From the NCBI RefSeq assembly GCF_016863035.1, contig NZ_BOOC01000035.1, forward strand, positions 1 to 64,000: a stretch of DNA of 64,000 nt, written 5' to 3'. The notes under the pieces were generated by a model. That model did not search any database. It saw only the letters and a list, made by a program, of their open reading frames with translations, and was not told the origin of the DNA. This document shows, in pieces, positions 1 to 64,000 of this stretch. This stretch comes from Microbispora corallina (lineage in GTDB: Bacteria > Actinomycetota > Actinomycetes > Streptosporangiales > Streptosporangiaceae). Position numbers and translations under genes: made by a program. Each line of letters opens with the position of its first letter. Position 1 is the first letter of the stretch.

Positions 1-68
1 AAGAGCATGAGCGCGGTGAAGACCACACCCAGGCACGTACGCCACCAGCCGCGCCGGGTCGTCGTCAT
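1..68 (-). CDS. Sugar ABC transporter permease, MalG type (N-terminal fragment)
   Basis: Only the first 22 codons lie inside the window, so the gene is cut by the window edge. The peptide starts MTTTRRGWWRTCLGVVFTAL, a basic start followed by a hydrophobic stretch, as in the second membrane subunit of carbohydrate ABC importers. Its ATG overlaps the stop of the upstream permease gene as ATGA, so the two are probably translationally coupled. The role is inferred from this position after a binding protein and a MalF-type permease. Confidence 0.6.
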   Translation of the reverse strand, partial: MTTTRRGWWRTCLGVVFTALML

Positions 69-1045
69 GCCCCCACCTGCCGTCGCTGCGCGCGGATGTA
101 GACGAGGCCGAAGACCAGCGCGATGACGATCAGCAGGTTGCCGACCGCCGCGCCGGGGCCGAAGGAGGGCAGCAGGTTGCCGAATCCCAGCCGGTACGAC
201 CAGGTGGCCAGCGTCGTCGACGCGTCGCTGGGGCCGCCCTTCGTCATGATCCAGATGATGTCGAACACCTTCAGTGTGTAGACCAGCCCGAGCAGCAGCG
301 TGATCGCCGAGACCGGCCGCAGCAGCGGGAACGTCACCCTGCGGAACCGCTGCCAGCCGCCCGCGCCGTCCAGGGCCGCCGCCTCGTAGATGTGCGACGG
401 GATCGCCTGCAGGCCGCTGTACAGCACGACGAGGTTGAAGGGGATGCCGATCCAGATGTTGGCGATCGTCACCGACCACAGCGACCAGTCCGGGGACGTC
501 AGCCAGTTCACCGGGCCGAGCCCCATCGCCTTCAGCGTCGCGTTGACCACGCCCGACTCGCTGTCGAGCATCCACGACCACGTCGAGGACGACACGATCA
601 GCGGCAGCAGCCACGGCACCAGGAACAGCGCGCGCAGGGTCGCCGACAGACGGAAGTTCCTGACGAAGAACACCGCCAGGGCGAGCCCGATGGTGAACTG
701 GAAGGCCAGCGAGACCACGGTGAACACCACCGTGTGCCACAGCGCCGGACCGAACGTGGCGTCGCGGACGACCTTCGCGTAGTTGGCGAGCCCCGTGAAC
801 GGGGCGTCACCCTGCACGAACGACCGGACCGTGTAGTTGCGCAGGCTCAGGTCGACGTTGCGATACAGCGGATAGGCGTAGAACACGAGCAGGTAGACCA
901 CCACCGGCACGAGGAACGCCCACGCCGCCCACTGCCCCGACCGCCGCGCGGGCCTGCGGCGGGTGCTCCCGGCCCCCCGGCCCGGTGCCGGCTCCCGCCT
1001 GTCGCGGGCCGCGGCCGGAGCCGGCGTCTGTGTTGCGTGTTTCAT
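65..1045 (-). CDS. Carbohydrate ABC transporter permease, MalF/UgpA type
   Basis: This is an inner-membrane subunit of a CUT1-family sugar importer, about 326 residues. A basic, proline/arginine-rich N-terminus precedes the first membrane segment (AFLVPVVVYLLVFYAYPL). The EAA loop that contacts the ATPase is visible as YEAAALDGAGGWQRFRRVTF. An upstream start in the open frame is possible, but GAGGAAAG sits just before ATG 1045 and the family usually begins here. It follows the binding-protein gene in the same operon. No ATPase gene is present, so a shared MsiK-like ATPase elsewhere in the genome is likely. Confidence 0.92.
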   Translation of the reverse strand: MKHATQTPAPAAARDRREPAPGRGAGSTRRRPARRSGQWAAWAFLVPVVVYLLVFYAYPLYRNVDLSLRNYTVRSFVQGDAPFTGLANYAKVVRDATFGPALWHTVVFTVVSLAFQFTIGLALAVFFVRNFRLSATLRALFLVPWLLPLIVSSSTWSWMLDSESGVVNATLKAMGLGPVNWLTSPDWSLWSVTIANIWIGIPFNLVVLYSGLQAIPSHIYEAAALDGAGGWQRFRRVTFPLLRPVSAITLLLGLVYTLKVFDIIWIMTKGGPSDASTTLATWSYRLGFGNLLPSFGPGAAVGNLLIVIALVFGLVYIRAQRRQVGA

Positions 1046-1078
1046 GCTTTCCTCATCTGACGTCCGCGGGACGGCGAC

Positions 1079-1111
1079 GTGCGCGCGGGCGGAGGCCCGG
1101 CCCGCGCGCAC
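1079..1111 (-). terminator. Stem-loop between binding protein and permease genes
   Basis: Perfect 12-bp inverted repeat, GTGCGCGCGGGC at 1079-1090 and GCCCGCGCGCAC at 1100-1111, with a 9-nt loop and no T-run. It lies in the 84-bp gap between the binding-protein stop and the permease start. Such hairpins commonly act as partial terminators or mRNA stabilisers that keep binding protein in excess over permeases. The role is inferred. Confidence 0.6.
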
Positions 1112-1129
1112 CGCGCGCACCGCGCGTGC

Positions 1130-2410
1130 CTACTGGGTGGCGCTCGCCGCCGCGCTCTGGGCGGCCGTCAGCGCCTCCTGCGGCGGCTGCGAGCCGCTCA
1201 GCGCGGCCTGCATCGCCTTCCACATGGGCTCGGAGATCTTCGGGTACTTGGTGCCGAGGTTGTCGCTGGTACGGCCCTTGGCCGCCTTGACCGCCTCCAC
1301 CCACACCTTCAGTTCCGGGTTCTGCTCGACCTGCTTGGCCTGCACCTGCTCGGTCGGGGCGATGTACGACAGCGTGGTCGTGGTGGTGAGCGAGTTGTCC
1401 GTGCTGGTCAGGCACGTCACCAGCTTCTGGGTGGTGGCGTAGCGGGCCGTGTCCTTCTGGACCGGCATGCTGACGAACTCGCCGCCGGTCGGGGCCGGCG
1501 CGGTCCCGCCGTCCTTCGCGGGGATCGGGATGATGCCGTACGGGAAGCCGGTCTTCTTGGCGTTGGCCAGCTGCCAGGTGCCGTTCTCGGCGAAGGCGAA
1601 GTCACCGGTGGCGAACTCCTGCCAGCTCGTGGTCTGGGTGTTGTTGATCACCGAGTTGGGGGCGTACCCCTTCTTCAGCCAGTCGGTCCACAGCGACAGG
1701 GCCGCCACGCCCTCCGGCGAGTCCAGCTTGGTGAGCTGCGCGCCGGAGCCCCAGAACCACGGGAGGAACTGGAAGCTGCCCTCCTCGGTGCCGATCGCGG
1801 AGAACGTGATGCCCTTCTTGCCCGCCGCCTTCACCTTCTCCAGCGCCGCGGTCAGCGACGCCCAGTCCTTCACCGAGGCGGCGTCCACCCCGGCCTTCTT
1901 CAGCACGTCGCTGTTGTAGTAGAGGGCCAGCGTGTTGGCCCCGATCGGGATGCCGTACGTCTTGCCGCCGAGCTGGCCGGCCGCCAGCAGGTTGGGCGAG
2001 ACGGCCGAGGTGTCGATCTTCGTTTCGTCCGTCGAGGTCAGCACCCCCGCGTCGGCGAGGGTCGAGACGACGGGGTTGTCCACGATCAGCACGTCCGGGG
2101 AGTTGCCCTGCTGGGCCGCCAGCAGCGCCTTGTTGGTCAGGTCGGTGGTGTCGTAGCCGGTCCGCTTGACGGTCACCCCCGCCTGGGTCCCGCACTGGGT
2201 GAGCAGCTTCACCCAGTCGGAGGAGTCGTCGAACTGCGGGTAGGGGTCCCAGATCGTGTAGGTCCCGCCGCCGGCGGCCTGGCTCGCGCCCGCCGAGGCG
2301 CCGGCGCCGTCGCCGCCGGAGTCCCCTGAGCACGCGGTGAGGCCGCCCGCGACGACGAGGACCACCAGGCCCAGGCCGGCGACGCGCCGGCCCCTGTCGA
2401 GGCTTTCCAT
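1130..2410 (-). CDS. Sugar ABC transporter substrate-binding lipoprotein
   Basis: A 426-residue extracellular solute-binding protein family 1 lipoprotein. The signal peptide ends in lipobox LTAC (Cys about residue 27), followed by a Ser/Gly/Ala linker and a two-lobed binding domain. Motifs typical of the family include YGIPIGANTLALYYNSDVL and the C-terminal helix before WKAMQAALSG. AAGGAAG precedes the ATG. It is the most promoter-proximal transport gene, followed by a hairpin and two permeases. The GH127 gene upstream suggests that the ligand is an L-arabinofuranoside or arabino-oligosaccharide; that is context only. Confidence 0.93.
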   Translation of the reverse strand: MESLDRGRRVAGLGLVVLVVAGGLTACSGDSGGDGAGASAGASQAAGGGTYTIWDPYPQFDDSSDWVKLLTQCGTQAGVTVKRTGYDTTDLTNKALLAAQQGNSPDVLIVDNPVVSTLADAGVLTSTDETKIDTSAVSPNLLAAGQLGGKTYGIPIGANTLALYYNSDVLKKAGVDAASVKDWASLTAALEKVKAAGKKGITFSAIGTEEGSFQFLPWFWGSGAQLTKLDSPEGVAALSLWTDWLKKGYAPNSVINNTQTTSWQEFATGDFAFAENGTWQLANAKKTGFPYGIIPIPAKDGGTAPAPTGGEFVSMPVQKDTARYATTQKLVTCLTSTDNSLTTTTTLSYIAPTEQVQAKQVEQNPELKVWVEAVKAAKGRTSDNLGTKYPKISEPMWKAMQAALSGSQPPQEALTAAQSAAASATQ

Positions 2411-2506
2411 ATCGTTCTTCCTTTCGACGGCCGGCGTCCGGCCGATATCATCGCGATCACCGCCGCGGCCCGCACATCCAGGGTGCGGACTCGCGGGCGC
2501 ATCAGG

Positions 2507-2682
2507 TCAGCTGGACGTGCTGGTGGAGATGGTCGTGGGCGCGGTCACGGCGGTGAACCGGCCGCATTCACCGGGAGGGTGGCGCCGGCCGCCTCGGCGG
2601 GCGTCACGGGGACGCCGAGGGCCGCGCCCAGCAGCGCCGTCAGCCCTGCCGCGCGTCTGGACGGGGATCGGGGTCTGCGCAT
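2507..2682 (-). pseudogene. Signal-peptide ORF, probable remnant of a secreted protein
   Basis: From ATG 2682 the minus strand encodes MRRPRSPSRRAAGLTALLGA and continues to a plausible Ala-x-Ala signal-peptidase site (PAEAAGA), then stops after 45 codons (stop 2545-2547). Shifting two bases at about residue 42 continues with a Thr/Ser-rich stretch of G/C-ended codons (FTAVTAPTTISTSTSS) to a stop at 2507. This looks like the 5' end of a secreted-protein gene whose body is lost, or a very small secreted peptide with one frameshift. It lies between the GH127 and binding-protein genes, where a secreted arabinan enzyme would fit. A perfect hairpin CGGCCGG-CGT-CCGGCCG lies at 2429-2445 just before the binding-protein gene. 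Confidence 0.35.
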
Positions 2683-2818
2683 GAACGACCTCGCTCTTTC
2701 TGTGCTCAGGTGGGGGGAGAGCAGGAGGTGGAGCGGGACCGTTCCTCCCCGAGCCGGCTGACGCCGTGGACGGTCCCCATGCGGGCGGGCCGGACCGGGC
2801 AGGGCCGGCCCGCCTTGG

Positions 2819-4810
2819 TCATCCTGTGGCGGCGACCGGGATCCAGACCCGCATCGGGCCCTCGCTCCGGTTGCCCCACAGGAAGTACGGCACCGCCGTG
2901 AACGTGAGCGGGGCGCCGCCGCGCTCCCGCCTGATCCCGGCGGTGTACAGCGAGTCGCCGGCGTCGGCGAGCGACCCCCGCGCGGTGAGGACGACCGGGC
3001 TGCCCGGCAGGTCCTCCCGGCCGGCCGCGGTCACCTCGGCGGCGGGGTCCAGCCGCACGTCCTCCAGCACCGTGCCCGGCGGCAGGTCGGCCTGCTCCAG
3101 GCAGTACACGAGCGGCCCCCGGGCCAGGGCGACGCAGCCCCGCACCGCGTCCACCCGCGGGTGGGCGCTCACCTGCCGGACCGGCATCTCCAGGTCGAGA
3201 ACCACCGTCGTGCCCGGTGCCCAGACCCGGGTGAGCCGGATGTAGCCGTCCCGGGCGGGGGCCATGACCGGTCCGCCGTCGATGCGGACCGTGTAGGCGT
3301 CGCACCAGGCCGGCACCCGCAGCGCGAGCGTCCAGGGGACGCCCGGTCCGGAGGCGACGGTCAGCTCGACCCGGCCCTGCCAGGGGTATTCGGTGCGCAC
3401 GTCCACCCGTACGGCGGCGCCCGCGACCTCGGCGCTGACGCTGCCCGAGGCGTACAGGTGGATCTGCAGGCCGTCGTCGTGGGCGGTGGCCAGGTAGCCG
3501 TGCAGCGAGGCCATCAGCCGGGCGATGTTGGGCGGGCAGCAGGCGCAGGAGTACCAGGGCAGCCGCCGCCCCGCCGCCTCCTCCCCCGAACCGGTGTGGC
3601 CGGTGCGCACCTGCAGCGGGTTGGAGTAGAAGAAGTGCCTGCCGTCGGACGAGACGGCGGCGGCGACGCCGTTGTACAGCGCGCGCTCCATCTCGTCGGC
3701 GTAGCGGGCCCTGCCGGTCGCCAGCAGCAGCCTCCAGTTCAGGTGGACGCTCGCGATCGCCGCGCAGGTCTCGGCGTAGGCCCGGTCGGGCGGCAGTTCG
3801 TAGGGGTCGCCGTACGCCTCGTCCCGGTGGCGCGAGCCGTGCGCGCCGGTCACGTAGGTGCGCCGGTGGACGGCGTCCTCCCACAGTCGCTCGGCCGCCT
3901 CCAGCAGCTGGGGCTCGCCCGTCTCCACCGCCACGTCGACCATGCCGGCCAGCAGGTAGAGCTGGCGTACGGCGTGGCCGGTGACCTCACGGGCCTCCCG
4001 TACGGGCATGTGGTCCTGGTAGTAGGCGGGCCCGAACCGCCCGGGCCCGAGCAGCCCCCGTCCCCGCAGGTCGAGGAACCGGCGCGCCAGGTCCAGGTAC
4101 GGACGATGACCGGTCAGCCGGTACAGCTCGGCGAGCGCGGTCTCGATCTCCGGATGCCCGCACACCTCCTCCACCCCGTCCGGGCCGAACCGCTCCACCA
4201 GCAGGTCGGCGAACCGCCGCGCGACGGCCACGAGCTCCGGGCCCACCCCGGTGCGTGCCGCGGCGACCGCCGCCTGGATCAGGTGACCCGCGCAGTACAG
4301 CTCGTGGCTCCAGTCGGGCCTGCGCCACCGCTCGTCCGGCGCGGCCACGGTGAAGTAGGAGTTGAGATAGCCGTCCGCCTGCTGGGCGCGGGCGAGCAGC
4401 GCCGCCGTGTCCTCCACGAACGACCGCAGCGCCCCGTCGCCGGATGAGACGCTCAGCTCCCAGGCCGCGGCCTCCAAGGTCTTGTGGACGTCGGAGTCGG
4501 CGAACCACATGCCGGCGAACGCCTCGTCCGACTCGCCCGCGGCGGCCCGGAGGTTGCCGATGTTCCCGGCGCGGTGCAGGTTGTCCACGCAGTGCGGCAA
4601 CGTGTCCTCGGCGTTACGCCGCCGCCACCGCCCCAGCAGGCCGTCCGCGTCGAGACGGGCCTGGCCCACGCCCAGCGGCCGCAGCGCGGCGACGGCGCCG
4701 GGGCCCGGAGCGACCGGACCGGCGGAGCCGTGCGGGCCGGACGGGGCCGGCGTCCCGATCGGCCGGACGCCGGGAGCCGCAGACGTGTCTGACAACTTCT
4801 GCTCGGTCAT
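2819..4810 (-). CDS. GH127-family beta-L-arabinofuranosidase
   Basis: A 663-residue glycoside hydrolase family 127 (DUF1680) enzyme that releases beta-L-arabinofuranose from arabino-oligosaccharides. After an Ala/Pro/Gly-rich leader of about 45 residues comes an (alpha/alpha) barrel with DTLPHCVDNLHRAGNI and then the metal-thiolate site. RAYAETCAAIA supplies the Glu and Cys ligands, and WYSCACCPPNIARL supplies the Cys pair that includes the catalytic nucleophile in characterised members. All expected cysteines are present. There is no signal peptide, so it should act in the cytoplasm on imported sugar. It is first in the transport operon and divergent from the LacI gene. Confidence 0.9.
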   Translation of the reverse strand: MTEQKLSDTSAAPGVRPIGTPAPSGPHGSAGPVAPGPGAVAALRPLGVGQARLDADGLLGRWRRRNAEDTLPHCVDNLHRAGNIGNLRAAAGESDEAFAGMWFADSDVHKTLEAAAWELSVSSGDGALRSFVEDTAALLARAQQADGYLNSYFTVAAPDERWRRPDWSHELYCAGHLIQAAVAAARTGVGPELVAVARRFADLLVERFGPDGVEEVCGHPEIETALAELYRLTGHRPYLDLARRFLDLRGRGLLGPGRFGPAYYQDHMPVREAREVTGHAVRQLYLLAGMVDVAVETGEPQLLEAAERLWEDAVHRRTYVTGAHGSRHRDEAYGDPYELPPDRAYAETCAAIASVHLNWRLLLATGRARYADEMERALYNGVAAAVSSDGRHFFYSNPLQVRTGHTGSGEEAAGRRLPWYSCACCPPNIARLMASLHGYLATAHDDGLQIHLYASGSVSAEVAGAAVRVDVRTEYPWQGRVELTVASGPGVPWTLALRVPAWCDAYTVRIDGGPVMAPARDGYIRLTRVWAPGTTVVLDLEMPVRQVSAHPRVDAVRGCVALARGPLVYCLEQADLPPGTVLEDVRLDPAAEVTAAGREDLPGSPVVLTARGSLADAGDSLYTAGIRRERGGAPLTFTAVPYFLWGNRSEGPMRVWIPVAATG

Positions 4811-4889
4811 GCCTCATCTTTCGTGGAACGGTGAACGGCGGACCGCTCGGGTGATTCGAGGAAGCGTCGTCACCCGCGGTAGGAAACTA

Positions 4890-4903
4890 GGAAAACGATT
4901 GCC
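4890..4903. promoter_or_regulatory. Candidate LacI-family operator
   Basis: GGAAAACGATTGCC is an imperfect 14-bp palindrome with a central CG (10 of 14 positions symmetric), the usual shape of LacI-family operators. It lies in the 222-bp gap between divergent GH127 and lacI genes, so it could control both. Confidence 0.5.
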
Positions 4904-5032
4904 GTCACGGTATCCAAGCGATTCCGGGCCGGTCAATAGCTTGTGTCCGCGTTGTTACGGCGATTCCCGGCCGTACACACGGCCTGTAGAGTGGGCCCGC
5001 AAGGCAACCGTCTCTAGGAAAGTGGAGGAAAC

Positions 5033-6049
5033 GTGGGAAAGCTGGAGCGTCATGCCACGATCTCCGACGTCGCGGCGCTGGCCGGGGTGTCGGTGGGCAC
5101 GGCCTCCAAGGCGCTCAACGGGCGCGGATCACTGCGGGAGGAGACCCGGGTACGGGTGCGGGAGGCGGCCCGGCAGCTCGGTTTCGAGGCCAACGCGGGC
5201 GCCCGGAGCCTGCACTCTGGCCGCACCTACACCGTCGGCATGATCACCACCGACACGATAGGGCGGTTCAGCATCCCCGTGCTGATGGGCGCGGAGGACG
5301 CGCTGGGCGCCGGGGAGATGTCGGTCTTCCTCTGCGACGGGCGCGACGATCCCATCCGCGAGCAGTACTACGTCAGGACCCTCCTCAGCCGCCGGGTCGA
5401 CGGCATGATCGTGACCGGCCGGCGCACCGAGGCACGGGCGCCCATCAGCGCGAACCTGCCCGTGCCCGTGGTCTACGCCTTCATCAGCTCCGCCGACCCG
5501 CAGGACTGCTCGGTGGTCCCGGACGAGGCGGGCGGCGCCCGCAAGGCGGTGGAGCATCTCCTGGCCGTCGGCCGCACCCGGATCGCGCACATCACGGGGC
5601 CCGAGCACCACAACTCCGCCCGGGTCCGCGCGGCCGCGGCGACCGAGCGGCTCGGCGAAGACGGGCTCTCCCTGGTCGCTCCGCCGCTGTTCGGCGGATG
5701 GAGCGAGGTGTGGGGCCGTCAGGCCGTCGGCATCCTCCTGGCCGGCCGGACCGAGTTCGACGCCGTCTTCTGCGGCAGCGACCAGATCGCCCGGGGCGTC
5801 TGCGACGCGCTGCGGGCCGCCGGCCGCCGGGTCCCTCAGGACGTCGCCCTCATCGGGTTCGACAACTGGGACGTCATGACCGAGGCCTGCCAGCCGCCGC
5901 TCACCAGCATCGACCTGGACCTTGAGGGGCTCGGCCGTTCGGCGGCCGAGATGCTGCTGGCCGCCATCAACGGCTCCCCCTCCCCCGGCCGCCACGCCCA
6001 CCCCTGCCGGCTGGTGGTGCGCGAGTCGACCACCGTCCCCCTCACCTGA
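5033..6049 (+). CDS. LacI-family transcriptional regulator (arabinoside locus)
   Basis: A 338-residue repressor. The N-terminal helix-turn-helix and hinge are complete (ISDVAALAGVSVGTASKALN, then a hinge helix ending near ARSLHSGRTYTVGMI). The rest is a periplasmic-binding-protein-like effector domain with typical LacI ends (FCGSDQIARGVCDAL, IGFDNWDVM, PPLTSIDLD). The start is GTG with GGAGGAAAC just upstream. It is divergent from GH127 and the sugar importer, with a palindrome between them, so it probably represses them until an imported arabinoside binds. Confidence 0.92.
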   Translation: MGKLERHATISDVAALAGVSVGTASKALNGRGSLREETRVRVREAARQLGFEANAGARSLHSGRTYTVGMITTDTIGRFSIPVLMGAEDALGAGEMSVFLCDGRDDPIREQYYVRTLLSRRVDGMIVTGRRTEARAPISANLPVPVVYAFISSADPQDCSVVPDEAGGARKAVEHLLAVGRTRIAHITGPEHHNSARVRAAAATERLGEDGLSLVAPPLFGGWSEVWGRQAVGILLAGRTEFDAVFCGSDQIARGVCDALRAAGRRVPQDVALIGFDNWDVMTEACQPPLTSIDLDLEGLGRSAAEMLLAAINGSPSPGRHAHPCRLVVRESTTVPLT

Positions 6050-6162
6050 CCGGCCCCGGCAAGGCGTGGCCGGGCGGTGCGGCAGCGGCGGAGGTGGCCG
6101 GCCCGCCTGGTCCCTGGATGTGGCGCGCCTTCCGGCAGCCCGCGCATCGCCGCCACTGGCTC

Positions 6163-6771
6163 CTACAGCCAGCCGCGGTCGTCGGCGACGCGTACCGCGC
6201 CCATCCGGTTCTGCGCGCCGGTCTTGGCGATCGCCGCCGACAGGTAGTTCCGCACGGTGCCCTCGGACAGGTACAGCTTGGCGGCGATCTCGGCGACGGT
6301 GGCGCCCGAGCGGGCCGCGTTCAGCACGTCGCGCTCCCGTCCGGTCAGCGGGGAGTCGCCGGCGGCGAGGGTCGCCGCCGCGAGCACCGGGTCCACGACG
6401 CGTTCGCCGCGCATGACCCGGCGAACGGCGTCCGCCAGGGCCTCTGGCGGAGCGTCCTTGACGACGAAGCCGACGGCGCCCGCGGTCATCGCCCGGCGGA
6501 GGTAGCCGGCGCGGCCGAAGGTGGTCAGGATGATCACGCGGCAGTGCGGTACCTGCGCGGTGAGCACCGCGGCCGCGGCGAGCCCGTCGAGGCCGGGCAT
6601 CTCGATGTCGAGCAGGGCCACGTCGGGACGGTGGACGCGGGCCGCGTCGACGACCTGGTCGCCCCGGCTGACCGAGGCCACGACCTCGAAGTCGTCCTCC
6701 AGGTCGAGCAGCGCGGACAGGGCCGCGCGGATCAGGTCCTGGTCGTCGGCGAGCAGCAACCGGATGGTCAT
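6163..6771 (-). CDS. NarL/FixJ-type response regulator
   Basis: A 202-residue regulator with an N-terminal receiver domain (MTIRLLLADDQDLIR with the acidic pocket; phospho-Asp in DVALLDIEMPG; Lys in VVKDAPPE) and a C-terminal LuxR helix-turn-helix (LTGRERDVLNAARSGATVAEIAAKLYLSEGTVRNYLS, split here by function: scaffold, then recognition helix). ATG 6771 overlaps the kinase stop as ATGA, which fixes the start; the frame continues upstream only through repetitive shadow sequence. It forms a two-component system with the gene before it. Confidence 0.93.
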   Translation of the reverse strand: MTIRLLLADDQDLIRAALSALLDLEDDFEVVASVSRGDQVVDAARVHRPDVALLDIEMPGLDGLAAAAVLTAQVPHCRVIILTTFGRAGYLRRAMTAGAVGFVVKDAPPEALADAVRRVMRGERVVDPVLAAATLAAGDSPLTGRERDVLNAARSGATVAEIAAKLYLSEGTVRNYLSAAIAKTGAQNRMGAVRVADDRGWL

Positions 6772-7940
6772 GCGGGGTGGTCTCCTGTCGTCGCCGAAGA
6801 CGCGGAAGGCACGGAAGGCACGGAAGACACGGAAGACGCCGCCGGTTCGTCCTCGCCGAGGGTGACGCGCAACCGCCAGCCGCGGGGGGCGGCCGGCCCG
6901 GCCTCCACGGCCCCCCCGGCGGCGGCGACCCGCTCGCGCAGCCCGCTCAGGCCGTTGCCGTTGGGCGCGGCGGCGCCGGTCCCGTCGTCGCGGATCTCCA
7001 CGCGGAACGGGGAGAGGGTCACCGTGCACCGGGTGGCCCGCGCGTGGCGCACCACGTTGGTGATGCCCTCCCGCACCACCCAGCCGAACAGCTCCTGGTG
7101 GGCGGGCTCCACCAGGTCGGCGGCCGTGGGCAGGTCGGCCACGACGCCCGCCGCGCGGAGCAGTTCCCGGCCGCGGGCGAGCTCACCGGCGAGGGTCACC
7201 TCGCTGTAGCCCGACACGGCGGCTCGCACGTCCGTGAGCGCCTGGCGGGCCAGACCCTCGACGGCGGCGATCTCCTCGACGGCGCGGGGCGACCCGCTCG
7301 CGGCGAGGCGGCGGGCCAGACCGCTCTTGACGGTGATGACGGTCAGCGAGTGGCCGAGCAGGTCGTGCAGGTCGCGCGAGATGCGGGCCCGTTCGGCCTC
7401 CGAGGCCAGCCGGGCGACCTCGGCGCGGGCCTCCAGCAGGGCGCGGTTACTGGTGGCGATCTCGGAGAAGCCGACCACCGTCAGGCCGGTAAAAATGATC
7501 ATGACTGCCTGGGTCCAGCCGAACCCGAGATGCCAGGGACGCACCGCCCAGGGCACCACGAGCGCCGCGAGGGCTCCGCCCGCGATGATCGGCACCAGGT
7601 GTCGGCGCCGTATCATCGCGGCCAGGGAGACGACGACGACGCCCAGATAGAAGGCGAAGTCACGGGCGATGGGCAACGAGGCCGCGAAGAGCACGGTCAT
7701 GAGCCCGAGCAGCGTCCACACCGTGATCGGCCGGTTCCGCGCGAAGGCCAGGCCGGTCAGCACGTACGCGACGCAGAAGACGGCCACGATGGCGTACCCG
7801 GCGATCGCCGTGACGCCGTCCGCGTATTCGGCCACACCGGAGGCGGCCACGGCCGGGAAGACCAGCATTCCGGCCGCGAGGAAGACGCGCCGCCAGCCCT
7901 GGGCCCATCGCTGCGGATCGCGGTCCGGCATGTCTGTCAC
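6768..7940 (-). CDS. DesK/LiaS-type sensor histidine kinase
   Basis: A 390-residue kinase. About five hydrophobic segments (roughly residues 20-150) form the membrane sensor. A HisKA_3 dimerisation domain follows, with the phospho-His in RISRDLHDLLGHSLTVI, then a short HATPase domain (GITNVVRHARATRC, DDGTG, GLSGLRERV). The open frame extends further, but GTG 7940 has GGAGGG eight bases upstream; ATG 7931 is an alternative three codons in. The C-terminal tail has an Ala/Ser/Val repeat (SSVSSVPSVPSASSA) encoded by tandem 9-12-bp units at about 6785-6840. It partners the overlapping response regulator. Confidence 0.9.
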   Translation of the reverse strand: MTDMPDRDPQRWAQGWRRVFLAAGMLVFPAVAASGVAEYADGVTAIAGYAIVAVFCVAYVLTGLAFARNRPITVWTLLGLMTVLFAASLPIARDFAFYLGVVVVSLAAMIRRRHLVPIIAGGALAALVVPWAVRPWHLGFGWTQAVMIIFTGLTVVGFSEIATSNRALLEARAEVARLASEAERARISRDLHDLLGHSLTVITVKSGLARRLAASGSPRAVEEIAAVEGLARQALTDVRAAVSGYSEVTLAGELARGRELLRAAGVVADLPTAADLVEPAHQELFGWVVREGITNVVRHARATRCTVTLSPFRVEIRDDGTGAAAPNGNGLSGLRERVAAAGGAVEAGPAAPRGWRLRVTLGEDEPAASSVSSVPSVPSASSATTGDHPA

Positions 7941-8029
7941 CTGGTTTCCCTCCGCCGTCCGCCATGCCCGGCCGGCGGTGCCGATCTCGGCATGGTAGAC
8001 GGCGTTCCCGGGTGTGCGGGTGGCGGGGC

Positions 8030-8467
8030 TCACGCGCCGGCGAACACCGAGCGCAGGTGCCGCCCGAAGGCCGTCGCGACCACGCCGAGCAGCAGCAGCC
8101 CGCAGACGGCCTGTTCCAGCTTCATCCACACCGGGAACGTGCCGGGCAGCGCGATGATCACCACGATCGCGACCACCATGACCGCGGCGATGACGCGCAA
8201 CCTGCGGTACGCGCCGCGGGAGCCACGCGCCGCGCGGACCGCGAAGGCGTACGTGAACGCCGCGCTGACCGTCACGATGACGCCGCGGACCCACACGGCG
8301 GAGTTGACCATGGCCGGGTCGTCGTGCCGGAGGGCGATGACCATCAGGGTCAGCGCGCTGAGCGCGAGGTACCCCCCGGTGAGCATCCGGATGGTCGTGA
8401 ACGCCTTACGGCTGCCGGGGTTGTTGAGGTCTGCGCCGAATACGGGGACGTGCCGTTCGTCTGTCAT
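8030..8467 (-). CDS. Small integral membrane protein, unknown function
   Basis: About 145 residues with four predicted membrane helices (near 25-45, 57-80, 90-110 and 118-138 from MTDERHV). A conserved-looking basic loop, RAARGSRGAYRRLRVIA, separates helices 2 and 3. I do not recognise a named family. It sits 89 bp upstream of the histidine kinase gene on the same strand and may be its sensing partner or simply co-transcribed. An earlier start at 8497 is open, but it has no better ribosome site. Confidence 0.7.
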   Translation of the reverse strand: MTDERHVPVFGADLNNPGSRKAFTTIRMLTGGYLALSALTLMVIALRHDDPAMVNSAVWVRGVIVTVSAAFTYAFAVRAARGSRGAYRRLRVIAAVMVVAIVVIIALPGTFPVWMKLEQAVCGLLLLGVVATAFGRHLRSVFAGA

Positions 8468-8565
8468 GCCCACCATCGTGATCGCGGGCACCGGCACCGG
8501 GGCAGTGCGATCACGCCTCGTTGCTCCATGACATTCGTCAGGTCTCTTTCCGGCAGGATTGCCGC

Positions 8566-9201
8566 ATGACTCCCGTTTCAGCGCTGGTTTCCTTCGCCTT
8601 CGTGGCAGGCATGCTGACGATCATTCCGGGGCTCGACACGGCCCTTGTGCTGAGGTCCGCCATGACGAGAGGGCGCAGGCACGCCTTCGCGACGGCGCTC
8701 GGCGTCAACACGGGCGTGCTGCTCTGGGGTGCGGGGGCGGCGCTCGGGGTGACAGCGCTTCTGACGGCGTCCCAGGTCGCGTACACCGTGCTCCGCTACG
8801 CCGGGGCGGCCTACCTGGTGTGGTTCGGTGTCACGCTGGTACGGCGGTCGCCGTCCGGGGGCGCGGCCGAGCCGGGTCCCGCGGTCACGGCCGCCTCCGG
8901 GGGCGCGTACCGGGCCTGGCTGAGGGGTGTCGCGACCAACCTCCTGAACCCGAAGGTGGGCGTGTTCTATGTGGCCATGCTGCCGCAGTTCATCCCGAAG
9001 GGCTCGCCGCACCTGCTGATGGGGCTCCTGCTCGCGCTCGTGCACAACGTCGAGGGTCTCGCGTGGTTCACCGCACTGATCTTCGGGACGACCGTGGCCC
9101 GGCGCCGGCTCTCGGGCGAGCGGGTCCACCGCTTGGTCGACCGGATGACGGGCGTGGTCCTCGTCGGCTTCGGACTGCGACTGGCGTTGTCCGATCACTG
9201 A
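8566..9201 (+). CDS. LysE/RhtB-family amino-acid or metabolite exporter
   Basis: A 211-residue membrane protein with about six helices. The LysE signature is clear: an N-terminal PGLDTALVLRSAMTRGRRHAFATALGV segment after the first helix (quoted as two functional blocks, PGLDTAL and the GR-rich loop), then NLLNPKVGVFYVAMLPQF. The ATG at 8566 follows a divergent promoter gap with the membrane protein gene. Substrate cannot be told from sequence; families of this type export basic or neutral amino acids. Confidence 0.88.
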   Translation: MTPVSALVSFAFVAGMLTIIPGLDTALVLRSAMTRGRRHAFATALGVNTGVLLWGAGAALGVTALLTASQVAYTVLRYAGAAYLVWFGVTLVRRSPSGGAAEPGPAVTAASGGAYRAWLRGVATNLLNPKVGVFYVAMLPQFIPKGSPHLLMGLLLALVHNVEGLAWFTALIFGTTVARRRLSGERVHRLVDRMTGVVLVGFGLRLALSDH

Positions 9202-9415
9202 GCCGGAGCGCCGGCGCGCTCGGACAGCCGTCCGTACGGCGGCGGACAGGCCCGCCCGTTTCCACGTCCGAACGGCAGCGCATAAGCTCGTCGGCAGAGG
9301 CGTCCCGATTCCGCGAAACCGTGCCTTCCGCCAGGTCAGGGCATGGTGCGCGCAGCGGACGGCACGACATAACCTATGCCTCATCCCCCGACAGGACGGA
9401 AGGGGGGCATTGTCG

Positions 9416-9889
9416 ATGCTCGATGTCGTCGACCGCCTGATCGAGACGGTGAACGCACACGACTTGGATGCCTGCGTTCGCTGCTACAGCCCCGACGCCT
9501 CCATGGTGGGGCCGGAGATGCAGGCCGAAGGCCGCGACCAGATCGAGTGCTACCACGCCCATGTCTGGGTCGGAATCCCTGATCTGTCCATCACCGTGTG
9601 GGACCGGATCGCCAAAGGCGATCGAGTGGCGGTTGAGGGGATGCTCAACGGCACGCACACCGGGCCCTTCCTGGTCGCGGGGGGCCGGATCCTGCAGCCG
9701 TCCGGCCGGCTCGTGAGCGTCAGCCTGTGCTGGGTGTTCACCGTGGAGAACGACCTGGTCACCGCCCACCGCCTCTATTTCGACCAGCTGGAGCTGTACA
9801 CCCAGCTCGGGGCCGAGCCCGCCTGGGGCGAGGAAGGGGCGGCGCCGGTCGCGCCGTGCTATTTGCCGAGTCCGCGTCAGAAGCGGTAA
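9416..9889 (+). CDS. SnoaL-like / NTF2-fold protein
   Basis: About 157 residues with the NTF2-like pattern: a helix-rich start (VDRLIETVNAHDLDACVRCYSPDA), then a curved beta-sheet with HTGPFLVAGG and an ending LYFDQLELYTQLG. ATG 9416 lies eight bases after AAGGGGGG; an in-frame TTG at 9410 is too close to it. Members of this fold include cyclases, isomerases and ester hydrolases, so no reaction can be named. The 3' end overlaps the convergent methyltransferase gene by 13 bp. Confidence 0.75.
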   Translation: MLDVVDRLIETVNAHDLDACVRCYSPDASMVGPEMQAEGRDQIECYHAHVWVGIPDLSITVWDRIAKGDRVAVEGMLNGTHTGPFLVAGGRILQPSGRLVSVSLCWVFTVENDLVTAHRLYFDQLELYTQLGAEPAWGEEGAAPVAPCYLPSPRQKR

Positions 9890-10698
9890 CGCGGTATCCA
9901 TCCGGCGTTGCGCCACGCCGGGACCAGGCCGATCAGGACCGTCAGCAGCCGGTAGTACAGCGGGGAGCGCCTGAGCAGGGTGGCGTCGCCGAGGCTGCCG
10001 ACCTCCGCGAGGCGGAGCCGGGGATGGAACCGTTCGACGTCGCGCGGGTCGCCGGGAAACCACTGTTCGACGATCCCGAACTTCGTGAACAGAGGGACCG
10101 GCCGTCTCTCACGCTGCTTCCGCACCACCGGCGAGGTGATGTTGAAGGCGATCTCACCGCTCGGGAAGTGCTCGACGATCCGGGAGAGAACCTGCCGCAC
10201 GTCGTGCTCGGGGAGGAAGTTCAGCAGACCGTCGGCGACCACGATCGCGGGCCGGTCCCGCGGGATCGCGTCGAGCCAGCCGGGCTCGGTGACCGACGCG
10301 CCGACGTAGGTGTGGCCCGGCCAGGGGCCGTACAGCCGGTCGGCGATCTCGACGATGTCCGGGAAGTCGACGTCGTACCAGTGGTGGCCGTCCGCCGGGT
10401 TGACGCGCCGGACGCGGCTGTCGAACCCGCTGCCGATGTCCAGGACGACCGCCCCCGGCGTGCGGGCGAGGAACGCCCGGATCCAGTCGTCCATCGTCCG
10501 GGAGCGCACCCCGACCGCGAAACGTCCTACGCTGAGCGGCCTGAACTGGCCGAAGTCGAAGTCGAGCCGGTCGATCGCCTGCTGCGCCGTCTCGTCGCCG
10601 AGGATCGGGTGGCGGTCCCGGCTGTCGAGCCAGCGCAGGTAGAGCTCCAGGAGCGCGGTGACGCGCACTCCGGTGAAGGTGACGGGGATCTTCTCCAT
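9877..10698 (-). CDS. Class I SAM-dependent methyltransferase, LCM/polyketide O-MT-like
   Basis: A 273-residue methyltransferase of the leucine-carboxyl-methyltransferase-like group. The SAM-binding motif is VVLDIGSGFDSRVRR, the acidic motif that follows beta-2 is WYDVDFPDIVE, and IVVADGLLNFLPEHDV is the downstream motif. GGAGG lies six bases before ATG 10698. It is 25 bp downstream of a TetR gene and should be in its operon, so its expression is probably induced when that repressor releases. The substrate is unknown; relatives methylate carboxyl or hydroxyl groups of small metabolites. Confidence 0.85.
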   Translation of the reverse strand: MEKIPVTFTGVRVTALLELYLRWLDSRDRHPILGDETAQQAIDRLDFDFGQFRPLSVGRFAVGVRSRTMDDWIRAFLARTPGAVVLDIGSGFDSRVRRVNPADGHHWYDVDFPDIVEIADRLYGPWPGHTYVGASVTEPGWLDAIPRDRPAIVVADGLLNFLPEHDVRQVLSRIVEHFPSGEIAFNITSPVVRKQRERRPVPLFTKFGIVEQWFPGDPRDVERFHPRLRLAEVGSLGDATLLRRSPLYYRLLTVLIGLVPAWRNAGWIPRYRF

Positions 10699-10723
10699 CC
10701 GGTCCTCCCAGTGATGACGCCGG

Positions 10724-11317
10724 TCACCCGCCGTCGCGGTACCCGGTCTGCCGGAGCACGGCCAGCAGGAAGTCGAGGATCTCGCCCTCGCTGCTGCTGT
10801 CGGGCTGCGTGGTGAGGTGCGTGGCGACCGCGCCCGTGAGGATCGTCTGGATGACGCCGAGGTCGGCGGAGGGGGGGAACCTCCCGCGATCACGTGCGTC
10901 CTCCAGGCTGGCGCGGATCGCCTCCTCCCGCCGCCGGATTCCGGCGTTCCAGTACGCCTCCCGCAGAGCCGGGTGATCGTGGAGCGACGTCATCAGGCGG
11001 CGGGTGAGCTGCCGCAGCCGGGGCCGGGCCAGGTGGTGCGCCCAGGCGGCGAGCATCTGCTCGACGTCGACCGGCTCCGGCGGCGGAGGCGACGCGTCCT
11101 GGCCCGCGGCGATGGCGGCGACGAGCAGCCGGATCTTGTCCGGGAACCGCCGGTACACGGTGGCCCGGGTCACGCCGGCGCGGCGGGCGACCTGCTCGAT
11201 CGTGACGGCGTCGACTCCGCGCTCGATCAGCAGGTCCACGGCCGCCGCGAGGATCGCCGCGTCGATGTCCGCGCTTCGCGGACGCCCCGGCGGCCGGTCC
11301 GGCTCCGTCTCCACCAC
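10724..11317 (-). CDS. TetR-family repressor of the methyltransferase operon
   Basis: About 197 residues. The N-terminal HTH is ILAAAVDLLIERGVDAVTI then RRAGVTRATVYRRFPDK; the C-terminal effector domain is divergent, as usual. The likely start is one of two adjacent GTG codons (11317 or 11314), only a few bases from a long inverted repeat, which suggests a short or leaderless transcript. It is upstream of and co-directional with the methyltransferase gene. Confidence 0.88.
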   Translation of the reverse strand: MVETEPDRPPGRPRSADIDAAILAAAVDLLIERGVDAVTIEQVARRAGVTRATVYRRFPDKIRLLVAAIAAGQDASPPPPEPVDVEQMLAAWAHHLARPRLRQLTRRLMTSLHDHPALREAYWNAGIRRREEAIRASLEDARDRGRFPPSADLGVIQTILTGAVATHLTTQPDSSSEGEILDFLLAVLRQTGYRDGG

Positions 11318-11322
11318 GCGAA

Positions 11323-11351
11323 TTACAATACAGACCTGTACTGTATTGTAA
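11323..11351. promoter_or_regulatory. Perfect 11-bp inverted repeat, TetR operator
   Basis: TTACAATACAG at 11323-11333 and its exact reverse complement CTGTATTGTAA at 11341-11351, with a 7-nt spacer. It is AT-rich in GC-rich surroundings and abuts the tetR start, so repressor binding would block the tetR-methyltransferase promoter. Confidence 0.75.
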
Positions 11352-11381
11352 ATACCGACGCCGTCGTTCCGTCCGCCGGTG

Positions 11382-11831
11382 TCACCCGGTCGCGATGCCC
11401 GCCTCCTCGTGGACCGTGACGAGGCCGGATCCCTCCAGAGGTTCGCCACAGGCGGCGCAGACGACGCGTGTCTCGACGTCGGCGCCGCAGGTGTGCCGGA
11501 ACCGCGGAGTCGGCGGCGGGTCCGCCAGATGCCGTAGGCCCCACTCCCTCAGCCCGATCAGCACCGGCTCGAGATCCCGCCCCGCGTGCGTCAGGTGGTA
11601 CTCGAAGCGCGGGGGCCGGTCCTGGTACGGGCGGCGCTCCAGGATCCCGGCCGACTCCAGCGACCGCAGCCGTTTGGTGAGGACGTCTCGGGGCGCGCCG
11701 GTGTTGGCGCGGATGTCGGCGAACCGGCGGACGCCCAGGAACACCTCGCGCAGCACGAGCAGCGACCACCGCTCGCCTACGAGGTCGAGGGTCCCGGCGA
11801 TGGGGCAGGCGCGAGGACCGGCGTCGTTCAT
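11382..11831 (-). CDS. HxlR-family transcriptional regulator
   Basis: A 149-residue winged-helix regulator. The HxlR pattern is CPIAGTLDLVGERWSLLVLR, then RFADIRANTGAPRDVLTKRL and EYHLTHAGRDLEPVL. It carries a C-terminal extension with four cysteines in CxAxC-like pairs (HTCGADV and VCAACGEPL), which looks like a zinc ribbon and is common in one subgroup. It is divergent from the GlxA-type regulator. HxlR proteins often sense aldehydes, quinones or thiol stress; the signal here is unknown. Confidence 0.88.
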   Translation of the reverse strand: MNDAGPRACPIAGTLDLVGERWSLLVLREVFLGVRRFADIRANTGAPRDVLTKRLRSLESAGILERRPYQDRPPRFEYHLTHAGRDLEPVLIGLREWGLRHLADPPPTPRFRHTCGADVETRVVCAACGEPLEGSGLVTVHEEAGIATG

Positions 11832-11912
11832 GCCGTCACCCTAGTTGGTTTGGAATGCGAACTCACTACGGATAGCATCGGGGGGTTCGCGGGGCACGGT
11901 CCGGAGGGGGCG

Positions 11913-12947
11913 ATGAGCCACAGGCCAGCCGGGACGGGGCCGCTCACGGTGACGTTCCTCATCTATCCGGGGGTCCGGCTGCTGGGCGTGACCGGGCCGC
12001 TCGACGTGTTCGCGTCGGCGAACGAGTTCGGCGGTCGTTATCGGGTGCGGACGGTGTCCGTCGACGGGGCGGACGTGACGACGTCGTCGGGGACCCGTCT
12101 GAGCGCCGATCTGTCCGTCGGCGACCTGAGGCAGGCCGGTGACATCCTGGTCGTCCCCGGCGGACCCGAGTGGGACAGGCCGATCAGGGACGGCGCGTTG
12201 CTGGAGGCCGTGCGGAGGCTGGACGGGAGCGCCCGATGCACGGCCTCCCTGTGCACGGGCGCGTTCCTGCTGGCGGCCGCCGGCCTTCTGGACGGCCGTC
12301 GCGCGGCGACCCACTGGCGGCACGCGCGGCAACTCGCGCTGCGCTTCCCCGGCGTCCAGGTCGAACCGGACTCGATCTTCGTCAAGGACGGCAGGATGAT
12401 GACGTCGGCCGGGGCCAGCGCGGGCATCGATCTCTCCTTGGCGCTCGTCGAGGAGCACTACGGGGCCGAGGTGGCCCGTGCGGTGGCGAGGGAGATGGTC
12501 GTCTTCATGCAGCGGCCCGGAGGGCAGTCCCAGCTCAGTGTCCGCGCGCGTGCCCCGCACACCCGGCAGGGGATGCTCCGCCGGGTGCTGGACGCCGTCG
12601 TCGAGAGCCCCGATGCCGACCACACGCTGGCCGCGATGGCGCGCAGGGCCGGTGTCAGCGCCCGCCACATCAGCCGGCTCTTCTCCGACGAGGTGGGGAC
12701 GACTCCGGCCCGCTACGTCGAACAGGTCCGTCTCGAAGCGGCGCAGGCGATGCTGGAGACCTGCGACGATCCGATGGACGTGATCGCCCGCCGCACCGGC
12801 TTCGGCTCCCCCGAGTCGATGCGCAGGGCGTTCGTGCGGAATCTGGGGGTCACCCCGGGCATCGTCAGAGCGGGCTTCCGCACCGCCGGCGTGGACAGGG
12901 CCGCTGCGCCCGAGACCGCCGGGCGCAGCGGCGTCGTGGTGGCGTGA
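11913..12947 (+). CDS. GlxA-type AraC regulator with DJ-1/PfpI domain
   Basis: A 344-residue regulator. Residues about 8-180 form a DJ-1/PfpI (class I amidotransferase-like) domain with the cysteine elbow in ASLCTGAFLLAAAGLLDG and the typical AATHWRH. Residues about 225-325 form two AraC helix-turn-helices (LAAMARRAGVSARHISRLF and VIARRTGFGSPESMRRAF). GGAGGGGGCG precedes ATG 11913. Such proteins sense small molecules through the first domain; many control amine or choline catabolism. No obvious target lies beside it except the divergent HxlR gene. Confidence 0.9.
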   Translation: MSHRPAGTGPLTVTFLIYPGVRLLGVTGPLDVFASANEFGGRYRVRTVSVDGADVTTSSGTRLSADLSVGDLRQAGDILVVPGGPEWDRPIRDGALLEAVRRLDGSARCTASLCTGAFLLAAAGLLDGRRAATHWRHARQLALRFPGVQVEPDSIFVKDGRMMTSAGASAGIDLSLALVEEHYGAEVARAVAREMVVFMQRPGGQSQLSVRARAPHTRQGMLRRVLDAVVESPDADHTLAAMARRAGVSARHISRLFSDEVGTTPARYVEQVRLEAAQAMLETCDDPMDVIARRTGFGSPESMRRAFVRNLGVTPGIVRAGFRTAGVDRAAAPETAGRSGVVVA

Positions 12948-12998
12948 TCCCTCCCCCAGCCGCCTGACCGGCCTCTGGTTCCCTGCCGCCGGCTCGCG

Positions 12999-14831
12999 TC
13001 ACAGCGTCGTCTCTGCGGCGGCGATGACGGCCTCGGCGACGGACTCCGCGGCGAGACCGGCCTCGGCCAGGATCTCCGCGCGAGTGCCCTGGCCGGGGAA
13101 GCCGTCCGCCACGCCCAGCACCTGGACGTGGGCGCGGACTCCGGCGTCGTGCAGCGACTGGATGAGCGCCGTCCCGACGCCTCCGGCGCGCAGACCGTCC
13201 TCGACAGTGACCACCGCGCGGTGCCGGGTGACCAGCCGGATCAGCTCCGCGGGCAGCGGCTTGACCCACCGCGGGTCCACCACCGTCGTCTCGACGCCGT
13301 GCCGGGCGCACCGCCGCGACGCGTCCAGGGCGGCCTGGGCCATCGCTCCCACGGCGACCACGAGGACTCCGTCGTGCGACTCACGCAACACGTCGACGCC
13401 GCCGGTGCGGCGGAGGGCGGGGATGTCCGCTCCGACGGCGCCCCGCGGGAATCGGACGGCGGTGGGCGCGCCGGTCACGGCGATCGCCTCGCGCAACTCC
13501 TCGCGGAGCGTCGGCAGATCGCGTGGCGCCGCGATGCGCAGACCCGGGACCGGCTGGAGCAGGGCGAGATCCCAAAGCCCGTTGTGGCTCGGGCCGTCGT
13601 CTCCGGTGACCCCCGCCCGGTCCACGACGAGGGTGGCGCCCAGCCGGTGCAACGCGAGGTCCATCAGCACCTGGTCGAGAGCCCGGTTGAGAAAGGTGCC
13701 GTAGAGCGCGACCACCGGATGCAGGCCCGCCATCGCGAGCCCGGCGGCCGACGCCACCGCGTGCTGCTCGGCGATCCCGACGTCGAAGCACCGTGCCGGG
13801 TACGCCGCGGCGAACCTCGTCAGCCCCACCGATCCGGGCATGGCGGCGGTGATGGCGACGAGGTCCCGGCGCTCGGCCGCGAGCGAGACCATCTCGTCCC
13901 CGAAGGCCGCCGACCAGCTGAGCCCGCCCGGGCGCGGTGGCCGGCCGGTGAGCGGGTCGATCACCCCGACACCGTGGAGGTGGTCCTCGTCGTCCTCCTC
14001 GGCCGGCCGGTAGCCGAGGCCCTTCCGCGTCACGCAGTGGACGACGACGGGGGCCTCGGATGCCTTGGCGCGCTCCAGCGCTTCCTCCAGGGCCGGGATG
14101 TCGTGCCCGTCGACCGGGCCCAGATACGTGAGGCCGAGATCCTCGAAGAGCACCCGCGGGGCACGAGCATCCGGGACGGTCTGTCCCGTTGCGCTGCCCG
14201 GTGCCTGCTCGCCCCCGTCCGGGTGCCGCTCGTGGCCCGAGCGCGTCCGGAGCGTGGCCAGGTGCCGGGCGAGGCCTCCCACGGTGGGGGCGTACGAGCG
14301 TCCGTTGTCGTTCACGACGATCACTACGGGGCGTCGGGGCGCCGCCGCGATGCTGTTGAGGGCCTCCCAGGCCAGGCCGCCCGTCAGAGCGCCGTCACCC
14401 ACGACGGCCACGACGCGCCGGTCCTTATCCCCGGACAGCTCGCGCGCCTTCGCCATGCCGTCCGCGTAGGAAAGCGCCGCCGACGCGTGGGAGTGCTCAA
14501 TGTGATCGTGCGGGGACTCCGCGCGGCTGGGGTAACCGGACAGGCCGCCACGGCGCCGCAGCTCGGCGAACCGGCGGGCACGACCGGTGACGATCTTGTG
14601 GACGTACGCCTGGTGGCCGACGTCCCAGAGCAGGGCGTCGCGTGGGGAGTCGAAGGTCCGGTGCAGCGCCAAGGTCAGCTCGACCACTCCCAGGTTGGGT
14701 CCGAGGTGCCCTCCGGTCTTCGCGACGTGCCGGACGAGGAAGGCGCGGATCTCCCCGGCGAGGGCGGCCAGCTGCGCATGGCTCAGGCGCCGCAGGTCGG
14801 ACGGTTCGTCGACGTCGTCCAGCAGGGTCAT
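12999..14831 (-). CDS. dxs: 1-deoxy-D-xylulose-5-phosphate synthase
   Basis: A 610-residue thiamine-diphosphate enzyme that joins pyruvate and glyceraldehyde 3-phosphate, the first step of the MEP isoprenoid pathway. Seen in order: GGHLGPNLGVVELTLALH, WDVGHQAYVHKIVTGR, the ThDP motif GDGALTGGLAWEALN, DRAGVTGDDGPSHNG and the C-terminal transketolase domain. It is slightly short for DXS (usually about 620-645). It stands alone, without other isoprenoid genes, so it could be the housekeeping copy or a second copy for terpenoid supply. GAGAGGAGAG precedes ATG 14831. Confidence 0.95.
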   Translation of the reverse strand: MTLLDDVDEPSDLRRLSHAQLAALAGEIRAFLVRHVAKTGGHLGPNLGVVELTLALHRTFDSPRDALLWDVGHQAYVHKIVTGRARRFAELRRRGGLSGYPSRAESPHDHIEHSHASAALSYADGMAKARELSGDKDRRVVAVVGDGALTGGLAWEALNSIAAAPRRPVVIVVNDNGRSYAPTVGGLARHLATLRTRSGHERHPDGGEQAPGSATGQTVPDARAPRVLFEDLGLTYLGPVDGHDIPALEEALERAKASEAPVVVHCVTRKGLGYRPAEEDDEDHLHGVGVIDPLTGRPPRPGGLSWSAAFGDEMVSLAAERRDLVAITAAMPGSVGLTRFAAAYPARCFDVGIAEQHAVASAAGLAMAGLHPVVALYGTFLNRALDQVLMDLALHRLGATLVVDRAGVTGDDGPSHNGLWDLALLQPVPGLRIAAPRDLPTLREELREAIAVTGAPTAVRFPRGAVGADIPALRRTGGVDVLRESHDGVLVVAVGAMAQAALDASRRCARHGVETTVVDPRWVKPLPAELIRLVTRHRAVVTVEDGLRAGGVGTALIQSLHDAGVRAHVQVLGVADGFPGQGTRAEILAEAGLAAESVAEAVIAAAETTL

Positions 14832-15112
14832 GCGTGGTCTCTCCTCTCCGTGCCAGGCTTGAGGTCCGCACTGGTCGAGTGCGTGGGGGACGCGTGGAAC
14901 TCCCGCACGTCACGTACGTGGGGCAGAAGCGTTCCTGGTGCGAACAGTCGCGCGACGCGGCCGGCCCGCCGTCGTCGCGGGCACGACGGTCGGATCGACG
15001 GCGTCCGGACGATCGCGTCGGGCTCTTCGACCCTAGGGCGGCATCGGTGCCCAAAACGCCAGCTCAACACGCCACAACTGCGGCACATCAGGACATCGCC
15101 CGATGCGGCCGC

Positions 15113-15202
15113 CCGAGCCGCGCCGGTCAGCCGAGCCGCGCCGGTCAGCCGAGCCGAGCCGGTCAGCCGAGCCGAGCCGGTCAGCCGAGCCGTTCACCCG
15201 AG
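15113..15202. repeat. 18-bp tandem repeat in a 550-bp non-coding gap
   Basis: Four complete 18-bp units, CCGAGCCGCGCCGGTCAG (copies 3 and 4 have A for C at position 9), at 15113-15184, then a decayed fifth. It lies in the gap between dxs and the DUF6884 gene (14832-15383), in which I see no convincing gene. Because 18 is a multiple of three, all frames stay open here, giving spurious repetitive ORFs. It may be a slippage product or a multimerised binding site. Confidence 0.8.
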
Positions 15203-15383
15203 CCGGGCCGGGTGGCGCCGGGGCCGTCCGCCGCCCCGCCGCCGTCTGCCGCTGTCCGGCGGGCCCGCGTGTCCGGATCCGAGGGTCGCGGGTCCGGACC
15301 ACCCGCCATCGCCGCCGCCCGCCGCCCCGTTGTACCCCTCGGCCGCGGCCCCGCGGCCGACGAGTTCGACTCCGGGAGGCGAC

Positions 15384-15449
15384 ATGACCCACCGTGGACG
15401 ACCTGACGTGCGCGAAGACGCCGAGCTGGGACGGCCGGCCCGACGATGA
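15384..15449 (+). CDS. 21-residue ORF overlapping the DUF6884 gene
   Basis: ATG 15384 follows GGGAGG by four bases, a strong ribosome site, and encodes MTHRGRPDVREDAELGRPAR then R and stop. Its TGA overlaps the next gene's ATG as ATGA (15446-15449). The downstream gene has no good ribosome site of its own, so this short ORF may serve to load ribosomes onto it. The charged peptide itself resembles nothing I know. Confidence 0.4.
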   Translation: MTHRGRPDVREDAELGRPARR

Positions 15450-15898
15450 GCGACTACCGTGACTTCGCCCGTCCCGAACTGGTCGTGATCCCGTGCGGCA
15501 GCAGGAAGCTCGATCACGCCGCTCGGGCGGCCGACATGTATATCGGCTCCTACCATCGCGCATGCCGCAAGGCGGCCGAGGCGCTACGGCCGGACCGGCT
15601 GATCATCCTGTCCGCCCGCTACGGGCTGCTCGATCCGGACGACGTCATCGAGCCGTACGACACCCCGCACGGCACAGCCGACGCCGTCACGGCCGGGCTT
15701 CTGCTGGACCAGGCGCACCAGCGTGGACTCGCCCGCCTCGACCCTGTCGTGCTCCTCGGAGGTGCGCGACACGTCACCTTGGCCCGGGCGATCTGGCCGC
15801 ACGCCCGTACGCCGCTGAGCGGGACGCGCGGCATGGGGGAACAGTTCGCCCGACTCGCGGCCATCGCCAGGTCGAAGGGGCCCGGCCACCCGGCCTGA
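15446..15898 (+). CDS. DUF6884-like protein
   Basis: A 150-residue soluble protein with the DUF6884 signature: LVVIPCGSRKLDHAARAADMY near the start (key residues C-G-S-x-K), then a YHRACRKAA helix, LIILSARYGLLDPDDVIEPYD and a C-terminal HARTPLSGTRGMGEQ. Members occur widely in phages and actinobacteria; a nucleotide- or nucleic-acid-related role has been suggested but not shown, so I assign no function. It is translationally coupled to the 21-codon ORF before it. Confidence 0.75.
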   Translation: MSDYRDFARPELVVIPCGSRKLDHAARAADMYIGSYHRACRKAAEALRPDRLIILSARYGLLDPDDVIEPYDTPHGTADAVTAGLLLDQAHQRGLARLDPVVLLGGARHVTLARAIWPHARTPLSGTRGMGEQFARLAAIARSKGPGHPA

Positions 15899-15944
15899 GA
15901 CCGGCATCCGGCCAGGCGGATCTCCGTCTTCACCCCCGCCGCGG

Positions 15945-16772
15945 CTACCGGCAGTCGCCGACGAGCGCGGCGAACGCGTCCAGCGTGCGCAGGGTCTCGG
16001 CCTCGGGCTGGGTCGGCAGCGAAAGCGCCACGCGGCCGGCCCCCGCCTCCGCGTAGGCGGCGACGAGTTCCGGATCGGGTGGCACGGAGGCCACGATCAC
16101 CGGCACGTCCCCGGCGACCTCGGCCAACCGGTCCAACTGGGGCCGGACCCGGGCCGGGTGCCCCACCGCGTGCGGCATCCAGCCGTCGCCGTGCGCCGCC
16201 ACCCTGGCCAGCGCCGCCTGGCCGTCGCCGCCGATGTAGACGGGCGGATGCGGGTGCTGTACCGGCTTCGGCCAGCAGAAGATCGGGGCGAAGTCGACGT
16301 ACTCGCCGTGGAACTCGGCTTTGTCCCTGGTCCAGATCTCCTTGATCGCGCCCAGCCGTTCGTTCAGCAGGGCCCCCCGCCTGCGTGGATCGGTGCCGTG
16401 ATTGCGCATCTGCTCGCGGTTCCAGCCCGTGCCCACGCCGAAGATCACCCGGCCGTCGGACACCAGGTCCAGGCTGGCGACCTCCTTGGCGGTATGGATC
16501 ACGTCGCGCTGGGCCAGCAGAGCCACCCCGGTCCCCAGCAGCAGGTCGCGGGTCACCGTCGCGGCCGCCGTCAACGCGACGAACGGGTCGAGGGTCCGGT
16601 AGTACACCCTGGGAAGCTCGCCGCCCCCGGGAAACCGCGTCTCCCGCTCCACGGGAATGTGGCTGTGCTCGTGCAGGAAGAGCGAATCGAAACCACGCTC
16701 CTCCAACGCCGTGGCCAGCGCGGCAGGTCCGATGCCCTCATCCGTCATGAACGTTGTGACACCAACCTTCAT
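15945..16772 (-). CDS. LLM-class F420-dependent oxidoreductase
   Basis: A 275-residue luciferase-like monooxygenase-fold protein. It has the (beta/alpha)8 start MKVGVTTFMTDEGIGPAALA, the F420-subgroup segment RVIFGVGTGWNREQMRNHGT, and PVYIGGDGQAALARVAAHGDGW. Actinobacterial members of this length usually transfer hydride to or from coenzyme F420. The substrate is unknown, and no operon partner is evident. Confidence 0.87.
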   Translation of the reverse strand: MKVGVTTFMTDEGIGPAALATALEERGFDSLFLHEHSHIPVERETRFPGGGELPRVYYRTLDPFVALTAAATVTRDLLLGTGVALLAQRDVIHTAKEVASLDLVSDGRVIFGVGTGWNREQMRNHGTDPRRRGALLNERLGAIKEIWTRDKAEFHGEYVDFAPIFCWPKPVQHPHPPVYIGGDGQAALARVAAHGDGWMPHAVGHPARVRPQLDRLAEVAGDVPVIVASVPPDPELVAAYAEAGAGRVALSLPTQPEAETLRTLDAFAALVGDCR

Positions 16773-16833
16773 GCGAACAAGTCAATCACTCCCCGTGGCG
16801 GCGCCGCCCGAGGCCGCCCGGCGGGACGATGTC

Positions 16834-18423
16834 TCACCCCGCGAGCAGCGGGAGCGGCGGGAAGGTGTGGTCCTGCCACAGCAGCCGCGAGGTCTCTTCG
16901 GGGTAGGCGGTGACCGTCGACGGCGTGTCGAAGAGCTGTGCGAGACGGTCGCCGGCGTCGTACGGCGGCCAGCCCGGGTCGCCGTGAGCGGCGAACGCCG
17001 TCCAGGCCCCGCGGATCCGCGCGGACAGCTCCTCCGCCGCCGGGGAGGGCGGGTCGCCGATCAGGACGGCGGGCTGTCCGCTGCTCAGGTTGCCGAAGAC
17101 GAGCGGCACGTCCAGGCCGTGGCAGGAGCCGAGAGCGCCGCCCAGTCCCGGGGCGGGCCAGGTCAGTTCGTAGAGGTGGGCCCGGCCGCCGCCGGCGATC
17201 TGCGCGCCGGCGAGGTGGAGACTCGGCATGCGGAACAGCCAGTCGGCGTTGACCAGCTCGTACAGCTCCTCGTCGGCCGCGGCCGGGAACGCCTCCCGGT
17301 ACCGGCGTGCGCCGTCCGGGCCAGGGGCGAGCATGTGCAGAGCGGTCTCGGTCTGCTCGTGCGTGACCTCGCCGAGCACGCCGTCGATCAGGCTGAACAG
17401 CCGGTGCTCGTCACGAGTGTGCCCGACGAGGAGCCCGACGTCCCGGGCCGCGCCGCCGGCCAGCGCCTGCCACGGGGTCACCGGCAGGACGTCACCGTCG
17501 ACGACCGGGGCGAACGGGATCGGCCGGTGTGCGATCCGCCCCCAGCGCTCCCGCCGCCGGACCGTCGTGGCGGCGATCGCGTCGCCCGCCGCGGGCAGCA
17601 GGGCCGGAGACACCGCCGACAGGCCTGACACCGTGGGCCGTACGCCCAGCTCGGCGGCGCAGGCGGCGGCGATGTCGGCGGCCAGCTCGGGAGAGAAGAA
17701 CGTCCCCGGCACGCTCTGCGCGACCGCCCTGCGGAACAGCCCGGCGGCGTGCGGCATGGCGAGCAGCGCGGCGACCGATCCGCCGCCCGCCGACTGACCG
17801 AAGATCGTGACCCGGCCGGGGTCGCCGCCGAACACCCGGACGTTGTCCCGCACCCACTGCAGGGCCGCGACCTGGTCGAGCAGGCCCCGGTTGGCCGGGG
17901 CTCCCTCGATCTGCGCGAAACCCTCGATCCCGAGACGGTAGTTGAGGGTCACGACCACGACTCCACCGCGGGCCAGATGCCCGGCGTCGTACTCCGGGAG
18001 GCTGGAGGTGCCCATGGCGTACCCGCCGCCGGGGATCCACACCATCACCGGGAGCCCCGCCTCGGGATCCGGCTCCGGCGTCCAGACGTTGAGCGTCAGC
18101 CAGTCGTCGCCGGCGGCGTCCTGGGACGCACCGAGCAGGCCGGACTGCGGGGGCGGCGGGCCGTACGCGACCGCCGGGCGGACACCGTCCCAGCCGCGCG
18201 CCGGCCGCGGCGCGGCGAACCGGAGGGCGCCGACCGGCGGCTCGGCGAACGGGATGCCGCGGAAGACCGCCAGGCCCGCCTCCCGGCCGCCGCGAAGGAC
18301 GCCGGCCGCCGTGCGGACCTCCGGATTGGACTCCGGCGGCTTGCGGGAAGGCGGCTCGCCAGATGACGGCTCGCGGGATGGCGGCTCGCTGGATGACGGC
18401 TTGCTGGATCCGGTGACGGCCAC
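16834..18423 (-). CDS. Type-B carboxylesterase
   Basis: About 529 residues, an alpha/beta-hydrolase of the carboxylesterase type-B family. The nucleophile Ser is in VTIFGQSAGGGSVAALL, the oxyanion region is VMVWIPGGGYAMG, and the acid and His lie in GHTRDEHRLFS and LGSCHGLDVPLVFG. The family start RTAAGVLRGGREAGLAVFRGIPFAEPP (key piece GIPFAEPPVG) is preceded by a 25-residue Ser/Pro/Glu linker encoded by 15-bp tandem repeats (about 18340-18410). GTG 18423 with GGAGAGGAAA upstream is the chosen start. It has no signal peptide and is divergent from the large secreted protein. Confidence 0.88.
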   Translation of the reverse strand: MAVTGSSKPSSSEPPSREPSSGEPPSRKPPESNPEVRTAAGVLRGGREAGLAVFRGIPFAEPPVGALRFAAPRPARGWDGVRPAVAYGPPPPQSGLLGASQDAAGDDWLTLNVWTPEPDPEAGLPVMVWIPGGGYAMGTSSLPEYDAGHLARGGVVVVTLNYRLGIEGFAQIEGAPANRGLLDQVAALQWVRDNVRVFGGDPGRVTIFGQSAGGGSVAALLAMPHAAGLFRRAVAQSVPGTFFSPELAADIAAACAAELGVRPTVSGLSAVSPALLPAAGDAIAATTVRRRERWGRIAHRPIPFAPVVDGDVLPVTPWQALAGGAARDVGLLVGHTRDEHRLFSLIDGVLGEVTHEQTETALHMLAPGPDGARRYREAFPAAADEELYELVNADWLFRMPSLHLAGAQIAGGGRAHLYELTWPAPGLGGALGSCHGLDVPLVFGNLSSGQPAVLIGDPPSPAAEELSARIRGAWTAFAAHGDPGWPPYDAGDRLAQLFDTPSTVTAYPEETSRLLWQDHTFPPLPLLAG

Positions 18424-18503
18424 GTCGCGGTTTCCTCTCCGTTCCTGCCCGGCCGAGCATCCCAGCGCACGCCGGCTGCGGGCAAACGGTTTAGCCTGCT
18501 GGT

Positions 18504-18521
18504 TGAGTACGCGGGTACTCA
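18504..18521. promoter_or_regulatory. Palindrome between divergent esterase and LGFP-protein genes
   Basis: TGAGTAC-GCGG-GTACTCA is a perfect 7-bp inverted repeat with a 4-nt spacer, 35 bp before the ATG of the large secreted protein and 80 bp from the esterase start. It is placed to act as a shared operator. No regulator gene lies next to it. Confidence 0.5.
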
Positions 18522-18556
18522 TGTGACCGCCGGGCGGGCCGGATGACACTGCCACC

Positions 18557-21500
18557 ATGGTCACTCGGCTTCTCGTCGTCCTGGCGTTGATCGCGTCCTC
18601 CCTGGGTCTGCCGCGGGCCACCGCCGCCTCGGCCGGCACGTGTGAGCTGCTCCCCGTGGGTCCCATCCACACGCGGTGGGTCCTGCTCGAGGGCAAGGAC
18701 GGGCCGCTGGGCTGCCCCACCGGCCCTGAGCAGGACGTGCCGGGGCACCGGGGCAAGCGCCAGACGTTCGAGGGCGGCGAGGTGGCCTGGTCGCCGGAGC
18801 AGGGCGAGGCCATGACGGTGGCCGCGTACCTGCTGGGCAAGTCGGCCGTCGTCGAGTTCGGGCCGACCGGCCCGTACCACTACGACAAGTTCCTGGTGCG
18901 CTGGGACCGCGACGGCCAGAACCTCGGCCAGGACAGCGCGAGGTTCAGCTGGTCCGACTCCGGGTCGCACGTGATCTACCCCGACAGGAACGGCACCTAC
19001 ACCTTCATCGTGGAGGGCTGCGACCAGGGCAGGTACGAGGGCTCGACCTGCCGGCAGGGCTGGACGATCCCGGTCAGCACCAGGCTCGACAGGGGCGGCG
19101 GCGGGTCCCAGGACGGAGTTCCTCCCGAGTGCCCGATACGGCCTCAGGGCGACATCGGCGCCAAGTGGTTCGACATGGGCTCGCGTTCCGGCCCGCTCGG
19201 GTGCGCCACCGGCCCGGAGGAGGACATCCCCGGACACCGGGGTAAGCGCCAGAACTTCGAACGAGGACAGATCGTCTGGTCGCCGGAGCAGGGCGAGCAC
19301 ATGGCGGTGGCGGCCTATCTCCTGGGCAACCGGGTCAGCGTGGACTGGGGGCCCTCGACCCCGTACACGTACGACTTCTGGCAGGTCCGCTGGGACAGGG
19401 ACGGCGTCAACCTGGGGCAGGACGAGCGGGACGCGAGGCGCATGTCGCCGGCGGACGGCGACCTCGGGCGGTGGACCGCGCGGTTGCAGGGGTTCGGCGA
19501 GTACGGCTTCACCGTCCAGGGCTGCGACAGGGGCGGCTTCCTCAGCGGAGCCACCTGCAGGCAGAAGTGGACCGTCCCGGTCCGGCTGCGTTTCCAGCCG
19601 GCGTCCGAGCCGCTCTGCGGAGAGCAGCCGGTCGGGCTGATCCGTGACAGGTGGCTGGAGCTACGCGGGCCCGCCGGGTTCCTCGGCTGCCCGACGGGCC
19701 CGGAGGAGGACGTGCCGGGCCGGCGCGGCAAGCGGCAGACGTTCCAGGGCGGGCAGATCGCCTGGTCGCCCGAACAGGGAGAGAGCATGGTCGTGGCCGC
19801 CTACCAGGAGGCCGACGGAGCCGTCGTCGAATGGGGGCCGACCCGGCCGCGGTTCGACTACGACCGCTTCCTGGTGCGCTGGGACGGCGACGGCACCGAC
19901 CCGCAGCAGCGGACGGTCACCGGATCCCGGGTGTCGGGCCGGCTGCGGGTGGGGCTGCTGCCCGAGTGGAAGCCGATCACCTTCATGGTGGAGGGCTGCG
20001 ACAAGGGCGGCCTCCTGTCCGGCTCGACCTGCCGGCAGAAATGGACGATCCCGGTGACCGTGCGGCCGAAGCCGTTCGACGGCGACGTCGACATCTCCGC
20101 GGCGTCCGCGGAGGACCCGGCGACGGCCATGGCGACCCAGAAGACGCGGACGGACGCGGCGGTCCGGTCGTACTCCTGCCTGAACGCGCTGGACCTGGAC
20201 GACCCGTCGCCGGGCGAGGGCGAGGCGGGGCGGCTCGTCGCCCGGCTGCAGCGGCTCAGGCTCGACGGCCCCGGATACGCGTGCGAAGGCGACCTGCCCA
20301 ACCGTCTCCTCGTCAACGAGTTCCTCCGGGACGTCCCCACCAAACCGGTGGGCACCGAGACCGACGACTGCCCGATCGAGGAGAAGACCGTCGGCGACTA
20401 CGACACGTTCCTCAAGGGGCTGATCTACATCGCGTACAAGCAGCGGGACCTGCTCGACTACGACGTGTGGTACCGCCTGCTGCACGAGCTGCTGACGATG
20501 AGCGGGCCGCACTCGGTGTCGGAGGAGGGCAAGTCCATTTGCCTGTTCGTGTCACCCGAGTCGGAGAACCACATCCTGCTGATCGAGACGGCCCGGTACC
20601 TGACCAACCAGCTGTTCTTCGACGCCACGCAGGACGCGGTCTGGGACAACCACGTCAACGGCATGGACGCCTATCTGCTGCGCTTCATGCACACGATCGC
20701 CCAGCACGACTTCCTGGAGTTCAACGCCCGGCCCTACCAGCGGTACTCGATCAACGGACTGCTCAACCTGTACGACTTCGCCCGGCAGAGGGCGGTGCGC
20801 ACCGGCGCGCAGATCGTCCTCGACTACACCACCACGAAGTTCGCCACGTCCAGCAACATGCTCAGGCGGAGCGGGCCCTTCCGGCGCCTGGCGGACCACA
20901 CCGACGCGGCGAACAAGAGCTACTACTCCGGCGACTCCGACCCGCAATCGGCCTTCTTCCTCGCCTACACCGGTCTGTCGGACTACACGGGAGGGAAGAT
21001 CCCGGCGCACTGGCGGCTGGAAGCGATGATCTCCGGGCTCTCGTCCTACCGGCCGCCGAGGGCCGCGTACGAACTGGCCATGAACAAGGGCACGCCGTAC
21101 CAGCAGACCTTCTTCCACGGAAACCGGCCGAAGATCCACCCCGACGCGGACGACGCCGATCCCGGCGTGGAGATCTACTCCAGCTCACCCTCCTTCATGA
21201 TCACAGCGGGCGGCGTCTTCCTCAACAGCGGCTACCGCTCCGACAGGATCAGGGGCTTCAAGGACCATGGCGTCGCCCAGCCGACCACGCTGATGCCGAC
21301 CGGGGCCGACGTGGAGGCGGCCGACCTGATCCGGTTCGAGGGGGCGCGGCGCGACGTCAGCAGCCCGCCGGACCGGGCCGTGGTCAACACCTGCGTCTCC
21401 GGCGGCTTCGCCTGCGGCGTCCAGGGCGTGGTCCCGCAGCGCTGGCTGCGCTGCGTCGGCCCCGAGTCGGACGGCCAGTGGCTCCTGCTGGACCTGGAAA

Positions 21501-21976
21501 GCTGCCAGGGGCTGGGCTTCTACGTCGCCATCCACATCGACCAGCCGAACGGCGTCCTGCCGCCGTACCAGAACGGCGGATTCTTCTACGCCGTGGAGCA
21601 CACGGCCATGCCGTTCAGCACCTTCGCCACGAAGACCAAGGAGCTCAACGCCGATCTCCCCCGATACCTGGACATCAGCACGCCGTACACCTTCCAGGCC
21701 CCCGACGGGCACACGTACCGCTTCCAGCTGCACAGGCCCGGCGGCAAGTACCTGTCCGACCTTCTGGAGATCGACGGCACGAAGCAGCCGGACGACCTGA
21801 CGTCCTTGCCTCTGGCCGACGGCCCCTTCCTCAGCTCAACCGGGCACGACGGGCTGATCAGGATCCGCCGCCCGGGCTGCGCCGGCCCGCTCAGCCTGGA
21901 CTTCCGCGACGCCCTGCAACCGGTCAGGACCGAGCCCCCGGCGCAGGACCCGAGCCCGATCTGCCCGCCCGTATAA
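18557..21976 (+). CDS. Large secreted protein: three LGFP-like Cys modules plus C-terminal domain
   Basis: An 1139-residue exported protein. A signal peptide (MVTRLLVVLALIASSLGLPR, cleavage near ATAASA) is followed by three tandem modules at about 27-176, 190-344 and 351-503. Each has an LGFP-like core (GPLGCPTGPEQDVPGHRGKR in module 1, WSPEQG next), a Y/D-rich strand with VRWDRDG, and a closing EGCD..TCRQKWTIPV. Each module has four cysteines in the same positions, probably two disulfides. LGFP repeats are known in actinobacterial wall-associated proteins. The rest (about 530-1139) is helix-rich and includes SENHILLIETARYLTNQLFF (helical), then a beta-rich part from about 860. This order resembles the (alpha/alpha) toroid plus beta-sandwich of polysaccharide lyases, but I cannot show a catalytic site. 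It stands alone. Confidence 0.85.
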   Translation: MVTRLLVVLALIASSLGLPRATAASAGTCELLPVGPIHTRWVLLEGKDGPLGCPTGPEQDVPGHRGKRQTFEGGEVAWSPEQGEAMTVAAYLLGKSAVVEFGPTGPYHYDKFLVRWDRDGQNLGQDSARFSWSDSGSHVIYPDRNGTYTFIVEGCDQGRYEGSTCRQGWTIPVSTRLDRGGGGSQDGVPPECPIRPQGDIGAKWFDMGSRSGPLGCATGPEEDIPGHRGKRQNFERGQIVWSPEQGEHMAVAAYLLGNRVSVDWGPSTPYTYDFWQVRWDRDGVNLGQDERDARRMSPADGDLGRWTARLQGFGEYGFTVQGCDRGGFLSGATCRQKWTVPVRLRFQPASEPLCGEQPVGLIRDRWLELRGPAGFLGCPTGPEEDVPGRRGKRQTFQGGQIAWSPEQGESMVVAAYQEADGAVVEWGPTRPRFDYDRFLVRWDGDGTDPQQRTVTGSRVSGRLRVGLLPEWKPITFMVEGCDKGGLLSGSTCRQKWTIPVTVRPKPFDGDVDISAASAEDPATAMATQKTRTDAAVRSYSCLNALDLDDPSPGEGEAGRLVARLQRLRLDGPGYACEGDLPNRLLVNEFLRDVPTKPVGTETDDCPIEEKTVGDYDTFLKGLIYIAYKQRDLLDYDVWYRLLHELLTMSGPHSVSEEGKSICLFVSPESENHILLIETARYLTNQLFFDATQDAVWDNHVNGMDAYLLRFMHTIAQHDFLEFNARPYQRYSINGLLNLYDFARQRAVRTGAQIVLDYTTTKFATSSNMLRRSGPFRRLADHTDAANKSYYSGDSDPQSAFFLAYTGLSDYTGGKIPAHWRLEAMISGLSSYRPPRAAYELAMNKGTPYQQTFFHGNRPKIHPDADDADPGVEIYSSSPSFMITAGGVFLNSGYRSDRIRGFKDHGVAQPTTLMPTGADVEAADLIRFEGARRDVSSPPDRAVVNTCVSGGFACGVQGVVPQRWLRCVGPESDGQWLLLDLESCQGLGFYVAIHIDQPNGVLPPYQNGGFFYAVEHTAMPFSTFATKTKELNADLPRYLDISTPYTFQAPDGHTYRFQLHRPGGKYLSDLLEIDGTKQPDDLTSLPLADGPFLSSTGHDGLIRIRRPGCAGPLSLDFRDALQPVRTEPPAQDPSPICPPV

Positions 21977-22006
21977 GGGACGTGACCGGCCGCCGGGCCC
22001 CGGGCG

Positions 22007-22042
22007 GGTCCGGCGGACGGACGCGGTCCGGCGGACGGACGC
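22007..22042. repeat. Two exact 18-bp tandem copies
   Basis: GGTCCGGCGGACGGACGC occurs twice head to tail between two convergent genes. Each copy contains a small GTCCG/CGGAC inversion. Replication slippage is the simplest origin. Confidence 0.8.
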
Positions 22043-22057
22043 GAGGAGTGCGGCGCT

Positions 22058-22113
22058 CGACGGGCGCGCTCGGCGGGCGGCACCGGCGGCGCGGGAGCCC
22101 TCGGCGCCCGTCG
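22058..22113. terminator. Inverted repeat between convergent genes
   Basis: CGACGGGCGC at 22058-22067 pairs exactly with GCGCCCGTCG at 22104-22113 around a 36-nt GC-rich loop. The left arm is in the gap between the secreted protein and the TPR-like gene, close to the stops of both. A bidirectional terminator is likely, though the loop is long and there is no T-run. The last codons of the TPR-like gene begin at 22116. Confidence 0.4.
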
Positions 22114-22115
22114 CG

Positions 22116-22844
22116 TCAGCGTCGCTCGTCGCCGAAGGCCTCACGCGGCTGGAGGAGCCGTCCTCGCGCGTACTCCTCATCGAAGGCGGACGGGCCGAGC
22201 GAGCCGAGCGCGGCGGCGCGCATCTTGGCGAGGTCGGCCGCGTCGTCGGGGTCGGGCACCTGGCCGATCGCCGCGAACGCGGCATCCGTGACACCGATCA
22301 TCCGCGCCGCGCGGGCGTGGTCGCCCTCGGCCGAGGCGAGTGCGGCGCCCGCCACGCAGACGTACGGCACGAAATCCGCCCAGCCGTTGCCGAACACCCG
22401 CTCGCGGTTCTCGGCGAACAGCTCCCTCGCCACGTCGAGGTTGCCCAGGCCCAGCTCGCAGAACGCGAGGTTGTGGTATTCGGAGTTGACCATCTCGGGC
22501 CGGCCGAGCTCCTCGTTGAGGGCGATGCTCTCCCGGTACAGATCCCGGGCGCGGAGCAGGTCACCCGACATGCGGGCCACGCCGGCCAGCACGTGGCGAG
22601 GCCGTTCCTCGAGGCCGCGGTCGCCGGAGCGCAGCGCGACCTCGAGAGCCTCCAGGGCCCGGGCCTGTCCGCCCCGCAGGTCACCGCCGCGGATGGCGAC
22701 CCGGGCCAGGCTGTACCTGGCCTCCACCTCCCCCGCCAGGTCGCCGGCGGCCTGGGCCCGCTCGATCTCGGCCTCGCTCATCCGCACCACGGCGTCGGTC
22801 TCACCGCGCCGGAACGCCGAGCGCACGCGCTCACTGAAGCTCAT
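22116..22844 (-). CDS. TPR-like helical repeat protein
   Basis: A 242-residue all-helical protein with tetratricopeptide-like spacing: AGDLAGEVEARYSLARVAIR, SGDRGLEERPRHVLAGVAR, MSGDLLRARDLYRESIAL and GLGNLDVARELFAENRER. It resembles the repeat regions of large actinobacterial LuxR/AfsR-type regulators but has no DNA-binding or ATPase domain, so it is either a free-standing TPR protein or an ancient fragment. The ribosome site AAAGGCGACC precedes ATG 22844. It is 57 bp downstream of the acetyltransferase gene on the same strand. Confidence 0.75.
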   Translation of the reverse strand: MSFSERVRSAFRRGETDAVVRMSEAEIERAQAAGDLAGEVEARYSLARVAIRGGDLRGGQARALEALEVALRSGDRGLEERPRHVLAGVARMSGDLLRARDLYRESIALNEELGRPEMVNSEYHNLAFCELGLGNLDVARELFAENRERVFGNGWADFVPYVCVAGAALASAEGDHARAARMIGVTDAAFAAIGQVPDPDDAADLAKMRAAALGSLGPSAFDEEYARGRLLQPREAFGDERR

Positions 22845-22901
22845 GGTCGCCTTTCATCGTCGAGGTGTCCCGTCCCGTGGTCGACCCGGAGGTCTCGTCC
22901 G

Positions 22902-23654
22902 TCACGCGAACACGGTCCAGTTCTCCACGAGACGGAAGCCCATCGACTCGTAGAGCGATCGGCCTATCGCGCTGGAGTGCAGGTAGGCCGCGTCCGCGCC
23001 CGCCGCGACGCCGTCCAGCACCACGGTCTCGGTGATCGCCCGGCCAAGGCCACGGCCCCGCGCGGACGGGACGACGGCGATGTTGAACACTCCCACCACG
23101 CCGGACGTCCGCACACCGAGCCCGGTCCCGGCGGGCCGTCCGGACTCCTCGGCCAGATAGCCCGTGATGCCGTCGGCGTCGAGCACGCCGCCGCCCATGA
23201 GCGAGCCGAAGGCGCCCTCGGGAGCCTCAAAGGCCCGGGTGAGCGTGTCGGTGTAGAGGTCGTTCTCGGCGGCGCCGATCCGGCGCACCAGCTGCCGCTG
23301 TGCCGCGCCGGCCCGGAACGCGATGTCCGCGGAGCAGGCCAGCAACGGCAGATCCGAGCGGCCGGCCAGTCCGTGCCGGGCCGCGAGGTCGGCGACCTCG
23401 TCGCCCGCCTCGCCACGAACCATGATCGACCAGGGCACGGCCTGCCTGCCGACCTCGGTCGCCATCGCGTCGAGCGCCCCGAGGTCCGGTTCGCGCGTCG
23501 TGTCGTAGGCCACGTTCAGCGTCGCGACGCCGGCGTGGGTCACCGCCGCGCGGGCGCTGCCCCGCTCGGCGTACCAGCCCTTCGGTGTCACCCCGCAGAG
23601 GAGCTCGATGGCGTCGAAGTACGCCGCCGCCATCCGATCAGCGGTTGTGTTCAT
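22902..23654 (-). CDS. GNAT-family N-acetyltransferase
   Basis: A 250-residue protein with a C-terminal GNAT fold: beta-4 GVVGVFNIAVVPSARGRGLG includes the acetyl-CoA pyrophosphate loop (R-G-R-G-L-G), then AYLHSSAIGRSLYESMGFRLVE is the typical end. The N-terminal half is a second, degenerate GNAT-like region, as in many two-domain members. The acceptor substrate is unknown. Confidence 0.85.
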   Translation of the reverse strand: MNTTADRMAAAYFDAIELLCGVTPKGWYAERGSARAAVTHAGVATLNVAYDTTREPDLGALDAMATEVGRQAVPWSIMVRGEAGDEVADLAARHGLAGRSDLPLLACSADIAFRAGAAQRQLVRRIGAAENDLYTDTLTRAFEAPEGAFGSLMGGGVLDADGITGYLAEESGRPAGTGLGVRTSGVVGVFNIAVVPSARGRGLGRAITETVVLDGVAAGADAAYLHSSAIGRSLYESMGFRLVENWTVFA

Positions 23655-23706
23655 GGCCGTCCCCCATCACATCTTCCGTGCCCCGGGGAGAGTACCGGCA
23701 GTCGCA

Positions 23707-23910
23707 CGCACCGATGACACCGGCGCCCGACTGAAGCCGGTCCTGACCAGCCGCACCGAGGGCGGCACCACCACGAGCTATGAACACGCCGGCACCAGTA
23801 ACGATGTGGTCGCCGTCACCGATGCCGCAGGCGTGAAGCAGGAGACCTACAGCCGGGGCGCGTTCGGCGGCGTCGTGTCCGCAAAGACCCTGGCGGACAC
23901 CAGCAGGTGA
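23707..23910 (+). pseudogene. RHS/YD-repeat protein fragment
   Basis: A 67-codon stretch reading RTDDTGARLKPVLTSRTEGG, then EHAGTSNDVVAVTDAAG and SRGAFGGVVSAKTLADTSR. The pattern Y/H-x-G-x-x-N-D-x-x-A-V-T-D-x-x-G is that of RHS/YD repeats from large secreted polymorphic-toxin proteins. There is no start or signal sequence of its own; the open frame upstream runs into the antisense of the acetyltransferase. It appears to be a displaced remnant at the left edge of an AT-richer island. Confidence 0.6.
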
Positions 23911-23914
23911 ATCT

Positions 23915-24343
23915 GTGCCTGTGGCTAGGAAATTTTCTCCCATCGCCCTGGCTTTCCTGGTCGGCGCGACAACGACCCTCATCTGTGGCGGCTGTTCGAT
24001 CAACTGCGAAACTTCGGCCAAGAAATACTTCGCCATAGTCAGAGAGGCGACAAGGAATTCGTTCGGCACAGATGAAGCACCGCATAGAGATGAAATGTCT
24101 GGTTGTGATTCCTGGGACGATCCGGCCGTCCTCATCCCAATAAGGGGACAGATCACTTCGGCGGCTGAGGTGTCGACCCAGATGAAGGCGGACCACTGGG
24201 AGCCTCTCTCGAAGCAGGAGGCGAAAGCCTATGGGGGTGAAGTCGCACTGAGAAAGCGAGTCCAAAATCAGGTACTCATTGCGATTATCGGAGAAACGCA
24301 GGGCGCTCCCGGAAAGCAGGTTGAAGTGATCGCCGGGGATTGA
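23915..24343 (+). CDS. Small secreted or lipoprotein-like protein, unknown
   Basis: About 142 residues. A basic start (MPVARKFSPIALAFLVGATT) leads into a hydrophobic segment ending LICGGCSINC, a weak lipobox, so membrane anchoring is only possible. The mature part is polar with Cys at about 27, 31 and 63, and ends QVLIAIIGETQGAPGKQVEVI. The start is GTG 23915, five bases after the RHS fragment's stop. Third-position A/T is far more common than in neighbouring genes, suggesting transfer. I do not recognise the family. Confidence 0.55.
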   Translation: MPVARKFSPIALAFLVGATTTLICGGCSINCETSAKKYFAIVREATRNSFGTDEAPHRDEMSGCDSWDDPAVLIPIRGQITSAAEVSTQMKADHWEPLSKQEAKAYGGEVALRKRVQNQVLIAIIGETQGAPGKQVEVIAGD

Positions 24344-24521
24344 CTCCACCTCGATCGCCATTAGGCGCCGGATTTCGAACAGCCCCGGCGAAGAGCGACG
24401 CATATCGACGGCGACCTCCGGCAACGATGGACCTAGGTGAACGGCTGGATTCGCGATGCCGCTTACGAATATCGGAGATGCGTAGATGCGAACTGCTACC
24501 ACCTGTCCTGGAGAGGCGCAC

Positions 24522-25022
24522 ATGTCCCGTCACGCCGGAGGGAAAGAGCACGCCCTTTCACGCTGGACAACAAGTGGTTTGATTGTCGTACTTCTCGCAG
24601 CATCCGCCTGCTCGGAACTCTTTCCCACCACGATACGGGTCGACGAGGGCGCGATCAGCGAGGTACGTACCATCGGAAAGGTGCTGGCGGAAAGTGAGAC
24701 CGAAAGCACCTGGGACGGGGTCACCAGCATCTCAAAGGTACTGGCTATCGACATCGGGGATCAGGGACACGCTGATGCCACTACCGGAGCATACAAATTA
24801 TTACAAAAACACGGCTGGCTACTCTCCATCGATAAACATCCCCAATCGATTTATATGGAATCGCACAAGTGGGGCCACGTAGGACTGATGATCAAAAGTG
24901 TCGGGTACTTCGATTCACATGGCGGGATAGATCCAGATGAAGACGAGCTGGTAAAGGATGCGTTTGCAAAGTCGAACTCGAACAATATGGTCGTTCTAGA
25001 GATAGAGCACACCGATGAATGA
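24522..25022 (+). CDS. Small lipoprotein, unknown
   Basis: A 166-residue lipoprotein: MSRHAGGKEH, a hydrophobic stretch (GLIVVLLAASAC) with a good lipobox, then a mature domain of about 125 residues with KVLAESETESTWDGVTSISK, GAYKLLQKHGWLLS and a strongly acidic end (DPDEDELVKDAF, VLEIEHTDE). GGAGAGGCGC precedes the ATG. A/T-ended codons are common. The 180 bp before it (24344-24521) hold no gene I can see. It could be an immunity-type lipoprotein from the same toxin island; that is inference. Confidence 0.65.
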   Translation: MSRHAGGKEHALSRWTTSGLIVVLLAASACSELFPTTIRVDEGAISEVRTIGKVLAESETESTWDGVTSISKVLAIDIGDQGHADATTGAYKLLQKHGWLLSIDKHPQSIYMESHKWGHVGLMIKSVGYFDSHGGIDPDEDELVKDAFAKSNSNNMVVLEIEHTDE

Positions 25023-25117
25023 GCGGTCAAGAGATGGACAGTCGCAAGGCCCCGATCGGGCACGCGACGGCCTATGTCTACCAGGTGGAAATACTACAGG
25101 TGTACAGTGAGTGGTGA
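25019..25117 (+). CDS. 32-residue ORF bridging two lipoprotein genes
   Basis: ATG 25019 overlaps the preceding stop as ATGA, and its own stop (25115-25117) lies inside the next gene's 5' end. It encodes MSGQEMDSRKAPIGHATAYV and 12 more residues. The tight overlaps suggest coupled translation, but the peptide has no recognisable feature, so it may be only a coupling device or chance. Confidence 0.3.
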   Translation: MSGQEMDSRKAPIGHATAYVYQVEILQVYSEW

Positions 25118-25634
25118 GCGTTCGCCGCATTTACACATACTGAAGACATTCTCCACGCGAATCATCGTAAGTGTCAGCCTTCTTGTGATGCTTGGCACAC
25201 TTGCAGGCTGCGTCAACGGATTCAGCGGCGAGATTGGGGTCTCTGGAGACGGGAAAACGGCAACGGGGGTGATTTGGTGGTGTGACCGCCCCGATGTGAT
25301 ACACGTAGACATCGGACGGTACGAAAGCAAGGGATGGCGTTCCATGGTCACGTTCTCAAGCACGGCCATCAGCGGAGAGATGGCGGAACTCCCCATTGTC
25401 AGAGATCGGCCAGGATGGAAGGTGGACTCGGGTGACCCGAAGGCACTGGAAGGCGGCAACACGTACGTCATATCCGCCTGGCCCGGCGATGGAAAAAACG
25501 GCAGCTTCGGTCAGACAGAGTTCACCGTCCCCCAGGCGATGAATCTCAATCGCGACCAGGTGAAGTTTGGAATCCCAGGATCCGTCATTTCGCGGACGAA
25601 GTTTCTCACCTGGCACCGCTCCTACTGCTCCTAA
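25107..25634 (+). CDS. Small lipoprotein, unknown
   Basis: About 175 residues from GTG 25107 (an ATG at 25074 is also in frame but would give an over-long signal peptide). The lipobox is LGTLAGC, followed by a beta-rich mature domain: GEIGVSGDGKTATGVIWWCD, VTFSSTAISGEMAELPIV and a C-terminal WHRSYCS. Two mature-domain cysteines could pair. Base composition is lower in GC than the flanks. It is the last of three small exported proteins in a row after an RHS fragment. Confidence 0.6.
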   Translation: MSGERSPHLHILKTFSTRIIVSVSLLVMLGTLAGCVNGFSGEIGVSGDGKTATGVIWWCDRPDVIHVDIGRYESKGWRSMVTFSSTAISGEMAELPIVRDRPGWKVDSGDPKALEGGNTYVISAWPGDGKNGSFGQTEFTVPQAMNLNRDQVKFGIPGSVISRTKFLTWHRSYCS

Positions 25635-25946
25635 GTCGTGCCCGAGCCGCATCGACGCTCCTTGAACTGCGTCCTGATCCATGGAGAACTGCGCCATCGG
25701 GGTGCGCCGCCTATCGCGCGCCCCGTGGAGTAACGGTTCGTCATCACCGGCACAGGCGGCCTGCCGGTGCGGTCGTGGTGCCGGCGGCGCGCTGGCAGGA
25801 CCGCGACGGCGCCAAGCAGGCCCTGCCCGCGCGTACCTGTCCCCCGATCCGGCCACGCCTTCGCCGATCAGGACTTCTTCCGCCAGTTGACGGACCGGAC
25901 CAACGATCGAGATCGGGAGCAGCCCGATGGCCACCTGACCGCGTCT
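25635..25946. other. No intact gene; degenerate sequence
   Basis: No start, ribosome site or family motif is convincing on either strand. The stretch runs from the last lipoprotein stop to the edge of an IS5-type fragment and is probably decayed mobile or transferred DNA. Confidence 0.5.
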
Positions 25947-26300
25947 AGGGCATGTACGGAGTTCGGATCTTCAGGCAGGCCTTGAGTGGGGCCATGTCCG
26001 CCTTCTCGGGGATCACCGCTCGGATGTGGCGTTGGCGCAGTTAGGTGCGGTTGGCGCGGGAGGAGTACGCCTTGTCTGCTTGCTGGTCAGCCCGCCATGC
26101 GAGCGGCCCAGTCCAGCCGCCTTCAGCCGTGCCTGGCGTCGCAGCCGCAGCCGCCGGCGTGCACTTCGAGTCCCGTCCTCGTCTTCGGGTCCGTCGGCAG
26201 CGGGTGCGCGCCTCCCGCCATGGAATGCCCGTGCGGAACCGCCACATCATCGCGTTCAACCGGCCCCGACGAAGGGTTTCGTGAAGGCCGGGCCGCACGC
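25947..26300 (-). mobile_element. IS5-type transposase fragment A (decayed)
   Basis: Read on the minus strand, the N-terminal motif RLNAMMWRFRTGIPWRE is followed, after loss of most of the middle, by ADKAYSSRANRT, an in-frame TAA, then LRQRHIRAVIPEKADMAPLK. These are IS5-family pieces with the catalytic core missing and a premature stop. The 35-bp left edge (25947-25981) is identical to that of fragment B at 28702. It cannot transpose. Confidence 0.75.
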
Positions 26301-26523
26301 CGGCCTCGGTCCACTCGGCCGAGCGGCGCCGGCGCGTCCCGCCCCGGACACGGCGGCTTCCCAGCTCGCGGTCGACTCTCAGCAAGACATAGCCGTGAAG
26401 TTGTCACATATGTTGATTCGGCCGGTCGGGCTCGAAGCCCTGCGGACCACTTCGGTCGGCCACCTGGGACGTATGGCGAAGTCGACTTGAGGGCGAGAGC
26501 CCGACCCAGCCACTGGACGGACA

Positions 26524-26578
26524 TAACCAATCTGGTTAAGCTTCTTTCATGCCATGAGCCATCGGTCGTCCGACCGAT
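26524..26578. promoter_or_regulatory. Two palindromes before the oxidoreductase gene
   Basis: TAACC-AATCT-GGTTA at 26524-26538 and a perfect 18-bp palindrome, ATCGGTCG-TC-CGACCGAT, at 26561-26578 lie 70 and 28 bp before ATG 26606. They look like operators for a dimeric repressor. The 26301-26605 stretch has no gene. Confidence 0.55.
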
Positions 26579-26605
26579 CGGCGGGGCCGAGGTGAGGAAC
26601 GAGCC

Positions 26606-27595
26606 ATGCGCGCGATTGAATACGACCGGTTCGGCAGCTATGACGTACTGGAGTTGCGGGAGAGGCGCCTGCCGGTGCCCACCGAGGGGCAGGTGCTCGT
26701 CAGGATGTCGGTGGCCGGGGTCAACCCACTGGACGAGACGGTGCGTTCGGGAAAACTCGCACCCGCCCTGCACAAGCCACTGCCGATCCGGCCGGGTGGT
26801 TTCGGTGTGGGGCGGGTCGAGGAGCCCGGCGCCTCGGGGTTGGCCGCAGGTGACCGTGTCGTGCTGAGCGGAGGACGGTACGGGGTGAGCACCGACGGTT
26901 CGTGGGCCGACTACATCGCGGTTGACGCGGCCCATCTGGTGCCGATCCCGGACGGCGTCGACGACGAGACCGCCGCCGCGCTGACCACCGGCGCCGGTTA
27001 CCTGACCGCTTACCTGGCGCTGAAAGAGTTGGCGGGCTTCCGCGGCGGCCGGAGCGTACTGGCGCCGGGCGTCGGCGGTGCGGTCGGTCAGGGCGGCGTG
27101 GAGGTCGCCCGTGTCCTGGGCGCGTCGCAGGCCATCACCACGGCCACCACCACCGAGAAGGCGGAGCTGGGCCGGTCCGCAGGGTATGAGGTCATCGACC
27201 TCACGCACGAGTCGCTGCGTGAAGGGGTGGCGCGGCTGACCGACGGTAAGGGCGTGGACGTCGTGCTGGACGGCGTCGGGGGTTCGGTCACCGGGGAGGC
27301 ACTCGGCTCGTTGGCCGTGGGCGGCACCCTCGTCAGCATCGGTTACGCGGCTGGAGTGCGTGCCGAGATCAACGTGACCGACCTGATATGGAAGAACGCC
27401 CACATCCACGGATTCAGGTTCGCCTTGTTCACCCCCGAGCAGGTCAACGCCGCCAACGCGGCCCTGCTCGACCTGGTCTCGCAGGGTGAGCTCCACCCGA
27501 AGGTGGCGCAGGTCCTCCCGCTGGAGAAGGCTTCCGAGGCACAGCGCCTCCTGGCTGAGGGCGGCCCCTTCGGCCGCATCCTGCTCGCTCTGTGA
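26606..27595 (+). CDS. Zinc-independent MDR oxidoreductase (quinone reductase-like)
   Basis: A 329-residue medium-chain dehydrogenase/reductase: a GroES-like N-terminal half (VLVRMSVAGVNPLDETVRSG), then an NAD(P)-binding half (RSVLAPGVGGAVGQGGVEVARVLGA, GVDVVLDGVGGSVTGEALG). The AxGxVG-type loop is changed to APGVGGAVG. No zinc-binding cysteines are seen, so NADPH-dependent quinone or enone reduction is likely. GGTGAGGAACG precedes the ATG. It is intact although it sits between two IS5 remnants. Confidence 0.88.
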   Translation: MRAIEYDRFGSYDVLELRERRLPVPTEGQVLVRMSVAGVNPLDETVRSGKLAPALHKPLPIRPGGFGVGRVEEPGASGLAAGDRVVLSGGRYGVSTDGSWADYIAVDAAHLVPIPDGVDDETAAALTTGAGYLTAYLALKELAGFRGGRSVLAPGVGGAVGQGGVEVARVLGASQAITTATTTEKAELGRSAGYEVIDLTHESLREGVARLTDGKGVDVVLDGVGGSVTGEALGSLAVGGTLVSIGYAAGVRAEINVTDLIWKNAHIHGFRFALFTPEQVNAANAALLDLVSQGELHPKVAQVLPLEKASEAQRLLAEGGPFGRILLAL

Positions 27596-27775
27596 CCCAG
27601 CGCGCCGCAACAGGGTGACGCCGCAACAGGGGACACGGCGCGTATGCCACAGCGCCAAGGGAGGACCTGACGGGCCCGTCGGCAGTGCGGACATGTCCGT
27701 TAGGATCCGCGGACACACCATGTCGGTGCTACGTGACGCCTGGGGATGTCGTGTCCCCGGAGAAAGGACAACGCG

Positions 27776-28387
27776 ATGACGTGGCCGGCCACGGAGCGCT
27801 ATGCCTTGGAAACTGCTCCCGGCGGTCTCGCGTTCGTCCAGGACCTGCTCAACACCTCGCCCGCCGGCAGGCCGCGCCATGCTGACTGGCTCGACGACCC
27901 CAGCGCCGCGCAGACGTGGTTGAGCGAGGCGCTCGCCCAGTGGAGCGCGGCTTCCGGTCGGCCCGCTCCTGCTGTGGACCTCACCGATCGTGACTGCGAG
28001 GCGCTGCGGGATCTGAGATGGGCTCTCCGCAGGCTTCTCTCCGATCAGAGCGACGGCGCCGAGGCCGTGTCCGCGCAGGTACTGGCCGCCCTTCCCACAC
28101 TGTCCGTCTCGATGCAGGTCGACGAGCGTGGCACGGTCGTCGCAGAACCTTCGGGTACCGGATGGCGGAGGGTCGCATCGCTCGTGCTGATCGAATGCCT
28201 CCAGGCCCAGCAGACCGACCAGCGGCGGCGACTGAAGATATGCCGCAACGAGCGCTGCCAGTGTGCGTTCTACGACCGTTCACGCAACAACAGCGGCGTC
28301 TGGCACGACGTACGGTTCTGCGGCAACGCCGCAAACCTGCGCGCCTACCGCGCCCGCAAGCGAGAACAGGCCGCCTCCGGCGAGTGA
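27776..28387 (+). CDS. CGNR zinc-finger regulator with ABATE domain
   Basis: A 203-residue protein. The N-terminal ABATE-like stress-sensing domain (GGLAFVQDLLNTSPAGRPRH, DDPSAAQTWLSEAL) is followed by a C-terminal CGNR treble-clef finger: RRLKICRNERCQCAFYDRSR, then HDVRFCGNAANLRAYRARK. Here the usual CGNR is CGNA, a one-residue change. The family is thought to bind DNA as transcription regulators. GGAGAAAGG lies before ATG 27776. It is 180 bp downstream of the oxidoreductase and possibly co-regulated. Confidence 0.85.
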   Translation: MTWPATERYALETAPGGLAFVQDLLNTSPAGRPRHADWLDDPSAAQTWLSEALAQWSAASGRPAPAVDLTDRDCEALRDLRWALRRLLSDQSDGAEAVSAQVLAALPTLSVSMQVDERGTVVAEPSGTGWRRVASLVLIECLQAQQTDQRRRLKICRNERCQCAFYDRSRNNSGVWHDVRFCGNAANLRAYRARKREQAASGE

Positions 28388-28701
28388 CCCTCGCGCCGCC
28401 CCTGCCATCGGCCGCCGAGCAACGGGGCGCCTGCCGGCCGAGCTTGTTCTCCCCCTTTTCCGATCTTGGTGTGCGGACACGGCGAGGTCGCGTCTGATGG
28501 TTTCGCCTGCGCCGTAGTGAGGTGCTGGCCCCCGGTCCTCACCCCTGGTGGTCGTCCGCATCCGGGTTTGCGGGGTTCCGGTGCTCTGGCCGGGCACGGA
28601 GAGCCGAGCCGGCCGCAACCGCCCCGCGTCCAACCGCCGCCCCCGCTCGTGCGCTTCGGGCGGCGCCGCGGATCACCGCCGTCAGGGCGCTGCCGTGGCA
28701 A
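28388..28701. other. No gene seen
   Basis: GC-rich stretch between the CGNR gene and IS5-type fragment B. Several frames are open, but none has a ribosome site or recognisable motif. Confidence 0.5.
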
Positions 28702-28888
28702 AGGGCATGTACGGAGTTCGGATCTTCAGGCAGGCCGGAGGCTTCGTATCCACAAGATGGCCCCACGTAAATGGAGGCCGGCGAGATAGCTCTCGGGGGT
28801 CTTGTCGAAGCGGAAGGCCAGGCCACGCCACTCCTTGATCCGATTGATCAGCGTTCCGCCGTGTTGCGCTGCTTGTACAGATAATCGG
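28702..28888 (-). mobile_element. IS5-type transposase fragment B (C-terminal end)
   Basis: The minus strand encodes the C-terminal part of an IS5-family transposase: LYKQRNT, a frameshift, then LINRIKEWRGLAFRFDKTPE and SYLAGLHLRGAILWIRSLRP with a stop soon after. The outer 35 bp (28702-28736) match fragment A exactly, in the same orientation. The 5' portion of the gene is lost at the junction with the IS630-type remnant. Confidence 0.8.
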
Positions 28889-29708
28889 GCTGGGCTGCCT
28901 GGACCCTCAGTGGGCGGGAGGCCGTCCCCGCCTGCTGAGTGCTGACGACGAAGACTTCATCACGGCGACGGCCACCACCCGACCTGCCAAGCTCGGCCAG
29001 CCCTTCACCCGCTGGTCCATCCGCAAACTGCTCGACTACCTGCTTCGCCTGCCCGACCGGGCCATCACCATCGGCCGCGAGGCGTTACACGAAATCGAGT
29101 ACGCCCTGACCCACCGGCCAGAACGCACCTTCGCCTTCGACGAGTTCGGACCCTTGGGCATCCGGCCCACCGCCGGATCCGGCTGGGCACCTGCGGGTAA
29201 GCCGGACCGGCTGCCGGCCACCTACCGCCGCACCCAGGGCGTCACCTACTTCCATGGCTGCTACTCCGTCGGCGACGACCTGCTGTGGGGCGTCAACCGC
29301 GCACGCAAGGGCATCGCCCCCACCTGGGCCGCGCTGAAATCCATCCGTGCCGCCCGGCCGGATGGTGCCCCGATCTACGTCATCCTGGACAATCTGTCGG
29401 CGCATAAGAACTGGCGCATCCGCGCCTGGGCCGAGAAGAACAAGGTCAGGCTGCTGTTCACGCCGACCTACGCCTCCTGGGCCAACCCGATCGAGACGCA
29501 CTTCGGACCGTTGCGCCAGTTCACTCTGGCCAACTCCAGCCACCGCAACCACACCGTCCAGACCCGGGCCCTGCACGCCTGCCTGCGCTGGCGTAACGCC
29601 CACGCCCGTCACCCCGACGTGCTGACCGCCCCACGCCGCGAACGCGCCCGCGTCCGAAGCGAGAAGGGTCTCCGCTGGGGCGGCCGCCCCCTTGCACCAG
29701 CCGCCTGA
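28889..29708 (+). pseudogene. IS630-family transposase, 5'-truncated with internal deletion
   Basis: The open frame reads CLDPQWAGGRPRLLSADDED from its left edge, continues to TIGREALHEIEYALTHRPER where about 30 residues usual in the family seem missing in frame, and ends APAA. The DDE residues remain: Asp in FAFDEFGPLGIRP, Asp in YVILDNLSAHK, Glu in WANPIETHFGPL. The N-terminal DNA-binding domain is absent, so the product should be inactive. The left end abuts IS5 fragment B, suggesting one element interrupted the other. Confidence 0.82.
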
Positions 29709-29750
29709 AATCCCCACCCAATCTGGTGATCGTTTCCGGTGACAGCACTT

Positions 29751-30248
29751 CTAGGCGCGCCGGTGGTCGCCGCTCGCGCCGTCGATGAGCTCGCGCACGA
29801 TGTCCATGTGGCCGACGTGCCGGGCGGTCTCCTCGATCATGTGAATGAGCACCCAGCGCAGCGTCATCCTCTCGCCGCGCTCGTTGGTGCCGAGGTCCTC
29901 GAGGCCGAACTTCTCGATGACCTCGTCCGAGGACGCGCGGGCGCGGGCGTAGAAGGCGAGGACGTCGGCCGTGGTCTCGCCGGGGTCGACGCGCAGGTCG
30001 GCGTCCTCGTCATCGTCGTCGAACGGGAGCTCCTCGTGCTCCTGCCCGAACGTGTCGGCGAACCACCAGTACTCGACGGCCGCCAGATGCTTGACCAGGC
30101 CCAGAAGGTTCGTCCCAGACGGGGTCATGGGGCGTCGCAGCGCCTCGTCGTCCAGGCCCTCGACCTTCCACAGCACCGCGTCGCGATGCCGGTCCATGCT
30201 GGCCTGGAGGCTTTCCTTCTCACCACCGGTGAACGGGACTCTTTTCAT
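29751..30248 (-). CDS. DinB-family protein (DUF664)
   Basis: A 165-residue four-helix-bundle protein. The metal-site histidines of the family are visible in LLGLVKHLAAVEYWWF, in RWVLIHMIEETARHVGHMDI and in the last helix. Typical start RHRDAVLWKVEGLDDEALR. Actinobacterial members resemble mycothiol- or bacillithiol-dependent transferases, but the reaction here is unknown. ATG 30248. Confidence 0.88.
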   Translation of the reverse strand: MKRVPFTGGEKESLQASMDRHRDAVLWKVEGLDDEALRRPMTPSGTNLLGLVKHLAAVEYWWFADTFGQEHEELPFDDDDEDADLRVDPGETTADVLAFYARARASSDEVIEKFGLEDLGTNERGERMTLRWVLIHMIEETARHVGHMDIVRELIDGASGDHRRA

Positions 30249-30365
30249 GCCCGGAACGTAACAGTCGCCCCGTTACTCGGGCTAACTGGTGGGGCCACCC
30301 GGCACACCCGCCATGGACCTGGAACGGCGTGTCATCAGACCCGGTGAACGTATGTGGCCAACGCA

Positions 30366-31433
30366 CTAGCTCTGCCGGAGTGCCGGCATGGGGATCGGTA
30401 TCGCGTAGGCGGTGGCCCCGCCGCCCACGCCGCCCTCACAACTGTTGGGAGGGGCGGTGGTCACGCCGCGCGTGGAGGGACGCTCGGCCGCCCAGAACAT
30501 GTAGCCGAGCAGGCCGGAACTGGTCCCGGCGCCCTTGGGAGCGGCCGTCTGCACGAAGGTGCCGGTGGAGTTCTGCAGGGAGGTGCTGAAGTTCGCGCAC
30601 TCCGGGCGTACCTTGCTGCCCTCGGCGATGTAGAGGCCGCCGGTGAACTTCGCGGGAGCCAGCGGCGGGAAGGCCGGTGAGTACTGCGGCTTCCCGTCGA
30701 TGTGCTCCTGCCAGTTGTCGATCGCGCCCGAGGTGCTGGGCTGGCGTGCGGGCACCATCGCGTTGGCGTAGTCGAGGACCGGCCGGTCGGCGCGGAGCCA
30801 GTCGGCCGTGGCCTTGCGGCCGATGTCGATCAGCCAGCGGTCCCCCGCGGCCAGGTCGATGGTCAGCCGGGCGGCGGGGTTCGCCCCGCTCGGATCGTAC
30901 GGCAGGACGGCGCGGTAGGCGTCGATGAACGCCTGCAGACCCACGAGGTTGGGGCCGGTGTTCTCCTCGTAGTCGATCTCGATGCCGACGCCGAGTCGTT
31001 GGGCGACCTCGGCGGCGTTGCGGCCGAACTGGGCGGCGTTCTCGGCCAGCGCGGAGTCCCACGCGTCGGTGTAGGTGATGCCGCCGATGGACAGCATGAC
31101 CCTGATGCCGCGGCTCTTGAAGTAGCTCACGATGTCCGCGGTCATGCCGCGGGGCACGCCGTCGAGGGTCTGCGCGTCCGTTGTCCTGTGCAGGAGCTTC
31201 ACGGGATGGACGAAGCTGAGCACCACGAGGTTGACCGACGGGCGGCCGTCGCCCCGATCGACCAGCCAGTGGTTCTTGCTGTCGAACTCGCCGATGTCGC
31301 GAACGGTGCCCCAGATACAGGCGTCGTCCCCGCAGTGCCACGAGCCGTAGACCTGGATCGGCGCCGCCGCGGCGCGCGCTGGTGCCGCGAGGAACGGGAT
31401 GAGCAGGAAGACAAGCAGGACCAGCCGACGCAT
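30366..31433 (-). CDS. Secreted GH18-type chitinase-like protein
   Basis: A 355-residue secreted protein. The signal peptide MRRLVLLVFLLIPFLAAPAR is followed by a GH18 TIM barrel: VNLVVLSFVH (strand 1-2), RGIRVMLSIGGITYTDAW (SxGG motif) and GVGIEIDYEENTGP. In the usual DxxDxDxE signature the catalytic Glu and the Asp two before it are kept (DYE), but the earlier Asp positions are Val and Glu, so activity may be altered. GGAGG six bases before ATG 31433 fixes the start. Chitin or a chito-oligosaccharide is the presumed ligand. Confidence 0.82.
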   Translation of the reverse strand: MRRLVLLVFLLIPFLAAPARAAAAPIQVYGSWHCGDDACIWGTVRDIGEFDSKNHWLVDRGDGRPSVNLVVLSFVHPVKLLHRTTDAQTLDGVPRGMTADIVSYFKSRGIRVMLSIGGITYTDAWDSALAENAAQFGRNAAEVAQRLGVGIEIDYEENTGPNLVGLQAFIDAYRAVLPYDPSGANPAARLTIDLAAGDRWLIDIGRKATADWLRADRPVLDYANAMVPARQPSTSGAIDNWQEHIDGKPQYSPAFPPLAPAKFTGGLYIAEGSKVRPECANFSTSLQNSTGTFVQTAAPKGAGTSSGLLGYMFWAAERPSTRGVTTAPPNSCEGGVGGGATAYAIPIPMPALRQS

Positions 31434-31615
31434 GCCCAACCTCCGCTGAAGGAGAATTGTAAAGAACGTTAACTGATGGCACGTCGGTTGTCACCGGCCC
31501 AATCGACCGCTCACGGAAGACCCGGGCGAAAGCGGCGAGCGACCGGCTTACTCGGCTCAGGGGTCTGAACTGCGTCGCCGGAGACCGACGGGGGTCAGGG
31601 TCTTGTCGTAGCGGG

Positions 31616-31747
31616 CTCTGGCTGGCCGCCCTGGAGGACGTCCTCCCCGGTCTGTGCACCGTGTCCGCGGACGAGGTCGCCGCACGGACCGAGGTCCTGG
31701 CCCGGCGCCCCCCGGGCCACGACCACGACCACTCGCACCATCGCTGA
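31616..31747 (+). pseudogene. C-terminal fragment resembling nitrile hydratase accessory/beta protein
   Basis: 43 codons with strongly G/C-ended thirds: LWLAALEDVLPGL, then VSADEVAARTEVLARRPPGH and DHDHSHHR at the end. Nitrile hydratase beta-type helical domains have the pattern WLAALE..L......EE..AR..E.A.RPPGHDH. There is no start or body, so it is a remnant between the GH18 gene and the ABC exporter. Family assignment is from memory. Confidence 0.4.
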
Positions 31748-31779
31748 TGCTCCGGCGGGGCGTCGCGAGGAGATTCCCG

Positions 31780-34284
31780 TCAGGGGAGCCGGCGGGCGAG
31801 GGGCAGCCGGGTCCGGGTGATCAAGGCCGCCGCCGACGCCAGGACGGGCAGCCCCACCACCACGGCGATCACGAACGACCACGGTATGGCGATCGTGGCG
31901 GGATCCCCGGCGCCGTGCGTCGTCATCGGCCGGGTCAGCGCGAGACCCGTCACCGTTCCGGCGACCAGCCCCATCAGCGCGCCGAGCCCGGAGATGTACA
32001 GGGCCTGGCCGGCCACGACCAGCCGCAGCGTCCCGGGCGGGGCGCCGATGGCCGACATCGTCGCCCGCTCGGGACGCATGTCGGCGGACGCCAGGCGGGT
32101 CGCGGCCAGCGTGCCGCCGACGACCAGGACGAGAGCGCCCACGAGCCAGCCCCACAGGCCGGGGTCGGGCACGTTGCGATAGCCCTCCTCGAAGGCGACG
32201 GTCACCCGGGGAGTCACCTTCGCGAGATCGCGGACCAGCGTCGAGCTCTCCGGCAGCCGGTACATGGCGTACAGCTGGCGCTCCGCCGTCGAGAAACCCG
32301 CCTGCTCGACCAGGGCGCGCGGCAGCAGGGCGCCGCCCTGGTACTCGTCGGCGGGTGCGGCCACCACCGCGGGCACGTCGAGCGTGCGCGGAGGGCCTCC
32401 GGTGGAGCTCGCCCGGAGCGTCAGCCTGCCGTTCCGCACCGCGGCCGGGTCGAACACCACGGCCTTGCCGCTCGCCAGCGCCGCCGCCGCCCGCGGGTCG
32501 TGGCGCCCTTGCAGGAGCCCCAGCAGATCCTGGTCGCCGATGGCCGCGGTGCGGCGCGTCCGGATGCCGTTCCACCGCACGGTGTACCGCAGCGCGTATC
32601 GGCGGCCCTCGGCGTTCCTCGCCTGGTAGCCGGCGGCCAGTGGCACACCCGGCAGTTGGCGGGCCACTTCTGCGCGAAGCCCGTTCCACGCGGTGTCGCC
32701 GATGTCGCCGGCCCAGATCGCCAGCGTGCCGGTCGGGCGCGCCGAGGTGTAGGCGTCGCGCCGGTCCATGTATTCGCTGTAGGTGCCGATGCCCACCGCC
32801 ACGACCGTGGCCGTGACCGCCATGACGGCCGCGACGGCGCTGGCCGTCCGGGATCGGTGGCGGACCGCGTCGCGGACGGACACCCGGAGCGGGAGCCGCA
32901 ACCGCGCGGCCGGCCGTCCCGTGCGGCCGACCAGCCACGGGGTCACCATCACCAGCCCGAGCAGGACCGGCACCGCGGAGGCGAGCACCCACATCGAGCT
33001 CGGCTGGCGGCGCGCCACCACGGTCGCCCCCAGCCCGGCCAGCACCAGCACGGCTCCCGCCAGGGGCAGTCCCGGCCGGTCGTCCGCCGCGGGCGCGCGT
33101 CCGGCCAGCACTGTCGCGGTGTTCTGCCGGGCCGCCTGTACGGCGGGCACCAGCGCCGCCACGAGCCCGGTGAGCAGGCCCAGCGCGGCGACGACCAGAA
33201 CCGGCGGCCACGGCACGTCCGGCGGGCCGACCTGCCCTCCCCAGCGCGCCACGACGGACGCGCCGAGCGTTCCGGCTCCGATGCCCAGCGCCGTCGCCAC
33301 GAGGGCGGCCGCACCGCCGAGGACCAGTCCGTCGGCCAGCACGATCAGGCGCAGGTGCCAGGCCGAGCCGCCCTGCGCCGCGATCTCGGCCAGTTCCCTG
33401 CGCCGTCTCCGCAGCCCGACCGCGAAGGCGGGCCCGGCCAGCAGCACGGTCTCCAGCATCACCATGATCACCATGGCGCCGATCCCGACGGTGCTCTGGA
33501 CGTCGAGGCCCGGGGCGCGGACCGGGTCGCCAGCCGGGCCCGTGAGCATGCCGCGGGAGGTCACGAACAGGCCGGCTCTGTTCAGCGCGGGCACGTCGGC
33601 CCAGCTCACAGGCCTGGGAGTGTCGGCCAGCCATCCGGTGCCGTACCCATGAGGAGACCAGAGCTCATCCACGGGCGCAACCGCGAGATCCGGGCCCACG
33701 ACCTCTCGGAGCGACGGCCGGAACGGATGCTCGACCACGCCCACCACCGTCAGCGGCGGCCCGCCGGACGGTTGCAGGTGATCGCCCGGCCGCACGCCGA
33801 GCGCGGGTGTCACCGCGACCTCGCGGGCCGCGGCGGGAAGCCTGCCTTCACTCAGCGTCAGCATTCCCCTGGTGAGCGGGTCGCGCAGGTCGGTCCGCAG
33901 CGCGTCGACCCGCTCGGTGCCCAGCCGGAGCACGCCGGCGTCGAACGGGATCACCCGGGTGCCCGGCCCGAGCAGCGCCGTCACCTCGGCGGCGCCGAGC
34001 CGGGGCACGGCCGCTCCATGGACGCCCGTGCTGAAGCTCGCCCCGTTCGGCGTCTGGCGGAGGTCCGACGTGCCCTCGGGTACCTGCGTGAGGCGGACGT
34101 CGGCCGCGCCGAGCTCCGCCACCAGTCCTTCCCGCGGACTGACCTGCATGGTCTCGGTGAGGGTGAGCACCGCCGTGATCACCAACACGGGCAGGCCGAT
34201 CATGACCATGATGAGCGCGCTCCGTCCCCGGGAACGCCATGCGGTTCGCCGGGCGATGCGCAGCGCGGCGCGGACGGCGCTCAT
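31780..34284 (-). CDS. FtsX-like ABC transporter permease
   Basis: About 834 residues. An N-terminal membrane helix (SALIMVMIGLPVLVITAVLT), a large extracytoplasmic region, a central FtsX block of four helices (about 245-400), a second extracytoplasmic region and a C-terminal FtsX block (about 690-830). This two-block MacB/LolC-like layout is typical of actinobacterial exporters paired with a LolD-type ATPase. Its ATG overlaps the ATPase stop (TGATG), so the subunits are coupled. Substrate unknown; lipoprotein, peptide or antibiotic export is typical. Confidence 0.9.
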   Translation of the reverse strand: MSAVRAALRIARRTAWRSRGRSALIMVMIGLPVLVITAVLTLTETMQVSPREGLVAELGAADVRLTQVPEGTSDLRQTPNGASFSTGVHGAAVPRLGAAEVTALLGPGTRVIPFDAGVLRLGTERVDALRTDLRDPLTRGMLTLSEGRLPAAAREVAVTPALGVRPGDHLQPSGGPPLTVVGVVEHPFRPSLREVVGPDLAVAPVDELWSPHGYGTGWLADTPRPVSWADVPALNRAGLFVTSRGMLTGPAGDPVRAPGLDVQSTVGIGAMVIMVMLETVLLAGPAFAVGLRRRRRELAEIAAQGGSAWHLRLIVLADGLVLGGAAALVATALGIGAGTLGASVVARWGGQVGPPDVPWPPVLVVAALGLLTGLVAALVPAVQAARQNTATVLAGRAPAADDRPGLPLAGAVLVLAGLGATVVARRQPSSMWVLASAVPVLLGLVMVTPWLVGRTGRPAARLRLPLRVSVRDAVRHRSRTASAVAAVMAVTATVVAVGIGTYSEYMDRRDAYTSARPTGTLAIWAGDIGDTAWNGLRAEVARQLPGVPLAAGYQARNAEGRRYALRYTVRWNGIRTRRTAAIGDQDLLGLLQGRHDPRAAAALASGKAVVFDPAAVRNGRLTLRASSTGGPPRTLDVPAVVAAPADEYQGGALLPRALVEQAGFSTAERQLYAMYRLPESSTLVRDLAKVTPRVTVAFEEGYRNVPDPGLWGWLVGALVLVVGGTLAATRLASADMRPERATMSAIGAPPGTLRLVVAGQALYISGLGALMGLVAGTVTGLALTRPMTTHGAGDPATIAIPWSFVIAVVVGLPVLASAAALITRTRLPLARRLP

Positions 34285-34973
34285 CACGCGCTCGCCAGGG
34301 GCGCGCTCGCGGAATCCGCGATCATCCCGTCACGGAGGAACACCACCCGATCGGCCCAGGCGGCGTAGCGCGGCTCATGGGTGACGAGCAGGACCGCCGC
34401 TCCCGCGTCACAGCGGGCGCGCAGTAATCGCATGATCTCGTCGCCGGTGCGCGTGTCGAGCGCGCCGGTCGGTTCGTCGGCCAGCAGCAGGCGCCGCTCG
34501 CCCACCAGGGCGCGGGCGATCGCGACCCGCTGGCGCTGGCCGCCGGACAGCTCGTCCGGGAAGCGGTCGGCCAGGTCGTCGACGTCGACCTCCGCCAGCA
34601 CCGCCATGGCCTCCTCCCGGGCGAGACGTGCCCGTACGCCGTCGAGCTCGCGCGGCAGCATGACGTTCTCCGCCGCCGTCAGCGACGTGATGAGGTTGAG
34701 GTCCTGGAAGACGTAGCCGACGCCGCGCCGCCGCAGCGCCGCCAGGTCCCGCACGGCGGCCAGGTCCTGCTCGCCGATGTGCACCGTCCCCGACGTGGGC
34801 CGGTCGAGCCCGCCGGCGAGGTTGAGCAGGGTCGACTTGCCCGAACCGGACGGCCCCATGACCGCGACCAGCTCCCCCGCATCGACCTCGAGGCTCACGC
34901 CCTTCAAAGCGTGCACGGCCGTCGCTCCTTCCCCGTGGACTCTGGCCACCTCGGCCAGCCGTACGACCGTCAT
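34284..34973 (-). CDS. LolD/MacB-type ABC transporter ATP-binding protein
   Basis: A 229-residue ATPase: Walker A VMGPSGSGKSTLLN, signature LSGGQRQRVAIARAL, Walker B LLLADEPTGALDTRT and switch His in LLVTHEPRYAAW. GGAGGAGAG precedes ATG 34973. It overlaps the PadR stop upstream (ATGA) and the permease start downstream, so padR, ATPase and permease form one tight operon. Confidence 0.95.
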   Translation of the reverse strand: MTVVRLAEVARVHGEGATAVHALKGVSLEVDAGELVAVMGPSGSGKSTLLNLAGGLDRPTSGTVHIGEQDLAAVRDLAALRRRGVGYVFQDLNLITSLTAAENVMLPRELDGVRARLAREEAMAVLAEVDVDDLADRFPDELSGGQRQRVAIARALVGERRLLLADEPTGALDTRTGDEIMRLLRARCDAGAAVLLVTHEPRYAAWADRVVFLRDGMIADSASAPLASA

Positions 34974-35488
34974 CTCTCCTCCTTGAGAACGGCTTCGCAG
35001 TGGTCCAGCCACCGTTGCTCGGCCTCGGCCTGGAAGATCATGGAATCGAGCACGAGCCGCTGGGCCACGCCGTCCGTGCCGTCCGCGGCGGCTCGCTTGA
35101 CCCTGGTCAGCTGCTGGAGGGCGGACATGGTCGCCGTACGCTGCCTGCGGATGACCTCGGCGACGTCCACCTCCCTGGCGGCGACGGCCATGGCCAGCTT
35201 GATGACCAGCTCGTCCCGTGGCCGCTCCGACTGGACGACGGGGGTGCCGAACCATCGCGCCAGCTCCGCCAGGCCGGCCGCGGTGATCGTGTAGACGACC
35301 CGGCCCTGGTCGTCGGACTCCCCCGGCGTGACCAGGCCGTCGCGCTCCATGCGGGACAGCGTCGTATAGACCTGGCCGATGTTGAGCGGCCAGGTCGCCC
35401 CTGTTGACGCCTCGAACTCCACCCGCAACTGGTAGCCGTGCCGAGGCCCCCGGCTGAGCAAAGCGAGCAGACCGTGTCTGATCGACAT
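34970..35488 (-). CDS. PadR-family regulator of the ABC exporter
   Basis: A 172-residue PadR protein: winged-helix MSIRHGLLALLSRGPRHGYQ, then IGQVYTTLSRMERDGLV and VYTITAAGLAELARWF, followed by a C-terminal helical dimerisation domain of about 75 residues. It is first in the exporter operon with two tandem palindromes directly before its ATG, so autoregulation relieved by the exported compound is the likely scheme. Confidence 0.93.
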   Translation of the reverse strand: MSIRHGLLALLSRGPRHGYQLRVEFEASTGATWPLNIGQVYTTLSRMERDGLVTPGESDDQGRVVYTITAAGLAELARWFGTPVVQSERPRDELVIKLAMAVAAREVDVAEVIRRQRTATMSALQQLTRVKRAAADGTDGVAQRLVLDSMIFQAEAEQRWLDHCEAVLKEER

Positions 35489-35490
35489 GG

Positions 35491-35514
35491 ATACTAAGTA
35501 TGCATACTCAGTAT
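35491..35514. promoter_or_regulatory. Tandem palindromes, PadR operator
   Basis: ATACTAAGTAT at 35491-35501 and ATACTCAGTAT at 35504-35514 are two copies of ATACT-N-AGTAT, centres 13 bp apart, two bases upstream of the padR start codon. PadR proteins bind paired AT-rich repeats of this type. Confidence 0.75.
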
Positions 35515-35559
35515 GCGTCTCTCAAGAGGATCCGCCGTACTCGCGGAGGGTGACGGACG

Positions 35560-36420
35560 TCAGCCGATGCCGGGGAGGGCGAAACGCCGGGCGAAGGCGG
35601 ACATCTCCTCCCGTTGCCGTTCCGGTTCGGCCGAGGTGGGGCTGACCACGACGCGGGTCACGCCCTGCGCCGCGTACGCCTCCACGCTTTCGGGGGACAT
35701 GTCGATCGATCCCCACCGTGTGTACTCCAGCCCGGCGGGGTCGCGGCCGGCCTCGGCGGCCGCGGTGCGCGCCAGGTCCCACTGGACCGCGCGTTCCCGC
35801 GGGGTGAGCGCGCCGCCGGGGAAGTAGCCGTCGCCGCGCCGTCCGGCACGGCGTGCGGCCGCCCGGCTCGACCCGCCGACGTGGATCGGCAGGTGCGTGA
35901 CGCCGTGGGGCTTGGGGTAGCTGCACACCCGGTCGAAGGCGAAGAACTCGCCGCCGAAGCTGACACCCTTCTCGTCGCCCTCCCAGAGCAGGCGCAGCAC
36001 GTCGATGGCCTCGTCGGCGCGGCGTCCCCGCGAGGCGAAGTCGACCCCCGTCGCCGCGGCCTCGCCCGGCAGGGTGCCCAGCCCCACGGTGAGGAGCCGC
36101 ATCCGCCCCTGCGACAGCACGTCGATGGTCGCCAGCCGCTTGGCCAGGACCACCGGGTGGTGGTAGGGCAGCAGCAGCACGGCCGTGCCGAGCAGGAGGC
36201 GCCGCGTGGCCGCCGCGACGAAGCCCAGGCAGTCGAGCGGATCGGGGTACGGCAGCGCCGGCGGGAGCTCGTAGGGCCCGACCGCGGCGCCGGGATACAA
36301 CACGAGGTGTTCCGGCAGGTACAGCCCCTCGAAGCCGCAGTCCTCGGCGTGGCGGGCATAGGCCACCAGCCTGCCGGGGTCGACCCCGTCGGCGGTGGAG
36401 TAACTGATCGCGAATTCCAT
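35560..36420 (-). CDS. LLM-class F420-dependent oxidoreductase
   Basis: A 286-residue luciferase-like protein: EDCGFEGLYLPEHLVLYPG near the start, TAVLLLPYHHPVVLAKRLAT in strand 4-helix 4, GRMRLLTVGLGTLPGEA, and PIHVGGSSRAAARRAGRRGD as the phosphate-binding region. ATG 36420 has GAGGGA six bases before it and is preferred over ATG 36426. Substrate unknown. It is the second such enzyme in the window (the other ends at 15945), sharing fold but not close sequence. Confidence 0.87.
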   Translation of the reverse strand: MEFAISYSTADGVDPGRLVAYARHAEDCGFEGLYLPEHLVLYPGAAVGPYELPPALPYPDPLDCLGFVAAATRRLLLGTAVLLLPYHHPVVLAKRLATIDVLSQGRMRLLTVGLGTLPGEAAATGVDFASRGRRADEAIDVLRLLWEGDEKGVSFGGEFFAFDRVCSYPKPHGVTHLPIHVGGSSRAAARRAGRRGDGYFPGGALTPRERAVQWDLARTAAAEAGRDPAGLEYTRWGSIDMSPESVEAYAAQGVTRVVVSPTSAEPERQREEMSAFARRFALPGIG

Positions 36421-36583
36421 CGTCATTCCCTCGGGCCCGTGTCGTCGCGATCACGCTAGAACCCTGTCGCCGACGTCAGGGCAAGAGCGACTCGGCCGGT
36501 GGCCCGGACCGGCGGAACGACCCGCTTCTGAACCTGGGGCTCGCCCTGCTCCTCGGCCGCTTCTCGTCGCCGGCCCCGTGACA

Positions 36584-36619
36584 GGGCGTCCGGCGAGCAC
36601 ACTCTCTCGCCGGACGCCC
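36584..36619. terminator. Strong hairpin terminator after the esterase gene
   Basis: A perfect 14-bp stem, GGGCGTCCGGCGAG at 36584-36597 and CTCGCCGGACGCCC at 36606-36619, with an 8-nt loop. It lies 60 bp beyond the esterase stop on the minus strand; no T-run, as usual for high-GC actinomycetes. Confidence 0.85.
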
Positions 36620-36679
36620 CTCGATCACGTCATCGCGTCGGAAACGACCTCCCGCACCACGATGGCGCGGACAGCGGAC

Positions 36680-38200
<1,521 letters not shown>

Positions 38201-38362
38201 TCATGTGCTTCTCCAGGAAACGCGCGTTACCCGCCGGCGGCGCCGCAAAGGGGTGGTGCGGCGGACCGGACGTCGACGCGGGGCGCGGAGCCGGTACCCC
38301 ACGACCGTTGTCGAACCAGCGAGAATGCCTCAAGAGGGGTGTCCCGAAGGCGTGGATACTAA

Positions 38363-38391
38363 TTACGATCCGGTTACTGACACCCTGTCAA
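38363..38391 (-). promoter_or_regulatory. Candidate sigma-70 promoter for the esterase gene
   Basis: On the minus strand TTGACA (complement of 38386-38391), a 17-bp spacer, then TCGTAA (38363-38368). It is about 305 bp before GTG 38056, so the leader would be long. The 38108-38727 stretch otherwise holds no gene I trust. Confidence 0.4.
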
Positions 38392-38396
38392 GATAT

Positions 38397-38424
38397 TAAG
38401 CATGCTTATCTCCTGTCACAGGAG
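38397..38424. promoter_or_regulatory. Paired palindromes beside the esterase promoter
   Basis: TAAGCATGCTTA (38397-38408) is a perfect 12-bp palindrome, and CTCCTGT-C-ACAGGAG (38410-38424) a perfect 7-bp inverted repeat right after it. They lie just upstream of the TTGACA element on the minus strand, a good place for an activator or repressor site. Confidence 0.45.
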
Positions 38425-38727
38425 TGAAACATGGTGGCGTGGTCGGCCCTTGGCTCTCCGCCTGCCCCTGTTGACCTCGCGTTCCGTCGGACATCCGCCC
38501 TGCTGGACCCGCTGAGTATGCATCTCTGGCGCGTGCTGAGGGGGTCGCGGGACGGGTCGCCGAATGAAAGTAAGTCGTATTCTTTCAGGCGAGGCGCGGC
38601 GGTCGAACGCTTAGCCAAGGGCAACCGCCGACGGCACGATCGCGTGAAGAGTAGAACTCATTCCCAGCGTCCGCCCTGGCATCGGGCCCTCGGGGACCGG
38701 GCCGAGGGTGGCCCGGCGACTCGGCTC

Positions 38728-39228
38728 CTACGGGTGAGAATCGAGGCGGTGCGTCGATCCGGCGTCGAGGGCGCCGGTGACGTTTCGAATGCCGGCGCGG
38801 ACCATGGCGCCGTACTGGTCTTCGGGTAGGCACTGGACGAGGTCACGGGCGTTCGCCAGGTGTTCGCGGGCCAGGTCGGTGTTGCTCAGCCGGCGGTGGA
38901 CGTCGGCCAGGTTGAGGTGCAGTGAGGGCAGGAAGCCCTGAACCTGTAGCGAGGAGTGGTACCGCTGCGCACGGTCGTCGGTGAGGTCGGCAACGGCCGC
39001 CAGGGCGCGCTCGTCCCAGACGAGTTCCGCTTCGGCGCTGTCCTGAAGGTCCGCGAGGTAGTGGGCGAGGACGCAGCGGTGAAAGGCGTCGCCGTCGGCG
39101 CCGATCCGGTCCCAGAGGGCGGTCAGGGCGTCGCGGGCCTCGCCCCTCTGCCCTGATCGGCCGAGCTCCACGGCGGCGACGATGCGGGCCATGGTCTCGT
39201 CCGGCTTCGCATCAGCGGGCTGGCTCAC
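38728..39228 (-). CDS. TPR-like protein coupled to the MerR-clamp gene
   Basis: A 166-residue helical protein starting GTG 39228 (GGAGAATC just before). Helix pairs such as IVAAVELGRSGQRGEARDAL and SLHLNLADVHRRLSNTDLAR have tetratricopeptide-like spacing. The start lies 17 bp inside the preceding MerR-clamp gene, so the two are co-translated. Function unknown; a partner role to the upstream protein is plausible. Confidence 0.75.
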   Translation of the reverse strand: MSQPADAKPDETMARIVAAVELGRSGQRGEARDALTALWDRIGADGDAFHRCVLAHYLADLQDSAEAELVWDERALAAVADLTDDRAQRYHSSLQVQGFLPSLHLNLADVHRRLSNTDLAREHLANARDLVQCLPEDQYGAMVRAGIRNVTGALDAGSTHRLDSHP

Positions 39229-40285
39229 GATTCTCCTTGATGTCCGGCCCGGAGGCCGCCTTGACCGGCATGACGAGGGTGGTGAGATCGCTGTCGTCGG
39301 CCGAGCGGACGACGACGGGCAGGTCAGGCCGACTGATCTGCAGCATCACGTCTGGACCGATGCCGGCCGTCAGCGCCGGATGCAGCGTGGTGAACGTGAA
39401 GCTGACCGCCAGCGGCTCACCCGTGATGTCGGCCGGGATCGCCACCGATCTGTCGTGACGAGCGGACGACCTGATGCGCAGGGCACCGTCCACGACAAGG
39501 TCCAGGCGCGCTTCCGGATCGTGGCCCAGCGCCCGCAGCAGCGGGCCACGTGGGGCGACCACTCGCGTCACAGGACCGGGTAGGTCGTCGAGGACGGCCC
39601 GGTAGGCGGGAAACGTCTCCTCGACCGCGGGCAGGATCCGTTCGCCACCTGGGCCGTCGAGGCGGACATGCGTGCCGGTGAACCGCAGACGCACCCGAGC
39701 CTGCTCATCGATCCACGGCCGTGCTTCGTTCAGGTGGGTCGCCGCGACGACCGCCGCGCCCGGCACGCGAAGCTGCTGTTCGGCGCGCAGCGACCTGATC
39801 GCCAGGCGGTATCGGTCGGTCGCCACCAGGACGACTTCTCCGCCGGCCGCCTCGATCAGGACTCCGCCGAGCACGGGGATGTCGCCGGTGGCCTCAACGG
39901 CCGGGGCGACCTGCCCGATCGCCTCGGCAAGGAGCCGGCCCGGCAACGACACAGCGTCGCCGCGGTGAACACGGATCAGGTCCAGAGCGGTGGTGACGTT
40001 GGCACGGGCGACCTCGACAGCCCGCTCCATCGCGGCCAGATGGTCGGCCAGCAGTTCCTCGGCCGCGTCCAACGGGCCGGCCAGGACCCGCCGTACCTCA
40101 CCCAACGGCAGTCCCGCTGCACGCAGCCGGCGGATCAGGACGACCTCATCGAGCTGGTGCACGGAGTAGTACCGGTAGCCGGTCGCCGAATCGACCGACG
40201 CGGGCCGTACGAGGCCGCAGTCGTCGTAGAAGCGCAGAGCACTCGTCGTGACGTTCGCCGCCCGCGCGAACACCCCGATTGTCAT
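39212..40285 (-). CDS. MerR regulator fused to DNA polymerase III beta-clamp-like domain
   Basis: A 357-residue protein. Residues 1-70 are a MerR winged helix (MTIGVFARAANVTTSALRFY, GYRYYSVHQLDEVVLIRRL), then a coiled-coil dimer helix to about 115. Residues about 125-345 match the sliding-clamp (DnaN) fold: VLVATDRYRLAIRSL, EETFPAYRAVLDDLP and the C-terminal strand ending TTLVMPVK, the usual clamp finish. Two clamp domains rather than three are visible. Similar MerR-clamp proteins are annotated in actinomycetes, but their role is unclear. The clamp part may be a ligand or dimer module rather than act in replication. ATG 40285 is chosen because the MerR domain begins there; 40327 is also open. 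Confidence 0.85.
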   Translation of the reverse strand: MTIGVFARAANVTTSALRFYDDCGLVRPASVDSATGYRYYSVHQLDEVVLIRRLRAAGLPLGEVRRVLAGPLDAAEELLADHLAAMERAVEVARANVTTALDLIRVHRGDAVSLPGRLLAEAIGQVAPAVEATGDIPVLGGVLIEAAGGEVVLVATDRYRLAIRSLRAEQQLRVPGAAVVAATHLNEARPWIDEQARVRLRFTGTHVRLDGPGGERILPAVEETFPAYRAVLDDLPGPVTRVVAPRGPLLRALGHDPEARLDLVVDGALRIRSSARHDRSVAIPADITGEPLAVSFTFTTLHPALTAGIGPDVMLQISRPDLPVVVRSADDSDLTTLVMPVKAASGPDIKENREPAR

Positions 40286-40337
40286 CCGATCTTCTTGTCC
40301 CCCCACGCCTCCATCCTGATGCTTCAAGCAACACGAA

Positions 40338-40360
40338 GGTCAAACGCACGCTGCTTGACC
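40338..40360. promoter_or_regulatory. Inverted repeat upstream of the MerR-clamp gene
   Basis: GGTCAA (40338-40343) and TTGACC (40355-40360), 11-nt spacer, 53 bp before the MerR start. MerR-family operators are repeats like this set between long-spaced -35 and -10 elements. Confidence 0.45.
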
Positions 40361-40480
40361 GCGACTCTGTTGACGGACACGGCTACCGGTGGCCTCGGGT
40401 TGTTCCCCGGGGATGTAGCGGCCGGCTCATGACGTCGGCGACTGCTCGGTGAAGGGCCGCGGATACCTGTGCCACCCGCC

Positions 40481-41074
40481 TCAGGCGCGTCTTTTGACCG
40501 CGCTGTTCAGGAGGGCGAGGGCCGCCTCGCGGGCGTCGGCGGCGGCGCCGGGGCCTTCGAGGTGGTCGGCGACCACGGTCGCGCCTTCCAGGAGCAGGAG
40601 GAGGCGCCGTCCCAGGGCGGCGGGATCCGCGGCTCCGGCCCGGGTGGCGATCGAGGTGAGAAGGTCCAGGTAGCGGCCGAGATGGCGGGCGGCGATGGTG
40701 CTGGCCGGGGCGGTGTGGTGCTGGGTGGCGGCGTTGACGATCGCGCAGCCGCGGAAGCCGGGTTCGTCGAACCAGCGGCCGAGGGCGTCGAAGACCGCGG
40801 CGAGTTGGGCCGCCGGGTCGTCACCGGCGTCCGCGGCCGCTCGGGCCAGCCAGTGCGTGACGCGGTCGCTGCGGGCTTCCAGGACGCAGCGGACGAGTTC
40901 GTCCTTCGACCCGAAGTGGCGGTAGAGCGTCTCCTTGGAAATGCCCGCGGTGGCGCACAGCTCCGCGATGCCCACGCCGTCAAGCCCGCGCGCGTACAGG
41001 ACGCCTTCCGCGGTGCGAAGGATCGCCGCCCGGGTGCGGTCAGGGTCCAGGCTGCTGCCTGTGGGAACCGGCAT
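40481..41074 (-). CDS. TetR-family repressor of the hydrolase/MFS operon
   Basis: A 197-residue regulator: HTH ILRTAEGVLYARGLDGVGIA then CATAGISKETLYRHFGSKDE; C-terminal domain with GRWFDEPGFRGCAIVNAATQ, as in the subgroup responding to small electrophiles or drugs. Start ATG 41074. It is divergent from an alpha/beta-hydrolase and MFS pair; two identical-core palindromes lie in the 78-bp gap. Confidence 0.92.
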   Translation of the reverse strand: MPVPTGSSLDPDRTRAAILRTAEGVLYARGLDGVGIAELCATAGISKETLYRHFGSKDELVRCVLEARSDRVTHWLARAAADAGDDPAAQLAAVFDALGRWFDEPGFRGCAIVNAATQHHTAPASTIAARHLGRYLDLLTSIATRAGAADPAALGRRLLLLLEGATVVADHLEGPGAAADAREAALALLNSAVKRRA

Positions 41075-41083
41075 GCGTAGATG

Positions 41084-41134
41084 GTACCAGTCGGTTCGAT
41101 GTGCTGCTAACCTCCTGATCGAACCAGTCGGTTC
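41084..41134. promoter_or_regulatory. Two TetR operators
   Basis: GAACCAGTCGGTTC (41121-41134, perfect GAACC/GGTTC arms) and GTACCAGTCGGTTC (41084-41097), centres 37 bp apart, lie between the divergent tetR and hydrolase starts. The pair would let one repressor shut off both promoters. Confidence 0.75.
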
Positions 41135-41152
41135 CATCTTGAGGAGTCAGCT

Positions 41153-41998
41153 GTGCCCGACCCGCTCGTCACCGATCCCGTCCATACGCGGGGACCTGCC
41201 GCGCGCACCGTGCCCGTGACCTTTCAGAGCGCGGGTGCGACGCTGCTGGGCGTCCTGCACCTGCCGCCGGGCCCCGGCCCGCACCCGGTCGTGGTCCTGC
41301 TGCACGGCTTCCCCGGAAACGAACGGAACTTCGACCTCGCGCAGGCGCTGCGCCGAGCGGGCTACGCGTCGCTGGTGTTCCATTACCGCGGCTCCTGGGG
41401 GATGGACGGCTCCTGGTCGTGGGCGCATGTGCTGGAGGACTCCGCTCGCGTGGTCGCCCGCCTGCGGGAGTCCGAGACCGCGAGCGCCCACGCCCTCGAC
41501 CCGGGCCGGCTGGCCGTCATCGGGCACAGCGCGGGCGGCTTCGCCGCGCTGATGACCGCGGCCGCCGATCCCGGCGTGGCCGCGGTCGGTTCGGTGGCCG
41601 GGTTCGACTTCGGAACCGCCGCCGCCGCCTGCCAGGGCGACCCGGCCGTGCGGGCCGCCTACCTCGAAGACTGGGCGGGCGAACTGCTCGCCCTGCGCGG
41701 CACCGACGCGCAGGCGCTGGTCACGGAGATGGAGGCGGCAGGAGACGCGTGGAGCCTGGCCCGCCTCGCGCCACGGCTGGCCACCCGCCCCGTGCTGCTG
41801 ATCGGCACCGGCCGCGACACCGTCACCCCCGCCGGCGTCCATCACGCGCCGCTGGTGGACGCCTACCTCGCCCACCCCGTTCCGGGCCTCGAGCACCACG
41901 TCTTCCACACCGACCACGCCCTGTCCGACCATCGCGTCGCCCTCGCCCGTACGGTGATCGCCTTCCTCGACCGGCACCTGAAAGACACCACGAGGTGA
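41153..41998 (+). CDS. Alpha/beta hydrolase (dienelactone hydrolase/prolyl peptidase-like)
   Basis: A 281-residue cytoplasmic hydrolase: oxyanion loop VVLLHGFPGNERNFDLAQAL, nucleophile elbow VIGHSAGGFAAL, acid region LIGTGRDTVTPAGVHHAP and His in FHTDHALSDHRVAL. Start GTG 41153 with GAGGAG six bases upstream. It overlaps the MFS gene by four bases (GTGA). The substrate is unknown; the TetR context suggests it processes a compound that the MFS protein exports. Confidence 0.88.
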   Translation: MPDPLVTDPVHTRGPAARTVPVTFQSAGATLLGVLHLPPGPGPHPVVVLLHGFPGNERNFDLAQALRRAGYASLVFHYRGSWGMDGSWSWAHVLEDSARVVARLRESETASAHALDPGRLAVIGHSAGGFAALMTAAADPGVAAVGSVAGFDFGTAAAACQGDPAVRAAYLEDWAGELLALRGTDAQALVTEMEAAGDAWSLARLAPRLATRPVLLIGTGRDTVTPAGVHHAPLVDAYLAHPVPGLEHHVFHTDHALSDHRVALARTVIAFLDRHLKDTTR

Positions 41999-43191
41999 GC
42001 TTGATCCCCACCCCTGCGGAGGCCACGGGACCTCTGCTGCGGCAGGCACCTGCCCGTCGCTGGGCCGCCGCACGACTCGCCCTGGGAACCGCGTCGGCTC
42101 TGGGCATCTCCCGCTTCGCCTACGGCCTGCTCCTGCCGGCCATGCGGACCGATCTGCACTGGAGCCTTGCCCAAGCCGGTGCGCTGACGACCGCCAACAG
42201 CCTCGGATACCTTCTGGGAGCCCTGCTTGCCGGCGTCCTGGGGCGGCGGTGGGGGCCCACCGCGACCTTCCACCTGGGCATGATGCTCACCGCCCTGGCC
42301 CTGGCCGCCACCGCGGTGAGCGGCGCGTATCTGGCACTGCTCACCGCACGCACGGCGGCGGGCGTCGCCGGCGCCCTGGTCTTCGTCGCGGGAGGCGTGA
42401 TCGCTTCGCGCAACGCCGCCGCCGCGCGCTCCCCCGCCCCGATCACGATCTACTTCTCCGGCGCCGGGCTGGGCATCGCCGTCTGCGGAGCATCGCTACC
42501 ACCCCTGATGACGCGCGCCCCGCACGACTGGCCGTCGGCCTGGATCGGCCTGGCCGCCTTCGCCTTCCTGGCCACCGCCGCCAGCTGGACCGCCGCACGA
42601 GTCGACGAACCCGAACTGCGGTCGGCCACCGGTCGACCCCGGATGGGGCGCCTGTGGCGCACCGCCCTCGCCTACCTGCTCTTCGCCGGCGGATACATCG
42701 CCTACGTCACCTTCCTGTCAGCCACCCTGGCCCAGGACCACGCGCCCGTGTGGCTGATCAGCACACTGTGGACCCTCCTGGGGATCGGCGCCATGGCCGC
42801 ACCGCGCCTTTGGAACCCTCTCATCGGCGCATGGCCGCCGGCCCGCGTCCTCACCACCCTGCTGGCCCTGCTCGGCGGCGCGAGCGCCCTCGCCCTCGTC
42901 AGCACGTCATACGCTGTCCTCGCCATCTCGGTCCTGGCCTACGGCGGCACCTTCATGACCGTTCCGGCCGCCGTCACCGCGACCATCCGCGGCGCCACCC
43001 GCCCCGAGGACTGGGCACCCACCCTCTCCGCTTTCACCACGGTATTCGCCGCCGGCCAAGCCGTCGGCCCGTGGGCGGCTGGAGCCATCGCCGACCACAC
43101 CTCGGCCGGCGCCACGCTCGTCTGGACCGCCGCGCTGTGCGCCTCAGCCGCAGTCGTCGCGGCGACCGGGCGGCCGAAGCCTCCGCGGTAG
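41995..43191 (+). CDS. MFS transporter, YbfB/YjiJ type
   Basis: About 398 residues with 12 membrane helices. The subgroup signature is near the N-terminus (GISRFAYGLLLPAMRTDLHW) with SLGYLLGALLAGVLGRRWGP as the first cytoplasmic loop. The GTG start overlaps the hydrolase stop; the open frame upstream is a shadow. It is probably an efflux carrier induced together with the hydrolase. Confidence 0.88.
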   Translation: MSLIPTPAEATGPLLRQAPARRWAAARLALGTASALGISRFAYGLLLPAMRTDLHWSLAQAGALTTANSLGYLLGALLAGVLGRRWGPTATFHLGMMLTALALAATAVSGAYLALLTARTAAGVAGALVFVAGGVIASRNAAAARSPAPITIYFSGAGLGIAVCGASLPPLMTRAPHDWPSAWIGLAAFAFLATAASWTAARVDEPELRSATGRPRMGRLWRTALAYLLFAGGYIAYVTFLSATLAQDHAPVWLISTLWTLLGIGAMAAPRLWNPLIGAWPPARVLTTLLALLGGASALALVSTSYAVLAISVLAYGGTFMTVPAAVTATIRGATRPEDWAPTLSAFTTVFAAGQAVGPWAAGAIADHTSAGATLVWTAALCASAAVVAATGRPKPPR

Positions 43192-43257
43192 GGGCCGGTT
43201 TGGGCGCGGCTTCAGGGGTGTGCCCCTGCGCGGCGACGGGATGGCGAGACCGGCATC

Positions 43258-43668
43258 ATGGCGGGCATGGTTTCGGACTCCAGGCACATCAGCGAGCGGA
43301 TCGACCGGAACGCGGCCGACGTCTACCAGTACGCGTCGGACCCGAGGAATCTCCCGGAGTGGGCTCCCGGGCTCGGCGGTTCCGTGGAGAACGTCGACGG
43401 ACGGTGGTTCGTGGACACCCCGTCGGGGCGGGTCGGCCTGGCCTTCGCGGAGCGCAACGAGTACGGCGTCCTCGACCACGACGTCACCCTGCCCTCGGGC
43501 GAAGTGATCTACAACCCGATGCGGGTCATCGCCGATGGCGACGGCTGCGAAGTGGTGTTCAGCCTGCGCCGCCTCCCGGACATGAGCGACGAGGACTTCT
43601 CCCGCGACGCGGGTCTCGTGCAGGCCGACCTCACCCGGTTGAAGCACATACTCGAAGCCACCGACTAG
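43258..43668 (+). CDS. SRPBCC (START-like) family protein
   Basis: A 136-residue helix-grip protein. The typical start ISERIDRNAADVYQYASDPR is followed by NLPEWAPGLGGSVENVDGRW, beta-strands through DHDVTLPSGEVIYNPMRV, and a long C-terminal helix DLTRLKHILEATD. This family includes cyclases and hydrophobic-ligand carriers; no reaction can be named. Confidence 0.8.
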   Translation: MAGMVSDSRHISERIDRNAADVYQYASDPRNLPEWAPGLGGSVENVDGRWFVDTPSGRVGLAFAERNEYGVLDHDVTLPSGEVIYNPMRVIADGDGCEVVFSLRRLPDMSDEDFSRDAGLVQADLTRLKHILEATD

Positions 43669-43744
43669 GTGCCTTGCGCACCCCGCGGACGGCCCGGCGC
43701 TCCCCCGCCGGCCCGATCTCACGCCGGGCAGGACCGGGTCGGGG

Positions 43745-44860
43745 TCAGCGGACGAATGACACCGCGATGCCGAGTCCGTCGACCAGTCCGGTGCCGGCGT
43801 CGGTGAAGGTACGCCGCGGCGGCGTGTTGCCGTCGGCCAGCCGGTCGAAGGCCAGGATGCTGCCGGGGCTGCTGAACGCGGCCGCCTTGGTGAGCACGAA
43901 GATGGTGCCGTCGACCTGGCTGCCGGCGATGCCGGTGACCACCTTCCCGGCCAGGCCGGTCGCCGAACCGGAGATCACGCGCACGGGGGCGGCGTCCCCG
44001 CTCGCGGTGCCGGCGTACACGTTGACGTGGGTCTGCTGGCCCTGGCTGACGGCGACGTAGAGCCGGCCGGTGAAGGCGGAGTAGGCGACCGCGAGCTGGT
44101 CGCAGGTGCTGGAGCAGCTGCCCAGGCCGGTGTGCGGCCCGGCGATGACCCGTACGGGTGCGGCGCCGCCGGACGGGCCGCCGTTGAAGAACTCCACCGC
44201 GTTGCCGGTCGACCGCGCCACCGCGGCGATCACATGTCCGGACGTGTCCGTGGTCAGGACGCTCGGCCACGGATAGAACCCCGACTCGTCCAGCGGGATC
44301 TGGCGTACCGCGGGAACCGTGTAGAGGTTCGCGGCCGTACCCCTCGCACCCGGCGCGGCCACCGAGATCGCCGCCTCGGCCTGACCGGTCGCCACGTACG
44401 CGTACCCCGCGGTGTCCACCGCCACCGCCCGGGAGTCCGGCCCGGCGACGCGGAACATCCGGCCCGGCGTCGTGGCGCCCGGTGGGTAGACGAAGGTGGT
44501 CGCGTCCGACAGGAAGCTCTGCGCGTAGGCGTTCCCGGCGATGTCGAAGGCGATCCCCCACGGCCCCCAGTAGGTGTTCGGGTCGCCCGGGTCGGCCAGT
44601 TGCCGCGCCGGCGACACGGCACCCGTGCTCCCGGTCGGATAGGCCGTCACCGGACCGTGGGCGTTCGCCACGTAGACCAGTTCCGGACCGCCCGTGGGGT
44701 ACGGCGTCGGACTGGCGGTGGGGGACGGCGCCGGACTGGCGGAAAGCCCGGTCGCGGCCCCGGCGCTGGGGAGGCCGCCCGTCCACCCCGTACCCGCTAC
44801 GAACGTGAGTGCGGCCAGGACACCGGCCACACCCAACCGCCTTGACACAGCACGCCGCAT
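43745..44860 (-). CDS. Secreted beta-propeller protein (NHL/YVTN-like)
   Basis: About 371 residues from ATG 44860. A signal peptide (MRRAVSRRLGVAGVLAALTF, cleavage near AGAA) and a Ser/Pro linker (SASPAPSPTASPTPYPTGGP) are followed by blade-like repeats: ELVYVANAHGPVTAYPTGST, WGIAFDIAGNAYAQSFLSD, RAVAVDTAGYAYVATGQAE and QLAVAYSAFTGRLYVAVS. The pattern of short beta-strands with N-x-Y/V-V-A suggests a six- or seven-blade propeller. An extracellular binding role is likely; nothing shows enzymatic residues. Confidence 0.75.
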   Translation of the reverse strand: MRRAVSRRLGVAGVLAALTFVAGTGWTGGLPSAGAATGLSASPAPSPTASPTPYPTGGPELVYVANAHGPVTAYPTGSTGAVSPARQLADPGDPNTYWGPWGIAFDIAGNAYAQSFLSDATTFVYPPGATTPGRMFRVAGPDSRAVAVDTAGYAYVATGQAEAAISVAAPGARGTAANLYTVPAVRQIPLDESGFYPWPSVLTTDTSGHVIAAVARSTGNAVEFFNGGPSGGAAPVRVIAGPHTGLGSCSSTCDQLAVAYSAFTGRLYVAVSQGQQTHVNVYAGTASGDAAPVRVISGSATGLAGKVVTGIAGSQVDGTIFVLTKAAAFSSPGSILAFDRLADGNTPPRRTFTDAGTGLVDGLGIAVSFVR

Positions 44861-45013
44861 GCGCACAACGTCCCATCGCCCCGAACACAAGGCAACGGCG
44901 CCAGATGAGAGGGACACACCCCCAGCGGTTCGCTCGGCCCCCACGGTGCGTAATCGCCTGCGGTAGCGGCCTGATCACCCCGCCTCGGCCTCGCTCGCCT
45001 TCGACTCGCGGCA

Positions 45014-45028
45014 GATGAATCGTTCATC
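45014..45028. promoter_or_regulatory. Palindrome upstream of the propeller gene
   Basis: GATGAA-TCG-TTCATC, perfect 6-bp arms with 3-nt centre, in the gap between the propeller gene start and the TetR stop. Possible operator. Confidence 0.35.
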
Positions 45029-45082
45029 CTCGGCGGGCTTCGGTCCGTGCCCTGAGGTCCACATACAGCTCGCTGATCGTTT

Positions 45083-45712
45083 CTAGCGATCCTCCCACGC
45101 GTGAGCCTTGACCCAGCCCAGCGCCATGTCGAGGGCGAGCACGAAGGGCTGTTCGTCCTGCATCGTCTCGGCGAGCAGATATCCGCCCTGCAGCGCCGCG
45201 ACCACCTCGAGGGCGAGGTCCTCCGCCGCGGCCTCGGAGTGCAGTTCACCGCTCTCCTGCAGGCGAACGAAGGCGCTCGCCAACTCGCCCGTCCACGTGC
45301 CGAAGGCGCCCGACAGCGTACGGCGAGCAGAATCGGAGCGGCCGGCGAGCTCGTTGGCCAGTGAGCCGACCGGACATCGGTAGCCGGCCTCGCCCAGGTT
45401 CGCCACCAGCGCGTCACGCCACTTCTCGAGCGCCGGCATCGAGCTCACCTGCTCGAGCAGCTGCTTGTGCGCGGAGAGCACGCGGTTCGCCTGCGCCGCG
45501 ATCACTTCGGCGACCAGCACCTCTTTGTCGGGAAAGTAGTGATACAGCTGCGACTTGCTGACGCCGCAGATGTCCACCACCTGATCGAGAGTCGTCGCCG
45601 CGACCCCTTGCCGGTGCATCAGGTCCGCGGTGGTCGCCACGATGCGTTCGCGAGTGGCCGCGCCGCGCGCGGTATGTCGCGAAGGATCGCTTCCCGACCC
45701 TCTACCAGGCAT
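45083..45712 (-). CDS. TetR-family regulator
   Basis: A 209-residue regulator. HTH: TRERIVATTADLMHRQGVAA then CGVSKSQLYHYFPDKEVLV; C-terminal domain includes GYRCPVGSLANELAG and ends GGYLLAETMQDEQPFVLALD. ATG 45712 is chosen over GTG 45736. A decayed relative with the same C-terminal motif lies at 49.2-49.5 kb. The oxidoreductase upstream on the same strand may be under its control. Confidence 0.9.
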   Translation of the reverse strand: MPGRGSGSDPSRHTARGAATRERIVATTADLMHRQGVAATTLDQVVDICGVSKSQLYHYFPDKEVLVAEVIAAQANRVLSAHKQLLEQVSSMPALEKWRDALVANLGEAGYRCPVGSLANELAGRSDSARRTLSGAFGTWTGELASAFVRLQESGELHSEAAAEDLALEVVAALQGGYLLAETMQDEQPFVLALDMALGWVKAHAWEDR

Positions 45713-45783
45713 GATGCCAAATGTATACCTGCCCACACCTCCAGGTCGCCGGATGTCATGGGGTTACCCCTCGCCCCGAGTCC

Positions 45784-46701
45784 TCACGGACGAACACGGA
45801 TGATCGTCTTCCCGCTGATCCGCTCGGCCGGATTCAAGGCGGCGACGGCGTCGTCGAGGGTTGCGATGGTGCCGATGTTCGTCCGCAGCCGTCCGTCACG
45901 CACCCGCCGGACGATCTCACCCAGTTGGGCCCGATCGGCCTCGACGACGAAGTCGATCGCCAGGCCGTCCGCGGGCCGCACCTCGGGCGGCCCGACGACG
46001 GACACCAGCGTTCCTCCGGCCTTAACCAGACCCGCGGACCGCCTCTGGATGTCGCCGCCGATGACGTCGAAGACGAGATCGACTCCGCCGACGTCTTCCA
46101 GCGCCTCGTTGTCGAGGTCGACGAACTCGCGCGCGCCGAAGTCGAGCGCCTTCTGACGGTCGGCAGCGCGTCCGGTGCCGATGACGTACGCACCGAACTC
46201 ACGGGCGAGCTGCGTCACCGTCGACCCGACTGCGCCGGCCGCGCCGTGAACGAGCACGCTCTGCCCCGCCTGAAGGCGGCCGTGGTCGAACAGCCCCTGC
46301 CACGCGGTCAGCCCCGAAATCGGCAGGCTCGCGCCCACCGTGAAGTCGACGTCGCCCGGGAGCGGCGCGAGGTTGCGTGCCTCGACGGCCACGAACTCCG
46401 CCAGGGTGCCGTCGCGATGCCAGTCCGTGAGGCCGAACACCCGTTGTCCCACCGACAGCCCCGTCGTGCCATAGCCGAGCGAGGTGACCAGTCCGGCCAG
46501 CTCGTGCCCAGGGATCGACGGTGTCCGGTCACGGTCGCGGCGATCGGTCCACGTCGAGGGCCACGCCATCTCAGTCGGGACGAATCCCGACGCGTGAACC
46601 TCGACGACGACGTCGTTTATGGCTGCCGGCGGCTCGGGCCGCTCCACCAGCGTCATCCCGGCCGTTCCCGCAGCCTGGTCCGTCACCACGATCGCTTTCA
46701 T
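45784..46701 (-). CDS. NADP-dependent MDR oxidoreductase
   Basis: A 305-residue zinc-less medium-chain reductase: GroES-like half with VVVEVHASGFVPTEMAWPST and PSIPGHELAGLV, Rossmann half with SVLVHGAAGAVGSTVTQLAR (AxGxVG) and FDVIGGDIQRRSAGLV. GAGGAGAC precedes ATG 46701. Members reduce quinones, enones or related electrophiles. It sits between a sigma factor and a TetR gene, all minus strand. Confidence 0.9.
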   Translation of the reverse strand: MKAIVVTDQAAGTAGMTLVERPEPPAAINDVVVEVHASGFVPTEMAWPSTWTDRRDRDRTPSIPGHELAGLVTSLGYGTTGLSVGQRVFGLTDWHRDGTLAEFVAVEARNLAPLPGDVDFTVGASLPISGLTAWQGLFDHGRLQAGQSVLVHGAAGAVGSTVTQLAREFGAYVIGTGRAADRQKALDFGAREFVDLDNEALEDVGGVDLVFDVIGGDIQRRSAGLVKAGGTLVSVVGPPEVRPADGLAIDFVVEADRAQLGEIVRRVRDGRLRTNIGTIATLDDAVAALNPAERISGKTIIRVRP

Positions 46702-46827
46702 GGGAATCGTCTCCTCGGTCAGTTGTCTCTTCGATGGGCGCGTGTCGCTCACGGCCCGGCGATCGAGCGCGCTGTCTCGTTCGGGCTCTCACCAGGGAGA
46801 CGAGGTGGCCCCTCGGGTTGTGACAGC

Positions 46828-47718
46828 TCAGATGTGAGAAAGCTTGTCCGGGTTGATGACCCTGCGGTACGCGGTGATCAGACCGTATGTGATCTGCAGT
46901 GTGTCCACGGAGTAGACGCGGCCCTCCCGGTGGCACACCAGGGCGAGCTCGCCGCCGACCTCGACGAGGTCGATGCGGTCGGGACTCCACCGGCGGCCCA
47001 CCCGCACCATCACCTCGGCGACGCGTCCACCGCCGCAGACGGGCTTGCGCATCGCGGCGACCTTGCCGCCGCCATCGGTGACGTAGACGGCGTCGGGGTG
47101 CAGCAGCCTGACCAGGCCGGCCAGATCCCCGGCCTCGTAGGCGGCGCGAAAGGCCGCCAGCACACGTTCACGCTCCGCCCTCGACGCCTGCGGCGACGAC
47201 CGCTTCGCGCCGGCCACCCGCCGCCGCGCCCGCGAGGCCAACTGCCGGGCGCCCGGCACGGAGACATCCAGCACCTCGGCGATCCGGACGAACTCGAGAC
47301 CGAAGACATCGTGCAGGACGAAGGCCACCCGCTCCAGCGGGCTCAACTCCTCCATGATCAGGAGCATCGCCGAGCCGACGGACTCGTCGACCAGGACCGG
47401 CTCGGATGCGTCCGGCCCCGTCAGCAGCGGTTCCGGCAGCCACGGCCCGACATACGTCTCCCGGCGGAAACGAGCACTCTTGAGAATGTCGTACGACCGC
47501 CGTGCGGCCACCGTCACCAGCCAGGACCGCAGATCGTCGATGCCCCGCAGATCTGTTCCGGCCGCCCGCAGCCACACGTCCTGGGTCACGTCCTCGGCAT
47601 CGGCCACACCGCCCAGCAGCCGGTAGGCCACGCCGAAGACCGCGGGCCGGTGCCTTTCCCATTCGGCTCCGAGCGCGTCCTCGTGCTCAGACCGTCCAGG
47701 CGCGTTCTCCTTGCCCAT
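46828..47718 (-). CDS. SigJ-like ECF RNA polymerase sigma factor with SnoaL domain
   Basis: A 296-residue ECF factor. Sigma-2 region: FGVAYRLLGGVADAEDVTQD and RSWLVTVAARRSYDILKSAR; sigma-4: SPLERVAFVLHDVFGLEFVR then LDVSVPGARQLASRARRR. The C-terminal about 110 residues form an NTF2/SnoaL-like fold (AAYEAGDLAGLVRLLHPDAV), the feature of the ECF41/SigJ group, in which that domain tunes activity in place of an anti-sigma factor. ECF41 genes often sit next to carboxymuconolactone decarboxylases or oxidoreductases; here the oxidoreductase is 126 bp downstream. Confidence 0.93.
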   Translation of the reverse strand: MGKENAPGRSEHEDALGAEWERHRPAVFGVAYRLLGGVADAEDVTQDVWLRAAGTDLRGIDDLRSWLVTVAARRSYDILKSARFRRETYVGPWLPEPLLTGPDASEPVLVDESVGSAMLLIMEELSPLERVAFVLHDVFGLEFVRIAEVLDVSVPGARQLASRARRRVAGAKRSSPQASRAERERVLAAFRAAYEAGDLAGLVRLLHPDAVYVTDGGGKVAAMRKPVCGGGRVAEVMVRVGRRWSPDRIDLVEVGGELALVCHREGRVYSVDTLQITYGLITAYRRVINPDKLSHI

Positions 47719-47831
47719 ACAGATCGCGACCTCCCCCAGCTTGCGGATCCGGCGCTGTCATCCGTGCACGGCACGCCGCGGGAAAAGCCGCGCCGGGTCG
47801 GCGCGGAAGGGCCCCGGCCGCCGGCGGTCCC

Positions 47832-49148
47832 TCACCGGCCCTTCACCCAAGCCTCGAACGGATTTGTTCCAAGGCTTTTCCGGCAGCGTCTCCAGGGGAG
47901 CACCGCGCCCGGCTGGGGGAGGTTCCGCTCGCCGATCGCGTTCCGGTCGAGGAGTGGCAGCCGGAGGACGAACCGCGCTCCGCGGGGGGAGTCCTCGATC
48001 CGCAGCGTTCCCCGGTGGGCGCGGGCGATGTCGCGGGAGATCGCCAGCCCCAGTCCGGTGCCTCCGGAGTCTCGGCGCCGTCCCTCGTCCAGGCGGGTGA
48101 ACCGCTCGAAGACCCGCTCACGGTCGGCAGGCGCGATCCCGTCGCCGTCGTCGGTGACCGCGAGGACCGCCTGACCGTCGGCGGATCCGACGCAGACCGT
48201 GACGCCGGTCGCCGCGTGGCGCCGCGCGTTGTCCAACAGGTTGCCCACCAGCCGGATCAGCTGGATCCGCGAACCGTGCACCCACACGTCCCCGGCCGTG
48301 TCGAGCGCCATCGGCGTACCGCCGGAGTGAGCGTCCACCTCTTCGGTGACCAGCGCCGCGAGGTCGACGGGCTCGTGCGGCGCCGGCTGACCGCCGCGCA
48401 GCCCGGCCATCGTCAGCAGGTCCTGGACGATCGCCTCGAGCCGTCCGGTGGCCGACAGCGCCCCCCGGATGGTGTCCCGGGGGTCGATGTGTTCGGGGTG
48501 GAGCAGGGCTTCCTCCAGTTGCACCTTCAGGCCGGCGATCGGTGTCCTGAGTTCGTGGGAGGTGACGGAGGCGAGCCGGTACTGCTGCTCCGCCGGGCGG
48601 AGCGCCCTGCCGATGATCCACCACATCAGGCGCCCGCCCAGCAGGACGGTGAGGAGTGCGGGCCCCGCGATGAGGTATTCGAGCCGGTGCGTCGCCAGAA
48701 GGGGCGGCTCGACCGTTCCGGCGTAGACGACCGGGGCGTCGGGGGCCGGCGACACCCGGTTGGCCATGAGCAGGACGCACCGCTCGCCCGCGGCGCACTC
48801 CACGCGTCGCTGGAGCCGGTTGTCAGCTGAGGGCCGGAACGTGCTCAGCCGCGGCCGCCCCGTCGCGCCCGGGCTGGCGTCCACGACACTGCCCCGCGCG
48901 TCCACCAACTGGACCAGGTCGACGGTTCCGGAGACGGAGGCGGGGTGCGGCAGCGCGCCGCCGCGTACCTGCGCGCTCCACTGGGCGGCGACCTGCTCGG
49001 CGTCGAAGAACACCTGGTCCTCGATCCTGTATCGGATCGCCACGTCAAGGCTCGCCCCACCGAGGACCGTGAGCAGGACCAACACCATCGTCGCCACTGT
49101 CGCGTAATATGCCTGCATCGAGTGCAGAGACGGCATCGGACTCACCAT
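47832..49148 (-). CDS. Sensor histidine kinase, no adjacent response regulator
   Basis: About 438 residues. Two membrane helices (TVATMVLVLLTVLGGASLDV and LLTVLLGGRLMWWIIG) flank an external domain with two cysteines (ECAAGERC). Phospho-His in SVTSHELRTPIAGLKVQLEE, N box LLDNARRHA, G boxes DDGDGIAP and GGTGLGLAISRDIA. The HAMP region is very short. The start may be ATG 49148, GTG 49145 or ATG 49136. A near-perfect palindrome lies 36 bp upstream, so it may be under TetR-type control. Confidence 0.88.
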   Translation of the reverse strand: MVSPMPSLHSMQAYYATVATMVLVLLTVLGGASLDVAIRYRIEDQVFFDAEQVAAQWSAQVRGGALPHPASVSGTVDLVQLVDARGSVVDASPGATGRPRLSTFRPSADNRLQRRVECAAGERCVLLMANRVSPAPDAPVVYAGTVEPPLLATHRLEYLIAGPALLTVLLGGRLMWWIIGRALRPAEQQYRLASVTSHELRTPIAGLKVQLEEALLHPEHIDPRDTIRGALSATGRLEAIVQDLLTMAGLRGGQPAPHEPVDLAALVTEEVDAHSGGTPMALDTAGDVWVHGSRIQLIRLVGNLLDNARRHAATGVTVCVGSADGQAVLAVTDDGDGIAPADRERVFERFTRLDEGRRRDSGGTGLGLAISRDIARAHRGTLRIEDSPRGARFVLRLPLLDRNAIGERNLPQPGAVLPWRRCRKSLGTNPFEAWVKGR

Positions 49149-49475
49149 TCTCCTGCCGCACCCGGTGGACCCCCACCGAGGGCAAGTGGACGATTTCGTC
49201 CACTTTGCGGTAAATGTCCGATTATGTCAAAACGGGCGACCGGAGCCCTGATGTTGGCATTCACGCGGTCCAGCACCACGTCGAGGGCGACCACGAAGGG
49301 CCGTTCGTCCCGCATGGTCCCGCTGAGCAGGTAGCCGTCCGGCAGGGCGTCGCCGTCCGCCACAGCCTGGTGAAACGTGAGACCGCGACGGTCGCGACGA
49401 CGCGCTCGCGAGTGGCCGCACCGCGCGCGGCGAGCGTCGGAGCATCCTTCCCCGGCCTCGAACGGCCATGCCCAC
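49142..49475 (-). pseudogene. TetR-family pseudogene
   Basis: The minus strand has an N-terminal piece (ARGAATRERVVATVAV, cf. ARGAATRERIVATTAD of the intact TetR at 45.1-45.7 kb) joined after a large deletion and frame change to a C-terminal piece (GDALPDGYLLSGTMRDERPF, then VVALDVVLDRVNA; cf. GGYLLAETMQDEQPF). The HTH recognition helix and most of the ligand domain are gone. The flanking palindromes are probably its former operators. Confidence 0.7.
49184..49205. promoter_or_regulatory. Palindrome before the histidine kinase gene
   Basis: A 22-bp near-perfect palindrome with 10-bp arms (AAGTGGACGA / TCGTCCACTT) around TT. The core TGGAC-N6-GTCCA recurs at 49544-49559, on the other side of the TetR pseudogene. 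Confidence 0.65.
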
Positions 49476-49543
49476 AACCCCGTGGGGGCGCGGCAGGCCC
49501 GCCGGAGGAGTGGCCTTGACAACTCCGACACATCATCACAAAA

Positions 49544-49559
49544 TGGACTGAATCGTCCA
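49544..49559. promoter_or_regulatory. Second TGGAC-N6-GTCCA site
   Basis: TGGACTGAATCGTCCA lies upstream of the TetR pseudogene and before the truncated kinase gene on the opposite strand. It shares the TGGAC-N6-GTCCA core with the 49184-49205 site. Confidence 0.5.
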
Positions 49560-49723
49560 ATCCTCCGCCGGGGTCACCCGACGGCCGCCCGGCGCGGTCG
49601 CGACCACGCCCGCGTGGAGGAGGCGGACACCACGCCAGGCGACACCCCGCTCGACGACCCGCACCCGCGGGCCGCGAACTCGACTCCCCGACAGTACGAC
49701 CGGTGGCGAGCAGGAGCGGGGGC

Positions 49724-50713
49724 ATGACAGTGATCTTTCGTGGCGGCAACGGGCATGTACGGGCACTCGCCGGCCGCCTGCGGCGGGTCCGCGCCGGGCG
49801 GGTCGCCGACGTCCTCCCGATCGGGGTCCTGGCGGTCTTCAACGGGCCGCGAGCGGGGGACAGGTCGCTGCGGGCGGTGGCGTCCATCCGCCTCGAACTG
49901 GACGCGATCAACCTCGGGGACGCGAGAACCCGGGTCTTCGAGACAGGCGGGGGCGGGGAGGTCGCCCGGCTCGCCCGGGCCGTCAACAGGACGTTGGAAC
50001 GGCTGCGCGAGGCCGACGATCGCGCCGAACGCGCCCGGGAACGGCAGCGGCAGTTCGCCTCGGACGCCTCGCACGAACTGTGCACCCCCATCGCCGCACT
50101 GCGCACGCGGTTGGAGGAGGCGCAGTTGCATCCGGACGAGACCGATCTGGACGACCTTCTCGGTCACACGTTGCGTGACCTCGACCGGGTGCAGGGCATC
50201 GTCACCGACCTGCTCCTTCTGACCCGCCTGGGGACCGCCCCTCGGACAGCGGAACGGGTGAACCTCACGGCGCTGGTCCGGTCGGAGGCCGCCCGGCAGG
50301 TGGACGGGCACGACCTCTGTCTCCGGCTCGATCCCGGGGTGATCGTCGAGGGTGATCCGGAGCAGATCCTCCGGATGCTCGGCAATCTGCTCGACAACGC
50401 CCGGCGGCACGCCGCCCGCACGATACGGATCGGCCTGCGTCGCGCGGGGGACGGCGCCGAGTTGACGGTCGCCGACGACGGAGAGGGCATTGCCCCGGCC
50501 GACCGCGAGCGGATCTTCCACCGCTTCGCGCGGTTGGACGCCGCCCGCAGCCGCGACCGGGGAGGCGCCGGCCTCGGCCTGGCCGTCGCTCGCAGCATCG
50601 CCTCGGCGCACCACGGCAGCCTCCACGTCGAGGAGTCCGTGTACGGCGGAGCGTGCTTCGTCCTGCGGATGCCGCTCTCTTCGAGCGGCCACGCGGGATC
50701 CGCCCGGCTCTGA
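49724..50713 (+). CDS. N-terminally truncated histidine kinase
   Basis: About 329 residues. It has a HAMP-like segment (VASIRLELDAINLGDARTRV), phospho-His domain FASDASHELCTPIAALRTRL, N box LLDNARRHA and G boxes DDGEGIAP and GGAGLGLAVARSIA, but no membrane helix before HAMP. The H-box is HELCTP where HELRTP is usual. Relatives have a two-helix sensor before HAMP, so the 5' end seems replaced by a short Gly/Arg-rich sequence. GGAGCGGGGG precedes ATG 49724. It may be a decaying gene or a soluble kinase. No response regulator is nearby. Confidence 0.7.
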   Translation: MTVIFRGGNGHVRALAGRLRRVRAGRVADVLPIGVLAVFNGPRAGDRSLRAVASIRLELDAINLGDARTRVFETGGGGEVARLARAVNRTLERLREADDRAERARERQRQFASDASHELCTPIAALRTRLEEAQLHPDETDLDDLLGHTLRDLDRVQGIVTDLLLLTRLGTAPRTAERVNLTALVRSEAARQVDGHDLCLRLDPGVIVEGDPEQILRMLGNLLDNARRHAARTIRIGLRRAGDGAELTVADDGEGIAPADRERIFHRFARLDAARSRDRGGAGLGLAVARSIASAHHGSLHVEESVYGGACFVLRMPLSSSGHAGSARL

Positions 50714-51179
50714 CGTCGGGGCTCGCCCCGCGCCGCTCCCGCGAGGTCGCGGTGAGCGCGCCGTCCGCACGCTCGACGCCTCTGTCGATGCGCTGGAGTC
50801 CGGGCCGACCGACACCGTGCACGGGCCGATGAAGCAATGCCCGCCAAGCGGGCGGCCGGCGCCGACTGGGTTATGCCCGGTGTCTCCGCCAGCTCGAACA
50901 CCACCCGCTCCTGTCCGAGGTGCAGCCCGTGGCGCGCCGGCAGCCGCTGCATCCACCCCCGATGCGCGAACGCGATCAGCGCCGGCGCGTAGCTCAGCGG
51001 CGCGTGGTCGGCCGGGGACGTCATCGCCACCGCCTGGATAGCCGGCCATGTCACAGGACAACTACCCAGCCGGCTATCCAACTGGGTGGAACTCCCGACA
51101 GCGCGCAGCGGCTCCTGACCCACGCCGGCGTCCACGACCTTTAGGCCTTCCCAGGGGCGGCGGACGGGTGTATCTGTAT
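50714..51179. other. Intergenic stretch with a possible coding remnant
   Basis: No intact gene. On the minus strand about 50870-51060 reads with G/C-ended codons (SPADHAPLSYAPALIAFAHR, then WMQRLPARHGLHLGQERVVF) but lacks a convincing start and end. I cannot name the family; it looks like a remnant. Confidence 0.4.
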
Positions 51180-51193
51180 GAAAATCGATTTGC
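51180..51193. promoter_or_regulatory. LacI-regulon operator, xylanase promoter
   Basis: GAAAATCGATTTGC, 41 bp before the GH10 start codon. It is one of four copies of a CAAATCGATTTG-like palindrome in the xylan locus. Confidence 0.8.
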
Positions 51194-51233
51194 ATAGCGC
51201 GGTTCTTCGAACAACTCGGTGAAGGAGGATGCG

Positions 51234-52391
51234 ATGGCAGGTCAGGGAGGTCTCCGTCGGCGGTCGTTCCTCGGCGGCCTGGGCGCCGCGGTGCTGCTGG
51301 GCGGCGGAGCGTCGCAGGTCGTGAACGCGGGTGCGGCGTGGGCGGCACCGACAGGCGGCCTGTATCAGGCGGCGCTGGCCAAGGGGATCCGGTACGGCTC
51401 CTCTGCCGCGACGTGGCAGGTGCAGCCGGACCCCGCCTACGCGGCGCTGTACGCGCGCGAGAGCGGGATGCTGCTCACCGAGGACGACCTGCTGTGGTAT
51501 CGGCTCAAGCCGACGCAGGACTCGCCTCTCGACTTCAGTTACGGCGACCAGATCGTGTCGTTCGCCGCCGGCAACGCTCAGCCGGTGCTCGCGGCTCACC
51601 TGGTCTGGGACGAGGGACTGGGTGACGGGTGGGACCCGGATGCCTTGTACAACCTCAGCCCGCAGGACGCACGCGACCTTCTCTTCGGGACGATCCAGCA
51701 GGAGGTCGCACACTATGCCGGACGGGTGAAGGCCTGGGTGGTCGCCAATGAGGTGACCGACGGGCGCCGGAAGGACGCCAACGGGTTCTGGACCGTCGAG
51801 CCCTGGTATCAGACGATCGGGCCCACCTACGTGGAGCAGGCGTTCACGCTCGCCCACCAGTACGACCCGAACGCTCTGCTTCTCATCAACGAATTCGGAT
51901 TCGAGACCGGGTCGGACGCGGCCGCCCGCCGGACGTCGATGCTCAAGGCCATCGACTATCTGAAGAGCAAGAACGTCCCGGTGCACGCGCTGGGGATCCA
52001 GGCACACCTGAATGCCGACGGGTTCGCCCGGAAGTTCGATACGGCGGCCTATCGGACATTCCTGTCGAACGTCGCGGCGCGGGGGCTGTCCATCTTCATC
52101 ACCGAGATGGACGTCCAGGACGACGGCCTGAAGGCCGACATCCCGAGCCGCGACGCGGCCGTGGCGGACGTGTACTCGCGCTATCTGTCCGTGGCCCTCC
52201 AGGAGCCCGCGGTGAAGGTCGTGCTCAACTTCGGGCTGAGCGACCGCTACACCTGGTTGCAGGAGGACTTCCCGCGCCAGGACGGAGCCGCGCGCCGGCC
52301 GCTGCCGTTCGACGAGAACCTCCAGCCGAAGCCGGCGTACACCGCGATCCTGCGGGCCTTCCAGAACGCCCCGGCACGCCCGCCCCTCTGA
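51234..52391 (+). CDS. Secreted GH10 endo-beta-1,4-xylanase (Tat)
   Basis: A 385-residue enzyme with a Tat signal (GLRRRSFLGGLGAAVLLGGG, cleavage near AWAA) and a GH10 barrel: RYGSSAATWQVQPDPAYAAL, LTEDDLLWYRLKP, HLVWDEGL, acid/base Glu in KAWVVANEVTDG and nucleophile Glu in LSIFITEMDVQDDG. The conserved W near the end is in FGLSDRYTWLQEDF. It has no carbohydrate-binding module. AAGGAGGATGCG before ATG 51234 fixes the start. Tat export suggests folding before secretion. It would release xylo-oligosaccharides taken up by the importer at 57-61 kb. Confidence 0.93.
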   Translation: MAGQGGLRRRSFLGGLGAAVLLGGGASQVVNAGAAWAAPTGGLYQAALAKGIRYGSSAATWQVQPDPAYAALYARESGMLLTEDDLLWYRLKPTQDSPLDFSYGDQIVSFAAGNAQPVLAAHLVWDEGLGDGWDPDALYNLSPQDARDLLFGTIQQEVAHYAGRVKAWVVANEVTDGRRKDANGFWTVEPWYQTIGPTYVEQAFTLAHQYDPNALLLINEFGFETGSDAAARRTSMLKAIDYLKSKNVPVHALGIQAHLNADGFARKFDTAAYRTFLSNVAARGLSIFITEMDVQDDGLKADIPSRDAAVADVYSRYLSVALQEPAVKVVLNFGLSDRYTWLQEDFPRQDGAARRPLPFDENLQPKPAYTAILRAFQNAPARPPL

Positions 52392-52413
52392 TCAGGATCG
52401 GCAGGGGTCCATT

Positions 52414-52445
52414 GTTCTGACCGGCGCGGATGCGCCGGTCAGAAC
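52414..52445. terminator. Bidirectional hairpin terminator
   Basis: A perfect 14-bp stem, GTTCTGACCGGCGC / GCGCCGGTCAGAAC, with GGAT loop, between convergent xylanase and amidohydrolase genes. Confidence 0.9.
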
Positions 52446-52458
52446 AGGATCCCCCTCG

Positions 52459-53607
52459 TCACAGCCGGTCGCCGTAGGTCTCTACGGCGTTGTCGCTGCT
52501 CACCCGCTGCCTGATCGCCGGCGGGAGCGACGCCAGGGCGTGCCGCGGGTCGTCGAAGTCCCAGTGCGGGTAATCGGAGCTGAACATCAGGGTGCGGTCC
52601 GCGCGGGCGATCTCGCAGAGCACGTGCAGGTGGTGGCGGCGCTTCGGCTCCGGAAGAGGCTGCGTGGTGAACCGGACGTGGTCCACGACGTACTCGCTGG
52701 GTAGCCGCTTGACCCACGGCACCTCGTCGCGCAGGCCCCTGATGTTCTTGTCGAGCCGCCACATCACGTCGGGGATCCAGCCCAGCCCGCCCTCGGTGAG
52801 GATCACCTTGAGGTTCGGGAAGCGCTCGAAGACCCCGTGGCAGACGAGGCTGATCACGTTCGCCTGGAACACCTGGCTCAGGCCGCTGTGCCACTCGACG
52901 TAGTAGGTCGGCGTCCCGCCTGCCATCGGCGGCGAGGTGTGGAAGATGCCCTCGCCGGAGTTGGGGTGGACGGCGACCGGAATGCCGACCTCGTTCGCGG
53001 CATCGTAGATCGGGTAATAGTGCCGGAGCCCCATCAGCATGTTGGTGAGCGGAAGCAGCACACCGACGAAGCGCTCATCCTCGGCCGCGCGCCGGATCTC
53101 CCGGGCCGCCAGCAGCGGGTCCTGCGCACCGACCACGATGTAACCGCGGTACCGGTCGTCGGCATCCAGCCAGGTTGTGGCGAGCCACCGGTTGTACGCC
53201 GAGGCGATCATCGCCGCGGCGTCCGGGTCGGGCATGGCCCCCAGTCCGAGCACCTCGCCGCCGATGAGCACCGCACGGTCGATGCCGTTGCCGTCGAGCA
53301 GCTGTTTCGCCGTGAAGACGGGGTCGGCGCCCGGCGCGGACCCGTCCGGAGCGCGGGCGTCGTCGCGGAGCACCCCGGCCTGGTTGACGTACAGCATGTT
53401 CCGCGGGATCGACACCGCCTCGCGATGCCCGGTCGTGGTGAGGTTGCGGCGCTCGTCGAGGCCCAGGCGGCGCTGCTCGGCCTGGGACAGGAACGGCCGG
53501 AGCTCCCCGAGGCCGCTCTTGGTGACCGGGTGGACGTCGCAGTCGACGAGCCGGTAGCGGCTCGGCGCGGACGCCTCGGCGAGGGACTGGTCGCGCAGGT
53601 CGGCCAT
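52459..53607 (-). CDS. ACMSD-like amidohydrolase
   Basis: A 382-residue amidohydrolase-2 superfamily protein. Metal ligands can be followed in order: D-x-H in RLVDCDVHPV, His in IPVAVHPNSGEG, His in VISLVCHGVFERFPNLKVIL and Asp in LMFSSDYPHWDFDDP. The last two motifs are those of the 2-amino-3-carboxymuconate semialdehyde decarboxylase-like group, whose members are decarboxylases, hydratases or hydrolases of aromatic or lactone substrates. It is divergent from the Rieske gene with a regulon operator between, so it likely acts in the same pathway as the sugar genes. The substrate is unknown. Confidence 0.85.
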   Translation of the reverse strand: MADLRDQSLAEASAPSRYRLVDCDVHPVTKSGLGELRPFLSQAEQRRLGLDERRNLTTTGHREAVSIPRNMLYVNQAGVLRDDARAPDGSAPGADPVFTAKQLLDGNGIDRAVLIGGEVLGLGAMPDPDAAAMIASAYNRWLATTWLDADDRYRGYIVVGAQDPLLAAREIRRAAEDERFVGVLLPLTNMLMGLRHYYPIYDAANEVGIPVAVHPNSGEGIFHTSPPMAGGTPTYYVEWHSGLSQVFQANVISLVCHGVFERFPNLKVILTEGGLGWIPDVMWRLDKNIRGLRDEVPWVKRLPSEYVVDHVRFTTQPLPEPKRRHHLHVLCEIARADRTLMFSSDYPHWDFDDPRHALASLPPAIRQRVSSDNAVETYGDRL

Positions 53608-53667
53608 GGGAGCTCCTGTCCGGACGGTTGTTGCAGAGACAGCGTGAAGCCGTCATAGTCATACTTA

Positions 53668-53681
53668 GCAAATCGATTGGC
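53668..53681. promoter_or_regulatory. LacI-regulon operator, amidohydrolase/Rieske
   Basis: GCAAATCGATTGGC, identical to the site before the binding-protein gene, between divergent starts at 53607 and 53710. Confidence 0.85.
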
Positions 53682-53709
53682 ATAGTGATAGAGGATCAGC
53701 GGTGGGCGC

Positions 53710-54060
53710 ATGGAAGTGAGGGTCGGCAGCGTCGAGGACGTGCGCCGGGACGGGTGCCGGACCGTCGACGTGAACGGGCGGCGGGTCGGCGTCGTCAGCG
53801 TCGGCGAGGAGTTCTTCGCGATCAGCGACAGGTGCCCGCACATGGGTGCGTCGATGTGCACGGGCTCGCTGAGCGGTACCCTCGTCGCCGCCGACCCGCA
53901 CGAATACGTCTACGGCAAGGCCGGCCGCGTGATCCGCTGCCCCTGGCACGGCTGGGAGTTCGACATCGAGAGCGGCCGGTCGCTCCTGGAGCCGAAGCGC
54001 GTCGGGCTCAAGACCTACCGGGTCACCCAGCAGGACGGCGAGGTCGTGCTGCACGTGTAG
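53710..54060 (+). CDS. Rieske-type [2Fe-2S] ferredoxin
   Basis: A 116-residue Rieske protein. The cluster ligands are in DRCPHMGASMCTG (Cys-x-His) and VIRCPWHGWEFDIESG (Cys-x2-His), with an insertion of about 45 residues between the motifs (longer than usual for ferredoxins, about 17). It has no oxygenase active-site domain, so it is a ferredoxin-like carrier or regulatory subunit. No oxygenase or reductase gene is adjacent. It is convergent with the Gfo/Idh gene. Confidence 0.88.
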   Translation: MEVRVGSVEDVRRDGCRTVDVNGRRVGVVSVGEEFFAISDRCPHMGASMCTGSLSGTLVAADPHEYVYGKAGRVIRCPWHGWEFDIESGRSLLEPKRVGLKTYRVTQQDGEVVLHV

Positions 54061-54117
54061 GCACCCGGCGCCCGCTCGCGGGACAGTGAACCACCACGCC
54101 CACGACTGCGGGCCGCC

Positions 54118-55206
54118 CTACGACTGCGCATTCTGCCCCTCCCTCATGTCGCCGCACCCATCGACACGTCCGGCGGGCTGCCGGAACTCGACGACCTGCC
54201 CCAGATCCGAGGACCGGTAGGCCGCCAGCGCGACCTCCAGGGCGCGCACGCCGTCCTGCCCCGTCGCGCACGGGTCCTCGACCACGCCTGCGCGCACCGA
54301 CGCGAGGAACGCCTCGATCATCGCCCGATCGGCGTCCTCCGCGAACGACGCCCGGCGCAGGCCCCGCGGACCGCCCTCGCGCGTGCTGACGACGTTCAGC
54401 GCCTCGGCCCCGTCGGTGATCTCCAGCGAGCCCTCGGTGCCGACGAGGCGGAGGGAGAAGTCGCAGTCCCACGGGTGGTGCGCCGGCACCGACCAGCTCG
54501 GGTCGATGCTGCCGACCGCCCCGTTCTCCCAGCGCAGCGAGACCACCGCGACGTCGTCGACGTCGAGGTTCCAGAGCAGTGCCCCGGCCTCGGCCGACAC
54601 CTCGGCCACCTCCAGCCCGCTGACGTGGCGCATCACGTCGGTGACGTGGACGGAGTGGTCGATCAGCGCGCCTCCGCCGGCGGCCACCGGGTCGGTGATC
54701 CAGCGGGGGTACGCCGGGGGCAACGGCGGGCGGCCGCGGTTGGCGCCCACCAGGCCGATCAGATCGCCCAACCGGCCGTCACGCACCGCGGTGCGCGCCC
54801 GCCCGACCAGCGGCAGGAAGCGGGACACGAACGCCAGGTGCAGTTGCACACCCGCGGCCGCGCAGGCGGCGACCATCGCCTCGGCGTCCTCGGCTGTCGT
54901 GGCGATCGGTTTCTCGCACAGGACATGCCTGCCGTGGACGGCGGCGAGTTCGACGTGGGCGCGGTGCTCGTCGTTCGCGCTGCACACCAGCACGGCGTCC
55001 ACCTCGGGCGAGGTCAGCAGCGCCTCGGTGTCGTCGATGAGCGGTACGCCGAAGTCCTGGCGGATCCAGCGGCTGTGCTCGGGCTCGGGGTCGTACAGGC
55101 CCACGACGTGGGCGTTCGGCGACTCGGACAGCGCCCGCGAGTAGGCCCACGCGTGGCCCGTGTGCGCGGCGCCCAGGATCGCGACGCCGACCGGCTTCCG
55201 GCTCAT
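54118..55206 (-). CDS. Gfo/Idh/MocA-family oxidoreductase
   Basis: A 362-residue NAD(P)-dependent sugar dehydrogenase-like protein. Rossmann domain: VGVAILGAAHTGHAWAYSRA, then the Lys of the EKP motif in GRHVLCEKPIATTAEDAEAM; C-terminal beta-sheet domain with GGGALIDHSVHVTDVMRHVS (catalytic His region) and LRLVGTEGSLEITDGAEAL. Its ATG overlaps the stop of a second family member (TGATG). Members oxidise or reduce sugars or cyclitols; the exact substrate is unknown. It ends the transport operon. Confidence 0.92.
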   Translation of the reverse strand: MSRKPVGVAILGAAHTGHAWAYSRALSESPNAHVVGLYDPEPEHSRWIRQDFGVPLIDDTEALLTSPEVDAVLVCSANDEHRAHVELAAVHGRHVLCEKPIATTAEDAEAMVAACAAAGVQLHLAFVSRFLPLVGRARTAVRDGRLGDLIGLVGANRGRPPLPPAYPRWITDPVAAGGGALIDHSVHVTDVMRHVSGLEVAEVSAEAGALLWNLDVDDVAVVSLRWENGAVGSIDPSWSVPAHHPWDCDFSLRLVGTEGSLEITDGAEALNVVSTREGGPRGLRRASFAEDADRAMIEAFLASVRAGVVEDPCATGQDGVRALEVALAAYRSSDLGQVVEFRQPAGRVDGCGDMREGQNAQS

Positions 55207-56210
55207 CACGCCTCCCACGTGGTCAGGTCGATCGTCCGGCCGGTGCGGGCCGACTCGATGGCGGCGAGTGCCGTGCGCAGCGACTCGGCCGCCTCGGCGG
55301 CGGGCACCGGCGGGGGTCCGCCGTCGCGGCAGGCGTCGAAGAACGCGCTCAGCTCAAGGGTGAACTCGCGGTCGCCGAGCACGTCCCACCACTCCGCGTC
55401 GCCCTCGCGGGCGTGCAGCACGCCGCCCATCATGTGGTCGTAGTCCCACGACAGCCGGCCCTCGGTGCCGATGATCTCCGCCCTGAGCCTGAAGCCGCGC
55501 GAGGCCGGGTGGGCCCAGCTGCACTCGATGTGGGCGATGGCGTCGTTCTCGTAGCGGACGGTCGCCAGGGTGTAGGTCAGCGGGCCCGCACCGCTGCCGG
55601 ACGCCATGCAGTGCACGCGTACCGCGGGACTGCCGATCACCCATCGGGCGTAGTCGAAACCGTGCACGCCCTGGTCGAGCAGCGGCCCGCCGGACGTCGC
55701 GGCGTCGGCGAGCCATCCCGCCTCGCTCCACCCCGGTAGCGAGGTCGTCGTCGAGTGACTGAGCATGCGTACGAGCCCTACTTCGCCCGACGCCGCGAGG
55801 TCGCGTGCGAGCCGGTGGTCCGGGCCGTAACGGGCCACCTGCCCGACCGAGAGCAGTCCGGGTGCGACCTCGGCGGCCGCGAGGACGCGACGCGCCTCGT
55901 CCATGGTGCGCGTGATCGGCTTCTCGCACAGCACGTGCCTGCCCGCCTGAAGAGCCTCGATCGCGGCGCCGGCATGGGCGGTCGGCGGCGTGCAGATGTC
56001 GACGACGTCGACGCCGAGGTCGAGCAGCGCGCCGAGATCCGGCACGACTGTCGCGCCGTACCGGCCGGCGATCCGCTCGGCCTTGCCCGGCACCGGGTCG
56101 GCGACGGCGACCAGCCGGACGCCCGGGGAGCCGCGGTAGGCGTGCGCGTGGACGCCGGCGATCATGCCGGCCCCGAGCAGGCCGACCGTCAGCTCGCCGT
56201 CAGCGCGCAT
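55206..56210 (-). CDS. Gfo/Idh/MocA-family oxidoreductase
   Basis: A 334-residue member: TVGLLGAGMIAGVHAHAYRG (nucleotide loop), GRHVLCEKPITRTMDEARRV (EKP) and SGGPLLDQGVHGFDYARWVI. The catalytic His is in GVHGFD. Only about 10 bp overlap with the upstream cupin gene and 1 bp with the downstream dehydrogenase. Two dissimilar members side by side suggest successive oxidation and reduction steps on one sugar, a common arrangement. Confidence 0.92.
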   Translation of the reverse strand: MRADGELTVGLLGAGMIAGVHAHAYRGSPGVRLVAVADPVPGKAERIAGRYGATVVPDLGALLDLGVDVVDICTPPTAHAGAAIEALQAGRHVLCEKPITRTMDEARRVLAAAEVAPGLLSVGQVARYGPDHRLARDLAASGEVGLVRMLSHSTTTSLPGWSEAGWLADAATSGGPLLDQGVHGFDYARWVIGSPAVRVHCMASGSGAGPLTYTLATVRYENDAIAHIECSWAHPASRGFRLRAEIIGTEGRLSWDYDHMMGGVLHAREGDAEWWDVLGDREFTLELSAFFDACRDGGPPPVPAAEAAESLRTALAAIESARTGRTIDLTTWEA

Positions 56211-57417
56211 GGCCCGCGATGGACGGCGCCTCCGTGTGGAGGTCGGGCCCGAAGAACAGGAACACCACGAGGTCCTCGCTTCCGGTGTTGGCGACCTCGT
56301 GCTCGCGGGTCGCCGCGTCGTGGGTGACCACCAGCTCGTCCCGGCCGGGCTCGCCCCCGCGCACCTCGTGCCCGGCGAACCTGCCCTCCCCGGTCCAGGC
56401 GAACGCACTGTAGACGCCGGGCTCGCGCAGCCGGTGGACGCCGCCCGGCGGGACGACGAGACGCTTCCCGGCGTACTTGCCGGTGTTGTAGAAGACCCAG
56501 GTCTCCTGGCCGTCGCCGTTCGCGCCGGCTACAGGCTGCGGGCTCAGGTGGCGGTTCTCGTAGAACCAGGGGTCGCCGTTGGTCTCCCAGTCCACGAAGC
56601 CGAGCGGGAACCGCTCGCCGTGCTCCTCGCGGTCCCGCGGCCGGACGTCCTTGAACAGCAGGTCCTTGGAGATGATCCGGCCGGCGTTCAACGCCTGGAA
56701 CATCGACAGGACGTCGGAGTCCTCCTGCAGCTCGAGGGTGAGGGCCGTGCCGGGGGCGTGCAGCACGCCGGACGGCACATGGAACCCCTCGCCGGCGACC
56801 TGAAGCTCCGCGCGGGCGTGCCGAAGGATCAGGTCGCTGTCCCAGTCGACGAGGTAGGGCAACAGCACCTCGTGCGCGGACTCCTCCGCGATCCAGGGGT
56901 GCACGCCGAAGAACGTCTCCGGGTGCGCGCCCGGATCGGCACCCGGCAGGAAATGGTAGGACTCGTCCTTCGCGTTGCGCCCGACCAGCGACGCGAACTC
57001 CTGGGGCGGATGGATGTGGTAGGGCAGCCGGTAGGCGTAGTCGAAGATCTTCGCCAGCCGGCCCAGCCCCGCGGGGTGCGAGGCGGCGTACGCCGCGCCC
57101 ATGATCGCCGCCGGGGCGGCGGCCACCGCGTCGCGCAGCAGAAGCCGCTCGCCGTGCTCCCCCACGACGTGGCTGAGCCCCTCGTCCCGGGGACCGACGC
57201 GGTTGTCCGCCTTGGTCGTCGAGGCGAGCCATCGCTCGCAGATGGCGCCGCGATCCCCGACGTCGTACGCGTTCTCGGGCAGGCCCAGCCGCCGGCCCGG
57301 CGGCAGGAAGTCGCGCGCGACCCAAGCCGGCTCACACCGGAGCACGCCGTTCCCGGCTTCGAGCAGCCGGGTGAGCACGTCCCGGGCCACGCCCGGATTC
57401 GTCGCCGTCACGATCAT
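56200..57417 (-). CDS. Cupin, mannose-6-phosphate isomerase-like protein
   Basis: A 405-residue protein with the PMI-type double cupin: YRLPYHIHPPQEFASLVGRN, then a hinge, HVPSGVLHAPGTALTLELQE and a C-terminal cupin with VVPPGGVHRLREPGVYSAFA. Metal-binding His residues resemble class I phosphomannose isomerase (HxHP...E), but the sequence diverges too much to state a substrate. It is coupled to the permease upstream (ATGA) and overlaps the first Gfo/Idh gene. A keto/aldo sugar isomerase role in the oxidative pathway is inferred. Confidence 0.75.
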   Translation of the reverse strand: MIVTATNPGVARDVLTRLLEAGNGVLRCEPAWVARDFLPPGRRLGLPENAYDVGDRGAICERWLASTTKADNRVGPRDEGLSHVVGEHGERLLLRDAVAAAPAAIMGAAYAASHPAGLGRLAKIFDYAYRLPYHIHPPQEFASLVGRNAKDESYHFLPGADPGAHPETFFGVHPWIAEESAHEVLLPYLVDWDSDLILRHARAELQVAGEGFHVPSGVLHAPGTALTLELQEDSDVLSMFQALNAGRIISKDLLFKDVRPRDREEHGERFPLGFVDWETNGDPWFYENRHLSPQPVAGANGDGQETWVFYNTGKYAGKRLVVPPGGVHRLREPGVYSAFAWTGEGRFAGHEVRGGEPGRDELVVTHDAATREHEVANTGSEDLVVFLFFGPDLHTEAPSIAGHAR

Positions 57418-58406
57418 CCCTTGATGCCGGTGAGGGCGATGCCCTGCACGAACTTCCGCTGGAAGACGATGAACACGATGATCATCGGCAAGGTCGCGAT
57501 CACCGACCCGGCGAACAGCAACGTCCAGGACGTGCGGTTCTGCACCACGAACAGGGCGAGGCCCACGGGTGCGGTGATCTTGTCGGGGCTGGACATGATG
57601 ATCAGGGGCCAGAAGAAGTCCTCCCATGCCCCCTGGAAGGTGAAGATCGCGTTGGCCGCGAGCGCCGGCAGGCACAGCGGCAGCACGACGGACCGGAAGA
57701 TCCGGAACTCCCCCGCGCCGTCGATGCGGGCGGCCTCCAGCAGTTGGTCCGGAATCGAGAGCATGTACTGACGGAGAAGGAAGATGCCGAACGCCGACAC
57801 GATCCCCGGCATGATCAGCCCCCAGTAGGAGTCGAGCCAGCCGTGCCCGCCGTTCCCCAGCCAGTCGTTGCCGCCGAAGAACGGGATGTGCTGGACGATC
57901 AGGTAGTCCGGGATGAGCGTGACCTGCCCGGGAACCATCATCGTCGCCAGGAAGAGCAAGAAGATCGCGTTGCGTCCGGGGAACCGGCGCTTGGCGAAGC
58001 AGTAGGCGCACAGGGAGTTGAAGAACGTCTGCAGCACGGTGATCGAGACCGCGACGAAGGCGCTGTTCGCGAACCACCGCCAGTCACCGTGCCCCTGGCC
58101 CTGCTGGAACGTGGTGAGGTGGCCGACGTTCAGAAAGCCCTTGTACCCCTCAAGAGTCGGGTCCTTCGGGATCCAGTGCGGCACCGAGGAGAAGATCTCC
58201 CCCATCGGCTGGAACGAGGCGCTGATCAGCCACGCGAACGGGGCCAGGAACAGGATCGCGAGCGGGGCGAGCACCACATAGGTCACCACCTTCTGCCGCA
58301 ACCCGAACTGGTTGTTCCCGTTCTGCGGCTTCCGGGCCGGCGGGGTGGGCTCCAGCGCCTCCGGCACCGCCTCACGCAGGGCGACCCCCTCGTCGAGCCC
58401 GCTCAT
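57414..58406 (-). CDS. Sugar ABC transporter permease, MalG type
   Basis: A 330-residue membrane protein with about six helices after a 30-residue cytoplasmic leader. EAA loop: LLEAARIDGAGEFRIFRSVV; periplasmic loop with FSSVPHWIPKDPTLEGYKGF. ATG overlaps the stop of the MalF-type gene (ATGA). It pairs with the next permease; no ATPase lies in the operon, so a shared ATPase is likely. Confidence 0.94.
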   Translation of the reverse strand: MSGLDEGVALREAVPEALEPTPPARKPQNGNNQFGLRQKVVTYVVLAPLAILFLAPFAWLISASFQPMGEIFSSVPHWIPKDPTLEGYKGFLNVGHLTTFQQGQGHGDWRWFANSAFVAVSITVLQTFFNSLCAYCFAKRRFPGRNAIFLLFLATMMVPGQVTLIPDYLIVQHIPFFGGNDWLGNGGHGWLDSYWGLIMPGIVSAFGIFLLRQYMLSIPDQLLEAARIDGAGEFRIFRSVVLPLCLPALAANAIFTFQGAWEDFFWPLIIMSSPDKITAPVGLALFVVQNRTSWTLLFAGSVIATLPMIIVFIVFQRKFVQGIALTGIKG

Positions 58407-59395
58407 GCGCCGGACGCCTGCCGGGCGAGGCGCAGCTGGAGCGCCGTGAACACGAGCAGCATGAGGAAGAGCGCGAACGCCAGGGTGCTGGCATAGCCCA
58501 TGTCGAAGTACTTGAACGCCCAGAGATACATGTAGTAGACCATCGTCGTCGTCCTGTTGACCGGCCCGCCGTTGGTCATCACGAAGATCTGGGTGAAGAC
58601 CTGCAGCGAGCTGATGATCCCCATGACGAGCAGGAACAGGGTGCTGGGCCGGAGCATGGGGATCGTGACGTACCGCAGGCGGTGCCACGCGCCGGCGCCG
58701 TCGATGCGGGCCGCCTCGTAGAGCTCCTGGGGGATCGCCTGCAGCCCGGCGAGGTAGACCACCATCGAAAATCCGGTGCCCGCCCACACGCTCATCAGGA
58801 TGACCGCCGGCATCGCCAGGTTCTTGTCCGACAGCCACAGCAAGGGGGTGTCGATGATGTGCGCGTGCAGCAGGTAGTAGTTGAACAGCCCGTAGTCACC
58901 GTTGTAGAGCCACTTCCAGAGGATGGCGGAGACCACGAACGGGGTGACGACCGGCAGGTAGAACGCGGTCCGGAACAGGCCGCGCAGACGCAGCGGCAGG
59001 TTGACCAGCAGGGCCAGCAGCAGTCCGGTCGCCATCGAGAGCGGAACCGAGGCGCCGCTGAAGTAGACGGTGTTCAGCACCGACTCGGTGAACCGCTCGT
59101 CGTGCATCATGTCGCGGTAGTTGTCCAGGCCGACGAACGGCTTGTCCGGCTCGATGATGCTCCACCGGTGGAAGGTCAGGTAGACGGCGAAGGCCACCGC
59201 GGCCAGCGTGAAGACCGAGAAGATCAGCATGCCGGGCAGCAGGAAGACGTACGCCGACCGTTCCTTCCAGACCCTGGCCGGAAGGCTGCGCCGGTTCGCG
59301 TGCGGTGTCCCTCGTCCGAGGCGCGGCCGGGACCATCGCCCTCCGGTCTTCACAGGCGCTGCGTCCGTCTCGGTCCGCACCAGCGGCTGCGCCAT
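58403..59395 (-). CDS. Sugar ABC transporter permease, MalF type
   Basis: A 330-residue membrane protein. Typical start: SAYVFLLPGMLIFSVFTLAA, then the CUT1 loop NYRDMMHDERFTESVLNTVY, EAA loop LYEAARIDGAGAWHRLRYVT. Second gene of the operon, 76 bp after the binding protein. Confidence 0.94.
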   Translation of the reverse strand: MAQPLVRTETDAAPVKTGGRWSRPRLGRGTPHANRRSLPARVWKERSAYVFLLPGMLIFSVFTLAAVAFAVYLTFHRWSIIEPDKPFVGLDNYRDMMHDERFTESVLNTVYFSGASVPLSMATGLLLALLVNLPLRLRGLFRTAFYLPVVTPFVVSAILWKWLYNGDYGLFNYYLLHAHIIDTPLLWLSDKNLAMPAVILMSVWAGTGFSMVVYLAGLQAIPQELYEAARIDGAGAWHRLRYVTIPMLRPSTLFLLVMGIISSLQVFTQIFVMTNGGPVNRTTTMVYYMYLWAFKYFDMGYASTLAFALFLMLLVFTALQLRLARQASGA

Positions 59396-59427
59396 CCCAT
59401 TCCCCCTCTCCTCCGTGCGCCGCCGGG

Positions 59428-59441
59428 CCGGGCCGGCCCGG
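59428..59441. terminator. GC palindrome between binding protein and permease
   Basis: CCGGGCCGGCCCGG, a perfect 14-bp palindrome in the 76-bp gap. Like 1079-1111 in the other importer, it may cap the transcript after the binding-protein gene. Confidence 0.4.
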
Positions 59442-59471
59442 TGAGGCGTCGTCCGGTGCCGTCGACGCTCG

Positions 59472-60794
59472 TCAGTGGCGGCCGAGAATCGCCCTGCCCT
59501 GCTGGGCGGCGTTGTCCAGCGCCTCCGCGGGGGTCTGGTCGCCGTAGATGGCCTTGCTGAGCTCCTCGTTGAGGATGGTCTCGATCCGCGGATACTTGGG
59601 GTTCGCGACCGTGCTCGCGACGCCGCACGACATCAGGTCGGCGAAGGGCTTCAGGACCGGCTTCTCCTTGGCGAGGTCGTCGCTCGCGAGCAACGCCTTC
59701 GTGGGAGGCAGCAGCGTACCCTCGGTCTTGTACGTCCAATTGGCCAGGTTGCCGGGCTGTGACAGGAACTCCATCCACAGCCACGCGGCGTCGGAGACCT
59801 TCGTCTGACTGAACATCACCAGCGAGTCTCCGGCGATGGTGGTCTTGCACCCGGCCGCCCCGTTGGGGAGCGGCGCCGCGGCCCACTTGCCGGTGATCTT
59901 GGGGTACTCGTCCGCGAGTGTGCCGGCGAACCAGGCGCCCGCCACGTACATCGCCACGTCGCCCTTCGCGAACGCCACCCGGCCGTCGTAGGAGTTGGAG
60001 TTGAGGTAGTCCCGCGGGGAGTACTTGGCGAGGTCCACGTAGAAGGCGGCCGCCGTCTTGCCCGCCGCGCTGTTGAAGGCGATGTCCTTGCCGTCCTCGG
60101 TCAGCGCGTCGCCGCCGGCCTGGTAGAGCCAGGGGTAGAAGTAGTAGGCCGCCTCCGAGGCGAACATCTCGAAGCCGTACTTGCCCTTCGCCGCGTCGGT
60201 GAGCTTCTCGGCATCGGCCTTGAACTCGTCCCAGGTCTTCGGCGGGCCGGCGATCCCGGCCTCTTCGAAGCGGTCGGTCCGGTAGAACAAACCGGTCGTC
60301 TCGCCGTCGAACGGCAGTCCCCACATCGTGCCGTTCCAGGTGACGAACGTCTTGAAGCCGTCGACATAGCTGTCCGGCTTCACGACCGTGCTGCGGCCCA
60401 TGTAGCCGCCGAGGTCGACGAGCGCCCCTCTGGCGGCGTAGTCGCTGGTGTCGCTGGCGTTGATGTAGGCGACGTCGGGGGCGGTGTTGCCGGCGATGCG
60501 GGTGCTGAGCACCTGCTGCGCCTGTTCCGCGGGGGCGTTCTCGAATTTGATCGTGATGTTCGGGTGCTGCTTGTGGAACTCGGCAGCCAGCTTCTTCATC
60601 GTCGGTTCGTTGCCGACCCAGGAGAAGAACGTCACGGTCTGCGGCGAGGCCGGGTCCTTCACCGGACCTGCGCCCTTGCCGACGTCGGTGTTCGGCTTCT
60701 TCTCGTCGCTTCCGCACGACGAGAGGCTCAGAGATGTCGCGAGCGCCAACGCAATGATCGCCGGAGCCGTCCAGGACCCATGGAACCTCACCAC
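59472..60794 (-). CDS. Sugar ABC transporter substrate-binding lipoprotein
   Basis: A 440-residue lipoprotein: signal FHGSWTAPAIIALALATSLS, lipobox LSSC, then a two-lobed solute-binding fold with TVTFFSWVGNEPTMKKLAAE, TRIAGNTAPDVAYINASDTS, GLFYRTDRFEEAGI and the C-terminal helix EALDNAAQQGRAILG. The start is GTG 60794. The ligand is probably xylo-oligosaccharide because the xylanase shares its operator. Confidence 0.94.
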   Translation of the reverse strand: MVRFHGSWTAPAIIALALATSLSLSSCGSDEKKPNTDVGKGAGPVKDPASPQTVTFFSWVGNEPTMKKLAAEFHKQHPNITIKFENAPAEQAQQVLSTRIAGNTAPDVAYINASDTSDYAARGALVDLGGYMGRSTVVKPDSYVDGFKTFVTWNGTMWGLPFDGETTGLFYRTDRFEEAGIAGPPKTWDEFKADAEKLTDAAKGKYGFEMFASEAAYYFYPWLYQAGGDALTEDGKDIAFNSAAGKTAAAFYVDLAKYSPRDYLNSNSYDGRVAFAKGDVAMYVAGAWFAGTLADEYPKITGKWAAAPLPNGAAGCKTTIAGDSLVMFSQTKVSDAAWLWMEFLSQPGNLANWTYKTEGTLLPPTKALLASDDLAKEKPVLKPFADLMSCGVASTVANPKYPRIETILNEELSKAIYGDQTPAEALDNAAQQGRAILGRH

Positions 60795-60842
60795 ACCCGC
60801 TCCCTACTGCTCGCTCAGGAAGATGCGAGCTTTTTCCTTGAT

Positions 60843-60856
60843 GCAAATCGATTGGC
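60843..60856. promoter_or_regulatory. LacI-regulon operator, transport operon
   Basis: GCAAATCGATTGGC, 48 bp before the binding-protein start, identical to the 53668-53681 site and symmetric except at one base pair (12 of 14 positions). Confidence 0.85.
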
Positions 60857-60917
60857 GTCGTGGCGGGCAGTCTCGCCAAGAGTCGGGCGTTTTGTCAATG
60901 GATTCGGGTGGCGTGCG

Positions 60918-61781
60918 TCACATTGTGACGGCCCCGAGACCCCCGGAAGCGCCGCCGCCCGTCCGCCTCCAGCGGCCCGATGGAGCGCTGCCGTACCGGC
61001 GCCGGTAGGCACGGCCGAAGTGCGAGAGCGTGTTGAACCCGGCGGCGTGACACACCTCGGTCACGGACAACGAGGTCGACGCGAGCAGGGAACGAGCGAA
61101 CCGCAGACGGCGCTCCTGCAGGTAGACCTGGAAGGACGAGCCGGTGTACTCCCGGAACCGTTCGCTGAAGTAGTTCGGCGACAGGTGCGCCCGCCGGGCT
61201 GCGTCGGCGAGCGAGATCGGCTCGCGAAAGTGCCGGTCGACGTAGCGGACCGCGGCCCGCAGTTCGTCGGCCATGCCTGGACGGTGGTCGGCGGCCGCCG
61301 CCTCGGCCGGTTGGCGCTGCGCCAGCTCGACCACAAGGCACCCCACGAGCGCCTCGATCATCCGCGCGCCGCCCAGCCGTGGCTCCTCGACCTCGGCCTG
61401 GAGCCGGAGCAGGTCGACCTCCGCCGTGAGGAAGTCGTCGGCGTGCCACGGGAGGTCACCGGCCGAAGACGGCCCCAGGCCGGCGAGCTGCCGCTCCATG
61501 AGCCCCGGGTCGATGACCGTGTTGTAGCAGCAGAGCGGCTCGTGACCGACCGGCTGGATGGCGTGGAAGTCCGCGGGCGACAGCAGGAAGGCACTCCCCC
61601 GGCCGATCGGCCGCGCGACGCCGTTCACCACGTGCTCAGCCTCGCCCGAGACCACCAGGCACAGCTCGTAGTAGTCGTGCCAGTGCACGTCGACGGTGTG
61701 GAGCCGTGGGCGCAGCACCCGCGCGCCGACGTCGGGAAGGAGCAGCGACTCGGTGCTGAACCGCTCAACCAGGTCGGTCAT
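60918..61781 (-). CDS. AraC-family regulator with cupin sensing domain
   Basis: A 287-residue activator. N-terminal cupin (VHWHDYYELCLVVSGEAEHV, then GSAFLLSPADFHAI) and two C-terminal HTHs (ISLADAARRAHLSPNYFSER and SVTEVCHAAGFNTLSHFGRA). Divergent from lacI with a regulon operator in the 55-bp gap, so it is probably inside the regulon and adds positive control. Confidence 0.92.
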   Translation of the reverse strand: MTDLVERFSTESLLLPDVGARVLRPRLHTVDVHWHDYYELCLVVSGEAEHVVNGVARPIGRGSAFLLSPADFHAIQPVGHEPLCCYNTVIDPGLMERQLAGLGPSSAGDLPWHADDFLTAEVDLLRLQAEVEEPRLGGARMIEALVGCLVVELAQRQPAEAAAADHRPGMADELRAAVRYVDRHFREPISLADAARRAHLSPNYFSERFREYTGSSFQVYLQERRLRFARSLLASTSLSVTEVCHAAGFNTLSHFGRAYRRRYGSAPSGRWRRTGGGASGGLGAVTM

Positions 61782-61796
61782 GGACGACCCGCTCCA

Positions 61797-61810
61797 TCAA
61801 ATCGTTTTGC
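61797..61810. promoter_or_regulatory. LacI-regulon operator, araC/lacI gap
   Basis: TCAAATCGTTTTGC, between divergent araC (start 61781) and lacI (start 61837). Probable autoregulation. Confidence 0.75.
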
Positions 61811-61836
61811 CTCAGGGTTCCAGTAGAATACCCGCC

Positions 61837-62859
61837 ATGTCGAGGAGCGAGGCTGCGTCCAGCCAACACTCTCGTGTGACAATCGCGCAGGTCGCCAGCC
61901 ACGCCGGGGTGAGCCCCACGACCGTCTCCCACGTGTTGTCCGGCAAGCGCGCGGTCGGCGCGGCCACCCGGGGCACCGTGATGGACGCCATCCGCGAGCT
62001 CGGGTACCGGCCGAACATCGTGGCCCGCAACCTGCGGACCCGGCGATCGCACATGATCGCGGTCGTCGTCCCCGACATCACGAACCCGTTCTACGCCGTG
62101 CTCACCCGAGGCCTGGCGGACGCCGTCGACGCCGCGGGGCACGGGACGTACGTCTGCAACACCGACGGCCAGCACGACCGGGAGCGCAAGTTCTTCCAGG
62201 ACGCCATGGACCGCGGAGTGGACGGCATCGTCTTCGCGTCCGGCGAGACCGCGTCGCAGGTCATGTTCGGGGAGGTCGACCAGCAGACTCCCATCATCTG
62301 CATCGGCGCCCAGCTCGACCATCCCCTCTGCGACGCGGTCATCCCTGACGATGAGACCGGCTCTCGCGCTGCCGGGTCCTTCCTGGCCTCGCGCGGCTAC
62401 CAGCGGATCGCGATGATCCAGGGCCCGCCTCACTACGGCGTGTCGCGCACGGCGGGCTTCCGCTCGGCCATGCAGGCCGCGAAGCGGAAGGTCCCCGCCG
62501 AACTGATGGTGCGCGGCAACTGGACCCGCAAGGGGGGCTACGAGGCCATGAAGACGCTCATGGCGCTCAAGGTCCGGCCCGACGCCGTCTTCTGCGCGAA
62601 CGACCTGATGGCGATCGGAGCGCTCGACGTGGCCCACGAGCTGGGACTGTCCGTCCCGCAGGACGTGGCCATCGTGGGCTTCGACGACGTCGACGCCGCC
62701 ACCATCGTGACACCGCACCTGACCACGGTCCGCAACCCGGCGTACGAGGCCGGCGGCACAGCGGGCGACCTGCTGATGAGCCGGATGTCGGGCCGCTACA
62801 CCGGTGCCGGACGGACCGTCGTGCTGCCCTGCCCGCTGATCGAGCGCGGCACCGCCTGA
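61837..62859 (+). CDS. LacI-family regulator of the xylan locus
   Basis: A 340-residue repressor: HTH VTIAQVASHAGVSPTTVSHV, hinge NIVARNLRTRRSHMIAVVVP, then a sugar-binding domain with PDITNPFYAVLTRGLADAVD, AVFCANDLMAIGALDVAHEL and IVGFDDVDAATIVTPHLTTV. The frame opens at 61696, but ATG 61837 precedes the HTH by 14 residues as usual. The four palindromes in the locus are presumed to be its sites. Confidence 0.92.
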   Translation: MSRSEAASSQHSRVTIAQVASHAGVSPTTVSHVLSGKRAVGAATRGTVMDAIRELGYRPNIVARNLRTRRSHMIAVVVPDITNPFYAVLTRGLADAVDAAGHGTYVCNTDGQHDRERKFFQDAMDRGVDGIVFASGETASQVMFGEVDQQTPIICIGAQLDHPLCDAVIPDDETGSRAAGSFLASRGYQRIAMIQGPPHYGVSRTAGFRSAMQAAKRKVPAELMVRGNWTRKGGYEAMKTLMALKVRPDAVFCANDLMAIGALDVAHELGLSVPQDVAIVGFDDVDAATIVTPHLTTVRNPAYEAGGTAGDLLMSRMSGRYTGAGRTVVLPCPLIERGTA

Positions 62860-62915
62860 GAGACCGCCGGGGACCCCAGGCCCTGCTGCGCGGCGTGGGG
62901 TTCCCCTGCAGTCTC
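62860..62915. terminator. Terminator between convergent lacI and dehydrogenase genes
   Basis: GAGAC...GTCTC outer arms and GGGGACCCC (62869-62877) with GGGGTTCCCC (62897-62906, one-base bulge) form a stem around a GC-rich loop. Confidence 0.65.
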
Positions 62916-62935
62916 CGACCGGCGACCGGCCACGG

Positions 62936-63889
62936 TCACACGTCCGGGAACGTCACCACCGCCTTTACGAACCCGTCAGGCTTCTCGCGCAGGGTGGCGA
63001 AGGCAGTGTTGATCTCCTCGAGCGGGAAGCGGTGGCTGACGAGGCCGTCCATCGACAGCACGCCGCCGGAGAGGAGGCGCATGCCGGCCGACATGCCGCG
63101 CATGATCACCGCGAGGTCGCGGAAGTGGGCGTTGACGATCGTGAAGGCCATCCAGTTCCAGTAGGCCAGCGGAATGGTGCGGTCGGCGCCCTGGTGGAAG
63201 CCGACGAGCGCGATCGTGCCGCTCATCCGAGTGGTGTCACCGCACATCGTGAGCGCGCCCTGGGTGCCGGTGCACTCGAAGGTGACGTCGGCGCCGCGCC
63301 CATCGGTAAGGGACCGTACGACGTCGGGCAGCGACTCCTTCGTCACGTCGACGGTCCGCGTCGCGCCGAGCCGCGTGGCGCGCTCCAGGGCGTCGGCGCG
63401 CGTGTCCGCCACGATCAGGTGCCGCGGGCCGCGCAGAGCGGCGAGCCTCTGCACCAGGTTTCCCATGAACCCGGCCCCGATGACGACCACGTCGTCGCCC
63501 AGGCGGGCGCCGGCGGCCTCGACGGCGTTGAGGGAGCAGGCGATCGGCTCCGCGAGCGCCTCGTCGAGCGGGCCGTCGCCCGCCGGGAAGCAGTACGCCG
63601 CGGGCACGGCGACGTACTCCGCGAAGCCGCGTTCGGTGACCCAGACGCCGACCCGGTCGCCGACCGCCGGTGCCGTCACCTCGGCGCCGACCTCGGCGAC
63701 CACGCCGCTGACCTCGTGGCCCGGGTACCGGACCTCCCCCGCCGGCGGACCGATCAGCCACGGCTCGAGATCCGACGCGCACACGCCCGAGACCCCGACG
63801 CGGACCAGCACCTCGTCCGGCCTGATCGACGGGATCGGGGCCTCCTCCACCTCGAAGGTCTCGCGCCCGCGGAGCGCCGCGATCCTCAC
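62936..63889 (-). CDS. Zinc-type alcohol dehydrogenase (MDR)
   Basis: A 317-residue MDR enzyme: VRVGVSGVCASDLEPW (catalytic Cys), YPGHEVSGVVAEVG (GHE), then DDVVVIGAGFMGNLVQRLAA (nucleotide loop) and ADVTFECTGTQGALTMC. The structural zinc lobe (four Cys) is absent, so it is a shortened member. GTG 63889 overlaps the preceding gene (GTGA). A sugar or polyol dehydrogenase role is likely. Confidence 0.9.
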   Translation of the reverse strand: MRIAALRGRETFEVEEAPIPSIRPDEVLVRVGVSGVCASDLEPWLIGPPAGEVRYPGHEVSGVVAEVGAEVTAPAVGDRVGVWVTERGFAEYVAVPAAYCFPAGDGPLDEALAEPIACSLNAVEAAGARLGDDVVVIGAGFMGNLVQRLAALRGPRHLIVADTRADALERATRLGATRTVDVTKESLPDVVRSLTDGRGADVTFECTGTQGALTMCGDTTRMSGTIALVGFHQGADRTIPLAYWNWMAFTIVNAHFRDLAVIMRGMSAGMRLLSGGVLSMDGLVSHRFPLEEINTAFATLREKPDGFVKAVVTFPDV

Positions 63890-64000
63890 GGCAGTTCCCC
63901 GTCGTGGAAGACCACGATCGCGTAGACGCCGAGCGAGTCGAGACGTACGACGTGCGCACCGTCCTCGCGGACGGGCTTCAGCGGCGTTCGCGTCCCGTCG
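63886..64000 (-). CDS. Partial gene, probably carbohydrate-related (C-terminus only)
   Basis: The last 37 codons of a gene cut by the window edge: TPLKPVREDGAHVVRLDSLG, then VYAIVVFHDGELP. The beta-rich ending is like that of many glycoside hydrolases, but I cannot identify the family. It overlaps the dehydrogenase start by four bases. Confidence 0.5.
   Translation of the reverse strand, partial: DGTRTPLKPVREDGAHVVRLDSLGVYAIVVFHDGELP

Follow-up and report, generated by a model that had tools for sequence, protein, structure and literature searches.

A gene in the 64,000-nucleotide stretch of Microbispora corallina DNA analysed here (the window) encodes three cysteine-rich modules followed by a large C-terminal domain (CTD). 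The question that it raises is what such a protein does, and in particular whether it is an anchored polysaccharide lyase or a binding protein, the two options considered in the initial annotation.

Gene architecture and modules

The protein-coding ORF comprises 1139 residues and its coordinates match the initial annotation exactly. From the N- to the C-terminus, it encodes a signal peptide, three modules of about 150 residues (~27-177, 190-346 and 352-504) and a CTD of about 600 residues (~510-1139). By eye, the N-terminus looks typical of the Sec type. The best relative, found in Nonomuraea sediminis (L008), shares 68% identity across 1135 codons and 70% within the CTD. Its layout is the same: a start resembling a signal peptide (by eye), three modules and the CTD. 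Codon changes between the two genes are most numerous at the third position (409, versus 264 and 205 at the first and second positions). Because L008 keeps the layout and differences are in excess at third codon positions, the gene is no reading-frame accident: its architecture is real, unusual and well conserved. An ORF of 1100 residues at 19651-22953 and the minus-strand ORFs overlapping the gene were taken as high-GC frame shadows.

Table 1. Positions in the window of the gene, its domains and its conserved motifs
Feature	Positions	Strand	Basis
Whole gene, 1139 aa	18557..21976	+	ORF; same order in homologue L008
Signal peptide, residues ~1-26	18557..18634	+	Arg, long hydrophobic run and ATAASA, by eye; L008 start similar
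Module 1, LGFP + FN3-like, Cys 29, 53, 155, 165	18635..19087	+	Pfam, module alignment
Module 2, LGFP + FN3-like, Cys 192, 216, 323, 334	19124..19594	+	Module alignment
Module 3, LGFP (~352-406) + FN3-like (~407-504), Cys 354, 378, 481, 492	19610..20068	+	Module alignment
CTD alpha/alpha toroid part, residues ~520-845	20114..21091	+	AlphaFold2 model, structural matches
CTD antiparallel beta part, residues ~846-1130	21092..21946	+	AlphaFold2 model
ExENH motif E668-H672, putative carboxylate-neutralising N671 and base/acid H672	20558..20572	+	E668, E670, N671, H672 invariant 18/18
DFLEFNARPYQR motif D718-R729, putative catalytic Y727	20708..20743	+	D718, F719, E721, N723, Y727, R729 invariant 18/18
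RRSGPFRR basic cluster R770-R777, putative anion binding	20864..20887	+	Four Arg and Pro invariant 18/18

The three modules are 54%, 56% and 52% identical in pairwise comparisons, with alignment scores of 378-423 versus maxima of 9-35.5 for shuffled sequences (200 shuffles per pair), and their four cysteines align, as initially described. Pfam detects LGFP (PF08310) in three stretches of the protein with 104.8 bits (cut-off 22, E 2.9e-30), and the module profile also matches the LGFP repeats of Corynebacterium MytA/PS1 (E 5.1e-26). The cores previously called LGFP-like are thus true LGFP repeats, but a module is not one LGFP-type fold: it consists of an LGFP repeat (~55 residues) and an FN3-like domain (~95 residues), the second half of each module having been assigned to the fibronectin type III (FN3) beta-sandwich in a fold test. 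In PHROGs, the whole protein gave a single match, to an endolysin family (E 8e-22), in three stretches, the best at protein residues 197-246, within module 2. The three modules are probably cell-wall-binding.

Known LGFP proteins are organised differently. For the MytA/PS1 stalk (6sx4, 6swz), MytA is described with five LGFP repeats and a mycoloyltransferase, whereas LGFP alternates with an FN3-like domain in the window protein; moreover, the cysteines of the window modules are absent from MytA's repeats. GtfD, a GH70 enzyme of Propionibacteriaceae, carries five LGFP repeats with a predicted disulfide fused to a carbohydrate enzyme, as would be the case in the window protein, but its catalytic domain is another one and the accessible text describes no FN3 alternation (PMC11299179). 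None of the literature matches listed (titles and abstract beginnings, open-licence PubMed Central) reports LGFP fused to a toroid lyase, which leaves the absence of such fusions unproven.

Fold and putative active site of the C-terminal domain

The AlphaFold2 model of the CTD (pLDDT 85.5, pTM 0.90) contains an alpha/alpha toroid (model residues 21-342) and a beta-sandwich (348-625), in agreement with the initial description of a toroid-like domain of about 600 residues, helical then beta-rich. The predicted succession of a toroid and an antiparallel beta-sandwich is that of the toroid polysaccharide-lyase superfamily (PL8/12/15/17/21/33/35/39 type). The best structural matches of the model are glycosaminoglycan lyases, alginate lyases and the related human dermatan sulfate epimerase; the Foldseek TM-scores are low and the hyaluronate-lyase rows among the matches are redundant. 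The lyase matches listed align 388-457 CTD residues, extending into the beta domain.

At the sequence level, the CTD has no Pfam match and the whole window protein no NCBIfam match. Searching all PDB sequences with an 18-row CTD profile (hmmsearch) returned 0 matches at E <= 10, hence no sequence link to any PL family with a solved member and no detectable relation to the alginate lyases PL17 Alg17c, PL39 Dp0100 and PL15 Atu3025. Heparinase II/III-like PF07940 matched 0 of the 18 CTD members at E <= 0.1. Homology to Hepar_II_III was rejected, as hhalign comparisons with two sets of PF07940 ORFs (11 and 9 sequences, 30 loci) gave probabilities of 0.2-0.3%. With LGFP repeats in the modules, a toroid predicted in the CTD and no Pfam or NCBIfam family covering the CTD, neither of the outcomes named as refuting the initial annotation was observed.

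The 18 CTDs (alignment A3) are those of the window, of 16 loci from a collection of 84,980 species and of L004. Omitted were window re-encounters (L001, L006, L026), apparent duplicates (L002, L003, L024, L025, L027-L030), fragments (L005, L036, L037) and distant or chance matches (L031-L035, L038, L039). A3 has 42 invariant columns, 24 of them within residues 668-777; invariant columns are not possible in its first ~150 positions because rows L021 and L023 lack that stretch. The invariant residues include K761 and those of the three motifs in Table 1, among them R770, R771, P774, R776 and R777 of the basic cluster. The conserved core reads E-x-E-N-H...D-F-x-E-[FY]-N-[AS]-[RH]-x-Y-x-R, with an Arg-rich stretch downstream. 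The initial annotation had proposed to look for the catalytic His, Tyr and Arg of lyases in the toroid; a catalytic-like Asn/His...Tyr set is invariant there in 18/18.

The Asn-to-Tyr spacing (N671-Y727 in the window) is 56 in 15 CTDs, 57 in two and 61 in one. According to Table 4 of PMC12088678, the corresponding spacings from Asn or His to Tyr are 54 in PL35 (Asn), PL12 (Asn) and PL15 Atu3025 (His), 57 in PL17 (Asn), 55 in PL21 (His) and 53 in PL39 (Asn); the available part of PMC11848413 numbers the PL39 Tyr differently (Y259) and gives N238-Y291, a spacing of 53, for PL33. Outside the 53-57 range, PMC12088678 places PL8 chondroitin AC lyase (59), PL23 (63) and chondroitin ABC lyase II. Judged by sequence and spacing, the CTD (mostly 56) appears close to the 53-57 of several toroid lyases. 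The offsets between model and template, alignment start versus these residues, agree for DS-epi1 (35, 33, 34), Alg17c (24, 30, 31) and PL15 (133, 139, 138) and less well for GAGase VII (26, 16, 14) and GAGase II (31, 21, 19).

The PL35 enzymes GAGase VII (8khw) and GAGase II (8khv) and the chondroitinase 9o3q are 6-10% identical to the CTD, and we found no mention of LGFP-FN3 modules for them in the accessible parts of their sources. The GAGases are described there with a beta-domain His401/His403/Asp405 motif (base and metal) which is absent from the CTD, the HxHxD motif occurring in 0/18 CTDs. PL8 chondroitin AC lyase does not share this type of beta-domain His, the residues listed for it in PMC12088678 being all in the toroid. 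As HxHxD is missing, the putative catalytic side chains of the CTD would likewise all be in the toroid. In the 18 CTDs, the segment linking the AGG strand to the following one typically reads AQxTTL, with both Thr invariant. H854, which follows the first beta strand, is found in 17/18 CTDs (G in the split copy L021); it is a doubtful beta-domain catalytic His, as the distant relative L031 does not retain it.

More remote relatives extend the conserved pattern. L031/L032 align to the CTD by profile with a probability of 99.9% (E 4.9e-36, 358 columns), and L033/L034/L038/L039 more weakly (96.9%, E 1.3e-10, 147 columns). All six keep ENH and F-x-E-[WFY]-[NHD]-[SA]-x-x-Y, with an N-to-Y spacing of 59-83. 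No Pfam or NCBIfam match above the curated cut-off was obtained for L031-L034 and L038, and no PDB sequence match for L031 and L038.

Distribution, phylogeny and genome context

The CTD is a rare domain that recurs in Bacillota and Pseudomonadota with other partner domains. Counting the own genome each time, CTD relatives were detected in four of the 149 close genomes, in 12 of the 345 from the order and in three of the 396 that sample the phylum, where the other two are distant; 0 of 14 other same-genus genomes matched. At the order level, seven genomes (own included) contain approximately the whole domain and five a partial or distant match, of which G002 (E 9.7e-4) is probably due to chance. 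Some records are apparently one contig met twice (G065:C41 = L016, G076:C33 = L022). The sole Pfam match across the 18 CTD members is GH43, in one member.

In a tree of the 18 rows (IQ-TREE, rooted on L023), L013, L016, L022, L017, L015, L018, L019 and L020 are grouped with a support of 99/100. This clade spans Actinomycetota, Bacillota and Pseudomonadota, a mixture which suggests that the CTD may have been transferred between phyla. The nine other rows, of the window's kind, are all actinomycete yet do not form a single clade, and L004 branches deeper. Partner regions vary within the eight-row clade: L018, L019 and L020 have a repeat region, beta-propeller-like by eye, inserted within the beta domain, L015 has propeller-like repeats ahead of the CTD, and several members continue past the CTD into helical TPR-like repeats (the Pfam TPR matches of L017 are below the cut-off).

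By eye, a signal peptide is present in 6 of the 9 window-kind rows (window, L008, L009, L011, L012 and L014), the other starts being missing or unclear. Residues 541, 576, 662, 946, 953, 966 and 983 (window numbering) are each occupied by cysteine in 8 or all 9 of these rows, and the eight-row clade has no cysteine there except at 953 (6/8) and 662 (1/8); Cys 1108 is common to both sets (6/9 and 7/8). L013, L016/L024, L017 and L022/L025 have no signal peptide (by eye), and their LGFP modules contain 2-3 cysteines (first modules) or none (second modules). L014 is an exception, with a signal-like start but only 2 and 3 cysteines in its modules, and the start of L019 resembles a Tat leader (by eye). 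Overall, the distribution of cysteines fits disulfides in an exported protein.

The genes around the ORF encode DXS, DUF6884, a luciferase-like monooxygenase, a carboxylesterase, TPR and GNAT proteins. Only the gene itself was common to the window and the flanks of eight relatives by blastn, and a Pfam scan of 10 nearby ORFs in seven relatives revealed no clear uronate-pathway gene; with no conserved neighbourhood found by either search, an operon or system reading was rejected. L009 has a neighbour of the dihydroxy-acid/6-phosphogluconate dehydratase type, the other scanned neighbours being a helicase, hydrolases, a regulator and similar. Of the 14 other genomes of the genus, 4 contain an orthologue (88-90%) of the flanking carboxylesterase, and the TPR gene on the opposite flank has only weak matches (26-43%) within the genus. 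An empty insertion site is not demonstrable, since nothing but the carboxylesterase is shared (blastn, 16-20 kb stretches). A phage origin was rejected: 61 pattern matches in viral contigs yielded none confirmed, phage records gave none and the best BFVD fold match had an E of 0.16. One Streptomyces plasmid record matches 65% of the query at 37.6%.

The host genome has one GH88-type gene, a general hint of unsaturated-uronate processing, and this family is also present in 3/14 control genomes. Elsewhere, the host genome encodes one PF07940 protein (L090), as do 36 of 60 relatives, and one N-acetylglucosamine-epimerase-type (PF07221) match, located elsewhere and uninformative.

Proposed function and alternatives

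The predicted model and the conserved residues favour the reading that the CTD represents a new sequence family of enzymes resembling toroid lyases, anchored by LGFP-FN3 modules. We consider it moderately probable that the protein is a secreted, wall- or matrix-anchored carbohydrate-active enzyme of the toroid-plus-beta-sandwich polysaccharide-lyase kind, with its own sequence family and a beta-eliminating activity. The LGFP-FN3 tandem would tether the enzyme to a wall or matrix polymer, and its cysteine pairs would make the modules stable in the extracellular space. An acidic, uronate-bearing chain could then occupy the cleft that separates the toroid from the beta domain, held by the Arg cluster, with its carboxylate neutralised by N671/H672, and Y727, together with H672, would shuttle the C5 proton and protonate the leaving oxygen, leading to beta-elimination. 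The substrate would be an anionic polysaccharide, the simplest candidate being a uronate polymer associated with the wall or matrix. The anchored lyase imagined initially is therefore retained as regards the predicted fold and the LGFP modules, the lyase activity itself being deduced. Because HxHxD is missing in 18/18 CTDs, we hold lyase chemistry short of established, and set binding-only, hydrolase and epimerase functions beside it.

A purely binding or adhesive role, in which the toroid domain would hold a glycan and catalyse nothing, is rather unlikely: the loss of the HxHxD motif of related lyases, the fusion to binding-type modules and the variety of partner domains speak for it, but polar residues of the catalysis type (E, N, H, D, Y, R, K) show strict conservation across three phyla, seemingly beyond structural need. 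It is also unlikely that the CTD is a glycoside hydrolase or phosphorylase working on the alpha/alpha toroid through the invariant carboxylates E668, E670, D718 and E721 instead of Tyr/His, since the three GH matches are confined to the toroid, over 228-262 residues, whereas the lyases reach the beta domain, and the invariant Asn/His/Tyr/Arg set resembles lyases more than hydrolases.

A slimmer chance is given to a C5-epimerase of a uronate polymer that, like human dermatan sulfate epimerase 1 (DS-epi1, 6hzn), an animal Golgi enzyme, would not cut the chain. DS-epi1 is the only Foldseek match with E < 0.001, is 9-11% identical to the CTD and has a His-Tyr spacing of 56 (His205/Tyr261, from the available part of PMC8006597) versus 55 in the CTD. 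However, VIA ranks two lyases above it (11.1 vs 8.9), and its Mn ligands and second Tyr (Tyr473) were not identified in the CTD, the invariant candidates Y874 and Y893 being unplaced. Furthermore, a wall-anchored bacterial epimerase would need a host-made polymer, and no such locus was seen beside the gene. Action on a phosphate- or sulfate-bearing wall polymer of the teichoic acid type is very improbable: the invariant RRxxPFRR cluster (four Arg and Pro, 18/18) might bind phosphate and the modules suggest a wall location, but the close structural matches act on uronates, and no toroid enzyme is known to us to cleave teichoic acid by means of the residue set of the CTD.

Extending the lyase reading, we tentatively propose, as a possibility still open to considerable doubt, that the CTD founds a new polysaccharide-lyase (CAZy-type) family in which the beta-domain metal/His site was lost and all chemistry comes from the toroid. 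This family would be part of a wider, uncatalogued 'ENH...ExxxxxY' toroid superfamily including the six remote relatives, and the LGFP-FN3 tandem would be a new glycan-binding unit that directs the CTD towards a wall or biofilm polymer of actinomycetes.

Toroid enzymes that cut uronates serve to degrade glycosaminoglycans, alginate and biofilm matrices, and new specificities have come with new sequence families. The CTD is missed by Pfam and NCBIfam models, is present in three phyla and is joined to modules that probably bind the wall; it therefore points to a class of substrates, the acidic polymers in the wall or matrix of soil actinomycetes. It also constitutes a natural test of whether such a toroid lyase can work without the beta-domain His/metal site.

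Surroundings of the gene

Orthologues of the flanking carboxylesterase, 88-90% identical, were found in 4 of the 14 other genomes of the genus; their surroundings had nothing in common with the window within the stretches compared. A short ORF in the window resembles an Rhs/YD-repeat fragment, as judged by eye only.

Divergent and incomplete relatives of the C-terminal domain (CTD)

The CTD beta domain is interrupted by an inserted repeat region, beta-propeller-like in look, in three copies, one each from Planococcus, Haematobacter and an actinomycete that is uncultured. The Fodinicola copy is spread over two frames, reflecting either a frameshift or a sequencing error. At locus L005 (G065:C69), LGFP modules precede a segment that matches just the final portion of the CTD (query 543-608); the locus is possibly a decayed second copy. 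Six large proteins (L031-L034, L038 and L039) have only the ENH...ExxxxxY core in common with the CTD, and the five of them tested gave no Pfam or NCBIfam match above cut-off.

Coordinates of the flanking features and of the relatives
Feature	Position	Strand	Description
Carboxylesterase	window 16834-18840	-	flanking; orthologues in same genus
Short ORF	window 23608-23910	+	Rhs/YD-like
L007	G000:C1:162651-163175		own genome; small, single LGFP-FN3 module
L018	953-3760		CTD copy, propeller-like insert in beta domain
L019	9941-12865		as L018
L020	9977-12883		as L018
L021	9365-11850		Fodinicola CTD copy

Single-module LGFP-FN3 proteins

Small, secreted-looking proteins with one LGFP-FN3 module are encoded in the own genome and in relatives (L007, L044, L045, L046 and L048), and may be stand-alone wall-binding proteins.
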